DNA from: an uncultured Treponema sp.
GTDB lineage: Bacteria > Spirochaetota > Spirochaetia > Treponematales > Treponemataceae
Direction of reading: 5' to 3'
NCBI GenBank assembly: GCA_934718065.1
Contig: CAKUZR010000010.1
Coordinates: 1-64,000 of the forward strand
Length of the DNA stretch: 64,000 nucleotides
The notes below the pieces were generated by a model. It saw nothing but the letters and a program-made list of their open reading frames with translations. It was not told the origin of the DNA and made no database searches. How positions within the stretch are numbered: the stretch's first letter is position 1; every line of letters begins with the position of its first letter. Shown here one piece after another: positions 1 to 64,000 of the stretch. Made by a program: the position numbers and the translations under genes.

Positions 1-56
1 TTTTGTATGTTGCAATTTCATTATAACAGATGGTTGGAAACCTTTTTTATGGGGAA

Positions 57-908
57 TTATATTTTACTGCTTACCATGAATTCTTGACTGAAGTAATTAT
101 CTTGACACGCACGATGCATTTTGTGCATGGTTGCACATAATGGACGAGCTGTAAGAAGATTTATTTTTGAATTTGATTTAAAACCTGCTGTTCCATTTGA
201 AAGAATTGTAGGTTTTATCTTCTCACTTAAAAAATATTTCTTAGGAACTTTTTTCTCCAAAACATCAAGAGTTGTTTTTTGTTTATAAATAGAATTCATA
301 TCTGGAATATGTTTATCAAAAACTCTTTTTATATTTTCAGCAGAAAAATCAAATCCAGTCGGAATTTTTTTTGTTGTTGCAAACATGATTATTCGATTTC
401 GTTTTTGAGCTAAGGCAAAATCTTCAGTGTTAAAAATGCTTGAAAAAAATTTATAACCAAGATTTTCCAAATGTTCTTTTATTGTTTTGAAAGTTTTTCC
501 TTTATCGTGTGTATAAAGATTCTTGACATTTTCCAAAAGCACAAATGGTATTTGTTCGCCTTGCTCCTTTTTTACACGTAAGATTTTTTCAATTTCAAAA
601 AACATAGTGCCACGTGTATCAGAAAAGCCTAATTGTTCCCCCATCATACTGAATGGTTGACAAGGGAATCCTCCTGTGAGCAAGTCAAAATGCAAATTGT
701 GTATGTTGTTTTCATCCGAGTTGAAAGTAACAATATCGCCAATTTCAATTTCACCTGTTGTATCATAGTTGGCTTTGTAAGTTTTGATTGCATTTTTTTC
801 AATTTCAGAAAAAGCAATACAATTAAAGGGAATATTAAAATCTTTCTGTATTAGATTAAATGCCTGTCTGAATCCGCCAATTCCGGAAAAAAGTTCTACG
901 TGCTTCAT
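57..908 (-). CDS. DNA (cytosine-5)-methyltransferase, C-terminally truncated
   Basis: An m5C DNA methyltransferase of the HhaI type. The SAM-binding motif ELFSGIGGF is at residues 5-13, the catalytic PCQ is at 82-84 (Cys83), an ENV motif lies near 125 and a QKRNRI motif near 168. The reading frame reaches the motif IX region (ARPLCATMHKMHRACQDNYF) and then stops. The final region with the TPxE and GNAV motifs, about 50-60 residues in relatives, is missing. The ATG overlaps the stop of the upstream methyltransferase by 4 nt (ATGA), so the two are translationally coupled. Loss of motif X probably weakens or abolishes activity. A naturally short subunit or an assembly error at the window edge are alternatives. 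No restriction endonuclease is visible in the window. Confidence 0.85.
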   Translation of the reverse strand: MKHVELFSGIGGFRQAFNLIQKDFNIPFNCIAFSEIEKNAIKTYKANYDTTGEIEIGDIVTFNSDENNIHNLHFDLLTGGFPCQPFSMMGEQLGFSDTRGTMFFEIEKILRVKKEQGEQIPFVLLENVKNLYTHDKGKTFKTIKEHLENLGYKFFSSIFNTEDFALAQKRNRIIMFATTKKIPTGFDFSAENIKRVFDKHIPDMNSIYKQKTTLDVLEKKVPKKYFLSEKIKPTILSNGTAGFKSNSKINLLTARPLCATMHKMHRACQDNYFSQEFMVSSKI

Positions 909-2092
909 AGGAATTTGGCAATTCCTTTGCCAATTGCGTAGGCAAGCTTTACAGGAACAGCATTTCCTATCTGTGCATACCAGCTGTTTTGAGAACCGTA
1001 GAAAATGTAATCGTCTGGAAAAGTTTGAATTCTGGCAGCTTCTCTTGGAGTCAGGCCTCTGCTAAACCATGGATGAATATACATGTTGCAGTCGAACTTC
1101 ATGTGAGAAGTTATTGTTTTGCAGATTTTGTTTTCTTCGAGTTTGAAATATTTATCTTTGAAAATATCATTGCGACTTTTGTAAGGCATAATGTCTGCAA
1201 TGGATTCGTGCAGAGAATTAGCTCCTTGCGGAAGACGCGTGTATATTTCAATATCTCGTGGATTGTTGTATCGATTTTTATGGTTATAAAGTTTGTATAG
1301 TTTTCGATTTCCATTTATGAAACGAAAGAAATCATTTTCTTTATATTCAAAAGAACATTCTGTATAGCCACTATTGGCATCTTCAATTATATTGTTGCCT
1401 TTAACTTTCTTTATGCCTAATTTTGGAAGACCTTCAAGAGCATCTTTTAAAACAAAAGATCTTTTCTTGTTTTTAAAAATTTCATCAAAAACTTTTTCTG
1501 GAGATATGTTTAAACGATTTCCAATTACTATGAATCTTTCTCGATGTTGCGGTACACCGAAATCTTCTGCATATAAAAGGTGAGATGCAAATTGATATTT
1601 TTCATTTTTATCTTTGTTTAGATATGTTTCAAAATTTTCTTTTATTTCGTCCCATTTGTTGGACATTCCTCTGACGTTTTCCATAATGAAAAACTTGGGA
1701 CGAACAACTGAAAGAAGTTGTAGGTATTCTTTGTAAAGTTGATTTCTAGGGTCATCTATGATTCGCTGGCGATTTGCCATAGAAAACCCTTGACAAGGCG
1801 GTCCTCCACAAAGCAAATCCGCATTCTTAAATTTTGGAAGATACTCATCAATTTTTTTATTAAGATCTTTTATGTCACCAACAAAATATTGGTCATCAGA
1901 AAGATTCCTGTTTTTTCTGTAAGTTTCATTGAATTGAGGAACAATCTCATTTACAAAAACCGGAGTAAAACCAGCTTGTTCTAAACCGAGTGAAAGACCT
2001 CCTGCACCTGCGAATAAATCAATAAATGTAAATTTCTTTTGTGAATTACTAACATCATTAATAAGTGAAGTAGCGGAGGATACTTTGTTCAC
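905..2092 (-). CDS. DNA (cytosine-5)-methyltransferase, complete catalytic core, no ATG or promoter in this orientation
   Basis: Transfers a methyl group from SAM to carbon 5 of cytosine in DNA. The motifs are complete and in order: FIDLFAGAGG (residues 23-32), GGPPCQGFS with catalytic Cys100, ENV near 139, QHRERF near 183, TPREAARIQTFP near 350 and QIGNAVP near 376. The only start in the window is GTG at 2092, with no Shine-Dalgarno sequence at a usable distance. The frame stays open for a further 90 nt or so upstream, without an ATG, through the left inverted repeat at 2137-2156. The real N-terminus is probably supplied by inversion of the neighbouring segment, giving 431 residues. It forms an operon with the truncated methyltransferase at 57-908. 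Confidence 0.92.
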   Translation of the reverse strand: MNKVSSATSLINDVSNSQKKFTFIDLFAGAGGLSLGLEQAGFTPVFVNEIVPQFNETYRKNRNLSDDQYFVGDIKDLNKKIDEYLPKFKNADLLCGGPPCQGFSMANRQRIIDDPRNQLYKEYLQLLSVVRPKFFIMENVRGMSNKWDEIKENFETYLNKDKNEKYQFASHLLYAEDFGVPQHRERFIVIGNRLNISPEKVFDEIFKNKKRSFVLKDALEGLPKLGIKKVKGNNIIEDANSGYTECSFEYKENDFFRFINGNRKLYKLYNHKNRYNNPRDIEIYTRLPQGANSLHESIADIMPYKSRNDIFKDKYFKLEENKICKTITSHMKFDCNMYIHPWFSRGLTPREAARIQTFPDDYIFYGSQNSWYAQIGNAVPVKLAYAIGKGIAKFL

Positions 2093-2136
2093 ATCTGAAA
2101 CAACAGAACTTTTTCCCTCATCTTTTGTATCTAAAA

Positions 2137-2156
2137 AACGAGCGTTTTTTGGGACA
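2137..2156 (+). repeat. left arm of a perfect 20-bp inverted repeat
   Basis: The 20 bases here (AACGAGCGTTTTTTGGGACA) are the exact reverse complement of 2614-2633. On the minus strand they read in the methyltransferase frame as V-P-K-N-A-R, continuing into FLDTKDEGKSSVVSD and then the GTG of the annotated gene. This is the probable recombination site of an invertible segment. Confidence 0.9.
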
Positions 2157-2172
2157 GAAATTATTCCCTTTT

Positions 2173-2201
2173 TTGACGGAAGATAAAATTTATGCTATAC
2201 T
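2173..2201 (+). promoter_or_regulatory. sigma-70 promoter TTGACG-17-TATACT
   Basis: The -35 box TTGACG (2173-2178) and -10 box TATACT (2196-2201) are 17 nt apart. A GGAGGT ribosome-binding site (2215-2220) precedes ATG 2227. This is the strongest promoter near the methyltransferases, and it currently fires away from them. Confidence 0.8.
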
Positions 2202-2226
2202 AGAAAAAATTAGTGGAGGTGATAAA

Positions 2227-2403
2227 ATGACATATGGCAAACCTGTTTCCTGGCGTGATTTTCCAAATACTCCTGGAAAGCGTGTTCTTGAAGAAATTTT
2301 ATTAACACCTCGTCCTGACTTTACTCAACTAGATAAAGACGTGATAGCCTACGAAAAAAAACGCTTGGATGAACGTAAGATAAAGGCAGCAAAGAATAAA
2401 TGA
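2227..2403 (+). CDS. small hypothetical protein (58 aa), possibly antitoxin-like
   Basis: Starts at ATG 2227 behind a strong GGAGGT site, 7 nt after it, and is charged (N-terminal PVSWRDFPNTPGKR, then a Lys/Arg/Glu-rich helix). I do not recognise the family. Its stop overlaps the start of the next ORF by 4 nt (ATGA), which is the layout of many toxin-antitoxin pairs and indicates coupled translation. It lies wholly inside the candidate invertible segment, so its position relative to the methyltransferases would change with inversion. A function as antitoxin is only a guess from size and coupling. Confidence 0.6.
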   Translation: MTYGKPVSWRDFPNTPGKRVLEEILLTPRPDFTQLDKDVIAYEKKRLDERKIKAAKNK

Positions 2404-2561
2404 ACTATTTGCATATCTTTGCGCTGCCTGAAGATAAACTGCTAGAATATTATGAGGAAATGGGATTTTCCAGACTTTCTGCAGAAAAAGAGAAATATGT
2501 TCATTCTCATATAAAACCAAAATATGACACTGACTGCATTTTTATGTATCAGATTTTATAG
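2400..2561 (+). CDS. 53-aa protein resembling the C-terminal part of a GNAT acetyltransferase
   Basis: Starts at ATG 2400, overlapping the previous stop. The stretch YYEEMGFSRLS followed by YVHSHIKPKYD and CIFMYQIL resembles the last strands of GNAT acetyltransferases, where a Y-x-x-x-GF motif precedes the C-terminal beta strands. The acetyl-CoA P-loop (Q/RxxGxG/A) that should come before it is absent, so the protein cannot be a complete enzyme. It may be a remnant left when the invertible cassette formed, or a small regulatory leftover. The family assignment is from pattern memory only. Confidence 0.5.
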   Translation: MNYLHIFALPEDKLLEYYEEMGFSRLSAEKEKYVHSHIKPKYDTDCIFMYQIL

Positions 2562-2569
2562 GAATAAAA

Positions 2570-2635
2570 ATGTCCGTTGAAAAAAATATAACACAGAAAA
2601 ATAGTTTAAAAGTTGTCCCAAAAAACGCTCGTTAA
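2570..2635 (+). CDS. 21-codon ORF; proposed alternative start of the methyltransferase
   Basis: ATG 2570 opens an ORF beginning MSVEKNITQKNSLK and ending V-V-P-K-N-A-R-stop, where the last codons lie inside the right inverted repeat. A weak AGGA site sits 5-6 nt upstream. The repeat is read in exactly the frame used by the methyltransferase on the other side. Inversion would therefore replace the stop with FLDTKDEGKSSVVSD and the rest of the enzyme. As written it would yield only a short hydrophilic peptide. Confidence 0.6.
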   Translation: MSVEKNITQKNSLKVVPKNAR

Positions 2636-2649
2636 AAAAGACAACTTTT
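2608..2649 (+). terminator. hairpin spanning the right repeat; orientation-dependent terminator candidate
   Basis: AAAAGTTGTC (2608-2617) pairs perfectly with GACAACTTTT (2640-2649) across a 22-nt loop, and a short T run follows. One arm lies mostly inside the invertible segment and the other outside it, so the hairpin exists only in the present orientation. The weak T run makes terminator strength uncertain. Confidence 0.45.
2614..2633 (+). repeat. right arm of a perfect 20-bp inverted repeat
   Basis: TGTCCCAAAAAACGCTCGTT is the exact reverse complement of 2137-2156. It lies at the 3' end of the 21-codon ORF, whose stop codon begins at 2633. Confidence 0.9.
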
Positions 2650-2719
2650 CATTCCTTCACATACAAAAAAACTCCACCACAAGTCAGTTCTCTGCTTGCG
2701 GCGGCGGACTGCGGCAAGT

Positions 2720-3496
2720 TTATGCCACTGTCACAACTTTTTCAAAGATTCCTTCGCGGACTGTCTTGTTTGTTCGGCCGGTCGAAGCGTATGAAGTGCG
2801 CACTGCAAGCCTGTAAGTTCCAGCGGAGACAGATTCCGGCACGTTGAACAGAAGGCTTCCCGATGTGCTGCCCATTGAAAGCTCCTCGGCGGGAACGCAA
2901 ATCCAGTCTGCCATGTCGGTTTTGTAAAAGCCGTCCGCATCCCATGGCACAAAGAACACACCAACTTTATGCTCGGCGCTTCCTGCCACTTTGAGCCTTT
3001 TTCCTGCAATCTTCACAGTTCCGCCGGCAGAAATTTTTGCGCCGGAAGATTTTGTCTTCATGTCAAGAAGCGAGACTATCTTTGGCTCCGTGGACTTTGT
3101 AACGTCAACGCCGACAACAACGCCCTTTACAGAAGAAAGCGCAAGCTCTGACGGCGAAAACGACACGGACATTTCAGGAACATCGCTCACGTCCGGTGTA
3201 AGCGTTTCCATGCTGGAAGCCGGCTTTATGTACAACGTTCCAAGCTCCAGAAGGTCAACGGACTTGCCTTCTTTCAAAAGCTCCACAATTCTGTCTCGCA
3301 GCACCTCCGAGGCATACAGCAGAGTTGCCCGCGTCAGGTTCTTTTCTGTCTTCAGCACCTTGTCCAGAATGTTTCCAATGTACGCAGTGTTGCGCTGGAC
3401 TTTCGCATAGGAATAATCCTTGCCTGTTTTTGTCTTTGGAACGCTGTGCATTGTAACGTTCACCTTGTCTGTCAAAGAATTTCTTTTGTCATTCAT
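2720..3496 (-). CDS. HU-like DNA-binding protein with a C-terminal DUF4469-type domain
   Basis: The first ~125 residues resemble the HU/IHF-like fold: RNTAYIGNILDKVL, a helix with RDRIVELLKEGKSVDLLELGTLYI, then an extended strand region. Residues ~135-258 form a beta-rich domain like DUF4469 (strands such as GTVKIAGKRLKVAG and a SAGTYRLAVRTSY end). Proteins with this two-domain layout are known from Bacteroidota and treponemes; the likely role is binding or bending DNA, but no specific function is established. AAAGGTG lies upstream of ATG 3496. The start overlaps the stop of the small gene upstream by 4 nt. It may be the last gene of a leftward operon that begins at 5258. Confidence 0.8.
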   Translation of the reverse strand: MNDKRNSLTDKVNVTMHSVPKTKTGKDYSYAKVQRNTAYIGNILDKVLKTEKNLTRATLLYASEVLRDRIVELLKEGKSVDLLELGTLYIKPASSMETLTPDVSDVPEMSVSFSPSELALSSVKGVVVGVDVTKSTEPKIVSLLDMKTKSSGAKISAGGTVKIAGKRLKVAGSAEHKVGVFFVPWDADGFYKTDMADWICVPAEELSMGSTSGSLLFNVPESVSAGTYRLAVRTSYASTGRTNKTVREGIFEKVVTVA

Positions 3497-3750
3497 ATTT
3501 GTATCACCTTTTTCCGCGCCTGGCGGAAATTCTGTTTTTTGCGGATTTTGCCCGCTCCTGTATTGACCCCGGCGGCCTGTGCGTGATACTTTTTATTCAA
3601 CGAATTTATTAAGTGCCTGAGCACATGGCGGCTTGCCGCCTGTTCACGCGCTTTTAAAGCCGGTGTTTTATTGCCGTAAAACACCGGCTTTTTTGTTATC
3701 GCCCTTGCCGCGCCGGATAAAGCGGAAGGACGGCCTGCAATTGTTTTCAT
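3493..3750 (-). CDS. small basic hypothetical protein (85 aa)
   Basis: An AGGAGG site precedes ATG 3750, and the stop overlaps the next start as ATGA, so translation is credible. The product is very basic (many Lys, Arg, Gln) and has no motif I recognise. Unusually, codons for residues ~20-32 lie on a perfect GC-rich hairpin (3657-3694). Either the hairpin is a structured part of this mRNA, or the ORF is spurious and the hairpin is an intergenic terminator. The strong ribosome-binding site tips the balance slightly toward a real gene. Confidence 0.45.
   Translation of the reverse strand: MKTIAGRPSALSGAARAITKKPVFYGNKTPALKAREQAASRHVLRHLINSLNKKYHAQAAGVNTGAGKIRKKQNFRQARKKVIQI
3657..3694. terminator. 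perfect 14-bp hairpin with T run
   Basis: AAGCCGGTGTTTTA and its exact complement flank a 6-nt loop (TTGCCG), followed by TTTT on the plus strand and a poorer T run on the minus strand. It has classic intrinsic-terminator geometry but lies within the 85-aa ORF on the minus strand. Confidence 0.6.
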
Positions 3751-3794
3751 TCTGTGTATGCCTCCTGGCTTTTCAATTTTTTGCTATGCCATTT

Positions 3795-4451
3795 TTAAAA
3801 CAGCAGATGCTGATACAAGTCTTTGCTCTGAAGCCGCTTAAATCGTTTCGGAATCAAGACAATGTCATTCAGGCTGTAAAATTTGTGAACCCACTCTGGA
3901 ACTGTACCGTACCAGCATATCTCTGCAGGCTCAATTTCTTTTAACATTTCAAGAAATCCTTTTTTAAAGCAGTTCCAGTCATTCACACCTTCCGTTGAAA
4001 CGCTGACTGCAGAGCCTTTCTCAATATTAGAAAATGCGGCTTCATACGTTTCCTCATTTCCCCAGGTCAGTGTCAATATCACAAAACGCCCTTTCTGCTG
4101 CCAGTAAGATGCAACCAAACGGTTCAAAAGTATTATTGCATTGTTAAACTGGCTGTAAGTGTTTGAAAAAACGCTAAAATCAGTGCTGCACAATGCAAAA
4201 ACCTTGTCAAGAATCTCTGAATGTTTTTCTGGATTCCCGGCAAAACATACCTGCTTTTTATCATCAATAAAGAAATGAGGTATCAGATTCTTTGAGTGTT
4301 CAGTCTTTACTGCGGCTGAAAGTTCATCGTAAGGAACGAATTTCTTGTCTTTTACATTAAAACTCTGACGGAAAAATCTAGGAATATTTTTTGAATCTGA
4401 AAATCCGCTCCATTTTTGACAGAGCGTGAAAAAATTATTTTCGGTCATCAT
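3795..4451 (-). CDS. DUF4417 domain protein (phage/plasmid-associated)
   Basis: 218 residues from ATG 4451, chosen because AAAGGAGGA lies 8 nt upstream; the frame is open further back, but inside the preceding gene. The middle and end match the DUF4417 pattern: HFFIDD, a CSTDFSVFSNTYSQFNNAI block, a Q-rich helix, LTLTWGNEETYEAAF, GSAVSVSTEGV, a GFLEMLKEIEPAEICWYG strand-helix and a final VLIPKRF. Such proteins are frequent in phages and integrative elements; their biochemical role is unknown. The start overlaps the upstream gene by 17 nt, suggesting coupled translation with the two genes before it. Confidence 0.75.
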   Translation of the reverse strand: MMTENNFFTLCQKWSGFSDSKNIPRFFRQSFNVKDKKFVPYDELSAAVKTEHSKNLIPHFFIDDKKQVCFAGNPEKHSEILDKVFALCSTDFSVFSNTYSQFNNAIILLNRLVASYWQQKGRFVILTLTWGNEETYEAAFSNIEKGSAVSVSTEGVNDWNCFKKGFLEMLKEIEPAEICWYGTVPEWVHKFYSLNDIVLIPKRFKRLQSKDLYQHLLF

Positions 4452-4842
4452 TCTGTTTGTCCTCCTTTTTTTCATGAGCAGGCTTGTCAATAAGTTCTCC
4501 AAGCGGTGAAAGCCATTTTGGATAAACTGGAAGAATTGAATAGTTCCAGCCGTTGGCGTCGCACATCATCTGTGCCAAAGTTTTTCCGTTCGCAAGTTTA
4601 AAATTATTGATAAATTCAAACGAATTTTTTACATCATAAGCGCCGGTTTCATATTTTTCATCATGGCAGTTTTTTCCTTCAGGAACTTTTGACAAATCCG
4701 TAGCCGTTATATGCAGCAAGCGAGGCTCTTCATCTGTGCCGTACTGCTGAATCGTGTACATATAATTGCCAACATACAAGGTCGGTTCGTCATTATCATA
4801 AAGGTCATAAAGATCGTCAAAATTGTCATACCATCCGTTCAT
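4435..4842 (-). CDS. hypothetical protein of a phage-type cassette (135 aa)
   Basis: The start is placed at ATG 4842, which overlaps the upstream stop as TAATG. The product is acidic and aromatic-rich at the N-terminus (WYDNFDDLYDLYDNDE) and ends in a Lys/Asp/Glu-rich tail (EKKEDKQNDDRK). A central NGKTLAQMMCDANGWNY segment looks like a small folded domain. I do not recognise the family. Its tight coupling on both sides suggests it works with its neighbours, perhaps as a partner or immunity-type protein, but this is only context. Confidence 0.65.
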   Translation of the reverse strand: MNGWYDNFDDLYDLYDNDEPTLYVGNYMYTIQQYGTDEEPRLLHITATDLSKVPEGKNCHDEKYETGAYDVKNSFEFINNFKLANGKTLAQMMCDANGWNYSILPVYPKWLSPLGELIDKPAHEKKEDKQNDDRK

Positions 4843-5258
4843 TATTCTACTCCTGAAATTTCTTTTTTGTGATTGTAATAAGTTTGCCACACAACCCGGA
4901 CTTTTTCCTGCATCTTTTTTGTCAGAAGCATATCCGAATCTTTTTCACCGCTTTTACGGTAGCCTTTTTCATTGCAATGATGCACATGCGGCTGCATTCC
5001 ATGGTGGCGATGATCTAAATCAATTTCAAACTGCTTAATCCTGTTTTTGTAGAATGAAATAGTCTTTGGCTCACCAAATTTATCCAAGGTTACATACGTA
5101 ACATCCGGTGTTTTTGACATCACTGGAGCTGAAACTCCGCCTTCATTATGACTGTGCTGCATTAAGTAATGTGTATTACGAAACTGATACACCTTGTGGT
5201 AATCGTACCCAGTAAAACCATTTTCGGTCGGCACAGACCATTTTCCTCGTCCGCCCAT
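4842..5258 (-). CDS. MGGRG-type phage-associated protein with IDLDH..H..HH motif
   Basis: 138 residues behind a GGAGGA site 8 nt from ATG 5258. It opens with MGGRG and carries KQFEIDLDHRHHG followed by QPHVHHCNEKGY. This is the pattern I recall from small proteins near phage minor head genes in Firmicutes prophages, where an I-D-L-D-H strand is followed by a P-H-x-H-H cluster. The histidine/aspartate cluster could bind metal. The function is unknown. It is the first gene of the three-gene coupled cassette running to 3795. Confidence 0.65.
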   Translation of the reverse strand: MGGRGKWSVPTENGFTGYDYHKVYQFRNTHYLMQHSHNEGGVSAPVMSKTPDVTYVTLDKFGEPKTISFYKNRIKQFEIDLDHRHHGMQPHVHHCNEKGYRKSGEKDSDMLLTKKMQEKVRVVWQTYYNHKKEISGVE

Positions 5259-5368
5259 ATTCCGAGTCCTCCATTAAAAAAAATTCTATGTATAGTGGAT
5301 TTTAAAAGGAGCTTCGGATATTCTTTAACTTGTTCAGGGTTGTGGAATATCTTCCGCATCTTTTAAAA

Positions 5369-5402
5369 GTCCGCTTGTGTTTCCGCATAGGCGGATTTTT
5401 TT
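5369..5402 (-). terminator. terminator-type hairpin after the HigB/HigA-like operon
   Basis: TCCGC and GGCGGA pair across an A/T-rich loop with a long T run on the plus strand, and GCGGACTTTT on the minus strand just after the stop at 5412. It probably ends the leftward toxin-antitoxin transcript. Confidence 0.55.
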
Positions 5403-5411
5403 ATATTTTTT

Positions 5412-6539
5412 CTATCCTTTTATGTACTCGCCGGGGATTTTATCCAGAATCTTCGGCTTGTATTTGCTGAAATTTTTCCATGAGACAATTCCCGCGTGCT
5501 GCATGACTCCCAGTGCGACAGGAACTGAAACCTCGGAAGCCCGGCTTATCCGCACGAGCCGTTCCTCTGTAACATACCTGTTTATCTGGCCCGCAAACCT
5601 TAAGATTTTATCATTGTTCAGATAAAAGCCCGCCATTTCATCCGCCTCTTTTTCTCGCTCGTTCAGGCTGTCTTTGTTGGAATCCTCCAGAGTGTCAAGA
5701 AACGGAGTCTGAAGATAATCGTAATGAAGAAGCACGTGTGAAATTTCATGCGCAAGGACAAACCAGAAATTATCCTCCCGGTTGTAGCGTCCTGTGTAGA
5801 CTACAAAAGGCGTTCCGCTTTCAAGAAACGCGGCTCCGTCAAGATATGTCTTGCTCAAATGCGAAAGAACAAAAAAACTGACGCCGGCTTTCTTCAAATC
5901 CGAAATAACTTTTTCCGCTCCGTCCGGCATGAGTGTATATCCGTGCAGATTCCCGGCTATTTTTTCAAGCGCGGCTCTGTCATAAGGCGCATTGACTTTC
6001 ATATTTTTCGCATGGAGCTTTGCAAAGCAGAACCATGTGTTCTTGTAGTATTTTGTAAAATCCGTGTCCTCACTTGTCTGCCTGGCAGCCATTCCCAAAG
6101 GCTCTGTCTCGTAAAGCTCTTTAGGAATGTTCTCCTGGCCGTAAAGACGCATACATTCGCGGCGGATTTCGTCCAGTGTTTTCACATTGCCCAGGAACCA
6201 GCCTTTTTTCTTGATTTCAGCCACAGGCATGAACTTATGCAGCTTTGCTTTTGCCGCAGTAAGAACTTCGACAGGCACATTTTCCTTTTCATCCTTAGCG
6301 AGCTGCCACTTTGCAAAAAGGTTTATCCAGAATTCAGGAGTTTTTCCAAACGCCGAGCCCAGCCGGACAGCCGTGTCCATGGAAATATTCTGCTTGTCCG
6401 CGGCAAGAAGGCTTATTGTCTTTGGCGTAAGGCCTGTTATTTCCGACAAGTCGCTCTGCGACCAGCCCATATAATCCAGCATAGAAGTGATAATTTCTCC
6501 AGGACTTACAATCTTGAAAGGTTTTATTTTTTCACTCAT
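5412..6539 (-). CDS. HigA-like antitoxin: XRE helix-turn-helix plus ImmA/IrrE metallopeptidase
   Basis: 375 residues from ATG 6539 (RBS GAGGTGG). Residues ~10-75 are a HigA-type HTH (SQSDLSEITGLTPKTISLLAADKQNISMDTAVRLG split over helices, then TPEFWINLFAKWQ). The C-terminal half is an ImmA/IrrE-type zinc peptidase with FVLAHEISHVLLH (HExxH-like HEISH) and a downstream EREKEADEMAGFYL where the third zinc ligand is expected. The start overlaps the stop of the toxin gene by 8 nt. Family knowledge: the HTH represses the operon and neutralises the HigB-type toxin; the peptidase domain may cleave a regulator or act on itself. Toxin-before-antitoxin order fits the HigBA type. Confidence 0.88.
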   Translation of the reverse strand: MSEKIKPFKIVSPGEIITSMLDYMGWSQSDLSEITGLTPKTISLLAADKQNISMDTAVRLGSAFGKTPEFWINLFAKWQLAKDEKENVPVEVLTAAKAKLHKFMPVAEIKKKGWFLGNVKTLDEIRRECMRLYGQENIPKELYETEPLGMAARQTSEDTDFTKYYKNTWFCFAKLHAKNMKVNAPYDRAALEKIAGNLHGYTLMPDGAEKVISDLKKAGVSFFVLSHLSKTYLDGAAFLESGTPFVVYTGRYNREDNFWFVLAHEISHVLLHYDYLQTPFLDTLEDSNKDSLNEREKEADEMAGFYLNNDKILRFAGQINRYVTEERLVRISRASEVSVPVALGVMQHAGIVSWKNFSKYKPKILDKIPGEYIKG

Positions 6540-6849
6540 GAGCCACCTCTTTATCCTGAGCATTATTCAAACTGACAACGGAAATTTTATTCTCGTTATT
6601 GCCAGATACAGTAAGAAAAAAATTCATAGTCCAGCCGTTGCAAAGCAGAAGCGTTATTGAACCGTCCTTCTGGAGCATGCCTTTGAACGGCGGAGGATTC
6701 AGAATATCGTCAATAACAGACGCGCTTTCAGCCATTGAGAGCGCGTGCATAAACGAATCAAGGACACTTTTAGGAATTCCGGCAAAGCCTTCTGACATTC
6801 CGTTAATATAGAGTTCCTTTAAGTCGTCGCTGCTAAATTCGATATTCAA
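6532..6849 (-). CDS. HigB/RelE-family toxin
   Basis: 105 residues starting at TTG 6849 with AAGGAG 6 nt upstream; no ATG fits. The C-terminal half (FKGMLQKDGSITLLLCNGW, then MNFFLTVSG, then ISVVSLNN) follows the RelE/HigB fold of G-rich loop and three strands ending near a V-x-x-V/L-D/N motif. HigB-type toxins cleave mRNA on the ribosome. The N-terminus is unusual in being acidic and lacking the classic HigB start, so the assignment rests on the C-terminus and on the coupled antitoxin gene downstream. Confidence 0.7.
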   Translation of the reverse strand: MNIEFSSDDLKELYINGMSEGFAGIPKSVLDSFMHALSMAESASVIDDILNPPPFKGMLQKDGSITLLLCNGWTMNFFLTVSGNNENKISVVSLNNAQDKEVAHE

Positions 6850-6867
6850 TTCTTACTCCTTGGGTAA

Positions 6868-6896
6868 AATATATCATTTAAAATTAAAACACGCAA
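6868..6896 (-). promoter_or_regulatory. promoter of the HigB/HigA-like operon, TTGCGT-17-TATATT
   Basis: On the minus strand TTGCGT (6896-6891) and TATATT (6873-6868) are 17 nt apart. The -10 box lies 18 nt before TTG 6849, leaving room for the AAGGAG site. Confidence 0.65.
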
Positions 6897-6950
6897 GGTG
6901 TGATTACCTGAAAGGTAAGACTGAAACAGCTGATTCTTACCCGCCAGAAA

Positions 6951-7060
6951 ATCTAAATGCTTTAGATGCTTATATCTAAACCTTTTAGACGTAAGCATCT
7001 AAACACCTTAGACGCAAGAGTCTAACCTCTTTAGACATAAGAATCTAACTTTTTAGCTGC
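6951..7060. repeat. tandem array of 23-bp palindromic units (about 4.7 copies)
   Basis: Units begin at 6951, 6974, 6997, 7020 and 7043, each 23 bp except the last partial one. Every unit has arms TCTAA and TTAGA (imperfect) around a 4-6 nt loop, then a spacer like CGTAAGC. Units differ from each other but keep the dyad. It lies between the HigB promoter and a YoeB remnant. No CRISPR-like unique spacer is present. Confidence 0.85.
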
Positions 7061-7073
7061 ACGATGTAAAAGA

Positions 7074-7295
7074 GTGCGGAAATTTCCAGTCTGGCATAGC
7101 AGAGAAAAATCGTGCTTCTTGAACTTGGCGCGAGAACAAATACATGGAAGAGTTTGCGGCGAAGGCAAACCTGAAAAACTGAAGCACAAAGATGGAGAAT
7201 ACAGCCGCCGTATCGGCAAGGAAAACCGCCTTGTCTACAGTATGGCGAAAAATAAAATGCTGATAAAAACCTGCTGCGGTCATTACGAAGATTAA
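7074..7295 (+). pseudogene. YoeB/Txe-family toxin remnant
   Basis: The last ~45 residues match the C-terminal core of YoeB/Txe RNases: GKPEKLK, then YSRRIGKENRLVYSM, then MLIKTC..HY, including the SRRI, RLVY and terminal H-Y positions. The N-terminal half that should carry the first strand and helices (about 40 residues) is replaced by unrelated sequence, and no antitoxin gene (Axe/YefM) precedes it. It is therefore probably a decayed toxin beside the palindromic array. Confidence 0.65.
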
Positions 7296-7360
7296 AGGTT
7301 TCCTTTTAGCGGGTATTTGTTTCAAACTAACAAACAATTTCTACTGTTGTAGATGACTAT

Positions 7361-7389
7361 TAGACACTTTTTCTGTCTTATGGTATACC
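7361..7389 (+). promoter_or_regulatory. promoter TAGACA-17-TATACC for a probable leaderless mRNA
   Basis: The -10 box ends 6 nt before ATG 7396, so transcription should begin at or next to the start codon. No ribosome-binding site is present. Confidence 0.6.
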
Positions 7390-7395
7390 ATTCGT

Positions 7396-8070
7396 ATGAA
7401 ATCAGACATCAGGCGTTTTACTTTGCACGGGGAGATTGCGCTGGCTACGGCGGTCGCGATAAATAGTTTCGGCGTGGTTCTTATGCTTTATTCGGGCGCG
7501 GGGATTTCCGCAATTTCCAGCGTGCCGTTTGCTTTTTCAGAGGTTTTTCCGGTTCTTTCGCTCGGAACTTGGACTTATATTTTTCAGGGGCTGCTCGTTC
7601 TTTCGCTGATGATTATGCGGAGAAAGTTTGTGCCGCCGTATCTTTTCAGCTTTGTGGTCGGATTTGTTTTCGGCGAGCTGCTGGACGTCCACGAGCTTTG
7701 GATTAATATTCTTCCGGCCGGGCTTGGATTCAGAATTATTTATTTTATCGTGAGCTACGTTGTCATCTGCTTTGGAATCGCGCTTTCAAACCGCTGCTTT
7801 CTTCCGATTACGCCGACCGATCTGTTTCCGCGGGAACTTTCGGACATCACAAAAGCAAGCTACGCAAAAATCAAAATCGCCTTTGACGTAACCTGCCTTG
7901 CCATAACCGCTGCGCTCACGTTTTTCTGCCTTGGACATCTTGACGGCCTTGGAATCGGAACAATTCTCGCCGCCTTCACAATGGGAAAAGGCGTAAGCAT
8001 CGCCGGAAAGCTCATCGACAAAAAATTTGACTTCAAAATCTTCAGCGCGCTTGAAAGATTCTGCCGGTAA
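7396..8070 (+). CDS. YczE/YyaS/YitT-type integral membrane protein (DUF6198)
   Basis: 224 residues with about five membrane segments (residues ~14-34, ~50-75, ~85-105, ~110-130, ~160-195). The pattern GxxLMLYSGAGISAISSVPFAFSE at the start of the first loop, the conserved PITPTDLFPRELS and a GIGTILAAFTMGKGV loop are typical of the YczE/DUF6198 membrane family. Its transport or regulatory role is unknown. The gene stands alone with its own promoter, and its ATG follows the -10 box by 6 nt with no Shine-Dalgarno sequence. Confidence 0.8.
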   Translation: MKSDIRRFTLHGEIALATAVAINSFGVVLMLYSGAGISAISSVPFAFSEVFPVLSLGTWTYIFQGLLVLSLMIMRRKFVPPYLFSFVVGFVFGELLDVHELWINILPAGLGFRIIYFIVSYVVICFGIALSNRCFLPITPTDLFPRELSDITKASYAKIKIAFDVTCLAITAALTFFCLGHLDGLGIGTILAAFTMGKGVSIAGKLIDKKFDFKIFSALERFCR

Positions 8071-8246
8071 TTCCAGCATTTTTACCCGCGCGGAATTTCT
8101 TTTCAATTTTTTGTTTCATTCTGCCGCTCCGCCCCTAAAATAAAAATTCAAAAAACAGCCTTTTCGAGCCTTTAAACACGTTTCAAAATATTGTACATTC
8201 TAGGAAGAGGACGCACGTTCTTGGATTTTTATTTCTGGAGGCTCTT

Positions 8247-9536
8247 ATGCCCGACGGGTCGATACCCTTATTGATTTCTCTTTTTGTTCTGATTGCATTT
8301 TCCGCGTTTTTTTCCGCGACGGAAACCGCATACACTTGCACAAGCCGGATCCGGCTAAAATCGCTTGCATCCAGCGGAAACCGAAGGGCGGCGAAAGTCC
8401 TTCAGCTATGCGAAAACTCCTACGACAAGCTTCTAAGCACAATTCTTATCGGAAACAACATTGTAAATCTTTCAGCCTCAACAATAAGCGCGCTTCTTTT
8501 TGCAAAAATTCTTTCCGGGACCGCGTTGAATCCGTCGCTTGTTTCAACAGCCGCAATCACAGTCGCTGTCCTGATTTTCGGGGAAATAACGCCAAAATAT
8601 ATCGGCAAATTCTGCGCTGAAAAATTCGCGATGGCGGTTTTTCCTTTTATTTCCGCGCTGATTTTTATTTTCTATCCGCTGAACATTATTTTTTCACTCT
8701 GGAAAAAACTTATCGTGAAAATTTTCCGCTTCAACTCAAAGGACGTGATTACTGAAGAAGAAATTATGACGATGGTCGAGGAAGCCGCCGAGGACGGAAC
8801 AATCAGGCAGGAAGAAACGAACCTTATCCGCTCCGCAATTGAATTCGACGACCTTGACGCAAAAAATATTCTTGTTCCGCGTGTAAATATCTGCGCTGTT
8901 GAGGAAAATTCCAGCCTTGAAGAAATCATGGAAAAATTTGAGGAAAGCGGATTTTCGCGGCTGCCTGTTTACCAGGGCGAAATTGATTCAATCGTGGGTA
9001 TTATCCACGAGAAGGATTTTTTCAAGCTGACCGCAAAAAAAGACAATGGAACTGAAAAAATCCCGGCAGACAGCAAGTCTCTTCTGAAATCTATAATGCA
9101 GAAACCGTTTTTCACCACGGAAAAGACAAAAATCTCAAAGCTGTTCAGACAGATGCAGAAAGAACGCACGCACATGGCGGTTGTAATCGACGAGTACGGC
9201 GGAACTTCGGGAATTGTAACCATGGAAGACATTCTTGAAGAACTTGTAGGCGAAATTTACGACGAGCACGACAGCGGCGAAAGCGAATGCATAAAACCAT
9301 GCGGAGAAAACTGCTTTATTGTGAGCGGCGAAACTCCTCTGAACAAAATGATGAAATATTTCAACCTTGAAGAAGAAAATTCAACCGGCTCAAACACCGT
9401 AAGCGGCTGGATTATCGAAACGCTCGGCGACTTTCCGCAGGCCGGCCAGAAACTGCGCCTTCAGGATAAAATAGAAATCGAAGTCCTAAAAACCGACAAA
9501 AACACCGTCCAAAGCGTAAAAGCGGTGAAAATGTAA
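8247..9536 (+). CDS. CorC/HlyC-type membrane protein with CNNM and CBS domains
   Basis: 429 residues behind GGAGG. The N-terminal CNNM/DUF21 domain (residues ~1-180) has three or four membrane segments and the FFSATETAY motif. Two CBS domains follow (ILVPRVNICAVEE and MQKPFFTTEKTKISKLFRQMQKERTHMAVVIDEYGGTSGIVTMEDILEELVGEI, given here in pieces by their family signature DEYGG and EDILEE). The C-terminus is a CorC_HlyC domain ending in a V-K-A-V strand. Relatives move Mg2+ or Co2+ or protect against ion stress; old annotation calls them hemolysins. The closest known role is Mg2+ homeostasis. Confidence 0.9.
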   Translation: MPDGSIPLLISLFVLIAFSAFFSATETAYTCTSRIRLKSLASSGNRRAAKVLQLCENSYDKLLSTILIGNNIVNLSASTISALLFAKILSGTALNPSLVSTAAITVAVLIFGEITPKYIGKFCAEKFAMAVFPFISALIFIFYPLNIIFSLWKKLIVKIFRFNSKDVITEEEIMTMVEEAAEDGTIRQEETNLIRSAIEFDDLDAKNILVPRVNICAVEENSSLEEIMEKFEESGFSRLPVYQGEIDSIVGIIHEKDFFKLTAKKDNGTEKIPADSKSLLKSIMQKPFFTTEKTKISKLFRQMQKERTHMAVVIDEYGGTSGIVTMEDILEELVGEIYDEHDSGESECIKPCGENCFIVSGETPLNKMMKYFNLEEENSTGSNTVSGWIIETLGDFPQAGQKLRLQDKIEIEVLKTDKNTVQSVKAVKM

Positions 9537-9564
9537 AAACACTATACAAAATACTCTTCAAATA

Positions 9565-9593
9565 TATACAATAAAATCATTTTATGATAAAAT
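9565..9593 (+). promoter_or_regulatory. promoter of the type I toxin, extended -10 TGATAAAAT
   Basis: TAAAAT (9588-9593) is preceded by TGA, an extended -10, and by TATACA at 17 nt. It predicts an 80-nt GC-rich 5' leader before the toxin ATG at 9680. Confidence 0.45.
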
Positions 9594-9679
9594 TGAAATA
9601 TTGGAAGTGCCTGATTTGAAGGCGGCGTCTCCCGGACTCAACCGGCTTTGCTGGAATTTGACAAAGGGAGGCTTTGCGT

Positions 9680-9778
9680 ATGACTTGTGAAAGCATTATT
9701 GCATTGGTAACTTGTGTTGCCACGATAATTACTACAGTTATAGCAGTGCTCTCTTATTTTAAAAATAACGACGAGTAA
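9680..9778 (+). CDS. small hydrophobic type I toxin-like peptide (32 aa)
   Basis: ATG 9680 follows a GGGAGG site by 8 nt. The peptide has a short polar start (MTCES), one membrane-spanning stretch of about 20 residues (IIALVTCVATIITTVIAVL) and a charged tail (FKNNDE). This is the form of holin-like/TxpA-type membrane toxins. A GC-rich hairpin follows the stop and a strong promoter faces back across it, so an antisense RNA antitoxin is likely. Toxicity is inferred from form and context. Confidence 0.7.
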   Translation: MTCESIIALVTCVATIITTVIAVLSYFKNNDE

Positions 9779-9864
9779 AAAGTAAAGCCGCCCACAAGTT
9801 TTCTACACGCTGGACGGCTTTATAGCTTAACGTGGAGACGACCGACCGAATCGGGCATTTCCTT
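9775..9864 (-). ncRNA. predicted antisense RNA antitoxin of the type I toxin
   Basis: The minus-strand promoter at 9871-9899 should start transcription near 9864. The RNA would run through a stem formed by AAAGCCGTCC and GGGCGGCTTT (9784-9821) and end at the T-rich stretch near 9778, about 85-90 nt. It is complementary to the 3' untranslated region of the toxin mRNA, as in the TxpA/RatA and BsrG/SR4 pairs. The exact ends are predictions. Confidence 0.6.
9784..9821. terminator. bidirectional hairpin shared by toxin mRNA and antisense RNA
   Basis: AAAGCCGCCC pairs with GGACGGCTTT across an 18-nt loop. Weak T runs lie on both sides (TTTATAG on plus, TTTACTTTTT on minus). Confidence 0.6.
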
Positions 9865-9870
9865 TCTTTT

Positions 9871-9899
9871 AATATAGCATATTAAAACCGCGCCGTCAA
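9871..9899 (-). promoter_or_regulatory. strong antisense promoter TTGACG-17-TATATT
   Basis: On the minus strand TTGACG (9899-9894) and TATATT (9876-9871) are exactly 17 nt apart. No ORF follows on that strand before the hairpin, so it most likely makes the antitoxin RNA. Confidence 0.7.
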
Positions 9900-9977
9900 A
9901 CTGATTGCTTTAATTGTTCAAAAAATCTTTCCAGCGCGGTTTGCGGATTCAGTTTGACACGGCATTTCCCTTCCCTT

Positions 9978-10547
9978 TTATTTTTCCTCAAACTGCGCCA
10001 TGCCTTTTACAAGCACGTCCAGGGAAAGCTCGAAACTTTCTTCAATTGAAATCGGGTTGCCAAATGATTTGTGGATTACAAGAAGCGCAAATCCTTCCAA
10101 AAAAGCGCGGTAAGTTCTCAAAAGGTGATTCGCATTTTCCCGGCTGATTTTTAGCTTGTCGGTCTGGGCAAAAAAGAATTCGTACAATTTTTCTGTCGCC
10201 TGAACAAGCTCCTCGCTTTGGTATTTGTTGTACCAGAGCATCGCCTCGAAAATTCCAGGATTTTCCAGCGCATATTTATAGAAGAATCTTGCATATTCCT
10301 TCAACGCAACGTGCGCATCCTGAGCCTGGATCCGCGCGGCAATCGGCTCAATTCCGTGCGTCCAGCCGTAAACCATAATCGAGCGGAGAATGTCATCCTG
10401 GCTTTCAATGTGGTTATAAAGCGACGGCTTTTTGATTTTCAGATGGGCGGCAAGCGTTGAAATTGTAACGTAGCCCAGCCCGTTCTCGTTCGCAAGCCGG
10501 GCCGCCGCCTCAATCACCTTTTCCCTTGTAAGTCCTGCCCGCGGCAT
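9978..10547 (-). CDS. TetR/AcrR-family transcriptional regulator
   Basis: 189 residues behind AGGAG. The N-terminal HTH is clear: LTREKVIEAAARLANENG, then TISTLAAHLKIKKPSLYNHIESQDDIL, with the recognition helix ending SLYNHI. The C-terminal domain is the WHG type (a YARFFYKYALENPGIFEAML helix pair and RTYRAFLEGFALL). It controls an unknown target. Upstream lie half-sites TTACATTA-A/G-CTA at 10563 and 10803 that may be its operators, with a dispersed repeat copy between them. Confidence 0.88.
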   Translation of the reverse strand: MPRAGLTREKVIEAAARLANENGLGYVTISTLAAHLKIKKPSLYNHIESQDDILRSIMVYGWTHGIEPIAARIQAQDAHVALKEYARFFYKYALENPGIFEAMLWYNKYQSEELVQATEKLYEFFFAQTDKLKISRENANHLLRTYRAFLEGFALLVIHKSFGNPISIEESFELSLDVLVKGMAQFEEK

Positions 10548-10562
10548 AAAAACTCCTGCAAA

Positions 10563-10576
10563 TTACATTAACTAGT
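10563..10576 (+). promoter_or_regulatory. candidate TetR operator half, TTACATTAACTAGT
   Basis: TTACATTAACTAG here is inverted relative to TTAGCTAATGTAA at 10803-10815 (11 of 13 positions match). The pair brackets repeat copy R1 in front of the TetR gene. Confidence 0.4.
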
Positions 10577-10780
10577 CTGAATGTCGAGTTTTTTGTAAAA
10601 AAGAAACAAAAGCGCAGGCAGATTTACAGTTTGTGAAGATTTTTGGCGATTGAATTAATAAAAGTGCGGAGCACCCAAATTAATACAAGCGAAGCGCGAG
10701 CCAAATCCATCTGAGCAAATTGGAAATATGCCGAAAGCGTTCTTTCATAATTTGCAAAAAAAAACGTCATTCAAACTATA
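10572..10780 (+). repeat. dispersed ~200-bp element, copy R1
   Basis: Contains the shared core (agcgcaggcagatt, tgaagatttttggcga, gtgcggagcacc, aagcgaagcgcgagccaaat, gcgttctttc) and imperfect terminal inverted repeats of the form TGAATGTCGAGTTTTTTG. Other copies are at 25411, 51027 and 61120. It fills most of the gap between the TetR gene and the SAP-domain gene. Confidence 0.85.
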
Positions 10781-10802
10781 GAATTAAAAATAACTAATAT
10801 TA

Positions 10803-10815
10803 TTAGCTAATGTAA
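10803..10815 (+). promoter_or_regulatory. candidate TetR operator half, TTAGCTAATGTAA
   Basis: Inverted partner of 10563-10575. Just before it is another dyad, CTAATATTATTAG. Confidence 0.4.
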
Positions 10816-10924
10816 TTTTACAAATTCTTTTTGTCAAGATGTAGAAATTTTTTAAATTTCAAGGCTCTCTGATTTCTTGAATTTTGAATGATTTTTCATC
10901 TAGCCTTGCAAAGTTCATCCGTGG

Positions 10925-10930
10925 TAAAAT
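10925..10930 (+). promoter_or_regulatory. -10 box TAAAAT, 6 nt before an ATG
   Basis: The box ends at 10930 and the ATG is at 10937, with no Shine-Dalgarno sequence between, suggesting a leaderless mRNA. No good -35 hexamer is seen. Confidence 0.4.
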
Positions 10931-10936
10931 GAAAAA

Positions 10937-11542
10937 ATGAACGAACGACCTGACTTAACTCCTCAGCTGAATACAGAAACTTTCCGCGGATATTATTATT
11001 TAAAGGAAGAACTTGAAGAATTCTGCCGGAAAAACGGACTTCAGGCGCGGGGAAGCAAAATTGAGCTTACGCAAAGAATCGCGACTTTTCTGGAAACCGG
11101 AGAAAAAACTTGCGCCGCTCCAAAAATGCGGAAGAATCCGGCGCGCGCGGAAAAAAACGGCTTTGCTGAACAAATAAATCCTGGCAGTATAATAGAAGAA
11201 AACTTTGTGTGCAGCGAAAAACACAGGGCTTTTTTCAAGGAGCAAATCGGGAAAAGTTTTTCATTCAACGTGGCTTTCCAGGAATGGCTTAAATCCAACA
11301 GCGGAAAAACTTACGCCGACGCAATCGCCGCATATCATCAAATTCAGAATGAAAAGAAAAACACCAAAACCGAAATCGGCAGCCAGTTTGAATACAACAC
11401 TTACATCCGCGATTTTTTTGCCGCAAACAACGACAAAACGCTTGCGCAGGCAATAAAATGCTGGAAATTCAAAAAAAGCCAGAAAGGCAGCCACAAATAC
11501 GAAAAATCAGATTTAGCGGCTATTCAAAAACCTGAGAAATAA
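10937..11542 (+). CDS. SAP domain and DUF6434 protein
   Basis: 201 residues. Residues ~1-55 form a SAP-like helix pair (GYYYLKEELEEFCRKNGL, then GSKIELTQRIATFL), a motif that binds nucleic acids. Two DUF6434-type segments follow: SFNVAFQEWLKSNSGKTYADAIAAY and FEYNTYIRDFFAANNDKTLAQAIKCW. A Lys-rich linker separates the parts. The function is unknown; binding to DNA or RNA is plausible. The ATG lies 6 nt after TAAAAT with no ribosome-binding site. Confidence 0.8.
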   Translation: MNERPDLTPQLNTETFRGYYYLKEELEEFCRKNGLQARGSKIELTQRIATFLETGEKTCAAPKMRKNPARAEKNGFAEQINPGSIIEENFVCSEKHRAFFKEQIGKSFSFNVAFQEWLKSNSGKTYADAIAAYHQIQNEKKNTKTEIGSQFEYNTYIRDFFAANNDKTLAQAIKCWKFKKSQKGSHKYEKSDLAAIQKPEK

Positions 11543-11569
11543 TTCTATAATTTCCGCCGGAGAAAAAAA

Positions 11570-11710
11570 ATGAAAAAACACGAATTGATTTCACAGCTTC
11601 AAAATGAGGTGAATGGCTATTACATACAGAAAAGCGACTTAAACCGCCTTGGAGAAATGATCAGCGGAACTTTTACTACCGATCCGTCGCTGAACAAAAT
11701 CAAAATCTAG
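11570..11710 (+). CDS. small hypothetical protein (46 aa)
   Basis: ATG 11570 follows a GGAG site by about 8 nt and the frame reads MKKHELISQLQNEVNGYYI with normal codon use. It lies 28 nt after the SAP-domain gene on the same strand, probably in one transcript, and converges with the ABC permease gene (4-nt overlap of the stops). The family is not recognised. Confidence 0.5.
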   Translation: MKKHELISQLQNEVNGYYIQKSDLNRLGEMISGTFTTDPSLNKIKI

Positions 11711-13347
11711 TGTTTTCTGTTTGCAATTCCTTTTATGCTTTTCATCACAAGATTCACGGCTAGAATCAGCAGGGAAAGAATAAAAATCTCGTTGAATTTT
11801 GCGAAATGCTGAAGCTCCTGAATTTTCGTGGTGATAACCATTGTCCTGGCTCCGGCAAGAAAAACCACAGCGCTGACCGTAACCATTCCGTTTATAAAAA
11901 GGTAGCAGAAAATTTCAAGGTGAGTCCGCATAACGTTCGGCGTGATAATCCGGGCAACAGTTTTTATCCAGTTGTCGCCAAGAATGCGCGCAGTTGTTTC
12001 CCAGGAAATATTCATTTTGTCCAGAGAGGCTTTCATCATCAGATAGGGCGTCGCAAAAAAATGCACAAGGTTGCAGCAGATAAGGATTGCCAGCGTATTG
12101 TGAAGCGGAGTTTTTCTGAATGCGAGCAAAAAACTTATGCCAAGGACCATTCCCGGAATCGTGTTGGAAATCTGCGCAATCGCCTCAATAATTTTAGTTC
12201 CGTGAATCAGGCCTTTGTTCCTTGAAGAAACAAGCGCGCTCACGTAAACAAGCAAAGTCCCGAAAAGCGCGGTGAAAAAGCTCATCACAAGGGAATTTGT
12301 AAACACGTGCAGAAGAGATTTGTCATTGAATACAGAAATAAAATGCTTCAGCGTGAAAGTATTGTTGTACGGCCATTCCGTTACAAACGGAGCGACAAAA
12401 ACCACGGCAAAAGAAGAAATTATCAGAACGCAGATGACAACAGAAGCGAAAGTCCACAGAATATCGCGCAGAATGTCAGGCTGGTTGTCGAAAAGCGCAA
12501 TTTTGTTGTAGCGCACGTTGAATTTCTGAAGATAATTCAAAAGAAGAATACTTACAATTGAAGGAAAAAGCATGCAGAGCGCAATGACCGAACCCTGGTG
12601 GAAATCCGGAAGGCTTCCGAGCATCGTATTGTACAAAAGCCCCGCAACAACCGAGTAACGTCCTCCAATCGAAGCCGGAATTCCAAAATCAGTGAACGCA
12701 AGAAAAAAGCTCTGAACAACGGAAACAGCGATTGTTCCCAAAAGCGGCTGAATCACGGCTGTGCAGAAACTTCTGAGCCTTCCGTCGCCCATAAGCCGGC
12801 AGACAACAATATATCTTCTGTCTATGTACGACATTGTGTTTGTAAGAAGCGTAAAAGAAATCGGGAAAGTGTAAATCACGTAGCCGAAAATCAGCCCCTT
12901 GAATCCGTAAAAATCAAAGAACTGCTTGCCAATCAGCCTTGTAAGAAGCCCGTTTTTTCCGAAAGAATAAATTATCGCAAATCCGTAGGTAATTGTAGGA
13001 ATCAGCATTGGAAAAACTGCCAGAGTCCGCAAAGTTTTTTTTGCCCATAGCGGAATATTTGTAAAATTGACAGTGTAAGCCAGCACAAAAGCAAGAACCG
13101 TTGTAATCAGCGCGCTTAAAAAAGAAACATTTACGCTGTGCGCAAAAGCAACGCGGAGCTTTCCGCCTGCAAAAACAGAAGCGATATTCTGAAAACTGAA
13201 CGCCCCGGAATTCAGCGTGAACGCGTTTTTGAAAAGCACAATTCCCGGCACAAGTATAAACAGCAAAAAGAACAGAAGCACAACGTAAAAAGCCGCGCGC
13301 ATCTGCTTGTTTCTTATTTCCTTGAACATATCCTTAATTTTTGTCAT
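11707..13347 (-). CDS. Fe3+/phosphonate-type ABC transporter permease (fused double permease)
   Basis: 546 residues from ATG 13347 (a TTG one codon earlier is possible; AAGGAA lies upstream). About 12 membrane segments form two similar halves, each with an EAA-type loop (GDGRLRSFCTAVIQPLLG and LGDNWIKTVARIITPNVM). This FbpB-like double permease serves iron(III), thiamine, polyamine or 2-aminoethylphosphonate importers. It is co-transcribed with the ATPase and a LicC-like nucleotidyltransferase and lies opposite the phosphonate biosynthesis operon. No substrate-binding protein gene is adjacent. A phosphonate or choline-like substrate is inferred from context. Confidence 0.85.
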   Translation of the reverse strand: MTKIKDMFKEIRNKQMRAAFYVVLLFFLLFILVPGIVLFKNAFTLNSGAFSFQNIASVFAGGKLRVAFAHSVNVSFLSALITTVLAFVLAYTVNFTNIPLWAKKTLRTLAVFPMLIPTITYGFAIIYSFGKNGLLTRLIGKQFFDFYGFKGLIFGYVIYTFPISFTLLTNTMSYIDRRYIVVCRLMGDGRLRSFCTAVIQPLLGTIAVSVVQSFFLAFTDFGIPASIGGRYSVVAGLLYNTMLGSLPDFHQGSVIALCMLFPSIVSILLLNYLQKFNVRYNKIALFDNQPDILRDILWTFASVVICVLIISSFAVVFVAPFVTEWPYNNTFTLKHFISVFNDKSLLHVFTNSLVMSFFTALFGTLLVYVSALVSSRNKGLIHGTKIIEAIAQISNTIPGMVLGISFLLAFRKTPLHNTLAILICCNLVHFFATPYLMMKASLDKMNISWETTARILGDNWIKTVARIITPNVMRTHLEIFCYLFINGMVTVSAVVFLAGARTMVITTKIQELQHFAKFNEIFILSLLILAVNLVMKSIKGIANRKH

Positions 13348-13374
13348 CAAAAATTCCTTGCGATTCCGCCTGAG

Positions 13375-14118
13375 CTAAAGGCTGAAAAGCTTGTAAATGT
13401 TGTTTTTCTTCACTTCAAGCTGCTTCAAAATAAAATCGTTCACAAACTGGCTCTTCGGATTTTTTATTATTTCAGCGGGCGCGGCGTACTGCTCGATTTT
13501 TCCCTTGTTCAGGATAAGAACTTTGTCGCTGATTGTAAGCGCCTCTTCCGGGTCGTGGGTTACAATAATCGTTGTAAGGTTGAATTCCTTTGCGATTGTA
13601 ACAATTTTTTCCTTGATTGACTCCTTGATTACTCCGTCCAGAGCGGAAAGCGGCTCGTCAAGAAGAAGAATTTTCGGCTTCATGACCATTGTCCGCGCTA
13701 GAGCCACTCGCTGCTTCTGGCCGCCGGAAAGCTGGTCGATTTTTTTGTTCAGGTGGTCCCGCAAATCCAGAAGGTCTATCAGCGACTCAATTTCTACCTT
13801 TGATGAGCGGTCCGGATAATTTCTAAGCCCGTAGACAATATTTTTGTACGCTGTAAGGTTCGGGAAAAGCGCGTAATCCTGAAAAACAATGTTGAAGCCG
13901 CGCCGTTCCATCGGAGTGTTCGTAATATCCGCGCCGTCAAAAACAATTTTTCCGGAATCCGGCTGAAGAAGCCCCAGAATTATGTTCAGGAGCGTTGTTT
14001 TTCCGCCGCCAGAAGAGCCAAGAATTGAAACAATCTGGGAATCCCCGATTTCAAGAGAAATGTCGTCAAGAACTGTAGTTCCGTCAAAAGATTTTTTTAT
14101 TCCGCTGATTTCTAACAT
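13375..14118 (-). CDS. ABC transporter ATP-binding protein (PotA/FbpC/PhnT type)
   Basis: 247 residues with Walker A GSSGGGKTT near residue 34, a Q-loop (NIVFQDYALFP), the signature LSGGQKQRVALAR, Walker B ILLLDEPLSALD and the switch histidine in TIIVTHDPEEAL. It lacks the long C-terminal TOBE domain of PotA and FbpC. It powers the permease encoded 28 nt downstream. AAGGA lies before ATG 14118. Confidence 0.92.
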   Translation of the reverse strand: MLEISGIKKSFDGTTVLDDISLEIGDSQIVSILGSSGGGKTTLLNIILGLLQPDSGKIVFDGADITNTPMERRGFNIVFQDYALFPNLTAYKNIVYGLRNYPDRSSKVEIESLIDLLDLRDHLNKKIDQLSGGQKQRVALARTMVMKPKILLLDEPLSALDGVIKESIKEKIVTIAKEFNLTTIIVTHDPEEALTISDKVLILNKGKIEQYAAPAEIIKNPKSQFVNDFILKQLEVKKNNIYKLFSL

Positions 14119-14141
14119 TTTTTTTCCTTTTTCAAGATTTT

Positions 14142-15029
14142 CTATACGTTGTATGCGCCGTCAACTGCCCGAAGCTCATTGTAAGTGTCAATTTCTGTAA
14201 AATCCTCAAAAGAACAGCTGCGCACAACCAGATTGAAATCCTTGTTGCAATATGTCAATGGAACTGAATCCCAGTAACGCTCTTTTCCGCCAGGCATTTT
14301 GTAGACTTCCTCAAGACATTCGTCAAGCTTTTTTCCGTCTTCCCGCGTCCAGTATGAAATTCCGACCATCCTGAAGCCGTCTGTTCCGCCAACGCTTACG
14401 CCGCTGACCCTTCCCTTTTCAACTGAAAGGCACCAGTCGTCTGTGCGCTCGCAGGGAACTCCGCAGTAATTTGACTGGTACTGGTATTTTGAAATGAGCC
14501 GCGGATTTTTCAGGATTATGTCTGACTCAAGGATATATGCGTTTTCAAGGTAGCCTTTTGCCGCCAGAAGAGATGAAATGTTGTTTCCCTCGTTGTAAGC
14601 CGGATTTTCCACGAATTTTATGTTCGGATATTTGTATTTAAGCTGGTCGAACTGGGCCGAAAGATAGCCTCGCACAATCACAATCTCTTCGATTCCGGCG
14701 GCTTCAACCGCATCAAGAAGCGACTCAATAATCATTTTTCCATGAACGCGGATAAGCGGCTTGGGAGTGTTCAGCGTTATCGGGACAAGCCTGGAGCCGA
14801 ATCCCGCCGCCAGAAAAACCGCCCGCCGAACTTTGTAAGGCTCCAGCGCGCGCAAGCCTTCCGCGGAAATTTTATCGTCCTGGATAAAATGCTTTTCCAC
14901 AAGCTCCGAGAACGCAGTGTTTATAGTTCCAACGGAATATCCGGTGAGCTTTGCGATTTGACGCTGAGAAAGTTTCTTTTTTTCCGCCTCCACGAGGCTC
15001 AGAATGTCGAATTCCTTTTTTGAAAGCAC
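14142..15029 (-). CDS. LicC-like CTP:phosphocholine-type nucleotidyltransferase with an N-terminal helix-turn-helix
   Basis: 295 residues from GTG 15029. Residues ~1-65 form a winged-helix segment (SQRQIAKLTGYSVGTINTAFSELVEKHFI). Residues ~68-290 form a nucleotidyltransferase with the signature AVFLAAGFGSRL, then NTPKPLIRVHGK, ESLLDAVEAAGIEEI and a LESDII metal-binding aspartate, and a C-terminal DFTEIDT motif. Family members activate phosphocholine or similar phosphate esters with CTP for attachment to surface glycans. The HTH fusion occurs in some LicC relatives. It is the first gene of the ABC importer operon, so it may activate an imported choline or aminoethylphosphonate-like compound. 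Confidence 0.85.
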   Translation of the reverse strand: MLSKKEFDILSLVEAEKKKLSQRQIAKLTGYSVGTINTAFSELVEKHFIQDDKISAEGLRALEPYKVRRAVFLAAGFGSRLVPITLNTPKPLIRVHGKMIIESLLDAVEAAGIEEIVIVRGYLSAQFDQLKYKYPNIKFVENPAYNEGNNISSLLAAKGYLENAYILESDIILKNPRLISKYQYQSNYCGVPCERTDDWCLSVEKGRVSGVSVGGTDGFRMVGISYWTREDGKKLDECLEEVYKMPGGKERYWDSVPLTYCNKDFNLVVRSCSFEDFTEIDTYNELRAVDGAYNV

Positions 15030-15117
15030 AAGAACCGCCAGTTTTTTAAATTATGTTCAAAAAATCTTGTTTTTTTGCCATTTTTAGCACATTTTTGCAA
15101 AGATTTTTTGTTTTTTC

Positions 15118-15162
15118 TGTTCAAATAATATATATTTTTTTTCATTTTTGAACAAGATTACT
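15118..15162. promoter_or_regulatory. dyads in the divergent promoter region
   Basis: TGTTCAAAT pairs imperfectly with ATTTTTGAACA around an A/T core, and a related AAATCTTGTT/AACAAGATT dyad is close by. They sit between the two divergent phosphonate operons and could be operators for the HTH domain of the LicC-like protein. Confidence 0.35.
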
Positions 15163-15190
15163 TGACAGATTTTTATTAAAAAACTATTTT
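15162..15190 (+). promoter_or_regulatory. promoter TTGACA-17-TATTTT of the phosphonate operon
   Basis: A perfect -35 (15162-15167) and a fair -10 (15185-15190) are 17 nt apart. It drives pepM, ppd and pntC rightward, with a leader of about 165 nt that contains a GC-rich repeat. Confidence 0.65.
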
Positions 15191-15197
15191 GAAAATG

Positions 15198-15330
15198 CGT
15201 TAGCGCTGGGAAGGGAAAGCCGGAGGCTTTTTCCGAAACGAAGTTGAGGAATGAGCGTAGCGGAACCCTGGACATAGCGACCGGAAATTGAGCGGAGCGA
15301 GATTTTCGGGAACGCCGGAATTCTTACTGA
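15198..15330 (+). repeat. GC-rich dispersed repeat, copy C1
   Basis: Short hairpins with GGAG- or GAA-type loops (AGCCGGAGGCT) and the string CGGAACCCTGGA, shared with 61825-61836. It lies in the leader of pepM. Related copies are at 19697 and 61741. Confidence 0.55.
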
Positions 15331-15363
15331 TTTTAAATTAAATCGGATTTTAAAGAGGCTCAG

Positions 15364-16665
15364 ATGGCAAAAACAGTTTATTTAGGAATCACAGGCGACA
15401 TAATTCATCCTGGAATTATTAATATTATCAAGGAAGGCGCAAAGCTGGGCGAACTTACAATCGGGCTTTTGACTGACAGCGCAATCGCGAGCCACAAGCG
15501 GCTTCCGTACCTGACTTACGAGCAGCGCAAAGAAGTGATTGAAGACATAAAGGGTGTTTCAAAGGTTGTTCCGCAGGAAGACTGGAGCTACGTTCCGAAC
15601 TTGAAAAAATACAGGCCGGATTTTATGATTCACGGCGACGACTGGAAAACGAACTATCTTTCAAAAATCCGCGAGGAATGTTTTGAGATTATGAAGGAAT
15701 GGAACGGCCAGATTGTGGAAATTCCGTACACGAAGGGAATCAATTCCACCGCGCTTGCTGAAAACGCAAAAGACATCGGGACTACGCCGGATATCCGCAG
15801 GGCAACTTTGAGGCGGCTGATTGCGGCCAAGCCGGTTGTGCGGATTCTGGAGGCTCATTCCGGGCTTTCGGGGCTGATTGCAGAGCACGCGAGCGTTACA
15901 AAGGATGACGGAGTCCACCAGTTTGACGGAATGTGGTCTTCTTCGCTTACGGATTCAACTTCAAAGGGAAAGCCGGACATTGAGGCGGTTGACCTTACAA
16001 CGCGAATGCAAAGCCTTACAGATATTCTGGAATGCACGACGAAACCGATTATTTACGACGGCGACACGGGCGGAATTCCGGAGCATTTTGTTTTTACGGT
16101 GCGAACTTTGGAGCGAAACGGAGTGAGCGCGGTAATCATTGAGGACAAGAAGGGGCTCAAAAAAAATTCGCTTTTTGGAACTGAAGCCAAGCAGGTTCTT
16201 GCAACGGAAGAAGAATTCTGCGAGAAAATTTCCGCGGGAAAACGCGCGCAGGTTACAAAGGATTTTATGATTATCGCGCGCATTGAAGAAATAATCGCGG
16301 GCTACAGCGTTGACGAAGCGCTGAAAAAAGCTTTTGCCGCGGTCAGAGCCGGGGCGGACGGAATTATGATTCACTCGAAAGACAAGTCCGGCGCGGACAT
16401 AAAGGAATTCTGCCAGCGGTTCCGCAAGGAATACGAAAAAATCCCGCTTGTGCTTGTTCCTACAACCTACAACCAGTTCCGGGAAAGCGAGCTTGCGGAA
16501 TGGGGCGCGAACGTGATTATTTACGCGAACCACATGCTCCGCTCATCTTATCCGGCAATGAAAAAATGCGCAGAGACAATTCTTGAGGCGGAACGCTCGC
16601 TTGAAACAGACAAGATGTGCATGCCGATAAAGGAAATTCTGGAGCTGATTCCGGGCACAAAATAA
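15364..16665 (+). CDS. pepM: phosphoenolpyruvate mutase with an N-terminal cytidylyltransferase-like domain
   Basis: 433 residues. PEP mutase converts phosphoenolpyruvate to phosphonopyruvate, forming the C-P bond. The core (~residues 140-425) has YDGDTGG, the PepM signature EDKKGLKKNSLFG, IARIEE and GADGIMIHSKD. Residues ~1-130 form a nucleotidyltransferase-like domain (ITGDIIHPGIINIIKEG, LLTDSAI). Here the normal H-x-G-H pair reads H-P-G-I, so the second catalytic histidine is missing and the domain is probably inactive. The gene starts the operon that continues with ppd and pntC. The start is ATG 15364 behind AGAGG. Confidence 0.95.
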   Translation: MAKTVYLGITGDIIHPGIINIIKEGAKLGELTIGLLTDSAIASHKRLPYLTYEQRKEVIEDIKGVSKVVPQEDWSYVPNLKKYRPDFMIHGDDWKTNYLSKIREECFEIMKEWNGQIVEIPYTKGINSTALAENAKDIGTTPDIRRATLRRLIAAKPVVRILEAHSGLSGLIAEHASVTKDDGVHQFDGMWSSSLTDSTSKGKPDIEAVDLTTRMQSLTDILECTTKPIIYDGDTGGIPEHFVFTVRTLERNGVSAVIIEDKKGLKKNSLFGTEAKQVLATEEEFCEKISAGKRAQVTKDFMIIARIEEIIAGYSVDEALKKAFAAVRAGADGIMIHSKDKSGADIKEFCQRFRKEYEKIPLVLVPTTYNQFRESELAEWGANVIIYANHMLRSSYPAMKKCAETILEAERSLETDKMCMPIKEILELIPGTK

Positions 16666-16719
16666 TGCGGACGGACAAGCCAGCCGGCTAAACTTTGAAA
16701 TTTGAAAAAGGAAACAAAA

Positions 16720-19694
<2,975 letters not shown>

Positions 19695-19696
19695 CG

Positions 19697-19925
19697 CTAT
19701 AAAAAAACGGGCGGTTCCCGGCAGAAATTCCAGCTCCCGCCGGAATTTCTGCCGGGCCGGGCTTTCCATGGCTGCGGCTTCCGCCTCCGAACCGCTTTAC
19801 GCTCGCACCGCTCGCTTCAAAGTTTGCAAGGCAAACTTGCGCGGTTTTGCTTCGCAACCATTCCAATCCCTACCGCTTCAAGCTCGCAAAGCAAGCCGGC
19901 GGGGCTGCCAGCAGCCCCGCCCTTC
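19697..19925 (-). repeat. GC-rich dispersed repeat, copy C2 (reverse)
   Basis: Its reverse complement carries GGAGGCGGAAGCCG and ATGGAAAGCC, aligned with GGAGGCGGAGGCCGG and CTGGAAAGCC in copy C3 (61741), and the string GGGATTGGAA. Internal palindromic arms differ between copies. It fills the space between the convergent pntC and ilvD. Confidence 0.6.
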
Positions 19926-19935
19926 CGCAAACTTC

Positions 19936-21624
19936 CTACTGAAGAATCGCGCCCTTGTCCGCGCTGGAAACAAGTTTCGCATAGCGCGCAAGATATCCAG
20001 TCTTCACCTTAGGCTCCGGAGCAACCCACTTCGCTTTTCGGGCAGCAAGCTCCTCGTCGCTTACTTCAAGATGAATCTTATAATTGTTTATATCCAAGGT
20101 GATTTTGTCGCCTTCCTCAACAAGCGCAATCGGTCCGCCAACAGCCGCTTCCGGCGAGCAATGTCCAAGCGAAGCTCCTCGTGTCGCGCCGCTGAACCGT
20201 CCGTCTGTAATAAGAGCAACCTGCTTGTCGAGCCCCTGGCCTGCAAGAGCCGCTGTAACCGCAAGCATCTCACGCATTCCAGGGCCGCCTTTCGGACCTT
20301 CGTAACGGATTACAACAACATCGCCCGGCTTGATTTTTGAATTCTGAACGGCTTCCATAGCTTCGCTTTCATCATTGAAAACTCTTGCCGGACCTGTGTG
20401 GTTCATAAGCTCAGGCGCGCAGGCTGAACGTTTTACAACTGTTCCGTTCGGCGCAAGATTTCCGAACAAAATCGCAATTCCGCCGTTGTCGCTGAACGGA
20501 TTTTCTATTGGCCGCAGAATTTCCGGATTTCTGTTTTTTACGCCTTTGATATTTTCCGCAATTGTTTTTCCAGTCGCAGTAATCAAAGATGTGTTTATAA
20601 GATTTTTCTTCGCAAGTTCAGCCAAAACAGCCTGAACACCGCCCGCATCATCCAGCTCGCACATAAAAGTGTGTCCTGCCGGCGCAAGGTGGCAAAGGTT
20701 CGGGGTTCTTTCTGAAATCTTGTTGACTTCGTGCAAATCAATGTCTATTCCCGCTTCATGCGCAATCGCCGGAACGTGAAGCATTGTGTTTGAGGAACAT
20801 CCAAGAGCCATGTCGGCAGTCAGCGCATTCCTGAAATTTTCCGCAGTCATCATCTGGCGGGCGGTAATTCCCTTTCTGTACAAGTTCATTACGGCCATTC
20901 CAGCGTGCTTTGCAAGCGCAATTCGTTCGCCTGTAACAGCAGGAATTGTTCCGTTTCCTGGAAGTCCAAGTCCCAGAACTTCAGTAAGACAGTTCATTGA
21001 ATTAGCCGTGAACATTCCAGAACAAGCTCCGCAGCCCGGACAAGCTCTGTGCTCCATTTCCTTAAGCTGCTCCTCGTTGATTTTTCCAACAGCAAGTCCG
21101 CCAACCGCTTCAAACATATCTGTCAAAGAAAGATTTTTTCCGCTGTACGGATTTGACTTGTCATTTCCTGGAAGATGTCCCGGCATCATCGGGCCGCCTG
21201 AAACAAAAACTGTAGGCAAATCAAGGCGGGCCGCCGCCATAAGCATTCCTGGAACAATTTTGTCGCAGTTCGGAATCATAACAAGCGCGTCAAACTGGTG
21301 GGCTTTCGCAACACATTCAACGCTGTCCGCAATAAGCTCGCGTGTTACAAGTGAATATTTCATTCCTTCATGGCCCATCGCAATTCCGTCGCAAACGCCA
21401 ATCGCCGGAAATTCAATCGGTGTTCCGCCAGCCATTCTTACACCGGCTTTTACTGCTTCCGCAATGCGGTCAAGCTCAATATGCCCCGGAATAAGCTCAT
21501 TTTTTGCGCAAATAACACCAACCAAAGGCTGATCCAGCTCTTCATCTGTGTAACCAGAAGCATAAAACAAAGAACGGTGAGGCGCGCGGGCAACACCTTT
21601 ACAAGCATTATCTGATTTTTTCAT
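19936..21624 (-). CDS. ilvD: dihydroxy-acid dehydratase
   Basis: 562 residues, the normal length. This iron-sulfur enzyme makes 2-oxo acids in valine, leucine and isoleucine synthesis. It carries [42 protein letters not shown] (cluster cysteines), a nearby [17 protein letters not shown] and a [12 protein letters not shown] loop. GAGG precedes ATG 21624. No other ilv gene is next to it here. Confidence 0.97.
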
Positions 21625-21789
21625 TTTTGACCTCTAAAAAAATATTTCCAAGCATAAAGTTTCATTCAGAAACCAATAAAAAAAGAATAATGCAAAAATC
21701 CTGTTTTGAGTAGTGAATCCTTTTCAACCTTTAGTTTCTTAAAACGCAACATAAAAAATTAATTCGTGAGTTTTTTGCAACCACAAGAA

Positions 21790-24294
21790 TTATCTCAGCG
21801 TAACATAAGTTTTTCCAAAGCCGCCGTCTTCCGGATGCGCAAAGCTGAAATCCTGAACTGCCGGACAGTTTGAAAGATAATCCTGAACCGCCTGGCGCAA
21901 AACGCCGTTTCCGTTGCCGTGAATAATGCTGAAATTCTTCAGGCTGCCCAGAGTGCAAAGGTCAATCTGACGTTCAAGCGCCTTCAACGCTTCTTCCGCG
22001 CGCATTCCAAGCAGACGAAGCTCGTACGCAGGGCGGTTTTCCTTGCTGTCTGAAGCCAAATCCACTGTGTACGACGGTGTGCGGACTTTCGGCGAGGATG
22101 TAAGAACCAAGTCCTTCTGCTTCATTTTCATTTTTACAGAGCCGAACTGAACTTCCCAGATTCCTTTGCCACATTCCTTTGTGATTGTTCCCGGCTGGCG
22201 GCTTTTTCCGGCAAGAACGTCCGCACCGACCGCAAACTGCATGATTTCCATGGAAATTTCTTTCGGCCTGCGCTTTTCTTTTTCCTCATCCGGAACGGCC
22301 ATGCTGACGGCTGTTTTCAGCGCATCCGCAAGTTTTGTCTTCTTTTTCTTTGCCTTATGGCTTACGCGGTTTTTCTGTTTTTTCTGAAGCTCCGCTTCTT
22401 TTTCAGCAAGAATTTCTTCTTCTTTCTGCAGAGCTTCCTCGTTTTCATTGATTTTTTCCGTGATGTCTTTTATAAAAGACTTTACAGAAAGAGTTTTTTC
22501 GCGGTTCAGCTCGCCTTCTTTTACAATCCGCACAAGATTTTCAAGTTTTTTCCGGCTTTCCTCCAGAAAAATCTGGCTTTCACGCTGAATTCCCTGCTTC
22601 AGCTCAAATTCCTTCTGCGCAAGCGCCAAAGATTTTTCTTCCTGGCGGAACGCTTTTTCTTCAAATTCAGACTGTTTTTCCTCAAGCTCAGAACGAAGCG
22701 AATCAAGCTCCGCGTGTTTTTGGGAAAGTCCTTTTATCAGGCTTGAAACGTCCGCTTTTTCATTCAGAATGTATTCCCGCGCGTTTTTTACAATGTCCGC
22801 AGGAAGACCGGAACGTTTCGCAATGTCAAGCGCGTGGCTTTCGCCCGGAATTCCCATCAGAAGTTTGTAGGTCGGGCTCAAAGTTTCGTTGTTGAACTCA
22901 ACGCTGGCATTTATGCATTCAGGATGAGTGTAGCCGTAATTTTTTATCACGCCCTGATGAGTTGTAATCAGGACAAACGCTTTTTTTTCAATCAGCCTGT
23001 CAAGAACCGCCATCGAAATCGCCGCGCCTTCCTGAGGATCGGTGCCGCTTCCAAGCTCGTCCAGCAGAACAAGCGAATTTTCATTCACGTTGCGCACTGC
23101 CTTTGCAATGTTTTTCATGTGTCCGCTGAAAGTTGAAAGGCTTTCGTCCATGCTCTGCTCATCGCCAATGTCCGCAAAAACATTTGAAAAAACTGGAAGA
23201 ACTGTGCCTTCAGCCGCCGGAACAGGAAATCCAGCCTGATTTAAAAGCGCAAAAAGCGCGATTGTCTTTAGCGTTACGGTTTTTCCGCCTGTATTCGGCC
23301 CGGTGATAATAAGAATTCTTTTTCCCGGAAGAAAGCGCACGTCGATTGGAATAGCTTTTTCACCAAGAAGCGGATGACGCGCCTTCAAAATGCAAAGGGA
23401 CTCCGACTGGGAATTTTTTGCAAAAACGCACGAATTCTGCTTTCCCCAAAGAGCCGCCGCATGGGCAATATCCAGCCCTTCCATTATTTTCAGCGCCTCT
23501 TTTAATTCTTCTGAATACGGACTGATTTTTTCCGCAAGCTCCACAAGAATTTTCCGGATTTCCGCCTGAAGCTCGAATTCCGCCTCGACAAGCTCGTTCG
23601 ACGCAATCACAGCTTCGTCCGGCTCAATGTAAACGGTAAGCCCGGTCTGGCTGACTTCGTGGATAATTCCCGGAATGCTGTTTCGCCGGTTGGATTTTAC
23701 CGCAAGAACCTGCCGCCCGCCGCGAAGAACCGGAACATTTGACTCAAGCACATCGGAATATTTTGAATTCGAGGTGAAAGAATGCATTACGCCTTTTATT
23801 TTTGCGTTCAAGCTTGAAATTTTCGAGCGGATTTCCCGGAGCGCAGGCAAGTCGCGCATTTCACCGTCGTTTGTAATAACGCGGAAAATTTCTTCGTGGA
23901 CAAAATTTATTTCCGGAATCGAAGAGGCACATTCCGCAAGATTTTTCAGAGACAATTCTTTCTGCGCGGAAAAAACCGCCTGCTTCAGCTTTTCAACGCA
24001 GCCGCAAAAAACGCCCAAATCGTAAAAAGACTGAAGCGGAACTGAAATTCCCTGGATTTTCAGCGATTTTATAATATTGAACACAGGATTCCAGCCGTTC
24101 AGCGCAGGCGCGCGGGTTGTGGAAAGATATTTCAGCCATTCGCGGCTTATTTCCTTTGATTTTTCAATTTCTTCCGGGTCCGAAAGCGGCTCAAGCCTTG
24201 CCATTATAAAACGAGATTCTTCCGCAGCGCAAAAGCCCGAAATTATTTCCCGGATTCTGTAATAATCAAGTTCAGTTAAAGTTTTTCTGTCCAT
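21790..24294 (-). CDS. mutS2: MutS2-family ATPase with C-terminal Smr domain
   Basis: 834 residues. Family members suppress homologous recombination or, in Bacillus subtilis, split collided ribosomes. The N-terminal core and clamp (~1-300) are followed by the ATPase with Walker A GPNTGGKTVTLK near residue 340, FADIGDEQSM and LLDELGSGTDPQEGAA. A long Glu/Lys-rich coiled coil (~520-680) links it to the Smr domain (~760-834: LRLLGMRAEEALKALE, IIHGNGNGVLR). It is probably co-transcribed with rsgA upstream, 17 nt apart. Confidence 0.95.
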   Translation of the reverse strand: MDRKTLTELDYYRIREIISGFCAAEESRFIMARLEPLSDPEEIEKSKEISREWLKYLSTTRAPALNGWNPVFNIIKSLKIQGISVPLQSFYDLGVFCGCVEKLKQAVFSAQKELSLKNLAECASSIPEINFVHEEIFRVITNDGEMRDLPALREIRSKISSLNAKIKGVMHSFTSNSKYSDVLESNVPVLRGGRQVLAVKSNRRNSIPGIIHEVSQTGLTVYIEPDEAVIASNELVEAEFELQAEIRKILVELAEKISPYSEELKEALKIMEGLDIAHAAALWGKQNSCVFAKNSQSESLCILKARHPLLGEKAIPIDVRFLPGKRILIITGPNTGGKTVTLKTIALFALLNQAGFPVPAAEGTVLPVFSNVFADIGDEQSMDESLSTFSGHMKNIAKAVRNVNENSLVLLDELGSGTDPQEGAAISMAVLDRLIEKKAFVLITTHQGVIKNYGYTHPECINASVEFNNETLSPTYKLLMGIPGESHALDIAKRSGLPADIVKNAREYILNEKADVSSLIKGLSQKHAELDSLRSELEEKQSEFEEKAFRQEEKSLALAQKEFELKQGIQRESQIFLEESRKKLENLVRIVKEGELNREKTLSVKSFIKDITEKINENEEALQKEEEILAEKEAELQKKQKNRVSHKAKKKKTKLADALKTAVSMAVPDEEKEKRRPKEISMEIMQFAVGADVLAGKSRQPGTITKECGKGIWEVQFGSVKMKMKQKDLVLTSSPKVRTPSYTVDLASDSKENRPAYELRLLGMRAEEALKALERQIDLCTLGSLKNFSIIHGNGNGVLRQAVQDYLSNCPAVQDFSFAHPEDGGFGKTYVTLR

Positions 24295-24311
24295 TTTTAA
24301 TTCTGCAAAAA

Positions 24312-25271
24312 TCAGTCCACCCAGGAACCATTTTTTATCTGGTCGCGAATTCTTTTCCAGCTTTCATAACGTTTTTCAGAAATCGCGCCGTCCTCAACAG
24401 CCTTTTTTATGGCGCATCCGGGCTCGCTTGTGTGAGTGCAGTCCAGGCCGAATTTGCATTTTCCCACAAAAGGCTTGAATTCCCTGAAATACAAATGCAG
24501 GTCGTCCGCCTCAATTCCGTGAAGCATAAAACGCCGGATTCCAGGAGTATCTATAATAGAAGCAATTTCTCCGTGAATTCCGCCTGTGTAAGCCGTGTTG
24601 AGCGTAAGCCGGTTCAAAGTTCCTTTCGTCGTTGTGTGGTTTCCCCTGCCGTATTTTTTTGAAAGACTTCCCGTTTTTAGAACACAAGTGTCGTCCAGAA
24701 CATTCACAAGGCTTGATTTTCCAACTCCAGACTGACCTACAAACGCGCTTAGCTTTCCGCGGATAAGCTCCGTGAATTCCGAAATTCCTTCGCCGGTTTT
24801 TGCAGAAATCCGCATAACCTTGTATCCAAGATCCTCCCAGATTTTCAGCTGATCCTCGGCATCAGGATTTTTTTCTATTAAATCATATTTGTTGCAGACA
24901 ATAACCGGATTAAGCCTGAGCATTTCAGCCTGGCAAAGCTCGCGGTCAATAAAACGCGGCCTGAACGGAGGCTCGTCCGGCGTTGTAACAAGAATCATAT
25001 AGTCAACGTTTGCCGCCATAAGCTGGGGGCACCTGCCCTTCACATTCCAGCGCACAAATTCATTTTTTCTTGGAACAAGCGAAATAACCTGGCCTTTTTC
25101 CTCGTCCATTTCATCCGGCTCAACCTGCACAACGTCGCCCGGCGCAAGAGGATTGTAATACTGCGTGTCGGACTTTAAAACTTTTCCCTTAATCGCGCAT
25201 GACCGGACAACTCCGTCGTCACATTCAACTTCAAAAATATTATTGGTTCCCGCAAGAACAGTTCCATTCAT
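24312..25271 (-). CDS. rsgA: ribosome small-subunit-dependent GTPase A
   Basis: 319 residues. RsgA helps mature the 30S subunit. The OB-fold (~1-70) is followed by a circularly permuted GTPase (NKYDLIE, GQSGVGKSSLVN, DTPGIRRFML) and a zinc-binding region with C-KFGLDC-THTSEPGC. ATG 25271 follows a CATAAT -10 by 6 nt (TTGAAA at 17 nt), so it may be leaderless. Confidence 0.96.
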   Translation of the reverse strand: MNGTVLAGTNNIFEVECDDGVVRSCAIKGKVLKSDTQYYNPLAPGDVVQVEPDEMDEEKGQVISLVPRKNEFVRWNVKGRCPQLMAANVDYMILVTTPDEPPFRPRFIDRELCQAEMLRLNPVIVCNKYDLIEKNPDAEDQLKIWEDLGYKVMRISAKTGEGISEFTELIRGKLSAFVGQSGVGKSSLVNVLDDTCVLKTGSLSKKYGRGNHTTTKGTLNRLTLNTAYTGGIHGEIASIIDTPGIRRFMLHGIEADDLHLYFREFKPFVGKCKFGLDCTHTSEPGCAIKKAVEDGAISEKRYESWKRIRDQIKNGSWVD

Positions 25272-25277
25272 ATTTTT

Positions 25278-25306
25278 ATTATGAATGAGAATCCGCGGTT
25301 TTTCAA
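25278..25306 (-). promoter_or_regulatory. promoter TTGAAA-17-CATAAT, 6 nt before the rsgA ATG
   Basis: On the minus strand the boxes are at 25306-25301 and 25283-25278 and the start codon is at 25271-25269. No Shine-Dalgarno sequence fits in between, consistent with a leaderless rsgA-mutS2 transcript. Confidence 0.6.
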
Positions 25307-25410
25307 GACGTTTTCAATTTTCATATTTTCAGCATTGAGCGTTTTTTTTGCTAATAGGACTTATTACTATTTACAAATCAAAATCTTCTGCTATAATTAC
25401 TATAAGAATT

Positions 25411-25605
25411 AAGGCTGAGTTTTTTGTGAAAAGAATAAAAGCGCAGGCAGATTTGCAGTTTGTGAAGATTTTTGGCGATTGAATTAATTAAAGTGCGGAG
25501 CACCCGAAGTAATCCAAGCGAAGCGCGAGCCAAATCCATCTGGAGCAAACTGGAAATATGCCGGAAGCGTTCTTTCAGAATTTGCAAAAAAAAACTCAAC
25601 ATTCA
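25411..25605 (+). repeat. dispersed ~200-bp element, copy R2
   Basis: Same orientation as R1 and the same core (gtgcggagcacc, aagcgaagcgcgagccaaat, gcgttctttc), ending AAAAAACTCAACATTCA. It lies directly upstream of the desulfoferrodoxin gene, 23 nt before its ATG. Confidence 0.85.
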
Positions 25606-25627
25606 TTCTAAAGATGGAGGACAAATT

Positions 25628-26002
25628 ATGAAATTCTTGAAATGTAAAAAATGCGGAAAAATGCTTCAGGTTTTGAAAAATTCTGCGTGCGGAACAATGT
25701 GCTGCGGCGAGGAAATGCAGGAGCTTAAGGCAAACACAACTGACGCGGCGGTTGAAAAGCACGTTCCGGTAATTGAGAAAAACGGAAATTCAGTTGAGGT
25801 AAAAGTCGGCTCAGTTGCCCATCCGATGGAAGAAAAACATTATATTGAATGGATTGCGCTTGAAACAAAAAATTCAAGCCAGCTGAAAATGCTGAATCCT
25901 GGCGAAGAGCCGAAAGCTGTGTTCGCGCTCACAGACGGCGATGAAATTCTGTCTGCATACGCGTACTGCAACCTGCACGGACTCTGGGCTTCTAATCAAT
26001 AA
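25628..26002 (+). CDS. dfx: desulfoferrodoxin (superoxide reductase)
   Basis: 124 residues from ATG 25628 (GGAGG upstream). The desulforedoxin domain (C-KKC-G..GTMCC at residues ~5-29) binds a Fe(SCys)4 centre. The neelaredoxin-like domain has EKHVPVI, HPMEEKHYIEWIAL and CNLHGLW, which supply the four His and one Cys of the catalytic iron. It reduces superoxide to peroxide without making oxygen, typical of anaerobes. Its 3' end overlaps the convergent RelA/SpoT-domain gene by 11 nt. It is preceded by repeat copy R2. Confidence 0.96.
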   Translation: MKFLKCKKCGKMLQVLKNSACGTMCCGEEMQELKANTTDAAVEKHVPVIEKNGNSVEVKVGSVAHPMEEKHYIEWIALETKNSSQLKMLNPGEEPKAVFALTDGDEILSAYAYCNLHGLWASNQ

Positions 26003-26981
26003 TATCGTTCTGGAATCTTGAAAGATGCTCGTACGGCAAAATCAGTCTGCCGCGGAAAAGCCCGCAGCAGTCATTTATGAGCGTGTTGTTCACCGCGGAA
26101 AACATATTCACATCAATTTTTGAAAGATCCAGATTCTGCAGAAGAATTCCGCGCTCATAAGCTTCGTCAAAGTACAGGCACTTTCCGGACGGAATTGTGT
26201 CGCGGCGAGCTCTTTCCGCTTCCTGCCGGTGCTCGTAGCCGGAATGGTTCGCCGGACCGATTTCCGCAAAATCATCCATTTCCTTTGTGCGGAGCTGAAC
26301 TTCAATATACGAGCGCGCCGTGTTGTCATAAAAAGTTATGTGCAGCGAGCGGTAGCCGTAAGGACTTTTGTTCGCAATATAATCCTTGTAGTACGGACGC
26401 ACATCGTCGCTTAAAAGCGTTGAAGAAACCGGCATAGGCTTGCGGAGCACTTCTGCGCTGAAGCCGCGTTCCTCCAGAAAAGACGGAAGAATATTTGCAA
26501 TTTCGTAAAGATATTTCAGCTCAACATCCTCGCGCTCGTCCTCATTTTTTAAATGGCAGCGCGGCATGCTTATTACAATTCTGTACGCAATAAGATCGCG
26601 GAACCGTTCAAGCCGGGTTTTTATTTCCGGAACTGAAGGAAATTTTCCGTGCGCAACATAATATTCATAGATAAAAGAAACAATTTTTCCGTTGAATTTT
26701 TCCTCCGCGCGGATAAGGCTTTTTATCCGGCCTTTAAAAGTGAACGCAAGCTCCGGATATTTTTCCGCCATGAACTTGTAGAATTCCCTAAGCTGCTGCG
26801 ACTGCGCCGTAAGAAAGTCGTTGTGCTCCAGAAGCTCCGTAAGCTGAATCAAAAAGTTGCAATGAACCATATCAATGGGATTCCTGCTTTTCATTGAAGA
26901 ATTTTTCAAGTCAGTTGAATATTTTTTCAGAATTTTTAAAACCGTGTCGCCGCTGTAAAGATAATCATTCAATGTAATCAT
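25992..26981 (-). CDS. RelA/SpoT-domain protein (probable small alarmone synthetase)
   Basis: 329 residues with a RelA/SpoT nucleotidyltransferase domain: FKGRIKSLIRAEEKFNGKI, RFRDLIAYRIVIS, GYRSLHITF and EVQLRTKEMDDFAEIGPANHSGYE. No HD hydrolase, TGS or ACT domain is present. Such short proteins make (p)ppGpp from GTP or GDP and ATP. An N-terminal helical segment of about 90 residues is not recognised. Transcription is convergent with dfx. Confidence 0.82.
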   Translation of the reverse strand: MITLNDYLYSGDTVLKILKKYSTDLKNSSMKSRNPIDMVHCNFLIQLTELLEHNDFLTAQSQQLREFYKFMAEKYPELAFTFKGRIKSLIRAEEKFNGKIVSFIYEYYVAHGKFPSVPEIKTRLERFRDLIAYRIVISMPRCHLKNEDEREDVELKYLYEIANILPSFLEERGFSAEVLRKPMPVSSTLLSDDVRPYYKDYIANKSPYGYRSLHITFYDNTARSYIEVQLRTKEMDDFAEIGPANHSGYEHRQEAERARRDTIPSGKCLYFDEAYERGILLQNLDLSKIDVNMFSAVNNTLINDCCGLFRGRLILPYEHLSRFQNDIID

Positions 26982-27050
26982 AGCAAAATCCCCGGATAAT
27001 TTTAAACATTGAAAGTTTTTTATTCAATAGAATTTATTTCAATTATTCTT

Positions 27051-27056
27051 TACACT
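27051..27056 (+). promoter_or_regulatory. -10 box TACACT, 6 nt before the rnhA ATG
   Basis: The start codon is at 27063 and no Shine-Dalgarno sequence lies between. The -35 region is poor. Confidence 0.35.
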
Positions 27057-27062
27057 TAAAAT

Positions 27063-27512
27063 ATGAATGAAGTAACTATTTACACAGACGGCGGCTGCTC
27101 CGGAAATCCTGGTCCAGGCGGCTGGGGAGTTATTGTTCTTTACAACGGCGAGGCAAGACAGCTTTCCGGCGGCGAAAAAAACACAACGAACAACCGGATG
27201 GAACTTACCGCGGCGATAAACGCCCTTTCAATCGTGAAAAACACTCCGGAATTCAAAAATTTTCAGATAACATTGAATATCGACAGCCAGTATGTGAAAA
27301 ACGGAATCACAGTCTGGATAAAAAACTGGAAGCTGAAAGGATGGAAAACCGCCGACAAGAAACCTGTTAAAAACCAGGACTTATGGATTTTGCTGGATGA
27401 ATTAAATTCATCCATGAACGTAAACTGGAACTGGGTGAAAGGCCACGCCGGAATTCAGTACAATGAAATCTGCGACCAGCTCTGCCAGAAGGAAATTGCA
27501 AAAAACCGTTAA
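27063..27512 (+). CDS. rnhA: ribonuclease HI
   Basis: 149 residues. Cleaves the RNA strand of RNA:DNA hybrids. The catalytic residues are all visible: TDGGCSGNPGPGGWG (Asp), NNRMELTAAI (Glu), NIDSQYVKNGI (Asp), and KGHAG with the flexible His. Length and motif spacing match bacterial RnhA. Confidence 0.95.
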   Translation: MNEVTIYTDGGCSGNPGPGGWGVIVLYNGEARQLSGGEKNTTNNRMELTAAINALSIVKNTPEFKNFQITLNIDSQYVKNGITVWIKNWKLKGWKTADKKPVKNQDLWILLDELNSSMNVNWNWVKGHAGIQYNEICDQLCQKEIAKNR

Positions 27513-27562
27513 AAAATTTGCTGTTCATTTCCGTTTTTGAATTTTTTGCGCGATATAAAGTT

Positions 27563-28417
27563 ATGCAGATAACAAAAAAAATTCAGCACGCGTTTTTTAT
27601 TCTTTTCGGAGCGACGGCGGTTGCCGCGGCAGTTTCGTGCAGCCAGGAAATTTCTTCAGCGACAGAAATTTCTTTGCCGGAATGGCCGCCGGAAAATTAT
27701 TCAGAATGGCCGGAAATTCAATCGTGGAACATAATTCTGACCGATGCGGGCGGCTCAAAAAATTTCAGCGTAAGCGCGGACAAAAAATTTCTTGAGCTGG
27801 AAATTTCTGGAAGCGAGCCGGTTTCTGTTCTTGCCGAGCCAGTTTCTTCTGATTTCAAGTTTTTTTGCCCGGCCGGAATCGTTCTTCCGTTTGAAAAGGA
27901 ATTTTCCTGGGAAGGCGGATTTACCGCGGACTGCCTGAAGAAATTTTATCTTTCCGCAGCGCATCGAAATTCAAAATCCGCGGCGGAAAACTACGCTTCA
28001 AAATTCAACTGGCAGAAAATCACGCGGACATTAACGGAAAAATCTGAAAAAAATTCTGTCTTTTACAATCCGTGGCTTCTGGACCAGGAAAAAATTCTTG
28101 TTTCAATTGAAAACGGAACTTTCACCGCGGCAAAACTTTCGCTAAAAAAAGCATGCGCGCTCAGCAAGGCGGAAGTTTTCAGCGGATTCCCGGAAAACAA
28201 GATTTTTTCAGACTACGTTCCGCAGAATTTTTCCGCGGCAAAGGAATTTCCCGCTTTTTCAAAAGAAAAAATCAACAAATTTCTTTTTTACGAAAATCCA
28301 AAAACGGCTGAATCACGCCAGAATCCGCAGGAAATTAAATTCTCCGCGAAAATAATCACCGTGAATGTGCGGGACAATTCAAGTTTTTCACTTGCGATAA
28401 ATTCGTTGCCGATATAA
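27563..28417 (+). CDS. putative lipoprotein, unknown function
   Basis: 284 residues from ATG 27563 (a TTG at 27518 is in frame but less likely). The signal ends in a lipobox, AAAVSC, with Cys near residue 24. The rest is rich in Phe, Ser, Glu and Lys with alternating strands and has no motif I recognise. It begins a same-strand run of five envelope-related genes (to 33282) and is 9 nt from the next lipoprotein. Confidence 0.7.
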   Translation: MQITKKIQHAFFILFGATAVAAAVSCSQEISSATEISLPEWPPENYSEWPEIQSWNIILTDAGGSKNFSVSADKKFLELEISGSEPVSVLAEPVSSDFKFFCPAGIVLPFEKEFSWEGGFTADCLKKFYLSAAHRNSKSAAENYASKFNWQKITRTLTEKSEKNSVFYNPWLLDQEKILVSIENGTFTAAKLSLKKACALSKAEVFSGFPENKIFSDYVPQNFSAAKEFPAFSKEKINKFLFYENPKTAESRQNPQEIKFSAKIITVNVRDNSSFSLAINSLPI

Positions 28418-28426
28418 ACTTTAAAT

Positions 28427-29599
28427 ATGAAAATAAACGCTAAAAAAATCGCCGCGGCAATCGCATTTTCTGTGATATTTTTTTCATGCAGAAAAAGTTC
28501 CAAAGAATTTGCCGGGCAGAAAATCAGCGAAACAAAAGCGAAACATTCATGGTATTATTTTTCAGATGGAAATTTAAAAAAGGCGGAAGGAATTTCTTCA
28601 GTTCCAGAAATTCCTTTCAAACCGTGGACTGAAGCCGCCAGAATTTCCGACATTTCTGTGCAGGACTCAAAAAATGAATCAGTTCCAAAAGGATTTGCGC
28701 TTGTGAACAGGACAGGAATTCTGGTTTTCAACGACGGCGAGGCAAAACTTTTTCAGGATTCGGAGATTTTTTCAAATTCAACGCAGGAAAATCTTGTTTT
28801 TTACAATGAAACGCCGGTTTTCTCAGTTTACAGGAATTCTTTTTTCAACCAGAAAATTCAGCCGGAAAATTCGATGCACGTTTTCCTTGCGCAGTTCAAC
28901 ACGGAGCAAAATGTCTGCTATCCGGTTCTTACCGTGGAAAATTTGGGGCTTCCGGAAACCGCGGAAATAACGGATTTCATCTGGGACGGCCAGTTCTGGA
29001 CTTGCAGCGTAAAAGATTCCGGCAGCGGAAACGAAAAAATAAATTTCTCATACCTGACTTTCCAGCCGAAAACGGAATTGACTTCTATTTCTCCGCAGAC
29101 CGCAGAAAATTCAATTTTTGTAACCGCCGCAACTGAAAAAGAATTCAGAAACGCAAAATCGCCGGCGGATTTTTCAAAAGCGCCTGAAAGAATCAAAAAA
29201 CTTGTCGCGTCGATTCCTGAAAATTTTTCTTTTTCAGTAAAAGTAAAAACCGCGTCCGGACATTCTCCGAGAGTTTTTGAGAACAGCAGAAGCCGCGCGG
29301 AAACAGAAAATCTTGAAGCGTCCGCAATTCTTAGCGACACTTGGGCTGCCTGCCTGTTTTCAGATGGAACTTTCTTTTTGAACGGCGCGCTTTTTGAAAA
29401 CCGGATTTTAAATCATGGGAAAAACGTTGCTTTAAAGCTTCCAAAAATGCCGTCGGGATTTTTCTACAAGGAATTCGCGATTTCCGGCTCGCACTTGTAC
29501 GCTTCCTGGGAAGAAAATTCATTCTACAAAATTGCAAGAAGCGGATTCATTTGTGTAGACTTAAACGAAATTTTATATAAAAATAATTTTAACTGGTAA
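28427..29599 (+). CDS. putative lipoprotein, unknown function
   Basis: 390 residues. Positively charged start (MKINAKKIAAAIAFSVIFFSC) with lipobox F-F-S-C at about residue 21. The body is beta-rich with short repeating Trp/Gly turns (WDGQFWTC, HLYASWEENSF), which could be a propeller-like fold, but I cannot assign a family. It probably works at the inner face of the outer membrane or in the periplasm with its neighbours. Confidence 0.7.
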   Translation: MKINAKKIAAAIAFSVIFFSCRKSSKEFAGQKISETKAKHSWYYFSDGNLKKAEGISSVPEIPFKPWTEAARISDISVQDSKNESVPKGFALVNRTGILVFNDGEAKLFQDSEIFSNSTQENLVFYNETPVFSVYRNSFFNQKIQPENSMHVFLAQFNTEQNVCYPVLTVENLGLPETAEITDFIWDGQFWTCSVKDSGSGNEKINFSYLTFQPKTELTSISPQTAENSIFVTAATEKEFRNAKSPADFSKAPERIKKLVASIPENFSFSVKVKTASGHSPRVFENSRSRAETENLEASAILSDTWAACLFSDGTFFLNGALFENRILNHGKNVALKLPKMPSGFFYKEFAISGSHLYASWEENSFYKIARSGFICVDLNEILYKNNFNW

Positions 29600-29602
29600 A
29601 AT

Positions 29603-30253
29603 ATGAAGAAATTTTTCCTTGCTTGTTTTTTGTTCATTGCCTTGAGTTTTTCTATTTCCGCGGAAAGACGTGTGGATTTCACTGTGTCCTTTGAGCCGAC
29701 TTTGATTTTCAACACCGACAACCCCAAAAACAGCGCGCCGGCTCCGGTCGTTTATCCGTTGTCATTCGGCGTTGTTTTTCCAAAAGACACAATGATTTCG
29801 TTCCAGCCGAGGCTTTCTTTTTTCACAAATTATTATCTTTGGAACAAAAACGGCGCTTATCCTGCTGAAATCGAAAACAGAACGGCAACAGCTTTTTCAT
29901 TTCTTTTTGATTTTCCAGCCGCATTCACGTTCAAGCCGGCGGAAAAACATTCCATCAGCGCAGGAATCGGCCCTTCACTTTTAGCAAGATTCGCGCTGCT
30001 TTCACATTCAGTGCACGGAAGCGACGCTGGCTACAACGGAAACACCGCTTCAGACGATGTTGAGGAAATCAACCGGTATTTCTGGAAAGACGCAAATTTT
30101 CTGTTAATTGGAATATACTGCGACTATCTTTACGCCTTCACCGAAAGACTAAAAGCCGGTCCGGAAATAAAATTCTATCTGCCATGCAGGGTTTTCGCCG
30201 GAAACGACTTGAATTCCGCGATGATTTCAATTGGAATAAAGGCTCGCTTCTGA
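29603..30253 (+). CDS. predicted outer-membrane beta-barrel protein
   Basis: 216 residues. A signal peptide (MKKFFLACFLFIALSFSISA) ends at AxA-like SISA. Alternating hydrophobic strands with aromatic ends follow (DFTVSFEPTLIF, MISFQPRLSFF, AGPEIKFYLP) and the terminal residue is Phe (SIGIKARF), typical of barrel proteins recognised by BamA. The exact family is not recognised. Confidence 0.7.
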   Translation: MKKFFLACFLFIALSFSISAERRVDFTVSFEPTLIFNTDNPKNSAPAPVVYPLSFGVVFPKDTMISFQPRLSFFTNYYLWNKNGAYPAEIENRTATAFSFLFDFPAAFTFKPAEKHSISAGIGPSLLARFALLSHSVHGSDAGYNGNTASDDVEEINRYFWKDANFLLIGIYCDYLYAFTERLKAGPEIKFYLPCRVFAGNDLNSAMISIGIKARF

Positions 30254-30308
30254 TTTTTTTAACAGAATAATGTAGATTTTTCTAAAAAATCAGCGATAAT
30301 ATTAATAT

Positions 30309-31727
30309 ATGGCAGATTCCCAAAAATTTACTGAAAAACTAAAAGATGCGATAAAAGCAAAAGCAGACTGGCTTAATTCCGATTCATTGCCAAAAATGCT
30401 TGAACAGTACAGACTTCTTCATATTTGCGTAAAAAATATTTATGACACATTGATAAAGCGAAGCCTTATAACTCCAGATCCGTACAAACTTGAAATAAAA
30501 ATTTCGGAAATCGCAAGCCCTGATGATTCACATTTTATTGACAGCGAGCGTTCCGTAATAATGGGCTCGCGTTTTTCAAATTATGAAAGCATGCTGGACT
30601 ACATCTGCACTTATGTAAAATTTTCAACTGACTACATAACTATTCCGCGCATAAAAAAACTCCTTGACCTGAACAACGCATTTCAGTGGAGCAATATGAC
30701 GCTGAATAATTCCCGCACAAACTCGCGCGCGCTAGCAGTTCTGATTCAGGAAATACGGCACAGCGCGCCTCAGATTACCGTAAGCATGATAAACGATTCA
30801 ATTTCAAAAAGCGCAAAGGCAATCAACGAAATCAACGAAATTCTGAAAGACCTGATGACTTTCCAGCGCGAATCGTACAAAATTCAAATCCGCCACGATA
30901 TAATTGAACATCCGAAATTTGACAAGGAAAAAGCGGAAAAATCGCAGGCGGACGAAATTGCGGAAATCAAGAAAAATCTTTCTTCAATTCCTGGAAAAAT
31001 TCCTTACTACACGGAGCTCGTTCAGGAAATCGCGGCGGAAGATCTTGCGCCGAACAGCCAGAAACTCCAGGAGCAGACGCTTTCACGGCTTGCGATTGCT
31101 GTAAAAACTGAAAAAAGCAAAAAAGTTTCCGTTGACTACAAGCAGTATCTGCTGGAATGTCTGCATATTCTTTCCGGGCTGGGCGAACTTTATTCAGCGA
31201 TTGCGGACAAAATTCAGGCGAATGTAAATATCATTGAAAACCAGAAAAACACTTTCTTCCATAAATTCATAAAAGCCTTGCGAAAAATTTTCAACCTTTC
31301 GGAGCCGCCGATTCTCTACGATTTTATAATCGTTGACCAAAAAAAAGACACAAGAAGCCACAGAAATGTTGATATGAACGTTTTCATTTCAAATCTGGAA
31401 AGAAAAGCCGCTTTTTTCACGCCGCTTTCAAATCTTTACGGCCCGGAATTTTCAAAAATAAAAAATTATCCGGAGCAGAATATTCTGGATTATCTGAACA
31501 AAAGCATTTCAGAAAACCAGGAAATTCTTACGCTTCTTGCCGCCGCCGATGAATTTTTCAAGCAGAACGCAGAATCGCATGACAGAAATAAAATCAAAGG
31601 TCTGAAAATTGACCTTATTTCAATAAAAAATATAATTGTGAAGGCCGTCCAGAAACGTTCGGAATATGTTGGCTACATTGAAGAACAGGAGCAGATGAAA
31701 AAACTGGGAATCAGCAATGAAATTTAG
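30309..31727 (+). CDS. helical cytoplasmic protein, unknown function
   Basis: 472 residues without a signal peptide and mostly alpha-helical, with possible coiled-coil parts (~185-270). One basic/aromatic helix (FFHKFIKALRKIFNL near residue 320) could associate with membranes. I do not recognise the family; it has the look of a conserved treponemal protein. The ATG is 8 nt after GATAAT. The 3' end overlaps the next gene by 11 nt. Confidence 0.7.
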   Translation: MADSQKFTEKLKDAIKAKADWLNSDSLPKMLEQYRLLHICVKNIYDTLIKRSLITPDPYKLEIKISEIASPDDSHFIDSERSVIMGSRFSNYESMLDYICTYVKFSTDYITIPRIKKLLDLNNAFQWSNMTLNNSRTNSRALAVLIQEIRHSAPQITVSMINDSISKSAKAINEINEILKDLMTFQRESYKIQIRHDIIEHPKFDKEKAEKSQADEIAEIKKNLSSIPGKIPYYTELVQEIAAEDLAPNSQKLQEQTLSRLAIAVKTEKSKKVSVDYKQYLLECLHILSGLGELYSAIADKIQANVNIIENQKNTFFHKFIKALRKIFNLSEPPILYDFIIVDQKKDTRSHRNVDMNVFISNLERKAAFFTPLSNLYGPEFSKIKNYPEQNILDYLNKSISENQEILTLLAAADEFFKQNAESHDRNKIKGLKIDLISIKNIIVKAVQKRSEYVGYIEEQEQMKKLGISNEI

Positions 31728-33282
31728 TTTCTTTAAATCAAAAAAAATCATTTCAGCGGCATTTTTGCTTGGAACATCGTTTTTATTCGCAGAAGAAACG
31801 CTTCCTGCGCAGGATTTTGTTATTATCGAGCCGAAGCACGAATACAATTTGAATCCGCGGACCGCAAATTATTCAGCGGAAGCGCAGATTCTGACCGGAC
31901 TTTACGAAGGACTTTTTTCATACGACCCGGTAACGCTTGAGCCGGTTTACGCAATGGCAAAAAGCTACAGAATTTCCCGCGACAAAAAAAGATGGACTTT
32001 TGAACTTCGCGACGGACTGAAATTCAGCAACGGCGAGGCGATAACCGCAGAAAAAATCCGCGGAAGTTTCATCGAGCTTCTTGCAACGCCGGATGCGCCC
32101 TACGCTTCACTTCTGGATATTGTCCATGGCGCCGAGGAATTCCGCACAAACCAGGGAAGCGCGGAAAATGTTGAAATTTACGCGTCTGATGAGAACACAA
32201 TTTCATTCCACCTGAAAACACCGGCTTCGCATCTTCCGAAAATTTTGTGCATGCCGAGTTTTTCTGTGACGGCACAGGATTCTTCTGTTTTCAGCGGGCC
32301 GTTTTGCCTTGCCGAGCGGGACGAAAATAAAATCATTCTTGAAAAAAACAAAAATTACTACGACTCCGAAAACACAAAGCTTGAAAAAATAACAATTCTT
32401 CTTTCGGATGACGGCGTTGAAAATGTATTCGCATTCAACACTGGTTCAGCCGACTGGATTTCAGGCTCTTTTGATGAAAAAACTTTGATTTCAAAAGATT
32501 CAATTCATCTTAGCGCGGAATTTGCCACCCAGTATTTTTTCTTCAAGTTTTCAGAAAATTCAGTTTTAAACAATTTGAATTTGCGGCGCGCCTTGCTGGA
32601 AGCGGCTCCGTGGGACGAACTGCGTGCAAACACTTATGTCCAGGCGCAAAGTTTGGTTTATGCGCTGAACGGCTACCCGAAAGTAGAAGGCTACTCGTTC
32701 ACAGATATGCACGAGGCGAAAATTCTTATAAAAGAAGCGCGGACGGAACTTTCAATTCCGGAAGATGAAACCATAAAAATCCGGTTTGCAATCACAGACA
32801 CAGACTACATGAAAAAAAAGGCCGAGCTTTTAAAAAATGCGTGGGAGCCTCTGGGAATTCAGCTTGAAACAATTCTTTTTCCCGAATACGGATATCTGAA
32901 CAAAATCGGGGAAACTGACGCCGAGCTTTTCAGCTACAACTGGATTGGCGATTTTGCAGATCCGCTTGCTTTTCTGGAACTGTTCCGCGGAAATTCAACA
33001 ATGAACGTAACCGGCTGGAACAACAAGGAATTCAACGACCTGCTCGACGAAGCCGCGCTTTACACGGATTCCCGGCACAACGAAATTCTTGCAAAAGCTG
33101 AGCAGCTGCTGCTCGACAACGCGGTGATTCTTCCGGTTCAGCACCCGGTAAGCGTGAACGTAATAAATCTGGAGGAAGTCGGCGGCTGGGCAATAAACGC
33201 ATTCGACATTCATCCGCTGAAATATCTTTTCAAGCGAGAAAACACAGCAACGGAAATTCCGAACATTGCGCTTCTACACTGA
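31717..33282 (+). CDS. peptide/oligopeptide-type ABC transporter substrate-binding protein
   Basis: 521 residues, SBP_bac_5 (OppA/DppA) family. A signal peptide ends near FLFAEE. The family signature is present: LNPRTANYSAEAQILTGLYEGLFSYDP (in pieces), RDKKRWTFELRDGLKFSNGEAITAE, LNLRRALLEAA and TGWNNKEFNDLLDEA. It captures peptides or similar ligands for an importer, but no permease genes are next to it. No lipobox is visible, so it may be a free periplasmic protein. Its start is inside the previous gene. Confidence 0.85.
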   Translation: MKFSFFKSKKIISAAFLLGTSFLFAEETLPAQDFVIIEPKHEYNLNPRTANYSAEAQILTGLYEGLFSYDPVTLEPVYAMAKSYRISRDKKRWTFELRDGLKFSNGEAITAEKIRGSFIELLATPDAPYASLLDIVHGAEEFRTNQGSAENVEIYASDENTISFHLKTPASHLPKILCMPSFSVTAQDSSVFSGPFCLAERDENKIILEKNKNYYDSENTKLEKITILLSDDGVENVFAFNTGSADWISGSFDEKTLISKDSIHLSAEFATQYFFFKFSENSVLNNLNLRRALLEAAPWDELRANTYVQAQSLVYALNGYPKVEGYSFTDMHEAKILIKEARTELSIPEDETIKIRFAITDTDYMKKKAELLKNAWEPLGIQLETILFPEYGYLNKIGETDAELFSYNWIGDFADPLAFLELFRGNSTMNVTGWNNKEFNDLLDEAALYTDSRHNEILAKAEQLLLDNAVILPVQHPVSVNVINLEEVGGWAINAFDIHPLKYLFKRENTATEIPNIALLH

Positions 33283-33879
33283 TTCAACAAGAATTCCGCC
33301 GTTGGAAATATCCTTTATTTTCTGGAAAAACAGGTCAAACTCGTCAGCATTTATTTTTCCAGAAACTTTCACGTCCGCGCCAAAATCTTCTTTCAAATTT
33401 GAGATACTAAAAGCCTGCATAATCCGTTTTATCACCTGATAAGAAGAATAATCCGCCGCAAACAAAAAATTTTTCTTTTCAACATATTCCTCGAACGCAG
33501 ACAAATTTTCCGCCGCCTGAAGCGAAAGTTTTGCGCCGTCGCCGTAAGCTTTCACAAGTCCGCCAGTTCCAAGCAAAGTTCCGCCGAACCATCTTGTTAT
33601 TGTAAGAACAAGATTTGTGCAGCCGGAGCCTTTCAGAACATCAAGAGCCGGCCGCCCGGCAGTTCCGGAAGGCTCGCCGTCATCGCTCATTCCCAGAATT
33701 TCTGCGGAAAGCCCAAGAACAAAAGCGTGAACAACATGAGTTGCGTCTGAATATTTCGTTTTCTGCGATTTTACAATATTTCTTGCGTCAGACTGATTTT
33801 CGCAGGGAAAAAGCTCAGAAAGAAATTTCGAGCCTTTCACATTAAATTCAGTTTCAACGCGGGCTGTTAGAATTTTCAC
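33274..33879 (-). CDS. YigZ/IMPACT family protein
   Basis: 201 residues, UPF0029 family. The N-terminal domain carries THVVHAFVLG, MSDDGEPSGTAGRPALDVL and TRWFGGTLLGTGGLVKAYGDGA, the family hallmark. The C-terminal DUF1949-like domain follows. The biochemical role is not firmly known, although eukaryotic IMPACT regulates translation. It is translationally coupled to the topoisomerase gene (ATGA overlap) and converges on the substrate-binding protein gene (9-nt overlap). Confidence 0.92.
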   Translation of the reverse strand: MKILTARVETEFNVKGSKFLSELFPCENQSDARNIVKSQKTKYSDATHVVHAFVLGLSAEILGMSDDGEPSGTAGRPALDVLKGSGCTNLVLTITRWFGGTLLGTGGLVKAYGDGAKLSLQAAENLSAFEEYVEKKNFLFAADYSSYQVIKRIMQAFSISNLKEDFGADVKVSGKINADEFDLFFQKIKDISNGGILVESV

Positions 33880-35792
33880 TTTTTTTCCAGCACAACAGAC
33901 TGAACTTCTTTTGCGGCGACACGGACGCCCTGCGCTTTTATGCCTTTTTCCGCAAAATCCGAGGCTTTGAACGTTTCCTTCAAAACTTTCATCTTCGGCT
34001 TCTTAACATAGTTCAACGTAAACTTGAAATCCTTTCTTGTTTCAACAAAAAGAACTTCCATTCCATCCGGCGCGAAAAAATAATCCCGGTTCATTATGTA
34101 TCCGCCGACTTTGCAGCGTTTTGCATAAACAAACTGCGTTTCAGGATCACGGTAAATGACGGTGAACAGGATTTTTCCAAGATTTTCCTTGTCCGCGAAG
34201 CCGCAATAACGGAGTTCCGGACCGACAAAAACCTTTGAAGGCGCTTCTGTAACCGTATAAATTCCGCTTTTCCGCACATAGATTATACGGTCGAACGGCG
34301 TGATTTTCATAATTTCCTCGCCGCCGGAAACAGACGTTCCCAAATAACCGGAATCCGCATTGTATTTCAGCGGAGTATCCCTTCGGACAACAGATTTCAC
34401 GTCCACAGTTTTTATATTTGTAACAGTTGTGCGCCGCTTTATGTTTTCAGATCCGAGTTTTGCTTCAATTCCGTCCAGATAGCTGACCGCATAATCAACG
34501 AGATGCTTTAAAAGCCTGTTGATTTCCTTGATTCTTGCGTTGATTGCCTGAACTTCTTTCCGGTTTTTGTTTATGTCGTACAGCGAAATGCGGCGGATTG
34601 GAATTTTCAGAAGATGATCAACATCCTCATCCGTAACTTCACGCAGAAGCTCTTCCTTGAACGGAACAAAACCTTTTTTCACAGCCTTGAAAACCGCGTC
34701 TTCAGTTTTCATCTGCTCGATTTCCTTGTAAATCCGCTCCTCAATAAAAATCCGCTCAAGCGTTCTAAGATGAAGTTTTTCCAGAAGCTGCTGTTTTTCA
34801 TACTCAAGCTCTTCTTTCAAAACCCGCACAAGCTGCTTCGCGTGGAATTTTATGACTTCAGTAACCGTCATCTGAACCGGCATATTGTCTTTTATCACAA
34901 GAAGATTGCAGTACACCGTTTTTTCACAGTCGGTGAACGCATAAAGCGAATCCACAACATCTTTAGCATACACACCGCGCGGAAGCTTTATTTCAATGCT
35001 TACAGACTGCGCTGTAAAATCATTTATCGATGCGATTTTGACTTTTCCGTTTTTCGCGGCTTTTTCAATTGATTCAATGAGCGATTCAGTTGTTGAGCCG
35101 TACGGCAGTTCTGTGATTACAATTTTTTTCTCGTCTGAAGCGTCAATTTTCGCGCGCGTTATAAGTTTTCCAAGCCCGTCCTTGTATTCTGAACAGTCAA
35201 TAAGCCCGCCCGTCTGAAAATCAGGAAAAAGCTGGAATTCCTCGCCGCGAAGACATTTTTTTTCAGCCTCAATGACTTCATGGACATTGTGGCTCATAAT
35301 CTGGGTGCTCATTCCAACCGCAATTCCTTCCGCGCCTGTAATAAGAACGACCGGAAGCTTCGCCTGGAACATCACAGGCTCTTTGTTACGCCCGTCATAG
35401 CTGTCAACATATTCAGTTATTGCAGGATTTGTAACAAGAACATCTTTTGTAATCTGGCGGATTCTACATTCAATATAACGCGGAGCCGCCGCCGGATGAC
35501 CTGTGAAAATATTTCCGTAGTTTCCCTGCTTGTCAATAAAAAGCTCTTTGTTCGCAAGATTGACCAGCGCCGTATAAATAGAAGCGTCTCCGTGCGGATG
35601 AAATTTCATGCAGTCGCCAACAACTCCGGCAACCTTGTGAAACCGTCCGTCATCTGTAACCAGAAGAGTATGAAGAATTCTACGCTGAACCGGCTTCAGA
35701 CCGTCAACAAGCTCTGGAATCGCCCTGTCCCGAATAACATAGCTTGCGTACTGAATAAAATTCTGATCAAAAAGATTTTTTACGTATGCCAT
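33876..35792 (-). CDS. parC: type IIA topoisomerase subunit A (ParC/GyrA type)
   Basis: 638 residues. The N-terminal breakage-reunion domain has YASYVIRDRAIPELVDGLKPVQRRIL, FHPHGDASIYTALVNLA and AAAPRYIECRIR with the active-site Tyr (RYIE). The middle holds tower and coiled-coil regions. The C-terminal segment is short and lacks the six full GyrA beta-propeller repeats and the GyrA box, which favours topoisomerase IV. The partner subunit is not in the window. Confidence 0.9.
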   Translation of the reverse strand: MAYVKNLFDQNFIQYASYVIRDRAIPELVDGLKPVQRRILHTLLVTDDGRFHKVAGVVGDCMKFHPHGDASIYTALVNLANKELFIDKQGNYGNIFTGHPAAAPRYIECRIRQITKDVLVTNPAITEYVDSYDGRNKEPVMFQAKLPVVLITGAEGIAVGMSTQIMSHNVHEVIEAEKKCLRGEEFQLFPDFQTGGLIDCSEYKDGLGKLITRAKIDASDEKKIVITELPYGSTTESLIESIEKAAKNGKVKIASINDFTAQSVSIEIKLPRGVYAKDVVDSLYAFTDCEKTVYCNLLVIKDNMPVQMTVTEVIKFHAKQLVRVLKEELEYEKQQLLEKLHLRTLERIFIEERIYKEIEQMKTEDAVFKAVKKGFVPFKEELLREVTDEDVDHLLKIPIRRISLYDINKNRKEVQAINARIKEINRLLKHLVDYAVSYLDGIEAKLGSENIKRRTTVTNIKTVDVKSVVRRDTPLKYNADSGYLGTSVSGGEEIMKITPFDRIIYVRKSGIYTVTEAPSKVFVGPELRYCGFADKENLGKILFTVIYRDPETQFVYAKRCKVGGYIMNRDYFFAPDGMEVLFVETRKDFKFTLNYVKKPKMKVLKETFKASDFAEKGIKAQGVRVAAKEVQSVVLEKK

Positions 35793-35812
35793 TTTCCCAC
35801 CCAGAATGAAAC

Positions 35813-36667
35813 CTAATTTCCGTTTTCCATTATTGAATTGACAAAAATATCCGGAGTAATTATTTCACCGCCGTTTTTAATCCGCAGTTTGTTCAGATAA
35901 ATATCAAAATGAATATGTTCCGCCATCAAATTAACAAGAAGACGGTTGTCGCTGCGAACGCCAAGAAAATCCTTGTCCTCCGCGGAAAGCACCGAACGCA
36001 GATTTATGTCGTTTTTCACAATTTCCTTGTAAGTGAAAAATTCATTCCTGTCGTTGCTGCAAAGAATGCATGAATTATTGTCAACAACCATGATGAAGCG
36101 TTTTTCAGATGAATTTGAAGAATTCACATCGTTGCTGTAAAATTCAACATCCAGATTGTAAAGCTCAAGATTCAGCCAGCTGAACATAATAATTCTGACA
36201 CCGCGCTTTTTCGCCTCATTCAAATTTTCAACAAGCGGCTTCAAATCCATTGAAGAATTAATCAGAATTTCCTTTGAAGCAAGGTCAATCATCGACTTGA
36301 TTTCATCAATAAGATTCTGAAGTCCCTGGATATTGCAGAAGAAATTTGAAGCCCGCCGCTTCATCGAAAGCTTTTCCAGCATATTTTTCGCGGCTTCAGC
36401 ATTTCTTTTGTATTTTGAAGTAATTTTATCAATCAGATGAACAGGCTCAATCACCGCATACTCGCTAGTCTGCCCCGGAATAGAAACAATTGCGCCCTTG
36501 TCAAGAAGATTTTCCAGCGCCGCGTAAACCGACGACCTTGAAGTTCCCAGAGCCTTCGCAATCTGATAGCCATTCATTTTCTCTTCCGAAACCATCGTGC
36601 AATAAACTTTAGCTTCAGTCTGAGAAAATCCCAGCTGAACGAGGCATTCTACTGTAGCGATATCCAT
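35813..36667 (-). CDS. TrmB-family transcriptional regulator
   Basis: 284 residues. The N-terminal winged helix (LGFSQTEAKVYCTMVSEEKMNGYQIAKALGTSRSSVYAALENL, in parts) is typical of TrmB. The C-terminal part resembles the phospholipase D-like sensor domain (KEILINSSMDLKPLVENLNEAKKRGVRIIMFS). Family members often sense sugars. AAAGG lies before ATG 36667 and a TATAAT about 30 nt before that. The target is not apparent. Confidence 0.82.
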   Translation of the reverse strand: MDIATVECLVQLGFSQTEAKVYCTMVSEEKMNGYQIAKALGTSRSSVYAALENLLDKGAIVSIPGQTSEYAVIEPVHLIDKITSKYKRNAEAAKNMLEKLSMKRRASNFFCNIQGLQNLIDEIKSMIDLASKEILINSSMDLKPLVENLNEAKKRGVRIIMFSWLNLELYNLDVEFYSNDVNSSNSSEKRFIMVVDNNSCILCSNDRNEFFTYKEIVKNDINLRSVLSAEDKDFLGVRSDNRLLVNLMAEHIHFDIYLNKLRIKNGGEIITPDIFVNSIMENGN

Positions 36668-36714
36668 AAATTAAATCAAACCTTTATCTTTACAAAATTA
36701 TAGCATTTCTTTTA

Positions 36715-38694
36715 TTATTTCTCAAGACTATCTTGAATAATAAGTTTCAGCGGCTTAAAATCCGGGTTTCTGGAATTCTTAATTTCCTGAAGAATATCTT
36801 CCTTCGCAAGAGAAATTCCAACATATCCGCAGAAAGCAACTGTCCGGTCGGAAATATCGTAAAGGTTCGCGCCGTCGCAAGCCACCACAACATCCTTGTC
36901 CGCGATAAAATCCATGAACTGCGCCCTGAATTTCTCGTTGTCAAGCCGCGTGTTGAAAAAATAATATATGCAAGTGAATTTGTGGATTTTCGCCAGACGC
37001 GTGCAACATTCCTGAAGCTTCAAAGAAAATTTTTCGCCAAGCGGAGTTGAAACCAGATTTTCTGCAAACACAAAAAGCGTTCGCGGCTGGCCTTCGATTT
37101 CAGTATTCTGCTGAAGGATTTTCTGAGTTTCAAAAACAAGATTCTGCATAAAAGCCGCTTCGCTCTGCGCCTCCTGCTTGCTTTCAGCGGCTGCCGCGAC
37201 TTCTTCTTCCGGAGATTTTCCAGCTTGTTCAGCCGGATTTTCATTTTCTTCCGGCAAAACCGCGCTTTCTACCGCAAAAGCAGCCGGTTCAACAGGATTT
37301 TCTGTTTCTTCTGCTGGAACAATGTTTTCTTCCTGTGAAACAACAGTTTCATCCAGTGAAACAACATTTTCTCCCGCTGAAACAACAGTTTCCTCCTGTG
37401 AAACTGACGGCAATTCTTCCTGCAGCGCAACTTCTTCCGCTTGCTCCGCTGTTTTTTCAGTTTCCGCAGAATCTTCAAAATCGCCGTCCAAAAGCGAATC
37501 CAGCGAAGGCTCGGAATCTTCGTCCGCAGAATCCGTTGAAACTGGCTCAGCCGGCGCAATCTCAGCAGCCGCATTTTCCGGAATTTCAGAGTTTTCAGTT
37601 TCCGGCTCGATAATTTTGTTCGCGGCAATTTCTTCATCCGTTGCAACAGGAATATCATTTATAGAAAAATCCCCGACATTCTGCGCAAGAATTTCCTTCA
37701 GCTTTGATTCCATGTCATTTTCAGGCGGCTCCGGAGTTTCTTCCTCCATCTTAGAAGGTTTCAGACAGCCAGAATCAATCTCCTCATCTGAAGCCTGGGG
37801 AATATCCGCCAAAGAAAAATCCCCATCGTCGTACATTTTGTTCTGCCCCAAAATTTCTGAAAGTCTGCTGTCTACCGCAGCGTTTCCATTTGAATTTTCG
37901 TTTTCGGAATTAAAAATATTTGTGTCATCCATAGTTTCGTCTTCGTTTTCATCAAAAGTAATAATTGAATTTTCGGTGTCCGGCTCCTTGAAGCCCGGCA
38001 AACTATCTGAAGATTTGTTTTCAAGAGCGAGAATCTGTTTTTTTTCGCCGTCAACAATTTCGTAAAGCACAGAATTTTCCTCGTCAGTCTTGAACAAAGA
38101 ATTCTCATCGCTGATCCGGATGTGCTTCAGTTTCGGACAGTTTAAAATCCAGTCTTTTTCAAGAATTTCAAGTTTCGCAGGAAGCACAATCGTTTCAAGG
38201 TTTTCACAGTTTGCAACCGCGCCGGAACAAATTTTCGTAACGCTGTCCGGAATTATCAAGGATTTTATCGAAGCGCAGGAATCAAAAACGCTTTCCGGCA
38301 AAGTTTTTATTCCGGAACGGAACGGAATTTCTTCAAGAGACGAGCAGCCGGCAAAAAGTCCTTCTGAAAAATCCTGAACCTCAAGCGGCATTTCAACTTT
38401 TTTCAAGGATTTGCATCCGCAGAAAAGAAACGGCGGAAGAATTTTCAAAAAAGCTGGAAGCCTCGCCGACTCAAGCTCTGTGCTGTTGCAAAAAAGATTC
38501 GCGCCCAAATAAGTCACTGAATCTGGAATAAAAATTTCTTTCAAGTCGCAGCATGAAAAAGATTCCTCTTCAATTGAAGCCGCTCCGTTTGGAACAGTTC
38601 CAGTAAATTCCTTTGAATCAGAATCTATTCCCACAACAACTTTAAAGTCGTCTGTATAAATCAATCCATTTTTTTTGAAAGTCAATTTTTCCAT
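36715..38694 (-). CDS. BspA-type leucine-rich repeat protein with long acidic low-complexity region
   Basis: 659 residues. Residues ~25-200 contain LRR_5/BspA-like repeats (SFSCCDLKEIFIPDSVTYLGANLF type units). Residues ~260-510 are acidic and repetitive, rich in Glu, Ser, Val and Ala, with a run of near-repeats of S-x-E-E-T/N-V-V-S. The last ~140 residues are a small alpha/beta domain (TLFVFAENLVSTPLGEKF, FIADKDVVVACDGANLYDIS). No signal peptide is present, so it is probably cytoplasmic, unlike surface BspA proteins. The ATG lies 6 nt after TAAAAT. Confidence 0.75.
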   Translation of the reverse strand: MEKLTFKKNGLIYTDDFKVVVGIDSDSKEFTGTVPNGAASIEEESFSCCDLKEIFIPDSVTYLGANLFCNSTELESARLPAFLKILPPFLFCGCKSLKKVEMPLEVQDFSEGLFAGCSSLEEIPFRSGIKTLPESVFDSCASIKSLIIPDSVTKICSGAVANCENLETIVLPAKLEILEKDWILNCPKLKHIRISDENSLFKTDEENSVLYEIVDGEKKQILALENKSSDSLPGFKEPDTENSIITFDENEDETMDDTNIFNSENENSNGNAAVDSRLSEILGQNKMYDDGDFSLADIPQASDEEIDSGCLKPSKMEEETPEPPENDMESKLKEILAQNVGDFSINDIPVATDEEIAANKIIEPETENSEIPENAAAEIAPAEPVSTDSADEDSEPSLDSLLDGDFEDSAETEKTAEQAEEVALQEELPSVSQEETVVSAGENVVSLDETVVSQEENIVPAEETENPVEPAAFAVESAVLPEENENPAEQAGKSPEEEVAAAAESKQEAQSEAAFMQNLVFETQKILQQNTEIEGQPRTLFVFAENLVSTPLGEKFSLKLQECCTRLAKIHKFTCIYYFFNTRLDNEKFRAQFMDFIADKDVVVACDGANLYDISDRTVAFCGYVGISLAKEDILQEIKNSRNPDFKPLKLIIQDSLEK

Positions 38695-38700
38695 ACGATA

Positions 38701-38729
38701 ATTTTATTCCAGAAATCAAGTGTTTGCAA
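38701..38729 (-). promoter_or_regulatory. promoter TTGCAA-17-TAAAAT, 6 nt before an ATG
   Basis: On the minus strand -35 is at 38729-38724 and -10 at 38706-38701; the ATG begins at 38694. The LRR mRNA is probably leaderless. Confidence 0.6.
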
Positions 38730-38742
38730 CTTTTCAATTGCT

Positions 38743-39300
38743 TTATTTCAGTGAAAGCCCGATTTTAAATGCGTCGGCAACAGCATCGCCCAGGCGGATA
38801 TATTTGTGGTTCACGCCGTCATAAGTGATTGGATCAAGCTTTTTCACGTCAATTTTTCCGTCTGAAAGAACTGATTCATCAGCCGCGACATTTACAATTT
38901 CACCGAGCAGCCGGCAGCCTTCCACGTCGTAGCTGATTGTCTTGCATTCAAGGACCATCGGAAGCTCTTCAACAACAGGCGCGTTGACTTTCTGGCTTTT
39001 TACAAAATGAAAACCGGATTTCTTTATTTTTTCCGGCTCGTTGTTCGCGGAAACAACTCCAACGTAATCGCAGGCCGCTACAGTTTTCGCAGTTGCCATG
39101 CTCACAGTAAAATCGCTTCCAGCCTGAATATTTTTCACAGTTTTGTGGTCCGGGCTAAGACAGATATTTATTTTTGTATCGTCCGCAATTCCGCCCCAGG
39201 CAGCATTCATCAAATCAGGACTGCCGTTTTCATCGTAAGTGGCAATCATCAGAACCGGCATAGGATAAAGCATAGGCTTAGCGCCAAAATCTTTTCTCAT
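38743..39300 (-). CDS. flavin reductase-like domain protein
   Basis: 185 residues of the flavin reductase/FMN-binding split-barrel family. MLYPMPVLMIATYDENGSPDLMNAAWGG, then ICLSPDHKTVKNI and DFTVSMATAKTV match the family pattern. It binds FMN and probably reduces flavin or an unknown substrate with NAD(P)H. AGGAG lies before ATG 39300. It is divergent from the SDR gene. Confidence 0.85.
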   Translation of the reverse strand: MRKDFGAKPMLYPMPVLMIATYDENGSPDLMNAAWGGIADDTKINICLSPDHKTVKNIQAGSDFTVSMATAKTVAACDYVGVVSANNEPEKIKKSGFHFVKSQKVNAPVVEELPMVLECKTISYDVEGCRLLGEIVNVAADESVLSDGKIDVKKLDPITYDGVNHKYIRLGDAVADAFKIGLSLK

Positions 39301-39346
39301 ACAAAACTCCTAGAAATATTATTTTTACGCTATTATAGCACAAATA

Positions 39347-39355
39347 TGATATAAT
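39347..39355 (+). promoter_or_regulatory. extended -10 TGaTATAAT, 6 nt before an ATG
   Basis: A perfect TATAAT (39350-39355) with an upstream TG; the ATG is at 39362. No Shine-Dalgarno sequence is present. Confidence 0.55.
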
Positions 39356-39361
39356 TTTCTC

Positions 39362-40171
39362 ATGAAAAAAATCGCAATTGTCACAGGCGCTTCAAGCGGA
39401 ATGGGAAAAGATTTCGCGCTTCAAATTTCAAAAGATTACCAGTATCTTTGCATTGATGAAATCTGGCTTGTTGCGCGCAGAATAGAAAAGCTGAATGAAC
39501 TTGCAGAGGAAATTAAAAAAATTGAGGGCGCTCCAGAAGCCCGCGCAATTGAGCTGGATATTTCCGGAACGGACGGGGCAAAAAAATTCAATTCGCTTCT
39601 TGAGCAGGAAAAAACTCTCGGCGACTTTGAAATCACTGTGCTTGTAAACAATGCGGGCTTCGGAACATACGGGCCTTTCGCGGAAACTCCTGTTGAAAAA
39701 GAAATGCAGATGGTTGAAACAAACTGCACCGCCCTTGCAGGAATAACAGGATATTCTCTTCCATATATGAATGAAAATTCCTACATAATCAACACGGCGA
39801 GCATGGCGGCTTTTGCGCCTCTAGGAAATTTCGCGGTTTACGGCGCAACAAAATCCTTCGTTCTTAGCTTCAGCCTTGCGCTTGCGGCGGAACTAAAACC
39901 GCGCGGAATACACGTTTGCGCGCTCTGCCCAGGCTCTGTGAGCACAGAATTCGCAAATGTGGCTTCAAACGGAGCAAGAAAAGAAGTTCTGCACGGAATT
40001 TCTTCTGAAAAAACCGTCCGCCACTGCCTTAAAAAAGCGTTTTCCGGAAAAAGAACCGCAATAATGCGCCTCAAATGGAAATTCCAGGCGTTCGGAAGCA
40101 AATTCGCGGATTCCTACGCGGTCGCAAGCTTCACTTTCAAGCACGCAAAACGCCCGTACAAAAAAGACTGA
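39362..40171 (+). CDS. short-chain dehydrogenase/reductase
   Basis: 269 residues. The classical SDR pattern is complete: TGASSGMGKDFA (NAD(P) binding), VNNAGFG, the catalytic serine in NTASMAAFA, YGATKSFV (Tyr and Lys) and CPGSVSTEF. The C-terminus is extended and basic. The substrate is unknown. It is likely translated from a leaderless mRNA. Confidence 0.88.
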   Translation: MKKIAIVTGASSGMGKDFALQISKDYQYLCIDEIWLVARRIEKLNELAEEIKKIEGAPEARAIELDISGTDGAKKFNSLLEQEKTLGDFEITVLVNNAGFGTYGPFAETPVEKEMQMVETNCTALAGITGYSLPYMNENSYIINTASMAAFAPLGNFAVYGATKSFVLSFSLALAAELKPRGIHVCALCPGSVSTEFANVASNGARKEVLHGISSEKTVRHCLKKAFSGKRTAIMRLKWKFQAFGSKFADSYAVASFTFKHAKRPYKKD

Positions 40172-40286
40172 AACCAGAATCCGCACCAATTTTTACTTCA
40201 TTGTAACAAGCAGAAAAATTTATTATAATAGAAAATATTTCACTTGCAGACAAAACGCGGATTCACCGCTATAAAGAGGTCATAGA

Positions 40287-42839
40287 ATGTCAAAATATCC
40301 TTTTAGCGAAATTGAGCCGAAATGGCAGAAATTTTGGGACGAAAACAAAACTTTCAAAGTTACAGAAGACGAAAAATATCCAAAAGAAAAAAGAATGTAC
40401 GTTCTTGATATGTTTCCATATCCTTCAGCGGCCGGCCTGCACGTTGGTCACCCGGAAGGCTACACTGCAACCGACATTTACTGCCGCTATCTCAGGATGA
40501 ATGGATACAACGTTCTTCATCCAATGGGATACGACGCGTTCGGACTTCCAGCGGAAAACTACGCCATCAAAACTGGAACTCACCCGAAAATCACAACAAA
40601 TGAAAATATCAAGCATTTTACCCAGCAGATAAAATCGCTTGGATTCAGCTACGACTGGGACCGATGCGTTTCAACCTGCGAGCCGGAATACTACAAGTGG
40701 ACTCAGTGGATTTTCCTTCAGCTTTACAAAAAAGGCCTGGCATACGAAGCGCAGACTCCAATCAACTGGTGCCCTAGCTGCCTTACAGGTCTTGCAAACG
40801 AGGAAGTAAAAGAAGGCCGCTGCGAACGATGCGGTTCCCAGGTAACCCACAAGACAATCCGCCAGTGGATTTTAAAAATCACTGACTACGCGGACCGCCT
40901 TGACAAAGATCTGGATTCACTCGACTGGCCGGAAAGCGTAAAGCTCATGCAGCACAACTGGATTGGAAAATCAACCGGTGCGGAAGTAACTTTTTCTGTT
41001 GCGGACAAAGACGGAAAACCAACTGAAAAAAATCTTACAGTCTACACAACAAGATGCGACACATTGTTCGGCGCAACTTACATGGTTGTTTCCCCGGAAC
41101 ACAAAATCGTTCCAGAAATCACAACCGCTGACCAGAAACCAGCCGTAGAAGCATACATTGAAGCGGCCGCAAAAAAATCCGACCTTGAAAGAACAGACTT
41201 GAACAAAGACAAAACCGGCGTATTCTCCGGAAGCTACGCAATCAATCCAGTAAACGGAAAACTGATTCCAATCTGGATTGCCGACTACGTACTGATTTCC
41301 TATGGAACAGGCGCAATCATGGCGGTTCCGGCGCACGACACACGCGACTGGGATTTCGCGAAAAAATTCAACCTTCCAATCATTGAAGTTTTAAAATCAG
41401 AAGTTGATGTGCAGAAACAAGCCTGGACAGAAGACGGAATCCACGTGAATTCAGATTTCCTGAACGGACTGAACAAAAAAGACGCAATTGAAAAAATGCT
41501 GGAATTCCTTGAAGAAAAGAAAATCGGGAAAAAAGCGGTGAACTACAAGCTCCGCGACTGGGTTTTCAGCCGCCAGCGTTACTGGGGCGAACCGATTCCG
41601 CTGATTCACTGTCCAAGCTGCGGAACTGTTCCTGTTCCGGAAGAAGAACTTCCGCTCCGCCTTCCAGATGTAAAATCTTACCAGCCGACAGGCACAGGAG
41701 AATCTCCGCTCGCTGCGATTGATTCATGGGTAAACTGCAAATGCCCTAAATGCGGCGGAAATGCAAAACGCGAAACAAACACAATGCCTCAGTGGGGCGG
41801 CTCATGCTGGTATTACCTCCGTTATCTTGACCCGCACAATGACAAGAAATTCTGCTCACCGGAAGCGGAAAAATACTGGATGCCGGTAAACCTGTACATC
41901 GGCGGCGCAGAACACGCAGTTCTTCACCTTTTGTACGCGCGTTTCTGGCACAAAGTTCTTTACGATCTGGGAGTTGTTTCAACAAAAGAACCGTTCCAGC
42001 GGCTTGTAAACCAGGGAATGATTACGTCTTTTGCGTTCCAGAGGGCAAACAAAACTCTTGTGCCTGTAGACGAAGTTGAAAAACGCGATGACGGAAATTT
42101 CTACGAAAAGAAAACCGGCGAAAAAATTGAGCAGATTGTCGCAAAAATGTCAAAATCGCTCAAAAACGTTGTAAATCCAGATGATGAAGTAAAAGAATAC
42201 GGCGCGGACTCAGTGCGTATGTACGAAATGTTCATGGGACCGCTCACAATGTCAAAGCCGTGGTCAACCCAGGGAATTGTCGGAATTCACCGATTCCTTG
42301 AAAAAGTCTGGGCAATCAGCGAAAAACCTCTTTCCGACATTGATATTTCCGGAAAACTTTCAGATGAGAAACTTGTTTCAGCAAGAAAAACTTTTGCGCA
42401 GACAATAAAAAAAGTCACATCTGACACAGCAACATTGAATTTCAACACAGCGATAAGCCAGATGATGATTTTTATCAACGAAATTTCAAAGCTGGATTCA
42501 GTTCCAAGAGCAATGTGGCAGGATTTTGTAAAAGTCCTGAGCCCTTACGCTCCTCACCTTGGTGAAGAGCTGTGGCAGAAGCTCGGAAACAAAGGCTCGA
42601 TTGCCTACGTTCAGTGGCCGGCCGTAAACGAAGATTTCGCAAAAGACGAGGAAAAAACGATTGTCGTAATGATAAACGGAAAACTCCGCGGAAAATTCAA
42701 GGCAGAACCGGGCGCTTCCGACGAAACACTTAGAAACGAAGCAGAAAACAACGAGGACGCAAAAAAATTCCTTGAAGGAAAAACCATTGTGAAATGCGTC
42801 ATCGTAAAAGACAAGCTTGTAAACTTTGTTGTAAAATAA
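40287..42839 (+). CDS. leuS: leucyl-tRNA synthetase
   Basis: 850 residues behind GAGGT. Charges tRNA-Leu. The class I signature HIGH appears as H-V-G-H in [19 protein letters not shown], the second signature as KMSKS in [11 protein letters not shown]. The CP1 editing domain (~220-410), zinc-type cysteine pairs (CPSC, CERC) and the typical W-x-x-Q-K-x motifs are present. A strong terminator follows. Confidence 0.98.
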
Positions 42840-42887
42840 ATTATTCCGCACCGTGCTGAAAATCAAATCCTCGGCACGGCGAAAAAA

Positions 42888-42925
42888 AATCCGGGCGCTT
42901 CAAAAAGTTCCCGGATTTTTTATGT
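42888..42925. terminator. intrinsic terminator after leuS
   Basis: AAATCCGGG pairs with CCCGGATTT across a 14-nt loop, followed by TTTT. Just before it CCGTGC and GGCACGG form another hairpin. It also serves the convergent STAS operon. Confidence 0.8.
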
Positions 42926-42952
42926 CTTTTTAATTTTATGTGCCGTTCAATT

Positions 42953-43279
42953 TTATGCGACTTCTGTAACAGAAGAAATTATATTGAATTCATCCTTGAA
43001 GCCTGTGGCAAGAATCTGGCGGTCAACTTCATTTGAAATCGAAAGCAGATACAGCTTTTTTCCAGTTTCCTCCGCATCATTGTGGGCAGCCATTATAACA
43101 CCAATCGCCGCCGCATCCAGTTCTGTAACATTCGCCATATCAAGAACAACGTTCGTCTTTTTGATTGAATCATAAATTTTGCCGGCAACATTCACAAGCG
43201 TGTACGCATTGAATCCGCCGCTAAGTTCATAAAGCTTATAATCCGTGCCGTCTTTTTCAGTAACTGTAAGTAACTCCAT
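42953..43279 (-). CDS. STAS-domain anti-sigma factor antagonist
   Basis: 108 residues, SpoIIAA/RsbV family. The pattern GKIYDSIKKTNVVLDMANVTELDAAAIGVIMAAHN includes the region where the regulatory Ser/Thr is expected; here it reads ELDAAAIG, with Ala in place of the usual D-S/T-S/T. The protein may therefore not be phosphorylated in the normal way. It is the last gene of the operon with two PP2C phosphatases, 10 nt after the second. Confidence 0.82.
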   Translation of the reverse strand: MELLTVTEKDGTDYKLYELSGGFNAYTLVNVAGKIYDSIKKTNVVLDMANVTELDAAAIGVIMAAHNDAEETGKKLYLLSISNEVDRQILATGFKDEFNIISSVTEVA

Positions 43280-43288
43280 AATTTCCCC

Positions 43289-45556
43289 TTAAGCAAGATT
43301 TTCAACATCAGCCGCATTGTCCGAAATTTCAGCCATTGATTTTTCAAAGTCCTTTTTTATCGCCTCGGCATCAGCTTTTTCAGAAGCATTTGACTGAAGA
43401 TATTTCATCACAAGAACGCTTACATCGTCCTCCATTTCGTGGGACATAAATTTCATCAGCTCATCATATTCAAACTGCGCCATTCGGCTCGCCGGATACA
43501 TCGCGTTCGCAACCATATATCTTTGGATTCGGTCTTTTCCAAATTTTTCACCGCGGAGCGAATGTGACTCAATAAGACCATCCGTGCAGACAAGAACAAT
43601 ATCGTTTTTATTCAGTTTAATCTGTTTTACCGAAACATAAGGAGACAAATCTTTCACGAAACCAAGAATATGTCCTTCACCCTGAATTTCAATTACGTTG
43701 TTGTAAGATTCAGTGTACAGAAGCATCGCAGGAATTCCGCAGTTGATATAATAAAGCGTGTCGTTGTCAAAATTCATAATCGCGAACATTCCGGCAAAAA
43801 CAGTTCCCTTCGGAAGATTGTCGCGGATAAACCGGTTCACTTTTACAACAAGCTGCTTGAAGTCATGGGTTTCCGCAAGATAAGCGCGGATAATCGCCTT
43901 CAGAATAACCATGTTCATTGAAGCCGCGATTCCCTTTCCGCTCAGGTCGCCAACAACAAACATGTGGCGCGAGTCAGTAAGACGAATCATATCAACAAAT
44001 TCACCGCCGATATTGTGCGCAGGAACCATTATACAGCCTGCATCCATCTTAGGATTCACAACGTTGTCAATATTATCCTGGATGGAAGTAATAATCTGGC
44101 TTGACATACGCAGCTCGCGGTTAACAGTTCCGATAATCTCCTTGTTGGAAATATTTCGCATAAAGTAGCCGAATACGAAAAAGTATGAATAAAGCTTTGT
44201 GAATACCGTATAATCGTAGTCCTTGTAGTGGTCCTTGCTGGTTTTTATTCCAAGAAGAATAAGACCGTGAACGTCGCGGCCTTCATTCAAGATGAACAAA
44301 GCATCCGATTCAGTTTCCGCGAAGAATTTCATAAGGTCGGCGCGGATATTTGAAAAATCATGCAGGGAATCAACCTGGGAAGAAACAACAACGTTACGGC
44401 CAAGATTCAGAAGCTCCTCAAAAAGCTTTCCCTTGTTTTCAAGCTTGTGGGCTTTTCCTGTGGAAGAATAAGCGACTTCAAAAGAATCATTTCCGCCGTT
44501 GATATACACAGTCATAGAAGAAGATTCCGCATTGTTCTTGAAAATCTGGAACATATTGTCCGCAATCGCATCCATTTCGCCGTTGTAGTCAATTGAAGCA
44601 AGATCCTTTTCAAAAGCAACGGCGTAATCAGCGGAATGCCCGAATTTCGACTTTGAAATAAGCTTGTTGATTGTCTGAACAAGATAAAGAACCAGACCAG
44701 CCGCCACAAATCCAAAAATAATGAACAAAGCCGGGAAATTCGCGCGCAGCGGATACAGAATCATAAAAATGAATCCCATTATTCCAGCCGGCAAAATATA
44801 CATGAAAACAGACTTTACGATGAATGAAAGAGTTCCGCGTCCGGAAGGCGCTCCGGAAAGCTTTGCGCCAAGCGGCAGAATAACAAGCACCGGAATGAAC
44901 ACAATATTATGAAGCAAAGAATAAACAGGACAACGATGAACAACAGCCGAAAGGAAAATATCTGCCGCCCACATCGAAGCAATTCCAAGCGCATAAATAT
45001 AGCTCTTGCACCTGTCAAGCTTTGTTCCGGCGGCCTCAGTTTTGCAGAGCATTACAACAGCCATAAAAGCCGGAATCAAATAGCGGTAAATCATGCTGAA
45101 AAGAGTCGCCCACGTCCACGGAAAGAATTCCCGGGCCGCAGCAGGAAACAGATAATCCGAGCGGATAGAAATTCCAGTCTCCGGGCTAAGAGAAATCTGC
45201 TTGAACTTGAAGAACACAATCCACAGCGCAAAAGCGTAAAGAATCATCTTTCCAATTGAAGACAAAGTCGTTGTGTATTTCCAGGCATAGTAAGTAAGAC
45301 AGTTGGAAATATTCACAAGAAGACACGCTTCAATCAGCAGGCAGACACGCATCAGAATTGTAAAAAGAGAAGCCGTGATTGAACCGCCGGCCGCAATAAA
45401 AAATGTGAACAGGCCGGAATTTACAGCCATCAGGAGAATATTAGGTATAATCGGATTTGTTCCATTATCGCTAACATTTCCCGAACGGTCAGTGTAAAAA
45501 GTTTCAAAAACAAAAAAAAGTGTAAGAACTAAATTTATTATGCAGAACAGAACCAT
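43289..45556 (-). CDS. membrane-bound PP2C-type phosphatase (SpoIIE/RsbU family) with GAF-like middle
   Basis: 755 residues. The first ~320 have eight or nine membrane segments in a 7TM-like sensor array, then a GAF-like region (~330-480). Residues ~500-735 are a SpoIIE phosphatase (HNIGGEFVDMIRLTDS, VGDLSGKGIAASMNM, VLVCTDGLIESHS, EDDVSVLVMKY). It should dephosphorylate an anti-sigma antagonist such as the STAS protein encoded downstream. Confidence 0.88.
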   Translation of the reverse strand: MVLFCIINLVLTLFFVFETFYTDRSGNVSDNGTNPIIPNILLMAVNSGLFTFFIAAGGSITASLFTILMRVCLLIEACLLVNISNCLTYYAWKYTTTLSSIGKMILYAFALWIVFFKFKQISLSPETGISIRSDYLFPAAAREFFPWTWATLFSMIYRYLIPAFMAVVMLCKTEAAGTKLDRCKSYIYALGIASMWAADIFLSAVVHRCPVYSLLHNIVFIPVLVILPLGAKLSGAPSGRGTLSFIVKSVFMYILPAGIMGFIFMILYPLRANFPALFIIFGFVAAGLVLYLVQTINKLISKSKFGHSADYAVAFEKDLASIDYNGEMDAIADNMFQIFKNNAESSSMTVYINGGNDSFEVAYSSTGKAHKLENKGKLFEELLNLGRNVVVSSQVDSLHDFSNIRADLMKFFAETESDALFILNEGRDVHGLILLGIKTSKDHYKDYDYTVFTKLYSYFFVFGYFMRNISNKEIIGTVNRELRMSSQIITSIQDNIDNVVNPKMDAGCIMVPAHNIGGEFVDMIRLTDSRHMFVVGDLSGKGIAASMNMVILKAIIRAYLAETHDFKQLVVKVNRFIRDNLPKGTVFAGMFAIMNFDNDTLYYINCGIPAMLLYTESYNNVIEIQGEGHILGFVKDLSPYVSVKQIKLNKNDIVLVCTDGLIESHSLRGEKFGKDRIQRYMVANAMYPASRMAQFEYDELMKFMSHEMEDDVSVLVMKYLQSNASEKADAEAIKKDFEKSMAEISDNAADVENLA

Positions 45557-45557
45557 A

Positions 45558-46949
45558 TTAACCTACCTTTGCAACCATCATTGTAACATCATCATGAAGA
45601 CGTTTATCGCCGTTGTATCGCATAATCAAATCAACAATATCATCAACAAATTGCTGCGGCTGTTTTGCAGCGCTTGATTTCAAAGTCTGAATATATTCCT
45701 CGGTATCGCCAAGCTCAACGCCGTTGTCATCCATAACTTCAGAAACACCGTCCGTGGCAAGAAGAATCGTATCGCCGCGGAACAAGCGCATTTCATTCAC
45801 TTTAACATCGTCCATGTCAATAATTCCAACAACGCTGGCGTTCGATGTAAGCTCCTTGATTCTGTAGCCGTCCGGCGCGCGCGAAAGAACAATCGGGTCA
45901 GACATAGAGGCATTTATGTAGCGGATTTTCATTTCCTCCGTGTCCACAATTCCAAGGAAAAGAACCGTATATTTATCCTGAAGGTGCATTCCTTTGATTG
46001 CGCTGTCAACCGCCTGGATAAGTCCCACCAGGTCCTCTTTGTTTTCAATGATTTTTACAGTGTTCATAACCAAACCCATGATAAGCGCGGCCGGAAGACC
46101 TTTTCCGGAAACGTCGCCCAGCATAAGCAGCGTTTTTGTGCTGTCAATAGGAAGAATTGAATAATAGTCGCCGGAAACATTAACCAGCGGCCTGTAGTAA
46201 GTTGCAATCTTAAGGTGCGGAATGTTCGGAATATTGTGCGGAAGGAAAGAAACCTGCGTTTCAGCAAGCTGTTCCCATTCCTTTGTAAGAGAAGAAATTT
46301 CAGAAAGATTTGAAATAATCTTTGTTCGTTCTATAAAGCGGAAAAATTCTTCGGTAAGCTTCGCATAGATTTCTGTGTCGAAAAGCATTGTGTATCTGTT
46401 GAAAACAAAAAAGTGCTTTCCCTGGTAGCAGATAAAAAATCCGCGCGCCTGATGATACGAAGAAACAATTCCCAGGTTGTTGCCAAGATAATAAAATCCA
46501 TCCTTCCAGGAAAGCGGAAAGTTGTTCGCCAGCGCATCTCGCGTTGAATAATATGAAGAAATTCTGTCCGGACTGTTGTAAAGAACGTAGTTTTTCTCGC
46601 GGTCAATAAAAAGAACCGCGCAGTCAGCCTGAAGCTCAAGGATTTCAGAAATCTTCTTGTAAAAATCATCAAAAGAATAGCAGAATCTTAACGCATCAAT
46701 AAATTTGTTGATGTACGCCGTGTATCCAGACTCAAGGTTTTTTATTCTAAGATAATTATCTGCGTGCCGCCGGATTGAAGAACCGGCAGTAAGAAAAGAA
46801 AGAAATATTACCGCCGGAATTCCCAAATAAACAAACCGTGAACTAGTGTCATTGTTTTTCAGGACTATCAAAATCGAAACAATTACAGAAAGAAGCAATA
46901 CCGCGGCATTGATTATAAAATATATGACCCTTCTTTTAGTCTTGTACAT
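45558..46949 (-). CDS. PP2C-type phosphatase (SpoIIE/RsbU family), two transmembrane segments
   Basis: 463 residues. Two N-terminal membrane segments (~10-30, ~40-58), a GAF/PAS-like region (~75-215), then a SpoIIE-type phosphatase (NVSGDYYSILPIDS, LGDVSGKGLPAALIMG, LATDGVSEVMDD, HDDVTMMVAKV). It is the first gene of the operon and is separated from the second phosphatase by only 1 nt. Two sensors feeding the same STAS switch is a reasonable reading. Confidence 0.88.
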   Translation of the reverse strand: MYKTKRRVIYFIINAAVLLLSVIVSILIVLKNNDTSSRFVYLGIPAVIFLSFLTAGSSIRRHADNYLRIKNLESGYTAYINKFIDALRFCYSFDDFYKKISEILELQADCAVLFIDREKNYVLYNSPDRISSYYSTRDALANNFPLSWKDGFYYLGNNLGIVSSYHQARGFFICYQGKHFFVFNRYTMLFDTEIYAKLTEEFFRFIERTKIISNLSEISSLTKEWEQLAETQVSFLPHNIPNIPHLKIATYYRPLVNVSGDYYSILPIDSTKTLLMLGDVSGKGLPAALIMGLVMNTVKIIENKEDLVGLIQAVDSAIKGMHLQDKYTVLFLGIVDTEEMKIRYINASMSDPIVLSRAPDGYRIKELTSNASVVGIIDMDDVKVNEMRLFRGDTILLATDGVSEVMDDNGVELGDTEEYIQTLKSSAAKQPQQFVDDIVDLIMRYNGDKRLHDDVTMMVAKVG

Positions 46950-47050
46950 AGCTACCTCGAGTGTGTCAAATTTTCTATTATTAATTATAACACACTATCG
47001 GCAAAATCGTAAAAAAAAAGAAGGATTGTTTTATTTTTGCGGAAAATTCC

Positions 47051-48193
47051 TTAGTTTTCCAGTTCGCTCAAAGAAATCATCTGCGGATTTGAATTTGGAT
47101 TTTCAAGCTCCATGTATTTTGAAAGCAAATCCTTCTGCGCGCTGGAAATTCTCTGCGGAATCCGCACGATAATTTTCACGTACAAGTCTCCGCGGCGGGA
47201 AGTTCCAGTGTACGGAACACCTTCTCCACGGATTCTAAGAAGCTTGCCGGAAGCAGTTCCTGCAGGAATCTTCAAATCAATGAGCTTTCCGTCCAAAGTC
47301 GTAATTGAAATGCTTGCTCCAAGCGTAGCCTGCGTAAATGAAACTGGAATCGCGCAGTAAAGATCCTGGGCGCTGCGTTCAAAGAACGGATGGCTGTCAA
47401 CATGAAGAATCACAACCAGATCGCCTGAAGGTCCGCCGTTTGCCCCTGCATCACCCATCTTTGGAATTGTAATGCGTTTTCCGTCGTCAACACCAGCCGG
47501 AATAGCGAATGAGATTTTCTTCGCTTTTTCAACAACTCCGCGGCCGCCGCATTCCCGGCAAGGCTTGTCAATTTTTGTGCCAGAACCGTTGCAGTCAGGA
47601 CAAGTCTGCTGAACAGAGAAAAATCCTGCGCTGCGTCTTACCTGCCCCATTCCATTGCAAGTTGGACAAGTTTTTCTGGTCGCGCCGTCAGCGCATCCAG
47701 AACCGCGGCAGGCTTCGCAAGTTTCGTTGTGCTTGAAGTGAATCTCGCTTTTTGTGCCGAAAACCGCGTCTTTAAAGGAAATAGTAAGGTCATAGCGCAA
47801 GCTGGCTCCTTCAGAAGGACCGCCTCTTCTTCTTGAAGAAGAACGTGCCGAGCCTCCGAAAATATTGTCGAAAATATCTCCAAAGCCGCCGCCCATTCCG
47901 CCGAAAAGATCGCTGAAATCATGGAACGCATGGGAATACTGGGCTCCGCCAGCCCCCTGATCCATTCCGTCAACACCGGCAAAACCGTACTGATCATACA
48001 AAGGACGCTTTTTCTCGTCAGAAAGAACTTCGTAAGCTTCTGTTGCCTCGCGGAATTTTTCCTCCGCTTCCTTATCGCCCGGATTTCTATCAGGATGATA
48101 TTTTATAGCAAGTTTTCTATAAGCTTTTTTTATATCTTCTTCCGAGGCTCCTTTCTGGAGTCCAAGAACTTCATAATAATCACGTTTTGCCAT
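47051..48193 (-). CDS. dnaJ: chaperone DnaJ
   Basis: 380 residues from ATG 48193 (AAGGA upstream), where the J domain begins with [13 protein letters not shown] is present (YHPDRNPG), the G/F-rich region follows ([11 protein letters not shown]), then four CxxCxGxG zinc motifs ([32 protein letters not shown]) and the C-terminal substrate domain. Works with DnaK and GrpE encoded just upstream. Confidence 0.98.
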
Positions 48194-48234
48194 TTTATAT
48201 TTCCTTTTGTAAAAATAATAACATTGCTTAAATG

Positions 48235-48292
48235 AAAATTGCAAGAACTCCCGCGGGAATTCAGAAATTCCCGCTCCGCTCTTGCAATTTTC
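48235..48292. terminator. large hairpin between dnaK and dnaJ
   Basis: AATTGCAAGA and TCTTGCAATT form the outer stem, with an inner GCGGGAATT/AATTCCCGC stem. It probably weakens read-through from dnaK to dnaJ. Confidence 0.6.
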
Positions 48293-48329
48293 AGTAGGTC
48301 GAGATTTTTTGCTCCCAACTCAAAAACGG

Positions 48330-50297
48330 CTATTTATCGTCATGAACTTCAAAATCAACATCATCGGCTTTGCCCTTGTTGAATTTTGAATCATTTCCCG
48401 CGTTTGAATCTGCATTTCCAGCATCCGCGCCAGGCTGAGCGCCAGCATTAGCGTTCGCACCAGCTCCTGCAGCTCCCTGAGCACCCTGCTGCTTGTACAT
48501 TTCCTCAGCCATCTTGTAGGAAGCCTGCTTCAATTCCTCAGACTTCGCCTTGATGTCAGCAGTGTTTCCGCTTTCAATAGCCTTTTTCAAAGCAGCGCAA
48601 GCGTCTTCAATCTTCTGTTTTTCAGCAGCTCCAATCTTGTCGCCAACTTCCTTCAAAGTTTTTTCAGTCTGGTAAACAAGAGAATCAGCTTCGTTCCTTG
48701 CGTCTACAGCTTCACGCTTCTCTTTGTCAGCAGCTGCGTTCGCCTCGGCATCTTTTACCATCCGGTTGATTTCATCCTCGCTCAAACCTGAAGAAGATGT
48801 AATCTGAATATGCTGTTCCTTTCCAGTTCCCAAATCCTTTGCAGAAACGTGAACAATACCGTTAGCATCAATATCGAATGTAACTTCAATCTGCGGAACT
48901 CCACGAGGAGCAGCCGGAATGCCTACCAAGTCAAAGTTTCCAAGAGTTCGGTTCTGGGCAGCCATTTCGCGCTCACCCTGAAGAACGTGGATTGAAACAG
49001 CAGTCTGTCCATCAGCAGCTGTAGAGAATACCTGGCTCTTCTTTGTAGGAATTGTTGTGTTCCTTGGAATAAGCTTTGTCATAACGCCGCCCATTGTTTC
49101 AATTCCAAGTGAAAGCGGAGTTACATCAAGAAGAAGAACATCCTTTACATCACCTTTAAGAACACCGCCCTGAATTGCAGCGCCGATTGCAACCGCTTCA
49201 TCCGGGTTTACAGCTCTTGAGCCTTCCTTTCCGAAAATCTGCTTTACAATTTCCTGAACTTTAGGCATTCGTGAAGAACCACCTACAAGCAAAATCTCAT
49301 CAATTTTGTCAGCTGTGATTCCAGCGTCAGCCAACGCTTTGCGGCAAGGCTCTTTTGTGCGCTCGAACAAATCTTCTGTCATCTGCTCAAACTGAGCGCG
49401 TGTCAAAGTCTTCTGCAAGTGCTTAGGACCTGTGGCATCCGCTGTGATGAACGGAAGGTTAATATCTGTTGAAGTCTGGCTTGAAAGCTGAATTTTCGCG
49501 TTTTCAGCCGCTTCCTTAAGTCTCTGCATTGCCATTGCGTCGCCGCTCAAGTCGATTCCTGTGTCATTCTTAAATTCTTTAAGAAGCCAGTTGATAATCG
49601 CGCGGTCCCAGTCATCGCCGCCAAGCTGTGTATCGCCGTTTGTTGATTTTACTTCAAAAACGCCGTCAGCAAGCTCAAGAATAGAAATATCAAAAGTACC
49701 GCCGCCAAGGTCGTAAACAGCAATTGTCTTTTCCTTGCTCTGGTCCTGCTTGAAACCGAACGCCAAAGCAGCAGCAGTCGGCTCGTTGATAATTCGTTTT
49801 ACATCAAGACCGGCGATTTTTCCTGCATCTTTTGTAGCCTGTCGCTGGGCATCATTAAAATAAGCCGGAACTGTGATTACAGCCTCAGAAACTGTTTCGC
49901 CAAGATAATCCTCAGCAGTTTTCTTCATCTTCTGAAGAACGAACGCAGAAATTTCCTGCGGTGTGTACAGCTTCTTTTCACCGTTCTGCTCGATTTCTAC
50001 ACGTACATCAGCGCCGTTGTCAATAACTTTATATGGAAGTTTTGTAGCTTCACCCTGAAGTTCATTGAATTTGTGTCCGATAAGACGTTTCGCTGAATAA
50101 ACTGTGTTCTTTGGATTTGTTACCATCTGGTTTTTAGCTGGCTGACCAACAACACGGTCTCCTTTCGCTGTAAAACCAACAATAGATGGAGTTGTTCGGC
50201 CACCCTCTGAATTCTGGATTACAACTGGCTCGCCGTTTTCCATTACGGCAACACAAGAGTTTGTAGTTCCTAAGTCGATACCAATAATCTTAGACAT
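48330..50297 (-). CDS. dnaK: chaperone DnaK (Hsp70)
   Basis: 655 residues. The ATPase domain opens with [18 protein letters not shown] and carries [16 protein letters not shown] and [14 protein letters not shown]; the substrate domain has [18 protein letters not shown]. The C-terminal tail ends in VDFEVHDDK after an Ala/Gly/Asn-rich linker. AAGGAG precedes ATG 50297. Confidence 0.99.
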
Positions 50298-50323
50298 ATA
50301 TTGCTCCTTTAATAATTACAAAT

Positions 50324-50935
50324 TTATTTTGATTTCGGAACGTTCACCATGACTTTTGCATGGCGAATGATTCTATCGTTCAGTTTATAGCCTTTCAGAT
50401 AAATCTGCTTCAAGGTTTCGCTCTTTGCAGACTCGTCTTCTACGCGGCCAATAGCTTCATGTTCATCCGGATTGAATTCATCACCTTCTTTTCCAAAACT
50501 CTTAAGCCCGTACTTGGACTCAAGCATATTCACAAGATTTTTATTGACCATGCGGATTCCTTCAGCGATTGACTTTGCGTCTTTCGCATCTTTAGCGGCA
50601 TCAAGCGTGCGGTCAAAATTATCAAGACTTTCAAGCAAATCCCCAAGAAGAGAAGCGTTCGCGTAAGCCACAGCCTCGTCTTTCTGCTGCATCATGCGTT
50701 TGCGCCAGTTGTCGTTTTCGGCAGCCTTGTAAAGCGCCTGGTTTTTCAAATCTTCAATCTGCTTTTCAAGTGCCGCGATTTTTTCTTCCGGAGAAAGTTC
50801 TTTTTCTTCAGTTTTGCCTTCTTCAGGCTTTGCATCAGTTTTTTCTTCTGTTTTTTCAGAAGCGTCTGAAGTCTCAGGCTTTTTTTCCTCGTTTTCTTTC
50901 TGATCTTCAGCTTTTTTTTCTTTTTCCTGTGCCAT
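50324..50935 (-). CDS. grpE: nucleotide-exchange factor GrpE
   Basis: 203 residues from ATG 50935; a TTG two codons earlier is less likely. A Glu/Lys-rich N-terminal tail (~1-65) is followed by the coiled coil (IEDLKNQALYKAAENDNWRKRM) and the beta domain (NPDEHEAIGRVEDE, ILKGYKLNDRIIRHAKVMV-type end). It stimulates ADP release by DnaK. It is the first gene of grpE-dnaK-dnaJ; no CIRCE operator is seen upstream. Confidence 0.96.
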   Translation of the reverse strand: MAQEKEKKAEDQKENEEKKPETSDASEKTEEKTDAKPEEGKTEEKELSPEEKIAALEKQIEDLKNQALYKAAENDNWRKRMMQQKDEAVAYANASLLGDLLESLDNFDRTLDAAKDAKDAKSIAEGIRMVNKNLVNMLESKYGLKSFGKEGDEFNPDEHEAIGRVEDESAKSETLKQIYLKGYKLNDRIIRHAKVMVNVPKSK

Positions 50936-50965
50936 TTCCAATCCTTTTCTTCCTTGTTTATTTTT

Positions 50966-50995
50966 AAAATACTTAAAAAGAAATTACTTCGTCAA
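50966..50995 (-). promoter_or_regulatory. promoter TTGACG-18-TATTTT of the grpE operon
   Basis: On the minus strand TTGACG (50995-50990) and TATTTT (50971-50966) are 18 nt apart, about 30 nt before the grpE ATG. Confidence 0.5.
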
Positions 50996-51026
50996 CAAAA
51001 AAATAAAATTATTTAGCCTTAATTTC

Positions 51027-51214
51027 GAGTTTTTTGCAAATTCTAAAAGAACGCTTTCAGCAGATTTCCAGTTTGCTCCAGATGGATTTGGCTCGCGCTT
51101 CGCTTGCATCAATTCGGGTGCTCCGCACTTTTATTGGTTCAATCGCCAAAAATCTTCACAAACTGCAAATCTGCCTGCGCTTTTGTTTTTTCCACAAAAA
51201 AAACTCGACATTCA
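51027..51214 (-). repeat. dispersed ~200-bp element, copy R3 (reverse)
   Basis: Reverse orientation relative to R1 and R2; ends GAGTTTTTTGCAAA and AAAAACTCGACATTCA are intact. It lies between the grpE promoter and the end of the pseudouridine synthase gene. Confidence 0.85.
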
Positions 51215-51220
51215 GGCAAT

Positions 51221-52162
51221 CTAACAAAACGGTGGTTCCGCCTGGACGCAAATCTTTTTTCCGGAAACTGGATGCGCAAATTCCAGGCGCATTGAATGAA
51301 GCATGACGCGTTCCGCTGGCTTTCCGCCGTAAAGGGCATCGCCAAGAACCGGAAAATTCAACGAGCTCAAGTGAACGCGGATCTGGTGCGTCCGCCCCGT
51401 AAAAAGATTCGCCTGAACTAAAAAATATTTTTCTCCGCCGCGCTCAAGCTCCTTCAAAACTGAAAAATCGGTTTTTGAATAAAGTCCGCCCAGTTTTTCA
51501 GGAAGATTCCCCCACTTCGCCGCCTGGCTTTTTGCGCTTATGCGGCCCATGAACATTTCCACGGAAAAAGTTTTTCCTGCGCGGAGCCTTCCGGAACAAT
51601 CAGAGCAAAGCGCGACATAAATCTTTGTAAAATCATGAGATGCGAACATTCTCTGAATTTCTTTGTTCACGGAACGCTGCTTTGTAAAAAGAATAACTCC
51701 GCTGGTTTCCCGGTCAAGCCGGTGCATAATTCCCGCGTACGGAGGATTTTTCAGCTGAGGATTTTTCTTCCATAAATAACGCACAACCGCATCATGCAGA
51801 TTGTCACGCTTTTCGCCGCCGACAATTGTTTCTTCCGTTGGAAAAAGCGCGGGCTTGTTCACGCAGATTAAAAATTCATCTTCATAAAGCACATCTTTTT
51901 CAGAAAGCTCGAATTTTATGTCATCAGGCTTTTTTTCAAAAAGAAATTTTTCCTTTTCATAGTTCACTGAAATTCTTGAAGTTCCGCGCAGCTCAAACGC
52001 AGGCCGCCGAACCTGGCTTCCGTTCACAAAAACCGCACCAGCAACTATGAGCCGCCTGATTTTTGAGTTGCTCACATTTTCCTCGTGGATTTCAGAAGGA
52101 AGATTTTTCCTAAGAAATTCGTCAAGACGCTGCTTTTCAGAAGTCAAAAAATCAAGAACCAT
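51221..52162 (-). CDS. RluA-family pseudouridine synthase
   Basis: 313 residues. An S4-like N-terminus (SKIRRLIVAGAVFVNGSQVRRP) is followed by the catalytic RluA pattern GIMHRLDRETSGVILFTK (Asp nucleophile in HRLDxxTSG) and GRTHQIRVHLSSLNFPVLGDALYGG. It isomerises uridine in rRNA or tRNA; the exact site cannot be told from sequence. Confidence 0.93.
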   Translation of the reverse strand: MVLDFLTSEKQRLDEFLRKNLPSEIHEENVSNSKIRRLIVAGAVFVNGSQVRRPAFELRGTSRISVNYEKEKFLFEKKPDDIKFELSEKDVLYEDEFLICVNKPALFPTEETIVGGEKRDNLHDAVVRYLWKKNPQLKNPPYAGIMHRLDRETSGVILFTKQRSVNKEIQRMFASHDFTKIYVALCSDCSGRLRAGKTFSVEMFMGRISAKSQAAKWGNLPEKLGGLYSKTDFSVLKELERGGEKYFLVQANLFTGRTHQIRVHLSSLNFPVLGDALYGGKPAERVMLHSMRLEFAHPVSGKKICVQAEPPFC

Positions 52163-52171
52163 ATTAAAAAC

Positions 52172-53158
52172 CTACTGCAGAATCTTGAAATCCGGCTCGC
52201 CTGAATCGTTCATGAAAATTTTCACCGTGCAATGCTCCATGCAGAGATCGTTCACAAAATCATTCAGATTCATAGCTTCCGGCCCGAAAATTTCTTCCGG
52301 ATTGTAGTCGGTTTCCAGAACAGATTCCGTTCCGTCTGAAACAAGCCGGCTAAGCGCGCCGTTCATGCAGACAATATCGCTGCACGCCGTGAACATATTG
52401 CTCTTTTTTTTCTCTTCAAATTTCTGGCGCAGGAAAATAAGCTGCATTTTTTCAATATCGTGGTGGCTGGAATTTTCAGGAACAAATCCCGATTTGTAAT
52501 CACAGTTGTTACAACGCTGCCATTCGGCAAAATCGCTGAAAAACGCTGAAGGAGAAATTCTAAGGGCGCACAAAATGCTTTTGAACCACGGAACAGCACG
52601 CCCGGCGGAATAAAAAGTGCGGCAGGCAAAAGAAATATTCCGCGCGGCTCTTATTTCTTCCGCGTTGAAAGTCTGCATAACACGCGCCGTAAGAGCCGTC
52701 TCCGAATCTTCTGTCTGAGGAAAAGAAATGTGGTTTGGGAACTGCTCAACCGTAAAGTCAAGGCGGTCTTTGAACGCTTTCAGCGAATCCTTTCCGTTGT
52801 CCGCATAAAAAAGCTGAACCCCGAAAACAAGCGCCGAATTATTAAGCATTGCGGCGCGGCGCGCGAAAAATTTCTTGTCAAAAAGGCCGTTTGCCTGCGC
52901 GCGGAACGGAATCTCCAGGGAACAGTTTATTTTCATGCACTGGCGGCAGATTTCCATATCGAGAATTTCCGGATTCACCTCAACAGAAACAAAAAGCTCC
53001 GGAACGTTGCGCTCAACATATTTCAAAAAGCCGAGCAGCTTGCCTTTGTCGTTCGCATAAGAAGAGTCATAAAGACTGAATTCCGTCATGCCGTTCTTAA
53101 CACATTCAGCAAGCTTCTGCTCTATTTCCTCGGATTTTAAGCTGATTAAAGTTTCCAA
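52172..53158 (-). CDS. radical-SAM-like barrel protein lacking the CxxxCxxC motif
   Basis: 328 residues from TTG 53158 (AGGAG upstream). The order of strands and motifs (EFSLYDSSYANDKGKLLGFLKY, VSVEVNPEIL, CSLEIPF) resembles the middle of radical SAM enzymes, but the N-terminal iron-sulfur motif is missing. A C-N-N-C pair occurs near residue 215. It may be a degenerate relative with another role. It sits between asnA and the pseudouridine synthase gene in one leftward operon. Confidence 0.5.
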   Translation of the reverse strand: METLISLKSEEIEQKLAECVKNGMTEFSLYDSSYANDKGKLLGFLKYVERNVPELFVSVEVNPEILDMEICRQCMKINCSLEIPFRAQANGLFDKKFFARRAAMLNNSALVFGVQLFYADNGKDSLKAFKDRLDFTVEQFPNHISFPQTEDSETALTARVMQTFNAEEIRAARNISFACRTFYSAGRAVPWFKSILCALRISPSAFFSDFAEWQRCNNCDYKSGFVPENSSHHDIEKMQLIFLRQKFEEKKKSNMFTACSDIVCMNGALSRLVSDGTESVLETDYNPEEIFGPEAMNLNDFVNDLCMEHCTVKIFMNDSGEPDFKILQ

Positions 53159-53170
53159 AACGGCTCCTGA

Positions 53171-54202
53171 TTAAAGCACAGGAATACCAGCTTCGGCGCA
53201 AGCCTCCAGCTCGCTCGCCGGCCATTCGCTTACCTGAACTTCGCAGATGTGCGCCTTGCGCAAAAGGAACATGCAAAGACGTGACTGCCCGATTCCTCCG
53301 CCAAGAGTAAACGCAAGCTCGCCGTTCAAAAGTTTTTTCTGGAACGGAAGCTTAGCGCGCTCCTCACAGCCGCGTTCGGCAAGCTGTCGTCTTAAACTTT
53401 CAGGGCTGACACGGATTCCCATTGAAGAAAGCTCAAAAGCGCGGCCAAGAGTTTCATTCCATACAACAATATCTCCGTTCAAGCCAACATGACCGTCGCC
53501 CGCATCGCTGATCCAGTCGTCGTAGTCAGGGGCGCGTCCGTCATGAATAGAACCGTCCGGCAGTTTTCCGCCGATTCCAGCGATAAAAACCGCTCCGTAT
53601 TTTTTCGCAACGGCATTCTCGCGTTCTTTTGGAGTAAGGTTCGGATATTCGCGCCAAAGATCATCTGAATACACAAAAGTTATTTTTTCAGGAAGAATCG
53701 GCTCAAGCACTGAATAGCGGTCGTACAGGAAAAATTCTGTGCGCTTTATTGTGCGGTAGATTTTTTTCACAATATCCTGAAGATAGAAAATTGTCCGGTC
53801 TTTTTCGTCAATGCACATGCACCAGTCCCACTGGTCAACATACAAAGAATGAACCGCGTCCAGCTCCTCATCCGGGCGGATTGCGTTCATATCAGTGTAA
53901 ATGCCGAATCCAGGCTTCATGCCAAGCTCGGTAATCTTAAGCCGCTTCCATTTTGCAAGCGACTGGACAATCTCCATTTTTTGTCCGCCAATTCCTTTCG
54001 CGGCGAAAGAAACAGGTTTTTCAACACCGTTAAGATCATCGTTTATACCAGTTCCAGCTGGAACAAAAAGCGGCGCTGTAACGCGGGTAAGATTCAATTC
54101 CGTTGAAAGAGAAATCTGAAAAAAATCCTTGATGCTTACAATCGCATGCTCAGTTTCTTTTACGCCAAGAATCGGCTTATAGTTTTTTGGTAGATCAGAC
54201 AT
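53171..54202 (-). CDS. asnA: aspartate-ammonia ligase
   Basis: 343 residues. Makes asparagine from aspartate, ammonia and ATP. Diagnostic segments: VTAPLFVPAGTGINDDLNG, DMNAIRPDEELDAVHSLYVDQWDW (in parts), GIRVSPESLRRQL and TLGGGIGQSRLCMFLL. AAAGGA precedes ATG 54202. Confidence 0.96.
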   Translation of the reverse strand: MSDLPKNYKPILGVKETEHAIVSIKDFFQISLSTELNLTRVTAPLFVPAGTGINDDLNGVEKPVSFAAKGIGGQKMEIVQSLAKWKRLKITELGMKPGFGIYTDMNAIRPDEELDAVHSLYVDQWDWCMCIDEKDRTIFYLQDIVKKIYRTIKRTEFFLYDRYSVLEPILPEKITFVYSDDLWREYPNLTPKERENAVAKKYGAVFIAGIGGKLPDGSIHDGRAPDYDDWISDAGDGHVGLNGDIVVWNETLGRAFELSSMGIRVSPESLRRQLAERGCEERAKLPFQKKLLNGELAFTLGGGIGQSRLCMFLLRKAHICEVQVSEWPASELEACAEAGIPVL

Positions 54203-54214
54203 AATATTTTCCTT

Positions 54215-54745
54215 TTATTTTCCATTATAGTTGATTAAAGTTGTTACTGTGGCAGGCGCAAGTTTTTCCTCGAATTTGAGTTCCGGCAGGCCAATCACGC
54301 CGAAAAAGTCGCTTACAGTTCCGCCGCCCTGCTCAATAATATTCTTCGAGGCAGTCAAAGTTCCGCCAGTCGCAATCAAATCGTCAACAATAAGATAATT
54401 TTTTCCAGCCTGAATATCCGCCTTGTGGGCTTCGATGACCGCTGTTCCGTACTCAAGCGCGTACTCGCATGAATAAGTTTTTCCAGGAAGCTTGCCTTTC
54501 TTTCTGATTACAACAAGAGGAATTCCCATCCGTTCCGCAAAAGGCGCGGCAAACAAAAATCCGCGGGACTCGATTCCAGCGACAGCGTCGATTTTCTTGT
54601 CCTTGTAAATTTCAACCATTCTATCAACGCAGTATTTAAAAACATCCGGCTGAGTAAAAATGCCTGTTATATCATAAAAAAGAATTCCCGGCTTCGGAAA
54701 ATCAGGAACCCGTCTAATTGCCTTGTCAAGCGATTCAATAGTCAT
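54215..54745 (-). CDS. apt: adenine phosphoribosyltransferase
   Basis: 176 residues from ATG 54745, the family's normal length; a TTG at 54781 coincides with the -35 box and is unlikely. Converts adenine and PRPP to AMP. It contains PKPGILFYDIT, GIESRGFLFAAPFAERMG, RKKGKLPG and the PRPP motif YLIVDDLIATGGTL. The ATG lies 7 nt after the -10 box, with no ribosome-binding site. Confidence 0.95.
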   Translation of the reverse strand: MTIESLDKAIRRVPDFPKPGILFYDITGIFTQPDVFKYCVDRMVEIYKDKKIDAVAGIESRGFLFAAPFAERMGIPLVVIRKKGKLPGKTYSCEYALEYGTAVIEAHKADIQAGKNYLIVDDLIATGGTLTASKNIIEQGGGTVSDFFGVIGLPELKFEEKLAPATVTTLINYNGK

Positions 54746-54752
54746 ATTTTTT

Positions 54753-54781
54753 ATTTTAGTACGGTTTTCTGTGTTTTTCAA
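54753..54781 (-). promoter_or_regulatory. promoter TTGAAA-17-TAAAAT, 7 nt before the apt ATG
   Basis: On the minus strand -35 is at 54781-54776 and -10 at 54758-54753. Start codon 54745 should be the first transcribed base or nearly so. Confidence 0.6.
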
Positions 54782-54813
54782 TATTCAGACAACCATTCAG
54801 CGAAAATCCGGCG

Positions 54814-55707
54814 CTATTTTTTTACAGTTCTGATCGAACCCATTCTAAGCCGTTTTTCACGCGTGTCAGAAAGAAGGAAATTCAGTTTTTCAGCGTCCTC
54901 GTTTTTTATCGCCGATTTGAATTCATCCATCTTCTTTTCAAAATTTTCTATGTGATGAACCAGTTTTTCCTTGTTTGAAATAAAAAGCTCCGTCCAGAGA
55001 GGCGCGTTTATCATCGCAATTCTTGTTAAATCTTCAAAGCTGCCGCCGCCAAACGCTGTGATTTCCGGGTCTTCCGCCGACTCAACAAGCGCGCTTGCGA
55101 TTATGTGGCAGAGCTGGCTTGTAAAACCGATTTTGTAGTCGTGAATTTCGCACGTTGTTTCTGTAATCCGGGAAAATCCCATGTCGGTAATCAGGGAACG
55201 CATTGTCTCAAGGTTTTCAGGCTTGTTGCTTGCCTGCGGAATCAAAATGTAGTTGTGGTTCACAAAAAATTCCGCCTTTGAATTCACATATCCTTCTTTT
55301 TCGCCGCCTGCCATCGGATGACCGATTATAAAATCAACGTCCGGGCGAAGAATTTCCGGAAGCGACTTTTCAAAAATTCCCTTTACGCCGGAAATGTCTG
55401 TAACAATCGAGCCGCTTTTGAAATTTTCCTTATGCTGAACAAGAAAATCCAGCGTCGCATGAGGATAAAGGCAGATAAAAATCACATCGCACTTTTTCAC
55501 CATTTCTGAAACATTTTCCGTGGAAAAACCTTCGTCAATAACGCCTTCCGACAACGCCTGCTGAATGCAAGCCTGGCTTCTGTTGCAGGCGAAAATTTTT
55601 CCTTCCGCGCCGGCCATGCTCAAAATATTTTCGCGGATTGACTTGGCGAAAGAGCCGCCCATAATTCCAAGCCCGACAATTCCGTAGTTAAGATTCTGAA
55701 GTTTCAT
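54814..55707 (-). CDS. tyrA: prephenate/arogenate dehydrogenase
   Basis: 297 residues from ATG 55707 (AAGGA upstream). Oxidises prephenate or arogenate in tyrosine synthesis. The Rossmann NAD-binding start YGIVGLGIMGGSFAKSI, DVIFICLYPHATLDFL, VTDISGVKG and the catalytic HPMAGGEKEGY are clear. No ACT or chorismate mutase domain is attached. It is close to tsaD and probably co-transcribed. Confidence 0.9.
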   Translation of the reverse strand: MKLQNLNYGIVGLGIMGGSFAKSIRENILSMAGAEGKIFACNRSQACIQQALSEGVIDEGFSTENVSEMVKKCDVIFICLYPHATLDFLVQHKENFKSGSIVTDISGVKGIFEKSLPEILRPDVDFIIGHPMAGGEKEGYVNSKAEFFVNHNYILIPQASNKPENLETMRSLITDMGFSRITETTCEIHDYKIGFTSQLCHIIASALVESAEDPEITAFGGGSFEDLTRIAMINAPLWTELFISNKEKLVHHIENFEKKMDEFKSAIKNEDAEKLNFLLSDTREKRLRMGSIRTVKK

Positions 55708-55721
55708 TCTGTTTTCCTTAT

Positions 55722-56744
55722 TTACTGAAAATTTTTCAGTCCGCGCTTGAACTGAGGGATTCTTGCGCAGGCCGTTGTGTCCCATCCGGAACGGTCGCCG
55801 CGCTGCAGAAAGTGATATGCGACCCCGGCAATCATCGCGCCGTTGTCACCACAAAGCTTCAGCGGAGGAAATATGCAGTTCAAGTCTTTTCGTTCCGCAA
55901 GAAGGGAGCGGAGCCTTGAATTTGCAGCGACGCCCCCGCCGGCCACAACAGTTTTCAGCCCTGTGTCCTCAACTGCCCTGAAAAGTCGGCTTGTAAGAGT
56001 CCGGCAGGCCGTTTCCTGAAAAGCCGCGCACATATTTTCCTTTGAATGTTCGTAGCCTTCGTTCCAGAACATATCGCACTGGTGAATCACAGCAGTTTTC
56101 AGTCCGCTGAACGACATATCGTAACGATGCTCCTCGCCGTCAAGCTTAGGAACAGGAAATGAAGCCGCCTTCGGGTCGCCGTTTTTTGCAAGATTGTCAA
56201 CAATCACGCCTCCAGGATATCCAAGCCCGTAGAATTTAGCCACTTTGTCGAATGCCTCGCCAACAGAATCATCAACAGTTGTTCCAAGAACTTCAAGGTC
56301 ATCGAACCCGTTGACTTTTGCGATGATTGAATGTCCGCCCGAAACAAGAAGCCCCAGGTACGGATAAGGAATATCATTCTGAAGGTGAGCCGCGTACATA
56401 TGGCCGAGCATATGGTTCACCGCTATAAAAGGCTTTCCCGCCGCCCACGCGAGAGTTTTTCCGAACGTAAGCCCAACCAGAAGAGACCCCATAAGCCCCG
56501 GACGGTTTGTGGCGGCAACCGCGTCAATATCGCTCAAAGTCATGTCAGCCTGCTCAAGAGCCTGCTTCACAACTGGAAGAATCCATTCAGCGTGCTTGCG
56601 GCTTGCGATTTCCGGCACAACTCCCTTGTAAATCTGGTGGAAAGGAATTTGCGTTGCAACAACATTGCTTATAATTTTGTGTCCGTCCTCAACAATTGCG
56701 GCGGCAGTTTCATCACAGCTTGACTCAATTCCCAAAACTTTCAT
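55722..56744 (-). CDS. tsaD: tRNA threonylcarbamoyladenosine transferase TsaD
   Basis: 340 residues. Part of the machinery that makes t6A37 in ANN-decoding tRNAs. The pattern GIESSCDETAAAIVEDG at the start, NHMLGHMYAAH (metal-binding HxxxH), LLVSGGHS and VAGGVAANSRLR is diagnostic. Partner genes tsaB and tsaC are not in the window. Confidence 0.97.
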   Translation of the reverse strand: MKVLGIESSCDETAAAIVEDGHKIISNVVATQIPFHQIYKGVVPEIASRKHAEWILPVVKQALEQADMTLSDIDAVAATNRPGLMGSLLVGLTFGKTLAWAAGKPFIAVNHMLGHMYAAHLQNDIPYPYLGLLVSGGHSIIAKVNGFDDLEVLGTTVDDSVGEAFDKVAKFYGLGYPGGVIVDNLAKNGDPKAASFPVPKLDGEEHRYDMSFSGLKTAVIHQCDMFWNEGYEHSKENMCAAFQETACRTLTSRLFRAVEDTGLKTVVAGGGVAANSRLRSLLAERKDLNCIFPPLKLCGDNGAMIAGVAYHFLQRGDRSGWDTTACARIPQFKRGLKNFQ

Positions 56745-56818
56745 ATCTTACCTTCTATTTTCTTCTATATATTCGTACTGTTTGTGCAATTTTTTTTCAG
56801 CATGAATTCACGTTCAAA

Positions 56819-58063
56819 TCAGCCGCGCTTCAACGCTCCGCAGGCGGAAACCGTTGTAAACTTGTAGCCCTTCGCGCTTAGCACCGGATAAACTTCCCTA
56901 AGAATTCCCGGAAGAATTTCCGCCGACCAGACGTGTCCTATCATTATAGCGACACCGTTTTTATTTGCAAATTCAACGCCTTTTTCAATTTCAGAAAGAA
57001 TGTCCTTCCGGTTTTTAGTGTTGTCCAGAAAAACATTCCGCTCGTAGTAAGGATAGCCCATCACGCTGGAAACATACTGAACTTTTGAATCAGAATTCGT
57101 GCGGCTGTCCAGAAAATAAATTTCCTGCTGGGAGCAAATCTGCATCACGGCGGCAATTTTCTCAGCATCCGCGGTTATAAGCGAGCCTTCGTGGTTGTTC
57201 ATTCCGGAAACCGGCCAGATTTCGTAAAGATTCGCAAGAACCGTGGAACGGATTTTCTCCTCATCCATTTCCGGAGTAACCGCGCCTTCGCCTGGATCAA
57301 CATTCAGATTCACAGACTGCATCGGCTGGTGCAGAATCACTTCGTTTCCGGATTTTCTTACGCGTTCAGCAGCCTCGGCGGAATGTGCAAGCCGCGGAAG
57401 AACCGCAACCGTCACCGGAAACGGAAGCACAACGCATTTTTCAAGCTGGCTCATATTGTGGCCGCCATCGTCAAAAACAATCACAAGAGTCGCATTGTTT
57501 CTTGCAGCCGGAAAATCCGGAATATCCCAGCCGGAGTTTGAACTCGGGTTTTCTTTTACAGAAGGAACAGCGGCAGCTTTTTCAGCACGCGGCTCCGCTT
57601 TGGTTTCAGTTTTTTCAGGCTTCGCGCTTTTATTTTCAGTTTTTGTTTCAGCTTTGATTTCAGGCTTTTTTTCCGCAGGGGAATTTGAAACGGATTTTTT
57701 TTCAGGGAAATTCTTCACGGCTGAATTTTCCGGAGCTTTCCGAGCGGAATCCTCATTTTTTTTCTGTGGCTGTGGCTGCGCCGGGCGGGATTTTGTCTTC
57801 TGCCCGGATTTTTTTTCAGCGTCCACGCGGCTTTCATTCTTTTGAATTTTCGTTTTTTCAGCAACCTGAAGCGGAGCTTTCTCCGTTTTTCCGGCGAAAG
57901 TGAACACGGCAAGCAGAAGCGAGCAGACACCGACTATAACAGCGCAAAGCGTTATCACACTATTCAAAGGCATATAAATTTTTCCGCGCGAAGATTTCCG
58001 GGCGGTTTTCCGGGATTTTGAGGCAGTTCGTTTTTTTGCGCCTGAACGTTTTTTTTGCGCCAT
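56819..58063 (-). CDS. divergent polysaccharide deacetylase-family protein (YibQ/DUF610 type)
   Basis: 414 residues. A basic start (MAQKKRSGAKKRTASKSRK) precedes one transmembrane segment (~32-56) and a long Lys/Glu/Pro/Ala-rich linker (~60-175). The globular domain begins NATLVIVFDDGGHNMSQLEKC, typical of this family, and includes LHQPMQSVNLNVDPG and FLDSRTNSDS. It is anchored in the inner membrane with the domain outside. The substrate is not known. Confidence 0.85.
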   Translation of the reverse strand: MAQKKRSGAKKRTASKSRKTARKSSRGKIYMPLNSVITLCAVIVGVCSLLLAVFTFAGKTEKAPLQVAEKTKIQKNESRVDAEKKSGQKTKSRPAQPQPQKKNEDSARKAPENSAVKNFPEKKSVSNSPAEKKPEIKAETKTENKSAKPEKTETKAEPRAEKAAAVPSVKENPSSNSGWDIPDFPAARNNATLVIVFDDGGHNMSQLEKCVVLPFPVTVAVLPRLAHSAEAAERVRKSGNEVILHQPMQSVNLNVDPGEGAVTPEMDEEKIRSTVLANLYEIWPVSGMNNHEGSLITADAEKIAAVMQICSQQEIYFLDSRTNSDSKVQYVSSVMGYPYYERNVFLDNTKNRKDILSEIEKGVEFANKNGVAIMIGHVWSAEILPGILREVYPVLSAKGYKFTTVSACGALKRG

Positions 58064-58139
58064 AACGGTTAATATTCTAGTGAAAACTTATGCTTTTCGC
58101 TATACTTACAGAAAATCAATCTTTAAAAAGGAACAAAAA

Positions 58140-58745
58140 ATGTATATTACTTGTCTTGACCTGGAAGGCGTTCTTGTGCCGGAAATTTGGATTGCGTTCG
58201 CGGAAGCAACAGGAATCCCGGAGCTGCGAAAAACCACCCGCGACGAGCCGGACTACGATAAGCTGATGAAATACCGAATCAATATTCTAAAGGAGCACAA
58301 TCTCGGCCTGAAGGAAATTCAGGAGACAATCGCAAAAATCGATCCGCTTCCTGGCGCAAAAGATTTTCTTGACGAGCTGCGCTCATTCACGCAGGCAATA
58401 ATCCTTAGCGACACGTTCGAGCAGTTCGCGGCGCCGCTTATGAAAAAACTGGGGCTTCCTACAATATTCTGCAACACGCTGGAAGTTTCGCCAAGCGGAG
58501 AAATCACCGGCTACAAAATGCGCTGCGAAAAATCTAAATACACAACAGTCCGGGCTTTGCAGTCATGCGGCTTTGAAACAATCGCTTCGGGCGACTCCTT
58601 CAACGACCTTGGAATGATCCAGGCTTCAAAAGCAGGATTTCTTTTCCGCACAACAGATAAAATCAAGGCGGAATATCCGCAGTACCCGGCATTCACAGAA
58701 TATTCAGAGCTGCTGAACGCAATAAAAAAAGTCGTTTCCGAATAA
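58140..58745 (+). CDS. thrH: ThrH: phosphoserine phosphatase/homoserine phosphotransferase
   Basis: 201 residues from ATG 58140 (AAAAAGGAAC upstream). The HAD pattern LDLEG (instead of DxDG) at residues ~6-10, the IILSDTFEQFA motif, the lysine region and ASGDSFNDLGM place it in the ThrH branch. It makes serine from phosphoserine or can phosphorylate homoserine. A TATACT -10 lies at 58099-58104. Confidence 0.9.
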   Translation: MYITCLDLEGVLVPEIWIAFAEATGIPELRKTTRDEPDYDKLMKYRINILKEHNLGLKEIQETIAKIDPLPGAKDFLDELRSFTQAIILSDTFEQFAAPLMKKLGLPTIFCNTLEVSPSGEITGYKMRCEKSKYTTVRALQSCGFETIASGDSFNDLGMIQASKAGFLFRTTDKIKAEYPQYPAFTEYSELLNAIKKVVSE

Positions 58746-58752
58746 CACAGTT

Positions 58753-58788
58753 CCCGGAGCGCAAGTTTTTAGCTCCGGGATTTTTATC
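58753..58788 (+). terminator. intrinsic terminator after thrH
   Basis: CCCGGAGC pairs with GCTCCGGG across an 11-nt loop, followed by ATTTTTATC. Confidence 0.8.
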
Positions 58789-58801
58789 AAAAAGCCTCAG
58801 G

Positions 58802-60103
58802 TCATCTTTCAGCCCGCAATTTCTTTATTTGACCAGCCAAATAAAAAGGAATATTTATCATATCTTCCTGCTCTTTGTAAGGCAGTTCTGAAAAACGAAT
58901 CGCAAGATTTGGTTTCTGCTCGTTTCTATAGCGCTTAAAGCTTGCGCTTATGGTATTCTTCCCGGCTTTACACTCAACAGGGATTATTTCACTTTCATTC
59001 TGAAGAATAAAATCCACTTCGTAGTTTTGAGCCGGTGAATAATAATGCGGGTTTACATCAAATTGCGGTATTAACTGCTGCAAACAATAATTTTCTGCAA
59101 GAGGCCCCTTAAATTGAAATTCTGTATCAAGAACAATATCCTTGTTCGATATTCCTGCCGCATATTTTAATAGCCCAACATCAAAAAAGAAAAGCTTAAA
59201 ACTTGAAAGATTTTCAAATGCTTTTAAAGGATGCTCCGGTTTAGTTACATCATAAATCCTAAGCACAATACCACTTGAAACAAGCCATTCAATTGATTCT
59301 TCAAATTCTCTTGCCCGTGCGCCTGACTTTACACATCCGTATATGAATTTTTCGTTTTCTTTTGAAAGCTGGCTGACAAGGCTGCGAAATACAAGAAGTA
59401 TTCTGGCTGCATTCACTTTTTTATTGTGCTTTGCAAAGTCATTTTCATAAATATTTATTAATTCTTTTTGAATTTCTGCAACAGTACCGGAATTTTTTTC
59501 ATTTACCCAGCAGGAAACACACTCTGGCATTCCGCCTATAATCAAATAATCATGATATTGTTCAATCAACTTTGTATGCTGAATCTCGATTATTTCATTT
59601 GGAGGAGTTTCTTCTATATATTTTAAGAGATCCGGCTGAATGGCGCCTAAAAACTCTTCAAAATCCATTGGATAAATATCAAGCAAATTTACTTTCCCCA
59701 CGGGATAGCTCATCGCTTCTGCAAGCAAAGTCCCTAAAAGGCTTCCTGCTGCGATTATATGAAATTCATTAGCCTCTTCATTAAAATACTTTAGGGAATT
59801 AAGAGCTTTTGGACATTCCTGAATTTCATCAAAAATAATAAGATGTTTTCCAGGTTCAATTTTATCATTATAAATAGTTCCAAGCTGATTAATGATTCTG
59901 AATGGATCTTTATTCTTCTCAAAAATATTAGAAAGCTCTTCTTCTCTTTCAAAAGAAAAATAAAATGTTTTTTCATAATTAAGCCGACCAAACTCTTTCA
60001 TAAGCCAGGTTTTTCCTACCTGTCTCGCCCCCTTTAAAATCATAGGTTTTCTACGGGATGAGTTTTTCCATTCTAAAAGCTGCGTCAATGCCTTTCTTTG
60101 CAT
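58802..60103 (-). CDS. AAA ATPase with DUF4143-type nuclease-like C-terminus
   Basis: 433 residues. Walker A GARQVGKTWLMKEFG lies near residue 26, Walker B LIIFDEIQECP near 90 and a sensor region around AAGSLLGTLLAEA. The C-terminal DUF4143 part ends in VDFILQNESEIIPVECKAG, a PD-(D/E)xK-like core. These orphan ATPases are common in anaerobes; the role is unknown. A/T-rich flanks and lower GC than neighbours suggest transfer. The ATG lies 6 nt after TAAAAT. Confidence 0.85.
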   Translation of the reverse strand: MQRKALTQLLEWKNSSRRKPMILKGARQVGKTWLMKEFGRLNYEKTFYFSFEREEELSNIFEKNKDPFRIINQLGTIYNDKIEPGKHLIIFDEIQECPKALNSLKYFNEEANEFHIIAAGSLLGTLLAEAMSYPVGKVNLLDIYPMDFEEFLGAIQPDLLKYIEETPPNEIIEIQHTKLIEQYHDYLIIGGMPECVSCWVNEKNSGTVAEIQKELINIYENDFAKHNKKVNAARILLVFRSLVSQLSKENEKFIYGCVKSGARAREFEESIEWLVSSGIVLRIYDVTKPEHPLKAFENLSSFKLFFFDVGLLKYAAGISNKDIVLDTEFQFKGPLAENYCLQQLIPQFDVNPHYYSPAQNYEVDFILQNESEIIPVECKAGKNTISASFKRYRNEQKPNLAIRFSELPYKEQEDMINIPFYLAGQIKKLRAER

Positions 60104-60109
60104 AATTCT

Positions 60110-60115
60110 ATTTTA
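60110..60115 (-). promoter_or_regulatory. -10 box TAAAAT, 6 nt before the AAA ATPase ATG
   Basis: The box is at 60115-60110 on the minus strand and the ATG begins at 60103. The -35 region is poor and no ribosome-binding site is seen. Confidence 0.4.
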
Positions 60116-60219
60116 TATTATTTTTACACAAAAATAAAGAATTTTAATTTAAAATTTACACATATTTATAGCAAAATACAGATATTTTTACACATTTTTA
60201 TACAATAGAAATAATTCAC

Positions 60220-60257
60220 AAAAAAACACGCCGAGTTTTTTTATATTCTCGACGTGA
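60220..60257 (-). terminator. intrinsic terminator of the Rpn-type gene
   Basis: On the minus strand CACGTCGAG pairs (one mismatch) with CTCGGCGTG, followed by seven T. It lies about 30 nt after the stop at 60287. Confidence 0.7.
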
Positions 60258-60286
60258 TTTCATCAAATTCTCTCCGAAAATTTTAA

Positions 60287-61111
60287 TCAACGCACTGTTT
60301 TTGCTTCTTTTTGCAATTCAAGGACTTTTTCTAATGGAAGAGAAGTTACAGATGCTATTTGTTCTGGAGTTCCTAAATTTGAATCCAGCATTTTTTGCGC
60401 AGTTTCAACGGCGCGTTTTTCTGCTGCCAAATCCGCCTGAAATTCAATTTCATCCAGCCAAGTCATAAATTCATGCCTCCAGCGAGCGTTCATTTTGAGC
60501 CGCTCAACGATTGCGGAGATTTTTTCTGAAAAATCTGAGCTCGGTTCTTTTCCGCAAAGATATTTGAAGAACGACTTTAGCTCTTCGGACTTCATTGTAT
60601 CATACTTTTTAGCGTTGAAGAAGATTTTGTGCGTTCCGTCGTTCATTTTGATTTCGGAATTTTCGATGCAGGTGTTTTCAAAAGTGTAGACAGGAAGGTT
60701 GAACCCGAACGCATCGCCAAGGCACAGGAAAATGACATAGGTTTCGTTCAAGTCCTTGTATTTTGTGCCTGTAAAAACGCTGTCAACATCCATCAGGCCC
60801 TGGTAATAGCGTGTCCGTTTTGCAAGCGCCAGCTCCTTTTCTACTGAAGTTTGAATCTCAATGTCAAAGCAGCGGCCGGTTCCGTCCTTTACGTAAACGT
60901 CAAGGCGAATTCCCCGCGAATCATAATCGGCCTTGATTGTGCGCTCGGTTTCCGGCATTTCAATTCTGTCGATTTTGATGTTCAGAAGAAGCTCGAGCAT
61001 TTCCTTGCAAATGTCAGGATTCATTTCCATAACCTTACAAAAAATATAATTATCAGCGAATGTAAGCCGCTCCCACTTTTGTGCGGGCGTAAGTTCATTT
61101 TGATTTTGCAT
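60287..61111 (-). CDS. Rpn/PD-(D/E)xK nuclease-family protein
   Basis: 274 residues from ATG 61111, chosen for the AGGAG site 10 nt upstream. The Rpn pattern is clear: FADNYIFCKVMEMNP at the start, RGIRLDVYVKDGTGRCFDIEIQ (D...E-x-Q active site), ALAKRTRYYQGLMD, then a VIFLCLGDAF strand. Relatives act as recombination-promoting nucleases or transposase-like proteins. Repeat copy R4 is directly upstream. Confidence 0.88.
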   Translation of the reverse strand: MQNQNELTPAQKWERLTFADNYIFCKVMEMNPDICKEMLELLLNIKIDRIEMPETERTIKADYDSRGIRLDVYVKDGTGRCFDIEIQTSVEKELALAKRTRYYQGLMDVDSVFTGTKYKDLNETYVIFLCLGDAFGFNLPVYTFENTCIENSEIKMNDGTHKIFFNAKKYDTMKSEELKSFFKYLCGKEPSSDFSEKISAIVERLKMNARWRHEFMTWLDEIEFQADLAAEKRAVETAQKMLDSNLGTPEQIASVTSLPLEKVLELQKEAKTVR

Positions 61112-61119
61112 AAAAACTC

Positions 61120-61331
61120 CTATATAGCGCGAATGGCGAGTTTTTGTAAATTCTGAAAGAACGCTTTCGGCAGATTTCCAGTTTGCTACAGATGGATTTG
61201 GCTCGCGCTCCGCTTGTATTGATTCGGGTGCTCCGCACTTTAACTGGCTCAATCGCCAAAAATCTTCACAAACTGTAAATCTGCCTGCGCTTTTGTTTTT
61301 TCAAAGAAAACCAATCACTCAGGCTATATAG
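61120..61331 (-). repeat. dispersed ~200-bp element, copy R4 (reverse)
   Basis: Carries the same core as R1-R3. Its outer ends are a perfect 9-bp inverted repeat, CTATATAGC (61120-61128) and GCTATATAG (61323-61331). The left end is just upstream of the Rpn gene. Confidence 0.85.
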
Positions 61332-61395
61332 TTAATAGATGAAAAATTGCGAGAACGGAAATGAATCACAAAAAAACTTGCGGGAATTTTAGATT

Positions 61396-61565
61396 TAATC
61401 AGCATACCCTTGATTAACTAGTCAGCGCATCACTGATTAACTAATCATCATACCACTGATTAGTTAATCATCAGACTGCTGATTAAATTAATCATTAGAC
61501 CGCTGATTAACTTAATCAGTACACCGCTGATTAACCTAATCAGCACCCTGCTGACTAGTTAGTCA
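61396..61565. repeat. tandem array of 23-24-bp palindromic units (seven dyads)
   Basis: Palindromes of the type TGATTAACTAATCA begin at 61411, 61434, 61457, 61480, 61504, 61528 and 61552, with 8-9 nt between them; a half unit starts at 61396. Units vary but keep the dyad, and compensating changes occur (TGACTAGTTAGTCA). It lies between repeat R4 and a possible 20-aa ORF. Confidence 0.9.
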
Positions 61566-61593
61566 GCGGTGTGTCGCACGGAAAGGAGAAGGA

Positions 61594-61656
61594 ATGCGTT
61601 ACGGAAACAATTCACAGGCTGCTGCGGAGTTGTTCAGAAGTATTCTACGGACATAA
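61594..61656 (+). CDS. possible 20-aa ORF with strong ribosome-binding site
   Basis: ATG 61594 follows AAGGAG by 5 nt and encodes MRYGNNSQAAAELFRSILRT. It may be the start of a lost gene (toxin-antitoxin cargo beside the array) or a leader peptide. Nothing else supports it. Confidence 0.3.
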   Translation: MRYGNNSQAAAELFRSILRT

Positions 61657-61740
61657 GGCGAGGCGTTGCATTACTGTATTCGCAGAGTTAAAAGTATAGT
61701 GAAGGAACGTAAACAGCGAAGCCGGAAGGAATTTACAGTT

Positions 61741-61885
61741 TGCGACGTGGCAAGGATTGGAAGGGCGCGCGGAGCGCGTTGCGGAGCAAAAACGGAGTTT
61801 TTGTGGAGCAATGGAGGCGGAGGCCGGAACCCTGGAAAGCCTGGTTTTGGCGGGCGAGCCTGCGAGCCGGGCAAAAGCCACCCGG
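61741..61885 (+). repeat. GC-rich dispersed repeat, copy C3
   Basis: A series of short hairpins with GGAG loops (CGCGCGGAGCGCG, AAAACGGAGTTTT) and CGGAACCCTGGA, shared with copy C1, plus GGAGGCGGAGGCCGG, similar to C2. It lies upstream of the lipoprotein gene. Confidence 0.6.
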
Positions 61886-61954
61886 ATAAAAAAAACAAAG
61901 AAAAAGGTTTTCTGCAACCGTTTTCAAGCCGGATTGTCTAAATTAGTAAATTTA

Positions 61955-61960
61955 TATAAT
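61955..61960 (+). promoter_or_regulatory. -10 box TATAAT of the fibronectin-type lipoprotein gene
   Basis: A perfect TATAAT; the ATG follows at 61994 with GAGG at a usable distance. The -35 is weak (TTGTCT, short spacing). Confidence 0.45.
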
Positions 61961-61993
61961 ATAACCAAATACCATTTTTCAGAGGTATTAAAG

Positions 61994-64000
61994 ATGAAAA
62001 AAATCAACGGATTTTCTTTTTGCGCGTTCAGCTTTGCAGCATTGATTTTCTTGGGCGCTTTGCTTTTTTCAGGCTGCCAGAACGACCTGCTGGACTCGCC
62101 GCACTTTCAGACACGCGGCTCATACGCAACAGGAAGGGTCGCCGCGCCAACAAACCTTACCGCATCTCAGGGCGGCTACAAGAGCATAACGCTTAAATGG
62201 ACGGCGGCAAAATCGGCGGTAATCTACAATATTTATCATTCTGACACAGCGACCGGAAATTTTGAATTTTTGGGGCAGACTTCGGACTCCACCTGCTCAT
62301 ACACAGTGGGCGGTCTTGAGCCGGATGTGAAAAAATACTACAAAGTCCAGTCTGTGGACTCGAACAGCGAAACTTCCGAAGGCTACAGCCAGATTTGCTT
62401 CGGCACAACGCTAGCGGCTCCAATCATAACAAGCATAAACCAGAACGCAAACGGCGACCAGATAACGGTACGCTGGTACAAGGGCGTGAACTGCACGGAA
62501 GAAACTTATCTGAACAGCGGGCTGAACTACACGGTTATTCTTTACAATGCTGACGGAACACAGGTTTTAAAGGAAGAAACGATTTCCGCGCTGGACGTAA
62601 AAGAATCAGCCGACACAAAATATACTTTCAAAAATCTTACGCCGAACACGAACTACTGCATTCAGATTAAAGCATACACAAAATCTGCGCAGGATGCGAA
62701 ATCAACAGAAAACAGCGACATTTTAAACCAGTCAACCGCGCACTCATTGATTCCTGCCGCGCCGGAAAATTTTGAGGCGGCGAAAGGAACTTCTAAAGAT
62801 GGAATCGCGCTTTCATGGGTTCTGCCGAAATTCGCGGAGATAAAGGCGTCCACAACATACGAAACCCGCCCGGTTTACTTCAAGGTTTTCAGAAAGCTTG
62901 AGTCCGCGCCGGAAACAGCGTACGACCCGATTTTAACTTACCTTGGAACAACAGACACTACAATAGATAAAATTGAAAAGAACGCCGTTCATTTTACAAA
63001 GGCGGAAAGCGGAACTGGAGCAACGGTAACAATAGGAGCCTCGCTTGCCGGCTCAACAGCAGAAGACGGAACAGAAATTCCTTCAAAAATCGACGTGGAA
63101 ATTCAATATCCGGAAGAATCAGGCGCGGAAACCGACCCGAACTATCCGAACTACATTCCGGGAACAAAAATCACGCTGACAGACAAAACCGCTTCCCGCA
63201 GCGAAAAATATTCATACAGAATCCAGTCGTTCATAGACGACAACGGAAAGAAAAACGTAACCTCGGACGAATCCTGGAGCGACGGCACAGGCTGGCTCAT
63301 AAACAGCCCTACAGTCTCAGTTTCTTCAGTATATCAGGAAAACGCGGACGACCCGACCAAAATCGACAGCTTCACCGTAACCCTGAACTTTAAGTTCGAC
63401 GACTTTGGCCAGCAGTACAACTATGTAATCACGGAAACATGCCAGAAAATGCGCAAAGCCACCGCAGAAGAAATTGCGGCCGAGCAAGAAGACCAGCCGG
63501 AAGGCGAGCCGGAGATAAAATATCCAAATTCAACCTCGTACGAAAATTTCTTCCCTAGGACATTCACGTACACACCAACCGATGAAGAAAACATATATCT
63601 TCTATATACTTATGATGTTGCGGTCTGCCCTAAAGACAGCGGAAATGACGACAGCGGCAGCTACATCAAAGTTTCCGCGCCAGGCTCAGTTATTGTAATA
63701 AATGACAAAAGCATGATTCCTGATGTTTCAAGCTTTAAAATTGAAGACGGCTACAAAGACAAATTCAAGCTTACATGGATTTATGACAAAAACTGCAAAT
63801 ACACGCTTTCATGGAAAAACACCGACAAAGACGGAAAAGAAACAGAAGGCACTTACGATTTCCAGGAAAGTGATTTTGTAGACAGCGAAAACAATCCTAT
63901 TGAAAACAAATCTGAATTCACTTACAGCCACCCGGCAGAAAGCGGTGACATCCGTACGGAATATACATTGAATGCAGACAACGGATTGAAAAGCCACAAC
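61994..64000 (+). CDS. large fibronectin type III-like lipoprotein, partial (runs off the window)
   Basis: 669 residues are visible with no stop. The signal peptide ends with lipobox L-F-S-G-C near residue 28. FN3-like units follow: VAAPTNLTASQGGYKSITLKW with YKVQSVDSNSE, APIITSINQ..ITVRWYKG, PAAPENFEAAKG..ALSWVLP, and more. Such domains bind proteins or sugars; the protein is probably anchored at the cell surface. The C-terminus is unknown because the window ends. Confidence 0.85.
   Translation, partial: MKKINGFSFCAFSFAALIFLGALLFSGCQNDLLDSPHFQTRGSYATGRVAAPTNLTASQGGYKSITLKWTAAKSAVIYNIYHSDTATGNFEFLGQTSDSTCSYTVGGLEPDVKKYYKVQSVDSNSETSEGYSQICFGTTLAAPIITSINQNANGDQITVRWYKGVNCTEETYLNSGLNYTVILYNADGTQVLKEETISALDVKESADTKYTFKNLTPNTNYCIQIKAYTKSAQDAKSTENSDILNQSTAHSLIPAAPENFEAAKGTSKDGIALSWVLPKFAEIKASTTYETRPVYFKVFRKLESAPETAYDPILTYLGTTDTTIDKIEKNAVHFTKAESGTGATVTIGASLAGSTAEDGTEIPSKIDVEIQYPEESGAETDPNYPNYIPGTKITLTDKTASRSEKYSYRIQSFIDDNGKKNVTSDESWSDGTGWLINSPTVSVSSVYQENADDPTKIDSFTVTLNFKFDDFGQQYNYVITETCQKMRKATAEEIAAEQEDQPEGEPEIKYPNSTSYENFFPRTFTYTPTDEENIYLLYTYDVAVCPKDSGNDDSGSYIKVSAPGSVIVINDKSMIPDVSSFKIEDGYKDKFKLTWIYDKNCKYTLSWKNTDKDGKETEGTYDFQESDFVDSENNPIENKSEFTYSHPAESGDIRTEYTLNADNGLKSHN

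Follow-up and report, generated by a model that had tools for sequence, protein, structure and literature searches.

How is a DNA methyltransferase gene read when its own frame offers almost nothing to start from? This question is raised by a locus in the window, i.e. the whole stretch of 64,000 nucleotides from an uncultured Treponema sp. that was analysed here. Positions 2137-2633 of the window very probably constitute a site-specific inversion switch, which comprises a predicted promoter, two cargo ORFs, and the start and first 21 codons of the methyltransferase. The switch is in the OFF orientation here, and both orientations are found among relatives; by analogy, inversion would be expected in the source strain as well. 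Components of the locus are as follows.

57..908, minus strand: second C5 methyltransferase of the operon (MTase2), C-terminus missing (PF00145, 3.4e-57)
905..2092, minus strand: body of a C5 cytosine DNA methyltransferase (MTase1; PF00145, 4.3e-73)
2137..2633, no strand: proposed invertible segment in the OFF orientation, leaving the methyltransferase without start codon (from in-silico inversion, inverted counterparts in relatives, and the database protein P0243)
2137..2156, plus strand: left arm, dyad site at ~2127-2156, core dinucleotide 2141-2142
2173..2201, plus strand: predicted promoter (consensus match), TTGACG-17-TATACT, TG preceding the -10 box, now pointing away from the methyltransferase
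2227..2403, plus strand: ORF1, 58 aa, in the antitoxin position, GGAGG ribosome site at 2215-2219
2400..2561, plus strand: ORF2, 53 aa, overlapping the ORF1 stop; remnant of a GNAT-fold toxin family (190 aa), from its C-terminal end
2570..2635, plus strand: leader ORF MSVEKNITQKNSLKVVPKNAR, ATG at 2570, AGGA ribosome site just upstream
2614..2633, minus strand: right arm, dyad site at ~2614-2643, TGTCCCAAAAAACG-CT-CGTTAAAAAAGACA, core 2628-2629

The initial annotation described a perfect 20-bp inverted repeat around 457 bp, and this description was confirmed. The two AACGAGCGTTTTTTGGGACA arms are 100% identical, and the whole segment spans 497 bases. When up to 3 mismatches were allowed, no other match to this sequence occurred in the 64 kb (two matches in 0 of 100 shuffles), and the arms are the only pair of at least 18 bp among perfect inverted repeats spaced 60-5000 bp apart in the window. 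Perfect inverted repeats of 18 or 20 bp were not obtained in any of 40 dinucleotide shuffles. As in Mpi-type switches, inverted repeats bound a short segment, beyond what is expected by chance. An integron/attC reading of the arms, prompted by the small cargo ORFs, was dropped: the arms are inverted, not direct, and an attC-like structure was not seen by eye.

Reading of frames across the arms agrees equally well with what had been noticed in the sequence, namely a methyltransferase without ATG on one side and an ORF running into the repeat on the other. The MTase1 frame (GTG 2092 to 905) stays open upstream through the left arm, and scanning this open frame for ATG, GTG, and TTG disclosed only the isolated GTG 2092. 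At the opposite end, the ORF starting with ATG 2570 enters the right arm in frame and terminates in a TAA whose first base is the final one of this arm. When inversion was performed by script, leader and MTase1 merged into a single frame (MSVEKNITQKNSLKVVPKNARFLDTKDEGKSS...) of 431 residues counted from ATG 2570, the length anticipated for the fused enzyme. The promoter is a prediction: TTGACG-17-TATACT on the plus strand is a consensus match, in a region with 24 promoter-like sites in 6 kb, compared to 14.4 in shuffles.

In the present orientation, the predicted cargo promoter points away from the methyltransferase, the leader ends at its TAA, and the methyltransferase frame enters the left repeat with no start codon. 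According to the proposed mechanism, inversion would align promoter, cargo, and leader with the methyltransferase, in the fused form seen in relatives, and a single transcript and a single protein would then start within the segment. Both the use of the predicted promoter and the ensuing change in methylation are expected consequences of this layout.

To find relatives of the locus, arms were searched in 200 genomes of the genus, which located them next to methyltransferases in G171 and G199, and RUG314 (L001; whole genome G001) was found by a contig scan. G001 has identical perfect 20-bp arms at the same methyltransferase, with different cargo, and is also in the OFF state. In comparison of the G001 locus (L122) with that of G171 (L125), flanks are colinear for several kb on both sides and the segment alone is inverted, with 98.4% identity over 760 bp. 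The same picture is obtained with G199 (L127), at 93.2%. The leader MNEK[VP]VPKNAR of G171 and G199 is continuous with a C5 methyltransferase of another type (PF00145 for G171), and this fused enzyme precedes McrB-like and McrC-like genes. In L122, McrB-like and McrC-like restriction subunits (PDLC03547, 1.3e-55, and PDLC03549, 3.1e-60) come after two methyltransferases; in the window, such McrB-like and nuclease genes downstream would fall to the left of base 1.

A second locus, with BrnT/BrnA cargo, repeats the pattern, as the segment alone is inverted between L126 (G171) and L128 (G199), at 88% over the main block. Its target starts an Ssp-type operon (first gene BrxP, 1.5e-80; SspB, 1.7e-59; SspC, 5.8e-116). 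L128 has this target fused to the leader (MTEPVTKNDRFSAQ...), and L126 has it leaderless. Both orientations, as known for Mpi-type switches, are thus found in L122 versus L125/L127, in L126 versus L128, and in the database proteins P0005/P0243 described below. Related genomes are therefore not limited to one orientation, since the G001 segment is inverted in G171 and G199, and the occurrence of equivalent segments in both orientations indicates that flipping likely switches the methyltransferase on and off.

Some variation was observed at the sites themselves. In G199 (L127, ~8677-8691), the far core is one base shorter (CGCTCGTT to CGCCGTT) with the segment in the ON state, which may be locked. 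In UBA1233 (L003, upstream of 8001), a methyltransferase with a fixed leader and a decayed site (STKNLGLKDTKEG) lies behind DUF3990-like genes recognized by eye; this is possibly a switch locked ON. Furthermore, the same site and the NARLNEQ junction precede three types of methyltransferase, in L122 (G001), L125/L127 (G171/G199), and L130 (G146), as if methyltransferase alleles had been exchanged beside the site.

Cargo of the window was characterized by comparison with other segments. ORF1, for which 39 homologues were found, is 77% identical to a 60-aa gene of L225 that precedes a GNAT-fold toxin, and gave no family match in a Pfam/NCBIfam scan. At 82%, residues 4-53 of ORF2 correspond to 141-190 in the L225 protein of 190 aa. 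ORF2 thus covers no more than the final quarter of a family member and, compared to GNAT type II toxin-antitoxin systems, is not a complete toxin. Complete copies exist in L225, L226, and L228, and relatives of ORF2 were detected in 48 of 196 genomes, some of them beside cores. Neither ORF2 nor the 190-aa family matched Pfam. The structural model of the family (pLDDT 85) has TacT1, GmvT, AtaT, and KacT as top Foldseek matches in PDB, with E of about 1e-9 to 1e-8, and by this predicted fold the family is assigned to GNAT-fold toxins. In other segments, Pfam identified BrnT/BrnA (L126), RelB/YoeB (L187), and DUF3990 (L234). An assignment of the L122 cargo in G001 as a RelE/HigB pair was unsupported, both genes being without Pfam or NCBIfam match. 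Toxin-antitoxin pairs are thus the cargo of several segments, and the window retains a toxin remnant only.

Reduction is visible in the methyltransferase operon, too. MTase2 has 283 aa compared to 361 aa in its L122 counterpart (~78 residues short), and no continuation was found in any frame of the first 56 bases of the window. Together with the ORF2 remnant, this truncation suggests that the operon may be decaying in the source strain. It could be argued further that the repeat is a relic and the locus is locked, and the base lost from the far core in G199 would fit such an explanation. We consider it unlikely, because drift is expected in arms free of selection, and the window arms are perfect, with the leader frame, the ribosome site, and the MTase1 domain all intact.

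Public databases provided an additional view of the inversion switch. Homologues of MTase1 number at least 7192 among at least 7999 scored candidates, and the best 120 of these were examined. In 10 of them (P0002-P0011) the protein starts with a leader ending in [VA]P[KT]NAR, so that close homologues do not all begin at the GTG, devoid of an MSVEKN-like leader. The exact 21-residue MSVEKNITQKNSLKVVPKNAR is the N-terminus of four of the best 120 (P0002, P0005, P0006, and P0007), and P0003 differs from it by one residue. After the leader, P0002 and P0005-P0007 continue as LNE[RQ]EKSSFTF and not as FLDTKDEGK, showing that the leader is there fused to a near relative of MTase1. Relatives thus have the fused N-terminus as regards the leader, but the exact junction of the window (..NARFLDTKDEGK, 431 aa) is absent among the best 120 homologues. 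In P0008, the G001 leader MNEKVVPKNAR is joined to a G001-type enzyme.

The opposite state is represented by P0243, which is 98% identical to ORF1 of the window and reads across the promoter end of the segment. The other strand of its N-terminus can encode the P0005 junction (VPKNARLNEREKSSFTF); one of five candidate N-termini fits, and none of 2000 shuffled tails. With P0243 as OFF and P0005-P0007 as ON, cargo of the window type occurs in both states in public data. The initial view of promoter, cargo, and first codons flipping as one unit, currently OFF, is supported by these fused N-termini and by the inverted relatives.

These data also bear on the question whether the enzyme is made in both orientations, either from GTG 2092 or from a non-standard start, for example the ATT directly ahead of TCTGTCCC, the switch altering only promoter strength or the N-terminus. 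The present orientation does keep the frame open through the left arm, and the database methyltransferase P0011 starts with MSVPTNAR, directly at the repeat, indicating that some OFF-like junctions may still get a start there. The open frame, however, offers no ATG, GTG, or TTG apart from the isolated GTG 2092, and the predicted promoter points the other way. In addition, gene callers place the start of OFF-type copies within the catalytic domain, as would be predicted for an OFF copy (P0014 and L122, both at MFAGAGG), and the contigs of P0014 and P0248 are both 190,855 long. Synthesis in both orientations is, in our opinion, quite improbable.

To assess how widespread the inversion switch is, 38 stretches were taken. 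Both segment ends are present in 14 of them, which with the window gives 15 segments (11 genomes plus the window), including the same locus in different genomes. In all 15, a leader beginning with ATG crosses the core in frame at one end. The far end lacks an in-frame ATG in the 13 segments read in register; far ends of L187 and L188 are out of register and, judged by eye, have a stop just before the core. The ON state, with the leader in frame into a long gene, was observed in seven segments (L125, L127, L128, L132, L187, L226, and L228), and the OFF state, with a long leaderless frame at the other end, in five (the window, L122, L126, L225, and L234). In the remaining three (L129, L134, and L188) the leader ends without fusion to a gene. 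L189 is a sixteenth segment, with a 19-bp repeat around its own recombinase. Four contig ends in G001 and G146 (L123, L124, L130, and L131) coincide with the final base of a site, which is where assembly would be expected to fork between two orientations.

Exact core pairs in inverted orientation up to 10 kb apart have equal dinucleotides in seven of seven cases (CT, AA, TT, CT, AC, AC, and GA). Lone core matches were dropped as sites, since the backwards control matched in many genomes likewise and single cores are uninformative. A site pair was not found in the remaining 19 of the 38 stretches, a partner site in the lone-core stretches L135, L231, L232, L233, L236, and L237, or a window-type repeat pair in L133, L136, L227, L230, L235, and the recombinase loci L190-L196. 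L229 (3285-10339) has an Mpi-like recombinase together with toxin-antitoxin and DUF3990-like genes between a Type IV-like gene (by eye) and a methyltransferase; despite the like gene layout, no repeat pair was found there.

A small mobile cassette with terminal inverted repeats and a toxin-antitoxin pair, inserted in differing orientations and never flipped in place, would account for the different cargo of the window and G001 within identical arms, the different toxin-antitoxin pairs in relatives, and the lack of a recombinase in the window, but it is highly improbable given that the cargo and its place are shared by G001, G171, and G199, their flanks being colinear and the segment alone turned, that in-frame reading through the repeat at the leader end would not be kept by mere insertion, and that dyad arms with matched 2-bp cores are as in serine recombinase sites.

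No recombinase was found in the 64-kb window. Sites of the proposed switch are dyads of ~30 bp around a 2-bp core, the form known for serine invertases. A serine recombinase of the Mpi family, acting in trans, would probably carry out the recombination. Resolvase-family genes are present in 13 of 14 genomes tested. Tyrosine recombinases were considered and set aside: they were detected in all 14 and are not discriminating, and a dyad with a 2-bp core better fits a serine enzyme. All three recombinases scored against the Mpi-family equivalog NF009949 passed its cut-off of 272 (292, 298.6, and 294). Genes of this kind are located inside the segments L132, L187, L188, and L189, beside L226, and 2.4 kb from L129. 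The repeat core is AAACGCTCGTT in the window and AAACGTTCGTT in L132, both similar to ARACGTTCGT as given in PMC8375218.

The G001 recombinase was found at 79% identity or more in six of 196 genomes (G001, G146, G199, G171, G026, and G018). Exact AACGNNCGTTTTTTGGGACA arms were detected in five of 200 (G001, G146, G171, G199, and G018), all within the six recombinase carriers; G026 has the recombinase and no arm match. In G001, G146, G171, and G199, the gene of the candidate clade is away from any detected site. One Mpi clade therefore tracks window-type arms, with the limitation that kinship confounds the agreement between sites and recombinase.

The same device would operate on other defence operons of the genus, with a core dinucleotide that differs by locus, and a segment lying between two such operons would select one or the other. 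This layout was observed in L132, L234, and L189, where the segment is located between a Type IV methyl-directed enzyme (PDLC03658; 8.1e-228, 7.3e-160, and 1e-156, respectively) and a C5 methyltransferase. In L234, a restriction subunit was also matched (REase_II, 1.7e-72). In L132, it is the Type IV gene that continues the frame of the leader; the methyltransferase side is open and leaderless. In G001, the Type IV and methyltransferase kinds are on two contigs, each ending at a site (L123 and L124). On one side of L226, an HNH nuclease (PF13395) is fused; the opposite side has an open frame without leader that resembles by eye the first gene of the Ssp locus.

Location of segments between a methylating restriction-modification operon and a Type IV nuclease indicates that the switch may be either/or, and from this layout we infer mutually exclusive expression of the Type IV nuclease and the methyltransferase operon. 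Extended to the genus, the proposal would be one of rotary defence switches, in which toxin-antitoxin cassettes in Mpi-type segments carry the promoter, start codon, and leader for defence operons, with a separate 2-bp core for each locus, and some of them choose between restriction-modification and Type IV enzymes so that the two self-incompatible systems would not be on at once. We give this extended proposal an even chance.

Comparison with known systems helps in defining what is specific to the Treponema segments. Similarity to Mpi-type promoters of Bacteroides fragilis includes inverted repeats around a short segment with a predicted promoter, the NF009949 recombinase in Treponema relatives, the core AAACGNNCGTT, which resembles ARACGTTCGTN, the Mpi repeat as stated in PMC8375218, and the occurrence of several loci per genome, Mpi being described as inverting 13 regions in PMC4747536. 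In contrast, targets in Treponema are restriction and other defence operons and not capsules, the core dinucleotide varies by locus, Mpi is a putative actor, and the segment holds coding cargo and the start codon of its target, which means that a flip fuses genes in addition to turning the promoter.

Inversion of hsdS in Type I restriction systems likewise alters a DNA-methylating defence by DNA inversion, as described in PMC11892184 and PMC5903667. It swaps specificity domains between inverted hsdS copies, whereas here the enzyme body is untouched and its start is given or withheld. The segments read involve no hsdS, and in the window the target is a C5 methyltransferase (PF00145) and the segment consists of two small ORFs and the leader. 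The two consecutive C5 methyltransferase genes in one operon of the window, together with the McrB-like/McrC-like subunits added in L122, are like LlaJI, presented in PMC1459862 as having two 5mC methyltransferases plus McrB-like and nuclease subunits. Differences from LlaJI as described there are that expression is tied to an invertible segment, that MTase2 is truncated, and that restriction genes would lie outside the window.

The 190-aa cargo family shares its predicted fold, and its position after a small upstream gene, with tRNA-acetylating GNAT toxin-antitoxin systems (TacT, AtaT, KacT, and GmvT). It differs in that the window has only the toxin tail, the upstream gene of 58-60 aa is without family match, and the pair would be the cargo and promoter of a switch. 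In intragenic invertons, an inversion site inside a reading frame exchanges the 5' end of a gene. The site is within the frame and the 5' end is swapped here as well, but the flipped end brings a promoter and an operon of toxin-antitoxin type, and many defence loci share this arrangement of the leader.

Defence systems that vary by phase are generally regarded as doing so through slippage at repeats or exchange of specificity domains. In the open-licence PMC literature, we found no account of invertible toxin-antitoxin segments giving start codons to defence genes, a weak form of absence. The locus is very probably a new form of a general type of inversion switch that is already known. In this form, which recurs at several Treponema defence loci, promoter, cargo, and start codon flip together, and it may choose between incompatible systems. 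As one flipped unit supplies the promoter, the start codon, and the first residues, ON and OFF states differ by a gene fusion readable from sequence, and orientation can be determined from the leader junction of any assembly or set of reads. The toxin-antitoxin cargo suggests how the segment is kept, and why its promoter would be active in both orientations. If working as it looks, the either/or arrangement would be a genetic answer to the problem of one lineage keeping both a methylating restriction-modification system and a nuclease against modified DNA.
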